From positions 1 to 7,790 of the forward strand of contig DATCKS010000401.1 in the NCBI GenBank assembly GCA_036562265.1: DNA of 7,790 bases, written 5' to 3'. Below are positions 1-7,790 of this stretch, one piece after another. The stretch's first letter is position 1. The number at the start of each line of letters is the position of its first letter. Made by a program: the position numbers and the translations under genes. The notes beneath the pieces are model-generated. The model saw nothing but the letters and a program-made list of their open reading frames with translations. It was not told the DNA's origin and ran no database searches. The stretch is from DASVDK01 sp036562265 [NCBI: Thermodesulfobacteriota bacterium] (GTDB lineage: Bacteria > DASVDK01).

Positions 1-176
1 CCCCTGCCGATGGCCGCCACCTCGGCGGCGAGGGCGGCCTCGATGCGCGCGCGCAGCGCCGGCGGCGCGGCCGGGCGCGACGCGTACGCGCGAAGCGCCG
101 CGACGGGTTCGCGGTCCTCCGGCGAGACCTCCTCGACAGGCGTGTCGTCGCGGTCCGTGCGTCGCTCGTCCGTCAC
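1..176 (-). CDS. Partial ORF translationally coupled to the ECF sigma factor; possible anti-sigma factor
   Basis: Reading on the minus strand from a GTG at 176-174, an open frame of 58 codons continues to the window edge without a stop. Its GTG overlaps the TGA stop of the sigma factor gene (GTGA at 176-173), the usual arrangement for translationally coupled genes. The visible protein begins with a charged, acidic stretch (about residues 1-25), followed by an Ala/Arg-rich helix-prone segment containing APPALRARIEAALAAE (about residues 37-52). Segments of the form PPxLRxRI are common in membrane-anchored anti-sigma factors, and a gene directly after an ECF sigma factor is often its anti-sigma. 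However, no His-Cys-Cys zinc finger and no membrane segment is visible in this fragment, so the role rests mainly on position. The C-terminal part lies outside the window. The start is inferred from the overlap and the absence of any stop; I am fairly confident that it is a gene and unsure of its function. Confidence 0.5.
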   Translation of the reverse strand, partial: MTDERRTDRDDTPVEEVSPEDREPVAALRAYASRPAAPPALRARIEAALAAEVAAIGR

Positions 177-739
177 CGTGCGTAGTCCTTCAACGAGATC
201 CGCAGCAGCGCGCGCCCTCGGAAGACCCGCGACTTGATCGTCCCCACCGGGCAGCCAACCACCTCGGCCGCTTCGGCCATCGTCAGTTCCTCGACGTCGC
301 AGAGCCAGACGGCCTCCCGGTACTCGACCGGGAGGGCGGCCAGCGCGGCGTCGATCGCCCGCCGGCTCACAGCGGCGTCGAGGGCGGGCTCGGGATCGAC
401 CGGCACGTCGGGGAGCCGGTCACCGGCCTGCGACGCGCTCTCCGGTGGGCGAGGCCCGGAGGCCGCGGGCTGCTCGCGGCCCGAGCGGGCCTCCATGTTG
501 AGGAAGGTCCGTCTCAGGATCGTAAACAGCCACGCGCGGAGGTTGGTTCCCGGCTGGAACGTCTCGCGAGCCCTGAGCCCCTTCACCATCGTCTCCTGGA
601 CGAGGTCGTCGGCATCGGCGGCATTGCGGGCGAGCCATCGCGCAAAGGCGTAGAGGGCGTCCAGATGCTCGAGGAGCGCCGCGGCGAACGCCGCGGCGGC
701 CTGGGCGTCGTCCCGGTCGGCCCGATCGCGGCGCGGCAC
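173..739 (-). CDS. ECF-family RNA polymerase sigma factor (sigma-70 family, RpoE-like)
   Basis: A 188-residue protein with the two-domain layout of group 4 (ECF) sigma factors. Region 2 spans about residues 27-85 and includes DADDLVQET (43-51, region 2.2, core polymerase contact) and the LRAWLFTILRRTFLN stretch (67-81, -10 recognition). A Pro/Ala/Ser-rich linker covers about 86-122. Region 4 spans about 128-181, with AALPVEYREAVWL and the helix-turn-helix GCPVGTIKSRVFRGR (162-176) that reads the -35 element. There is no region 1.1 or 3 and no C-terminal extension, so it is of ordinary ECF size. The start is a GTG at 739-737, 24 bases downstream of the lgt stop, with a weak GAGG about nine bases before it. 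It directs transcription of an unknown regulon. The gene that follows overlaps its stop codon and may be its cognate regulator. Family assignment is firm; the ECF subgroup and the inducing signal cannot be read from the sequence. Confidence 0.95.
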   Translation of the reverse strand: MPRRDRADRDDAQAAAAFAAALLEHLDALYAFARWLARNAADADDLVQETMVKGLRARETFQPGTNLRAWLFTILRRTFLNMEARSGREQPAASGPRPPESASQAGDRLPDVPVDPEPALDAAVSRRAIDAALAALPVEYREAVWLCDVEELTMAEAAEVVGCPVGTIKSRVFRGRALLRISLKDYAR

Positions 740-757
740 GGCGGGGCGCCTCGTCCG

Positions 758-773
758 GCGACGCTAGCGTCGC
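758..773. repeat. 16-bp perfect palindrome at the lgt stop / sigma factor leader
   Basis: GCGACGCTAGCGTCGC is perfectly self-complementary and contains the lgt TAG stop codon (766-764 on the minus strand) at its centre. As DNA it could be a symmetric protein-binding site. As RNA it could fold into a 6-bp stem with a CUAG tetraloop, 18 bases before the sigma factor start codon, and so affect translation or stability of the downstream message. No U-tract follows, so it is not a standard terminator. Function is unknown. Confidence 0.4.
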
Positions 774-1597
774 GCTCGTGCGCGGCCCGCCGTGTCCGGA
801 CCGGCGGCCGGCGTGGTCCGCGGCGGGCGTTGCCTGAGGAGGACCAGGAGCCCGACGGCCGAGACGACGACGAGGACGAGGCTGACGACCTGGGCCGCGC
901 GCAGCCCCCCGGCCATCAGGCTGTCGAGCCTCAGGCCCTCGATGAAGAACCGCCCGACGGAGTAGAGCCCGAGGTAGCAGAGGAAGAGCGCCCCCGGCCG
1001 GGGCGCGAGGCGCCTCCGCAGCCCGAACCAGAGGACGAGGAAGACGCCGAGGTTCCAGAGCGATTCGTAGAGGAACGTCGGGTGGAAGAAGTCGTACGCC
1101 TCGAAGCCGGGCACCCGCCGCTCCGGCGGGATGTAGAGCTTCCACGGCAGGTCGGTCGGACGCCCGTAGGCTTCCGAGTTGAAGAAGTTCCCCCACCGTC
1201 CGATGGCCTGCGCGAGGGCCAGGGAGGGGGCCGCGACGTCGAGGTACGGGGCGACCGGCAGCCGGCGCCACCAGCGCATGTAGACGACCCCCGCGGTGAT
1301 GCCGCCGATGAGGCCGCCGTGGATCGCGATGCCGCCCTTCCAGATGGCCGGGATGTCGGCCGGCCGGCTCGCGTAGACGTCCCAGTTGAACGCGACGTAG
1401 TAGGCGCGGGCGCAGACGAAGCCGACCAGCATGGCCACGAGCGTGGCGGTCGTCAGCGCGTCCGCGTCGAGGCCGCGCCGGTCGGCCTCGCGCGTCGCGA
1501 GGTGCAGGCCGATGAGCGCGCCCGCGGCGATGAGCACCCCGTACCACCGGATGGTGATGGGCCAGGAGATGATCTCGGGCCCCGGCGAGGTGAACAT
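764..1597 (-). CDS. lgt: Prolipoprotein diacylglyceryl transferase
   Basis: Lgt transfers the diacylglyceryl group of phosphatidylglycerol to the lipobox cysteine of prolipoproteins at the periplasmic face of the inner membrane, the first step of lipoprotein maturation. The 277-residue product has the family's multi-pass membrane pattern. It keeps the key residues: WYG near 18-20 (Tyr19), HGGL at 93-96 (His93, like E. coli His103), the Lgt signature GRWGNFFNSEAYG at 133-145 (Arg134 and Glu142, like Arg143 and Glu151) and GRFFIE at 215-220 (Arg216 and Glu220, like Arg239 and Glu243). The C-terminal tail from about residue 257 is Arg/Pro/Ala-rich and not conserved. An in-frame ATG at 1642 would add 15 residues. 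I chose 1597 because MFTSPGPEIISWPITIRWYG matches the usual Lgt N-terminus and because a promoter-like sequence lies between the two ATGs. It is the first gene of a minus-strand operon with the ECF sigma factor. Confidence 0.95.
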   Translation of the reverse strand: MFTSPGPEIISWPITIRWYGVLIAAGALIGLHLATREADRRGLDADALTTATLVAMLVGFVCARAYYVAFNWDVYASRPADIPAIWKGGIAIHGGLIGGITAGVVYMRWWRRLPVAPYLDVAAPSLALAQAIGRWGNFFNSEAYGRPTDLPWKLYIPPERRVPGFEAYDFFHPTFLYESLWNLGVFLVLWFGLRRRLAPRPGALFLCYLGLYSVGRFFIEGLRLDSLMAGGLRAAQVVSLVLVVVSAVGLLVLLRQRPPRTTPAAGPDTAGRARARR

Positions 1598-1713
1598 GGC
1601 CGGGAGCCTACCATGCGCCCGAGGGCTTTGCCAACGCCGCATCCCCCCTGGACGCGCCGCGTCGTACCGTGGCCTGGGTGGCGGCGGCGCCGGAGGTGCG
1701 CTAGCGTTGCCGC
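1598..1713. other. Divergent intergenic region between lgt and mce
   Basis: These 116 bases separate two divergently transcribed genes and hold no open frame with coding features. They must contain the start signals for both sides unless mce is read from further upstream. On the minus side there is the candidate lgt promoter. On the plus side TAGCGT (1702-1707) lies six bases before the mce ATG and resembles a -10 element, but no convincing -35 is visible 16-18 bases before it. Confidence 0.6.
1605..1634 (-). promoter_or_regulatory. Candidate sigma-70-type promoter for lgt
   Basis: On the minus strand TTGGCA (1634-1629) is followed after 18 bases by TAGGCT (1610-1605). The first differs from TTGACA at one position; the second keeps the three most conserved -10 bases (T, A and final T). 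Only seven bases separate it from the ATG at 1597, so a transcript would start at or next to the start codon and be nearly leaderless. This fits the lack of a clear ribosome binding site. It is a sequence match only. Confidence 0.4.
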
Positions 1714-2118
1714 ATGCTCACCCGTCTGCACCACGTGGCGGTCCTGGTCCCCGATCTCGACGCCGCCCTCGTCCCCTTCCGCGACCTCCTCGGCCTTGCC
1801 GTCTCGCGCGTCGAGACGGTCGGCGAGCAGCGCGTCCGCGTCGCGTTCCTGCCGATCGGCGACACGCGCATCGAGCTGGTCGAGCCGCTCGAGAAGGACG
1901 GCAGCCTCGCTCGCTTCATCGAGCGGACCGGGGGCGGGGGCCTGCACCACGTCTGCTTCGAGGTGGAGGACATCGCGGCGGCCCTCGCCACGCTCAAGGC
2001 GCGGGGGGCGCGGTTGATCGACGAGACGGCGCGCCCCGGCGGCCACGGGATGCTCGTCGCCTTCGTGCACCCCTCGTCGACCTCGCGCGTCCTGGTCGAG
2101 CTCGCGCAGGAGCCTTGA
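1714..2118 (+). CDS. mce: Methylmalonyl-CoA epimerase (VOC superfamily)
   Basis: The enzyme interconverts the (S) and (R) epimers of methylmalonyl-CoA, supplying the B12-dependent methylmalonyl-CoA mutase in propionyl-CoA breakdown (or acting in the reverse route). The 134-residue protein is of typical family length and shows the two repeated beta-alpha-beta-beta-beta modules of the vicinal oxygen chelate fold. Likely metal ligands are His7 (LHHVAVLV), Glu54 (TRIELVEP), His79 (LHHVCFEV) and Glu129 (VLVELAQ). Other family signatures are RVAFLPIGDTRIELVEPL (42-59), the GGGGLHH turn (73-79) and RLIDETARPGGHG (100-112). One oddity is HPSSTSRVLVEL near the C-terminus, where most members have HPKSTGGVL-type sequence. 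The start is fixed by an in-frame TAG 12 bases upstream. GGAGG at 1692-1696 is 17 bases from the ATG, too far for a normal ribosome binding site. Its position just before the B12 uptake genes fits its pathway. Confidence 0.92.
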   Translation: MLTRLHHVAVLVPDLDAALVPFRDLLGLAVSRVETVGEQRVRVAFLPIGDTRIELVEPLEKDGSLARFIERTGGGGLHHVCFEVEDIAAALATLKARGARLIDETARPGGHGMLVAFVHPSSTSRVLVELAQEP

Positions 2119-2143
2119 CACCCCGCGCGGCGGGGCTTACCGT
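2115..2143 (+). promoter_or_regulatory. Candidate promoter of the btuFCD-like operon
   Basis: A perfect TTGACA (2115-2120) is followed after 17 bases by TACCGT (2138-2143), which keeps the most conserved T, A and final T of a -10 element. The -35 shares bases with the last codon and TGA stop of mce. Transcription would begin near 2150, just ahead of the cobalamin aptamer, exactly where a riboswitch leader should start. The spacer carries a GC-rich inverted repeat (2121-2135). The position makes the match more credible than the bases alone. Confidence 0.55.
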
Positions 2144-2159
2144 TTGAGCCACTTTCGTC

Positions 2160-2352
2160 GAACGCTGGCGCCCCCAAGGGAAGCGTGGTGAGAATCCACC
2201 GCTGCCCCGCAACTGTGATCGGCGACGAAACCCGCGAGCGCCACTGATCGGCACCCCGGCAGCCGAGGTCCGGGCCTCTCGACGGACCGAGCGCACGGGC
2301 GAGGATCGGGAAGGCGCGGGGAGTAGGACGACCCGAGAGCCAGGAGACCTGA
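2160..2352 (+). ncRNA. Cobalamin riboswitch 1 (aptamer), upstream of the btuF-like gene
   Basis: The adenosyl- or other cobalamin-binding aptamer is recognised from its conserved blocks in order: AAGGGAAGCGTGGTGAGAAT with closing CCACCGCTG (P3, from 2176), CCCGCAACTGTGA (2206-2218), CCACTGATCGG (2241-2251), GGGAAGG (2308-2314), AGTAGGACGACCCG (2322-2335) and the B12 box AGCCAGGAGACCTG (2338-2351). Closing pairs can be drawn between CTGGC (2165-2169) and GCCAG (2339-2343), and P5 between GGCG (2221-2224) and CGCC (2239-2242). It lies between the candidate promoter and the transport operon and so would reduce uptake gene expression when cobalamin is plentiful. The exact ends are approximate. 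Which cobalamin form it prefers cannot be read here. Confidence 0.95.
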
Positions 2353-2369
2353 AGGGCGCTCCCGATCGA

Positions 2370-2391
2370 TGACCTTTCGCGGGAAGGGTCA
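2370..2391 (+). promoter_or_regulatory. Ribosome-binding-site sequestering hairpin (P13) of riboswitch 1
   Basis: TGACCTTTC (2370-2378) pairs along its full length with GAAGGGTCA (2383-2391), one G-U included, around the loop GCGG. The 3' arm contains the purine-rich ribosome binding site and ends two bases before the GTG start at 2394. TCGCGGG in the loop and upper stem (2377-2383) is exactly complementary to CCCGCGA in aptamer loop L5 (2231-2237), the expected kissing-loop partner. Ligand-bound aptamer should therefore stabilise the hairpin and block translation. Confidence 0.8.
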
Positions 2392-2393
2392 CG

Positions 2394-3293
2394 GTGCGTG
2401 CTCTCGCTCTCGTCACGATCATCGGCGCCCTGGTCGGCCTGACGGCCGGCACGGCGCGGTCGGCGGTCCCGGCGGACGGCCGGGTGGTGGTCGACGACCT
2501 CGGCCGCGAGGTCTCCCTGGCCGCCGCGCCGAGGCGCATCGTCTCGCTCGCCCCGAACCTCACCGAGATCGTCTACGCCCTCGGGCTCGGCGACCGGCTC
2601 GTCGGCGTGACCGACTTCTGCGACTATCCCGCCGAGGTCTCGCGCGTGCCGCGGGTCGGGGGCGTGACGAGCCCGTCGGCGGAGCGGATCGTGTCCCTCC
2701 ACCCGGACCTGGTCCTCGCCACCACGGCCGGCAACGGTCGCGACGAGATCCTGGCGCTCGCGCGGCTCGGCCTGCCGGTCGTCGTGAGCGCGCCGCGCGA
2801 CGTCGACGCGGTCGCCCGCTCGTTCGAGCTGATCGGCCTGGCGGCCGGCGTACCGGACCGCGGCCGGGCGCTGGCGTCCGCCTTCCGCGACAGGATCGAC
2901 GCGGTGCGGCGTCGGGTCGCGGACCGACCCCGGCCGCGCACCCTCGTGGTGGTCTGGCCCGACCCGATCGTGGCGGCGGGGCCGTCGAGCTTCGTCGCGA
3001 GCCTCCTCGCGGTGGCCGGAGGGGTCAACGCGCTCTCGGGGCACGGGGGGCGGTTCACCGAGCAGTACCCGACGCTCGGGGTCGAGTCGGTCCTCGCCCT
3101 CGCCCCCGAGGCGATCGTCCTCGCCGCCTTTCCCGGCAAGACGATCGAGGCGCTCGATCGACTCCGCCGCTACCCGCAGCTTCCGGCCGTGCGCGACGGC
3201 CGCCTCGCCGCGATCCCGCAGGAGCTGCTGATCCGCCCGGGGCCCCGCCTGGCGCTTGCCGCCGAGGCGCTTGCCGAGGCGCTCCACCCGTGA
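2394..3293 (+). CDS. btuF: Cobalamin ABC transporter, periplasmic substrate-binding protein (BtuF-like)
   Basis: The 299-residue protein captures corrinoid in the periplasm and delivers it to the BtuCD-type importer. An N-terminal signal peptide is visible: positive MR, hydrophobic stretch to about residue 19, probable cleavage near 24-27. There is no lipobox cysteine, so it should be soluble. The body has the two-lobed class III binding fold of the BtuF/FecB group: DDLGREVSLAAAPRRIVSLAPNLTEIVYALGLGDRLVGVT (34-73), CDYP (76-79), ERIVSLHPDLVLAT (97-110) and a C-lobe with ESVLALAPEAIV (231-242). Glu97 and Glu231 sit where E. coli BtuF carries the two glutamates that dock on BtuC arginines. The start is a GTG whose ribosome binding site lies inside the riboswitch hairpin. 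Its stop overlaps the permease start. The cobalamin riboswitch upstream and the neighbours favour B12 over haem or siderophore as substrate. Confidence 0.9.
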   Translation: MRALALVTIIGALVGLTAGTARSAVPADGRVVVDDLGREVSLAAAPRRIVSLAPNLTEIVYALGLGDRLVGVTDFCDYPAEVSRVPRVGGVTSPSAERIVSLHPDLVLATTAGNGRDEILALARLGLPVVVSAPRDVDAVARSFELIGLAAGVPDRGRALASAFRDRIDAVRRRVADRPRPRTLVVVWPDPIVAAGPSSFVASLLAVAGGVNALSGHGGRFTEQYPTLGVESVLALAPEAIVLAAFPGKTIEALDRLRRYPQLPAVRDGRLAAIPQELLIRPGPRLALAAEALAEALHP

Positions 3294-4345
3294 CGGTCCT
3301 CGACCGCGCCGCGCCGATCGTCCGCCACCGCGGCCCGCTGCCGCTGCCGGCGGTGGGCCTCGCGGCGGCCGTCTGCCTGGTCGCCGCGCTCCTCGGGCTC
3401 GGCTACGGCGCATCCGACCTCGGGCCGATGGACGTCCTCGGCCTCGCCTGGCGCGCCGCCACGGGCCGGCCGGTCGACGCGACGACGGCGGCGATCGTCC
3501 TCGAGCTCAGGCTGCCCCGCGTGGTTGCCGCCATGCTCGTCGGCGCGGCGCTCGCCGCCTCGGGCGCGGTCTTCCAGGGGCTCCTCCGGAACCCCCTTGC
3601 CGACCCGTACGTGGTCGGCGTGTCGTCCGGCGCGGCCGCCGGCGCGGTCCTCGCGATCTGTCTCGGCGCGACCGGTCGCGTTCTCGGGCTGCCGGTCGTG
3701 CCGGCGTCGGCCTTCGCCGGCGGGCTTGCCGCCATCCTGGTGGTGGACCGGATCGCCCAGGCCGCCCCCGCCTCCCGGGCGCTCGGCACCGTGCTGGCCG
3801 GGGTCGTCCTCTCGTCGCTCGCGTCGGCCGTCATCATGCTGCTCATCACCGCCTCGCCCGACCCCTTCGTCCGCGGCTCGCTCGTCTGGCTCATGGGCGA
3901 CTTCGGCATGGTGACGCCCGACGGGCTGCCGGTCCTCGCCTTCGCGGTGGCGCTCGGGCTTGCCGGCGTCTACGCCGCCTCGCGCACGCTGAACCTGCTC
4001 GCCCTCGGCGACGAGGCGGCGCACGCCCTCGGCGTCGAGCCCGGCCCGGCGCGGCGGCGCCTCTTCGTGCTCGCCTCGCTCCTCACGGGCGTCGCCGTCG
4101 CCGCGGTCGGCGTCGTGAGCTTCGTCGGCCTGATCGTCCCCCACGCCGTGCGGTTCGTCCTCGGCGCCGACCACCGGCGCCTCGTGCCGTTCTCGGCCGC
4201 CTTCGGCGGGGCGTTCGTCGTGCTGGCCGATCTCGTGGCGCGCGTCGTCGCGGCTCCGGCGGAGCTGCCGATCGGCGCCGTCACCGCCCTCTGCGGCGCG
4301 CCCTTCTTCCTCTGGCTCCTCGTCAGGCGGCTGCCCCATGCGTGA
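3290..4345 (+). CDS. btuC: Cobalamin ABC transporter permease (BtuC-like, FecCD family)
   Basis: The inner-membrane channel subunit, expected to work as a homodimer with two BtuD-like ATPases. The 351-residue protein has many hydrophobic segments, consistent with about ten transmembrane helices. Family signatures are LRLPR (73-77), the QGLLRNPLADPYVVGVSSGA stretch (96-115), ALGDEAAHALGVEPG (238-252, the coupling-helix region that contacts the ATPase), VSFVGLIVPHAVRFVLG (276-292) and AELPIGAVTALCGAPFFLWLL (324-344). The start is the GTG at 3290, overlapping the btuF-like stop as GTGA (3290-3293). The same frame stays open back to 2369, but that stretch translates to low-complexity Arg/Gly/Pro sequence lying over btuF and was excluded. 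The 3' end overlaps the ATPase gene by eight bases. Regulation should follow riboswitch 1 through translational coupling. The FecCD fold also serves iron chelates; context sets the substrate. Confidence 0.9.
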   Translation: MTVLDRAAPIVRHRGPLPLPAVGLAAAVCLVAALLGLGYGASDLGPMDVLGLAWRAATGRPVDATTAAIVLELRLPRVVAAMLVGAALAASGAVFQGLLRNPLADPYVVGVSSGAAAGAVLAICLGATGRVLGLPVVPASAFAGGLAAILVVDRIAQAAPASRALGTVLAGVVLSSLASAVIMLLITASPDPFVRGSLVWLMGDFGMVTPDGLPVLAFAVALGLAGVYAASRTLNLLALGDEAAHALGVEPGPARRRLFVLASLLTGVAVAAVGVVSFVGLIVPHAVRFVLGADHRRLVPFSAAFGGAFVVLADLVARVVAAPAELPIGAVTALCGAPFFLWLLVRRLPHA

Positions 4346-5156
4346 GCCCGTCCTGGTGTTCGACGAGGTGCGCTTCCGCTACGGGCCGCGGATGCCCTGG
4401 GTCCTCGACGGCGTGTCGCTCGACGTGCGCGAGGGGGAGGCGCTCGGCCTCGTCGGTCCCAACGCCGCCGGCAAGACCACCGTCCTCAGGCTGGCCACCG
4501 GCTTCGTGCGCCCCACCGCCGGGACCGTTCGGCTCTTCGGCCGGCCGGTGGCGGAGTGGAGCCGGCGCGAGGCGGCGCGCCGCGTCGCCCTGGTGCCGCA
4601 GGAGGTGCCGATCGGGCTCCCCTTCCGGGCCGGCGAGGTGGTGCTGATGGGCCGCGCGCCGCACCTGTCGGGGCTCGGCTTCGAGGGCGAGGCCGACATC
4701 GCGGCCGCGGCGGCGGCCATGGCGCGGGCCGGCGTGCGGCACCTGGCCGACCGGCCGGTCGACGCCCTGTCGGGCGGCGAGCGGCGGCGCGTCCTCCTGG
4801 CCCGCGCCCTCGCGCAGGGCGCCCGGCTGCTCCTCCTCGACGAGCCGGCGTCGCACCTCGACCTCGGCCACCAGCACGCCGTGGTCGACCTGGTTCGGGA
4901 CCTCGCCGCCGAGGGCGTCGCCGTCGTCGCCGTCTGGCACGACCTCACCCTGGCGGCCGCGGCGAGCGACCGGCTGGCGCTGCTGTCGGGCGGTCGCATC
5001 GCCGCCGTAGGGAGTCCGGAGGCGGTCCTGACGCCAGAGATCGTCTCGGCCGCGTACGGGTGCGAGGTCCTCGTCGACCGGCATCCTCTGACCGGACGCC
5101 CGCGCGTGACGATCGCGGGCGCAACGAACGGGAGGGACACCGTGAGACGCGCGTGA
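4338..5156 (+). CDS. btuD: Cobalamin ABC transporter ATP-binding protein (BtuD-like)
   Basis: The cytoplasmic ATPase that drives import. The 272-residue protein has every ABC motif: Walker A GPNAAGKTT (40-48), Q-loop VPQE with Gln88, signature LSGGE (144-148), Walker B RLLLLDEP (163-170), D-loop SHLD (172-175) and H-loop His201 in VWHD. The C-terminal part (about 218-260), with GRIAAVGSPEAVLTPEIVSAAYGCEVLV, is characteristic of the importers of the FepC/BtuD group. The ATG at 4338 overlaps the permease stop by eight bases. It is the last gene of the first transport operon; a 364-base gap containing a second riboswitch follows. No key residue is missing. The protein family is certain; the corrinoid role comes from context. 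Confidence 0.92.
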   Translation: MREPVLVFDEVRFRYGPRMPWVLDGVSLDVREGEALGLVGPNAAGKTTVLRLATGFVRPTAGTVRLFGRPVAEWSRREAARRVALVPQEVPIGLPFRAGEVVLMGRAPHLSGLGFEGEADIAAAAAAMARAGVRHLADRPVDALSGGERRRVLLARALAQGARLLLLDEPASHLDLGHQHAVVDLVRDLAAEGVAVVAVWHDLTLAAAASDRLALLSGGRIAAVGSPEAVLTPEIVSAAYGCEVLVDRHPLTGRPRVTIAGATNGRDTVRRA

Positions 5157-5164
5157 CGAACCGT

Positions 5165-5233
5165 GCGGGATGCATCGGCGTCGCGGCGCTCGGGCCTTCG
5201 GCCCGGGGCCGCTGGCGCGGCCCGCATCTCCGC
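5165..5233 (+). repeat. Nested GC-rich inverted repeats downstream of the btuD-like gene
   Basis: CGGGCC (5191-5196) and GGCCCG (5200-5205) form a perfect 6-bp stem with a TTC loop. Outside it GCGGC (5183-5187) pairs with GCCGC (5208-5212), and further out GCGGGATGC (5165-5173) nearly pairs with GCATCTCCGC (5224-5233). The structure ends just before riboswitch 2. It could end or pause the btuFCD transcript, but no run of T follows, so a standard intrinsic terminator is not supported. No clear promoter for the next unit is visible here. Confidence 0.45.
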
Positions 5234-5467
5234 TAGTTGCCTGCGGCCGGGACAGGGAAGCCGGTGAGAGACCGGCGCTGACCCGCAACTGTGATCGGCG
5301 ACGACCCCCGCGAGGATCCACTGATCGGCACCCCGAAAGCCCAGGGTCCGGGCCCGTCTCGGAGCGAGGGTGGAGGGGGCGGGCGGCCACGTGAGCGACG
5401 CGCAACGGGCCCCCGCGGATGATCGGGAAGGAGCGGGCAGTAGGACGACCCGAGAGCCAGGAGACCT
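5234..5467 (+). ncRNA. Cobalamin riboswitch 2 (aptamer), upstream of the btuB-like gene
   Basis: The conserved cobalamin aptamer blocks appear in order: AGGGAAGCCGGTGAGAGACCGGCGCTG (split here: AGGGAA from 5254, P3 GCCGG/CCGGC), CCCGCAACTGTGATCGG (5282-5298), CCACTGATCGGCACCCC (5318-5334), GATCGGGAAGG (5421-5431), AGTAGGACGACCCG (5439-5452) and the B12 box AGCCAGGAGACCT (5455-5467). CCTG (5240-5243) can close with CAGG (5458-5461). It is longer than riboswitch 1 because of an enlarged peripheral arm: GGGCCCGT (5350-5357) pairs perfectly with ACGGGCCC (5405-5412). It should control the receptor and tonB-like gene in response to cobalamin. The 5' end is approximate. Whether it has its own promoter or is read through from btuD is not clear. 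Confidence 0.95.
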
Positions 5468-5493
5468 CCCCGCGCCGCATTTTGTGAGGCCGA

Positions 5494-5515
5494 CTTCCTT
5501 CGAGGGACGAGGAGG
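5494..5515 (+). promoter_or_regulatory. Ribosome-binding-site sequestering hairpin (P13) of riboswitch 2
   Basis: CTTCCTT (5494-5500) pairs with GAGGAGG (5509-5515), five Watson-Crick and two G-U pairs, leaving an 8-base loop CGAGGGAC. The 3' arm is the ribosome binding site GGAGG, five bases before the ATG at 5521. TCGAGGG (5500-5506) matches L5 CCCGCGA (5307-5313) at six of seven positions, with one G-A opposition. The design parallels riboswitch 1 but is less stable on paper. Confidence 0.6.
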
Positions 5516-5520
5516 GGCAC

Positions 5521-7425
5521 ATGCATCGACGACAGGGGAGAGCCGCGCTCGTGGCGGCCGCCGTGGCGGCCATCGTCGCGGGCGCCGCGGCAGGTCGTGC
5601 CGTGGCCGGCGAGGCCGAGGGCACGAGGGCTGGCGAGGAGGGCGCGGTGCTGCCGCCCGTGGTGGTGAGCGCCACGCGCGTGGAGCAGCCGGTGGAGGAG
5701 GTGGGGAGCGCCGTCACGGTGATCTCCGGCGAGGAACTCAGGCGGCGCGGCATCGACTTCGTCGCCGACGCCCTCGAAGAAGAGGTGCCGGGGCTCGCGG
5801 TGCCCAGGTCGGGCACGCGCGGCAAGACGACGTCCATCCACATCCGCGGTGCCGACTCCGAGCAGACGCTGGTGCTCGTCGACGGGGTCCGCATGAACCC
5901 GTCGGTCGGCGGCCGCTTCGAACTCGGCGCCTTCAGGACCGACGACATCGAGCGGATCGAAGTGATCCGCGGGCCGCAGAGCGTGCTCTACGGATCGGAC
6001 GCCATCGGCGGCGTCGTCAACATCATCACGCGCCGGGGCCGGGGGCCGCTCTCGGCGACCGCCTCCGTGGCGGGCGGCAACTACGACACGTACGAGGTCT
6101 CGGCCGGTCTCGCGGGCGGCGGTCGCCAGTTCGGCGGCTCGCTCGAGGTGTCCCGCTTCTCGACCGACAACCGGTTCCCGAACGACGACTTCGACGTGAA
6201 CACCGCCTCGGGCCGCCTCGACGGGCGGGTGGGCGAGCGGCTCACGCTCGGCCTCACGTTCCGGGCGAGCGACGCCGAGACCGGCGCGCCGGGGCAGGTG
6301 CGGATCTCCCCCAGCCTCGTCAACCGCCAGGAGGACGAGGTGTTCGTCGCCGGCGCGAGCGCCGAGCTTCGAACGACCGAGCGCTGGCGGCAACGGCTCG
6401 CGCTCGGCTACAACGACCAGGAGCTGCGGTTCCGGAGCGCGTCCGTCACCGACGTCACCGAGACCGATCTCCGGTCGGTCGAGTGGGTCCACACGGTGGA
6501 TCTGCCCTGGTCCCTTACCTGGCTCGTCGGCGGCGAGTACCGCGCGGAGGACGGGAAGACCTCGACCATCGACGCGACGCTCTACACGCGGGCGGCCTTC
6601 ACGCAGCTCCAGGCGACCGCCTTCGACGACCGGCTCTTCCTCACGGCCGGCGCACGCGTCGACGACGGCACGCAGTTCGACACCGAGGTGAGCCCCAAGG
6701 TGTCCGGCGCCCTGCTCGTGCACGAGACCGGGACGCGGCTGCACGCGAGCTGGGGGGAGGGGATCCGCGGGCCGACGCTCATCGACCTCTTCTCGCCCGG
6801 CTTCGACGTCGGGGGGGGCGTCATCCTCTTCCCCGGCAACCCCGACCTCAAGCCCGAGCGCTCGACCGGCTGGGACGTCGGCGTCGAGCAGCGGATCGGC
6901 GTCGTGACCGCGGACGTGACCTTCTTCCGCAACGACTTCCGCGACCTCATCGTCCTCGCGCCGACCACGCCCTTCGCGCCCGTCAACCTCGGCCGGGCCC
7001 ACAGCTACGGCGTCGAGTCGACGCTCGGCGTCCGGCCGGCGCGCTGGATCGACCTCGAGGCCGAGTACACCTACCTCGTCGCGCGCGACGACGTGACCGG
7101 CGACCTCCTCCTCAGGCGGCCGCGCAACAAGGCGAGCGTCGCCGCCACCGTGCGGCCGCTCGCGCACGCCTCGGCCACGGTGTCGTTGCTCTACGTGGGC
7201 GACCGGCGCGACAACACGTTCGAGGTGGGGAGCACGCCGCGGACGTTCAGCGGCTACACGCGGGTCGACCTCTCGGCCCGCTACCGGTTCCCGGACCTGG
7301 CCGGGTTCCGGGCGGTGGAACTCTTCGGTCGGGTCGAGAACCTCCTCGACCGCGAGTACGAGGAGGTCGCCGGCTTCCCGGCGCTCGGCATCAACGTCCT
7401 CGCCGGGGTGCGGGGAACGTTCTGA
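5521..7425 (+). CDS. btuB: TonB-dependent outer-membrane receptor for cobalamin (BtuB-like)
   Basis: The 634-residue protein, close to the 614 of E. coli BtuB, is a plugged beta-barrel that takes up corrinoids across the outer membrane using TonB energy. A signal peptide (1-29) ends in AVA. A TonB-box-like segment VLPPVVVSATRV (43-54) precedes the plug, which shows TVISGEELRRRGI (66-78), TTSIHIRGADSEQTLVLVDGVRMN (103-126), DDIERIEVIRGPQSVLYGSDAIGGVVNIIT (141-170). The barrel follows with many alternating amphipathic strands and closes with the C-terminal signature FGRVENLLDREYEEVAGFPALGINVLAGVRGTF, ending in the terminal Phe needed for outer-membrane assembly. The start is an ATG with GGAGG five bases upstream, inside the riboswitch hairpin. 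The next gene begins on its stop codon. The plug sequence and the cobalamin riboswitch together support B12; a relative binding other corrinoids is possible. Confidence 0.93.
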   Translation: MHRRQGRAALVAAAVAAIVAGAAAGRAVAGEAEGTRAGEEGAVLPPVVVSATRVEQPVEEVGSAVTVISGEELRRRGIDFVADALEEEVPGLAVPRSGTRGKTTSIHIRGADSEQTLVLVDGVRMNPSVGGRFELGAFRTDDIERIEVIRGPQSVLYGSDAIGGVVNIITRRGRGPLSATASVAGGNYDTYEVSAGLAGGGRQFGGSLEVSRFSTDNRFPNDDFDVNTASGRLDGRVGERLTLGLTFRASDAETGAPGQVRISPSLVNRQEDEVFVAGASAELRTTERWRQRLALGYNDQELRFRSASVTDVTETDLRSVEWVHTVDLPWSLTWLVGGEYRAEDGKTSTIDATLYTRAAFTQLQATAFDDRLFLTAGARVDDGTQFDTEVSPKVSGALLVHETGTRLHASWGEGIRGPTLIDLFSPGFDVGGGVILFPGNPDLKPERSTGWDVGVEQRIGVVTADVTFFRNDFRDLIVLAPTTPFAPVNLGRAHSYGVESTLGVRPARWIDLEAEYTYLVARDDVTGDLLLRRPRNKASVAATVRPLAHASATVSLLYVGDRRDNTFEVGSTPRTFSGYTRVDLSARYRFPDLAGFRAVELFGRVENLLDREYEEVAGFPALGINVLAGVRGTF

Positions 7426-7790
7426 TGAAGGGGGCGCTCCTCGCCTCGGCCGCGCTCCACGCCGCGGTCGTGGGGCTGGCGCTCGCGGCGGGCGGCGGCG
7501 CCCCGTCGCCGCCGCCGCTCCCCGGGGCGATCGAGGTGGTGCTCCACGACCCGGCGGCCTCCGCGACGAGCTCGCCGTCGCCCGGCCGGCCCTCGGCCGA
7601 CGCGGCGCCCCCGGCCGGGACCGGCGTCGCCCGGCGTGCGGACGCCCTCGCCGCGCGCGCCACCTCCTCGCAGGACCGCGCGCCCGCGCCGCGGGCACGC
7701 GCGCCGGCGACGCGCTCCGAGCCGCCTCCGCGCCGCGCGGCGCCGCGGCCGGCTCCGGCCGTCGATCCGCCGCCCCGCCCGGCGCCGGTC
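7425..7790 (+). CDS. tonB: TonB-family energy transducer, N-terminal part (runs off the window)
   Basis: The ATG at 7425 uses the last A of the receptor's TGA (TGATG), so the two are translationally coupled. The frame is open for 122 codons to the window edge. The N-terminus MKGALLASAALHAAVVGLALA is a single membrane anchor with Ser8 and His12 in the SxxxH spacing found in the TonB transmembrane helix (Ser16 and His20 in E. coli), which contacts ExbB/ExbD. From residue 27 on the chain is Pro/Ala/Arg-rich (SPPPLPGAIEVVLHDP, then PPPRRAAPRPAPAVDPPPRP), like the periplasm-spanning region of TonB, though with Arg rather than Lys/Glu between prolines. The C-terminal receptor-binding domain would lie beyond the window, so the assignment is not complete. 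It probably energises the neighbouring receptor. No exbB or exbD is present in the window. Confidence 0.8.
   Translation, partial: MKGALLASAALHAAVVGLALAAGGGAPSPPPLPGAIEVVLHDPAASATSSPSPGRPSADAAPPAGTGVARRADALAARATSSQDRAPAPRARAPATRSEPPPRRAAPRPAPAVDPPPRPAPV

Follow-up and report, generated by a model that had tools for sequence, protein, structure and literature searches.

A cobalamin riboswitch ahead of btuFCD-like genes, with a proposed five-base L5-L13 contact at the hairpin that carries the ribosome binding site

Through which of its bases might a cobalamin (vitamin B12) riboswitch control the B12-uptake genes that follow it? The question is raised by a 7,790-nucleotide stretch of a Thermodesulfobacteriota contig (DATCKS010000401.1), termed here the window, in which an original prediction, made from the letters alone, had recognized a cobalamin riboswitch (riboswitch 1) and read a full seven-base kissing-loop switch from it. 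The recognition is borne out: positions 2136-2370 are a cobalamin riboswitch of the ordinary type ahead of B12-uptake genes, matching the Rfam covariance model RF00174 at 73.7 bits against a gathering threshold of 31.5, with the B12 box and the CGGGAAGG motif present and genes of B12-transport type downstream (Table 1). We take it to be Cbl-I-like, and its ligand is presumably a corrinoid. Rfam aligns the basal helix, 2152-2156 with 2351-2355, only approximately.

Directly upstream of riboswitch 1 is a gene for methylmalonyl-CoA epimerase (1714-2118, above the NCBIfam cut-off), the partner of a B12-dependent mutase. The second riboswitch of the window has L5 ACCCG (5281-5285) and a hairpin at 5494-5515 whose loop includes CGAGGG (5501-5506) and whose 3′ arm carries the ribosome binding site GAGGAGG. 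An open frame that begins at ATG 7425 and is cut off by the end of the window (7425-7790) is proline- and alanine-rich and possibly TonB-like. The scans found no close relatives of the window; the best-scoring BtuF is 45% identical, and the best-scoring BtuC among the 80 loci listed is 44% identical.

Table 1. Features of riboswitch 1 and the genes behind it (window positions)
Feature	Positions	Strand	Basis or remark
Cobalamin riboswitch aptamer, RF00174	2136-2370	+	73.7 bits
Basal aptamer helix, 5′ strand CUUUC	2152-2156	+	Pairs GAAGG 2351-2355; sequence and constrained fold
Loop L5, CCCCGC; proposed kissing partner CCCGC 2206-2210	2205-2210	+	Rfam consensus, UCCCG consensus, permutation test
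Aptamer helix, 5′ strand CCCGCG 2231-2236 (‘L5’ of the original prediction, 2231-2237)	2231-2237	+	
Conserved aptamer motif CGGGAAGG	2307-2314	+	Rfam alignment, sequence
Aptamer helix, 3′ strand CGCGGG, pairs 2231-2236	2315-2320	+	Directly after CGGGAAGG; exact complement
B12 box AGCCAGGAGACC	2338-2349	+	Exact, read from sequence
GAAGGG, first copy; basal helix 3′ strand and possible anti-sequestor	2351-2356	+	Inference, constrained fold
P13 hairpin, nine pairs, loop GCGG 2379-2382; predicted to sequester ribosome binding site	2370-2391	+	
L13 kissing bases GCGGG; proposed partner of CCCGC 2206-2210	2379-2383	+	
Shine-Dalgarno-like AAGGG in P13 3′ arm	2384-2388	+	Sequence, inference; second GAAGGG copy is 2383-2388
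btuF-like periplasmic binding protein, GTG start, 299 residues	2394-3293	+	PF01497; below NCBIfam BtuF cut-off
btuC-like permease	3293-4345	+	PF01032; below NCBIfam BtuC cut-offs
btuD-like ATPase	4338-5156	+	Below NCBIfam cut-offs
Second cobalamin riboswitch, ahead of btuB-like gene	5226-5487	+	RF00174, 57 bits
btuB-like TonB-dependent receptor	5521-7425	+	Below TIGR01779 cut-off

Between aptamer and btuF-like gene stands the P13 hairpin. The original prediction had a hairpin at 2370-2391 with the ribosome binding site in its 3′ arm and the GTG start two bases past its end, and noted that a stem of seven pairs with an eight-base loop would remain once the top two pairs open; all of this is confirmed from the sequence. 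The GTG at 2394 is the first start of its frame, since an in-frame stop lies at 2370-2372. The folding energy of 2366-2395 is -15.2 kcal/mol (z -4.0), the P13 pairs have probabilities of 0.96-1 in the unconstrained ensemble, and 2384-2389 has a predicted unpaired probability of 0.0, with an opening cost of 10.4 kcal/mol. In such ensembles the ribosome binding site would be sequestered by or through P13.

The Rfam consensus has, after P4, the hairpin uGCCCCCGCa, which is window 2203-2211, and UCCCG is the consensus stated for L5 in PMC10653944 (section 6); for these reasons we place L5 of the window at CCCCG(C), 2205-2210. This loop of the P5 hairpin is of the NCCCG type and matches the P13 loop: its CCCGC 2206-2210 and GCGGG 2379-2383 are exact complements, giving five pairs, not seven. 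A five-base match in the true L5 slot occurs in 3.9% of shuffles. Neither the five- nor the seven-base match is strong on a single sequence, and the case therefore rests on relatives. The proposed L5 and helix layout is not the one preferred when the single sequence is folded by energy, L5 bases 2206-2208 being unpaired with a probability of just 0.07-0.09 in the unconstrained ensemble of the window alone.

Two sets of related riboswitches were used. For set 1, 135 of 157 candidates remained once a manually compiled list of permitted L5 5-mers had been applied and one row taken out by hand; 108 of them were non-redundant, and 101 of these have the CCACTG anchor; for set 2, 7 of 96 candidates were dropped and 10 were redundant, leaving 79. 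In the pooled 180 (relatedness not modelled), the L5 5-mer binds its own P13 loop at -3.81 kcal/mol against -3.47 when permuted (z -4.73, 0 of 10,000 permutations), and the seven-base L5 stretch (-5 to +1) likewise exceeds permutation (z -4.22, 0 of 10,000). Both stretches reach 1 of 10,000 in set 1; set 2 is weaker, at 134 of 10,000 for the 5-mer and 676 of 10,000 for the seven-base stretch, which is by itself not significant there. The set 2 p values for L5 also depend on filtering: 0.020 and 0.032 with a stricter filter (n = 50, 40 dropped) versus 0.068 and 0.013 with the corrected one (33 restored).

The last four L5 bases find an exact complement inside the predicted P13 loop in just 34 of 180 riboswitches, and the CCCGC-type five in 16. 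Some paired changes were picked out by eye: L5 CCAC with GUGG at the hairpin top (L194, L200, L204 and L206), L5 CGCG with loop CGCG (L051, L061 and L099), and L5 UCGCG with loop CGCGA (L255). Where L5 is of a rarer type, as in 23 rows of set 1, the next 110 bases never contain its exact five-base complement. L5 is nearly invariant, and covariation is therefore limited; within that limit L5 and L13 appear from these comparisons to covary in relatives, more weakly in set 2 alone. At L002 and other, mostly Nitrospira, loci, 17 riboswitch rows have L5 UGCCG, and no downstream hairpin was found to hold an exact five-base complement of it.

Other positions were covered by positional scans. With exact k-mers against all hairpin loops, L5 ranks first for 4-mers (z 3.4), and for 5-mers x -27, x 11, x -28 and x -13 rank above it; because the exact scan is noisy, duplex energies in loops of predicted folds were adopted. 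In set 1 (30 stretches, n = 108) the two lowest p values, 0.0015 and 0.004, belong to two L5 stretches; x -37 and x 26 are also below 0.05, and x -34 (z +2.9) and x 11 (z +2.3) deviate to the opposite side. In set 2 (n = 50) the lowest is x -7 (0.016), followed by x 41 (0.019), with x -34 and x -19 also below 0.05, x -4 not significant, and x 8 (z +2.5) and x -13 (z +2.0) on the other side. Since other stretches deviate in both scans, the permutations understate the scatter.

A collection of 27 leaders comprises 24 matches in 23 genomes (from a pattern search of 395 genomes), L114, and both riboswitches of the window; the pattern fixes L5 and stops one base short of the segment equivalent to 2231-2237. 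A GCGGG-bearing P13 is found in 17 of them. That L5 and L13 pair at five of five positions in all 17 is no evidence, as it is true by construction: L5 is fixed by the pattern and P13 was chosen for GCGGG. Such a P13 was not found in the other 10, where CGUGGG (L306, L307, L310 and L320) or CGAGGG (L315-L319) follows the B12 box, the tenth being riboswitch 2 of the window, which shares CGAGGG with L315-L319. CGUGGG in place of CGCGGG makes a G-U pair with L5.

Among the BtuF relatives, L188-L191, which score best, and L201, lower in the list, are 41-45% identical to the BtuF of the window, and P13 in their leaders is ACCUUUCGCGGG(A/C)GAAGGGU or GCCUUUCGCGGGAGAAGGGC. The P13 loop UUCGCGGG is common to the window and five btuF leaders. 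As in the window, the btuF-relative leaders L299, L300, L301, L302 and L305 (phylum group of G001) have L5 CCCCGC, loop UUCGCGGG and btuF downstream; two of these five (L299 and L301) have a terminator-like hairpin, whereas none was found in the window. In three of these five genomes the mechanically called btuF frames (loci L189, L191 and L188) begin roughly 14, 40 and 66 bases past P13, compared with 2 in the window.

We consider it probable that riboswitch 1 represses translation of btuFCD through an L5-L13 kiss at the P13 that buries the ribosome binding site. With corrinoid bound, L5 CCCGC would kiss L13 GCGGG at the top of P13, which needs just the C2378-G2383 pair opened, and the kiss would keep P13 closed and AAGGG 2384-2388 buried beside the GTG. 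Such kissing stabilizes P13 and the ribosome binding site hairpin in Escherichia coli btuB and env8 (PMC10653944). Without ligand P13 would yield to another fold, the likeliest being GAAGGG 2351-2356, released from the basal helix, with the anti-Shine-Dalgarno arm CCUUUC 2373-2378. GAAGGG occurs twice (2351-2356 and 2383-2388) and both copies can pair this arm, the first with six of six pairs, one of them G-U; the duplication is a possible anti-sequestor layout. GGAAGG 2309-2314 can also pair the same arm. In calculated stability the anti-sequestor falls short of P13, at -12.4 kcal/mol against -21.4 for the local fold and at -105.6 against -109.4 for the leader, so that the ON state described here is a proposal.

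One competitor is the seven-base version of the original prediction, in which CCCGCGA 2231-2237 is itself L5 and kisses TCGCGGG 2377-2383. The two are indeed exact complements, a longer match than the five-pair alternative, and when the window alone is folded without constraints, 2231-2236 shows no firm pairing with 2315-2320 (pair probabilities just 0.16-0.34), the energy fold putting 2226-2328 in a different register. We nevertheless regard this version as very unlikely. The Rfam alignment base-pairs 2231, 2233 and 2234, and the segment is one strand of a conserved aptamer helix. Among the 180 non-redundant riboswitches, its equivalent binds its own downstream strand far more strongly than permuted ones (z -16.1, 0 of 10,000), and the five pairs 2231-2235:2316-2320 are all standard in 25 of the 27 leaders, with compensatory types: the outermost is U-A in 17, C-G in 4, G-C in 4, A-U in 1 and U-C in 1, and the fourth is G-C in 20, U-A in 3, A-U in 2, C-G in 1 and U-G in 1. 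Against its own P13 loop the same segment has no excess match in the pooled 180 (z -0.71, 2,348 of 10,000; 665 in set 1 and 7,756 in set 2). These equivalents were placed by distance from CCACTG (n = 180) or GACGAA (27 leaders), so the register may be off by one or more bases. An exact seven-base match is found in 1 of 180, the window itself; among the 17 leaders with a GCGGG-bearing P13, seven of seven Watson-Crick pairs are again formed only in the window, and allowing G-U leaves 3, window included, without mismatch. In relatives L13 stays constant where the segment changes. Nor does the match stand out from chance: an exact 7-mer complement to loop stretch 2376-2385 arises in 23.5% of 5,000 dinucleotide shuffles of 2136-2369, and one to the whole hairpin in 37.8%. 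Conservation of the complementarity in homologous leaders, which the original prediction had named as its own test, thus goes against seven bases. What stands of its kissing control is a P13 carrying the ribosome binding site, L13 in the P13 loop and kissing as the likely control; the partner strand was wrong. The partner is likely L5, 25 bases upstream. The longer, wrong strand was picked because L5 2206-2210 and helix strand 2231-2235 both read CCCGC.

Two further alternatives were weighed. P13 might be so stable that the gene is always off, or switch only kinetically during transcription, with L5-L13 adding little; an over-stable P13 is reported to repress regardless of ligand (PMC10653944), and the pair probabilities and opening cost given above agree with this. 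But the loop sequence of L13 is met again in related leaders, and the P13 of the window, at -10.7 kcal/mol, is near the median of -9.85 among 34 hairpins complementary to the last four L5 bases (window included, some short or doubtful), so that its stability is not unusual; these energies ignore kissing and kinetics. We judge this alternative unlikely. Control of transcription by a terminator, rather than of translation, is more improbable still than the seven-base version. A simple search found terminator-like hairpins past the B12 box in 13 of 27 leaders, several of them weak, and one lies in L188 at 1384-1404, though shuffles of that stretch average 0.8; but there is no terminator-like site at window 2100-2500 and none in the 220 bases past either B12 box of the window, and the start codon follows P13 by two bases.

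With translational repression through the L5-L13 kiss as the preferred reading for the window, we tentatively suggest, at somewhat less than even chance, that P13, with its loop motif CGNGGG, acts as a portable module: one and the same kiss would drive an intrinsic terminator in several related btuF leaders and occlude the ribosome binding site directly in the window. If so, the output has been swapped while the sensor contact stayed fixed. Related leaders with nearly the same L13 hairpin and differing outputs could be used to ask how the sensor contact couples to termination or translation, and a base-level assignment is now at hand for testing a kissing-loop riboswitch.

Both outputs have known counterparts. 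The metE riboswitch of Priestia megaterium is transcriptional, with CCG of L5 and CGG of L13 as its working contact (PMC10653944, section 6). Its L5 is UCCCG where the window has CCCCG, and each has a complement in L13 with the core CCG/CGG; its platform is a terminator, of which none was found in the window. The btuB riboswitch of E. coli is translational and uses L5-L13 kissing (PMC10653944, PMC5359240). A difference is that in the window the ribosome binding site lies inside the 3′ arm of P13 itself; in broad layout the window shares with E. coli btuB a cobalamin aptamer, an L5-L13 contact of five contiguous pairs (proposed for the window), a link between P13 and the ribosome binding site, and a B12 uptake gene.
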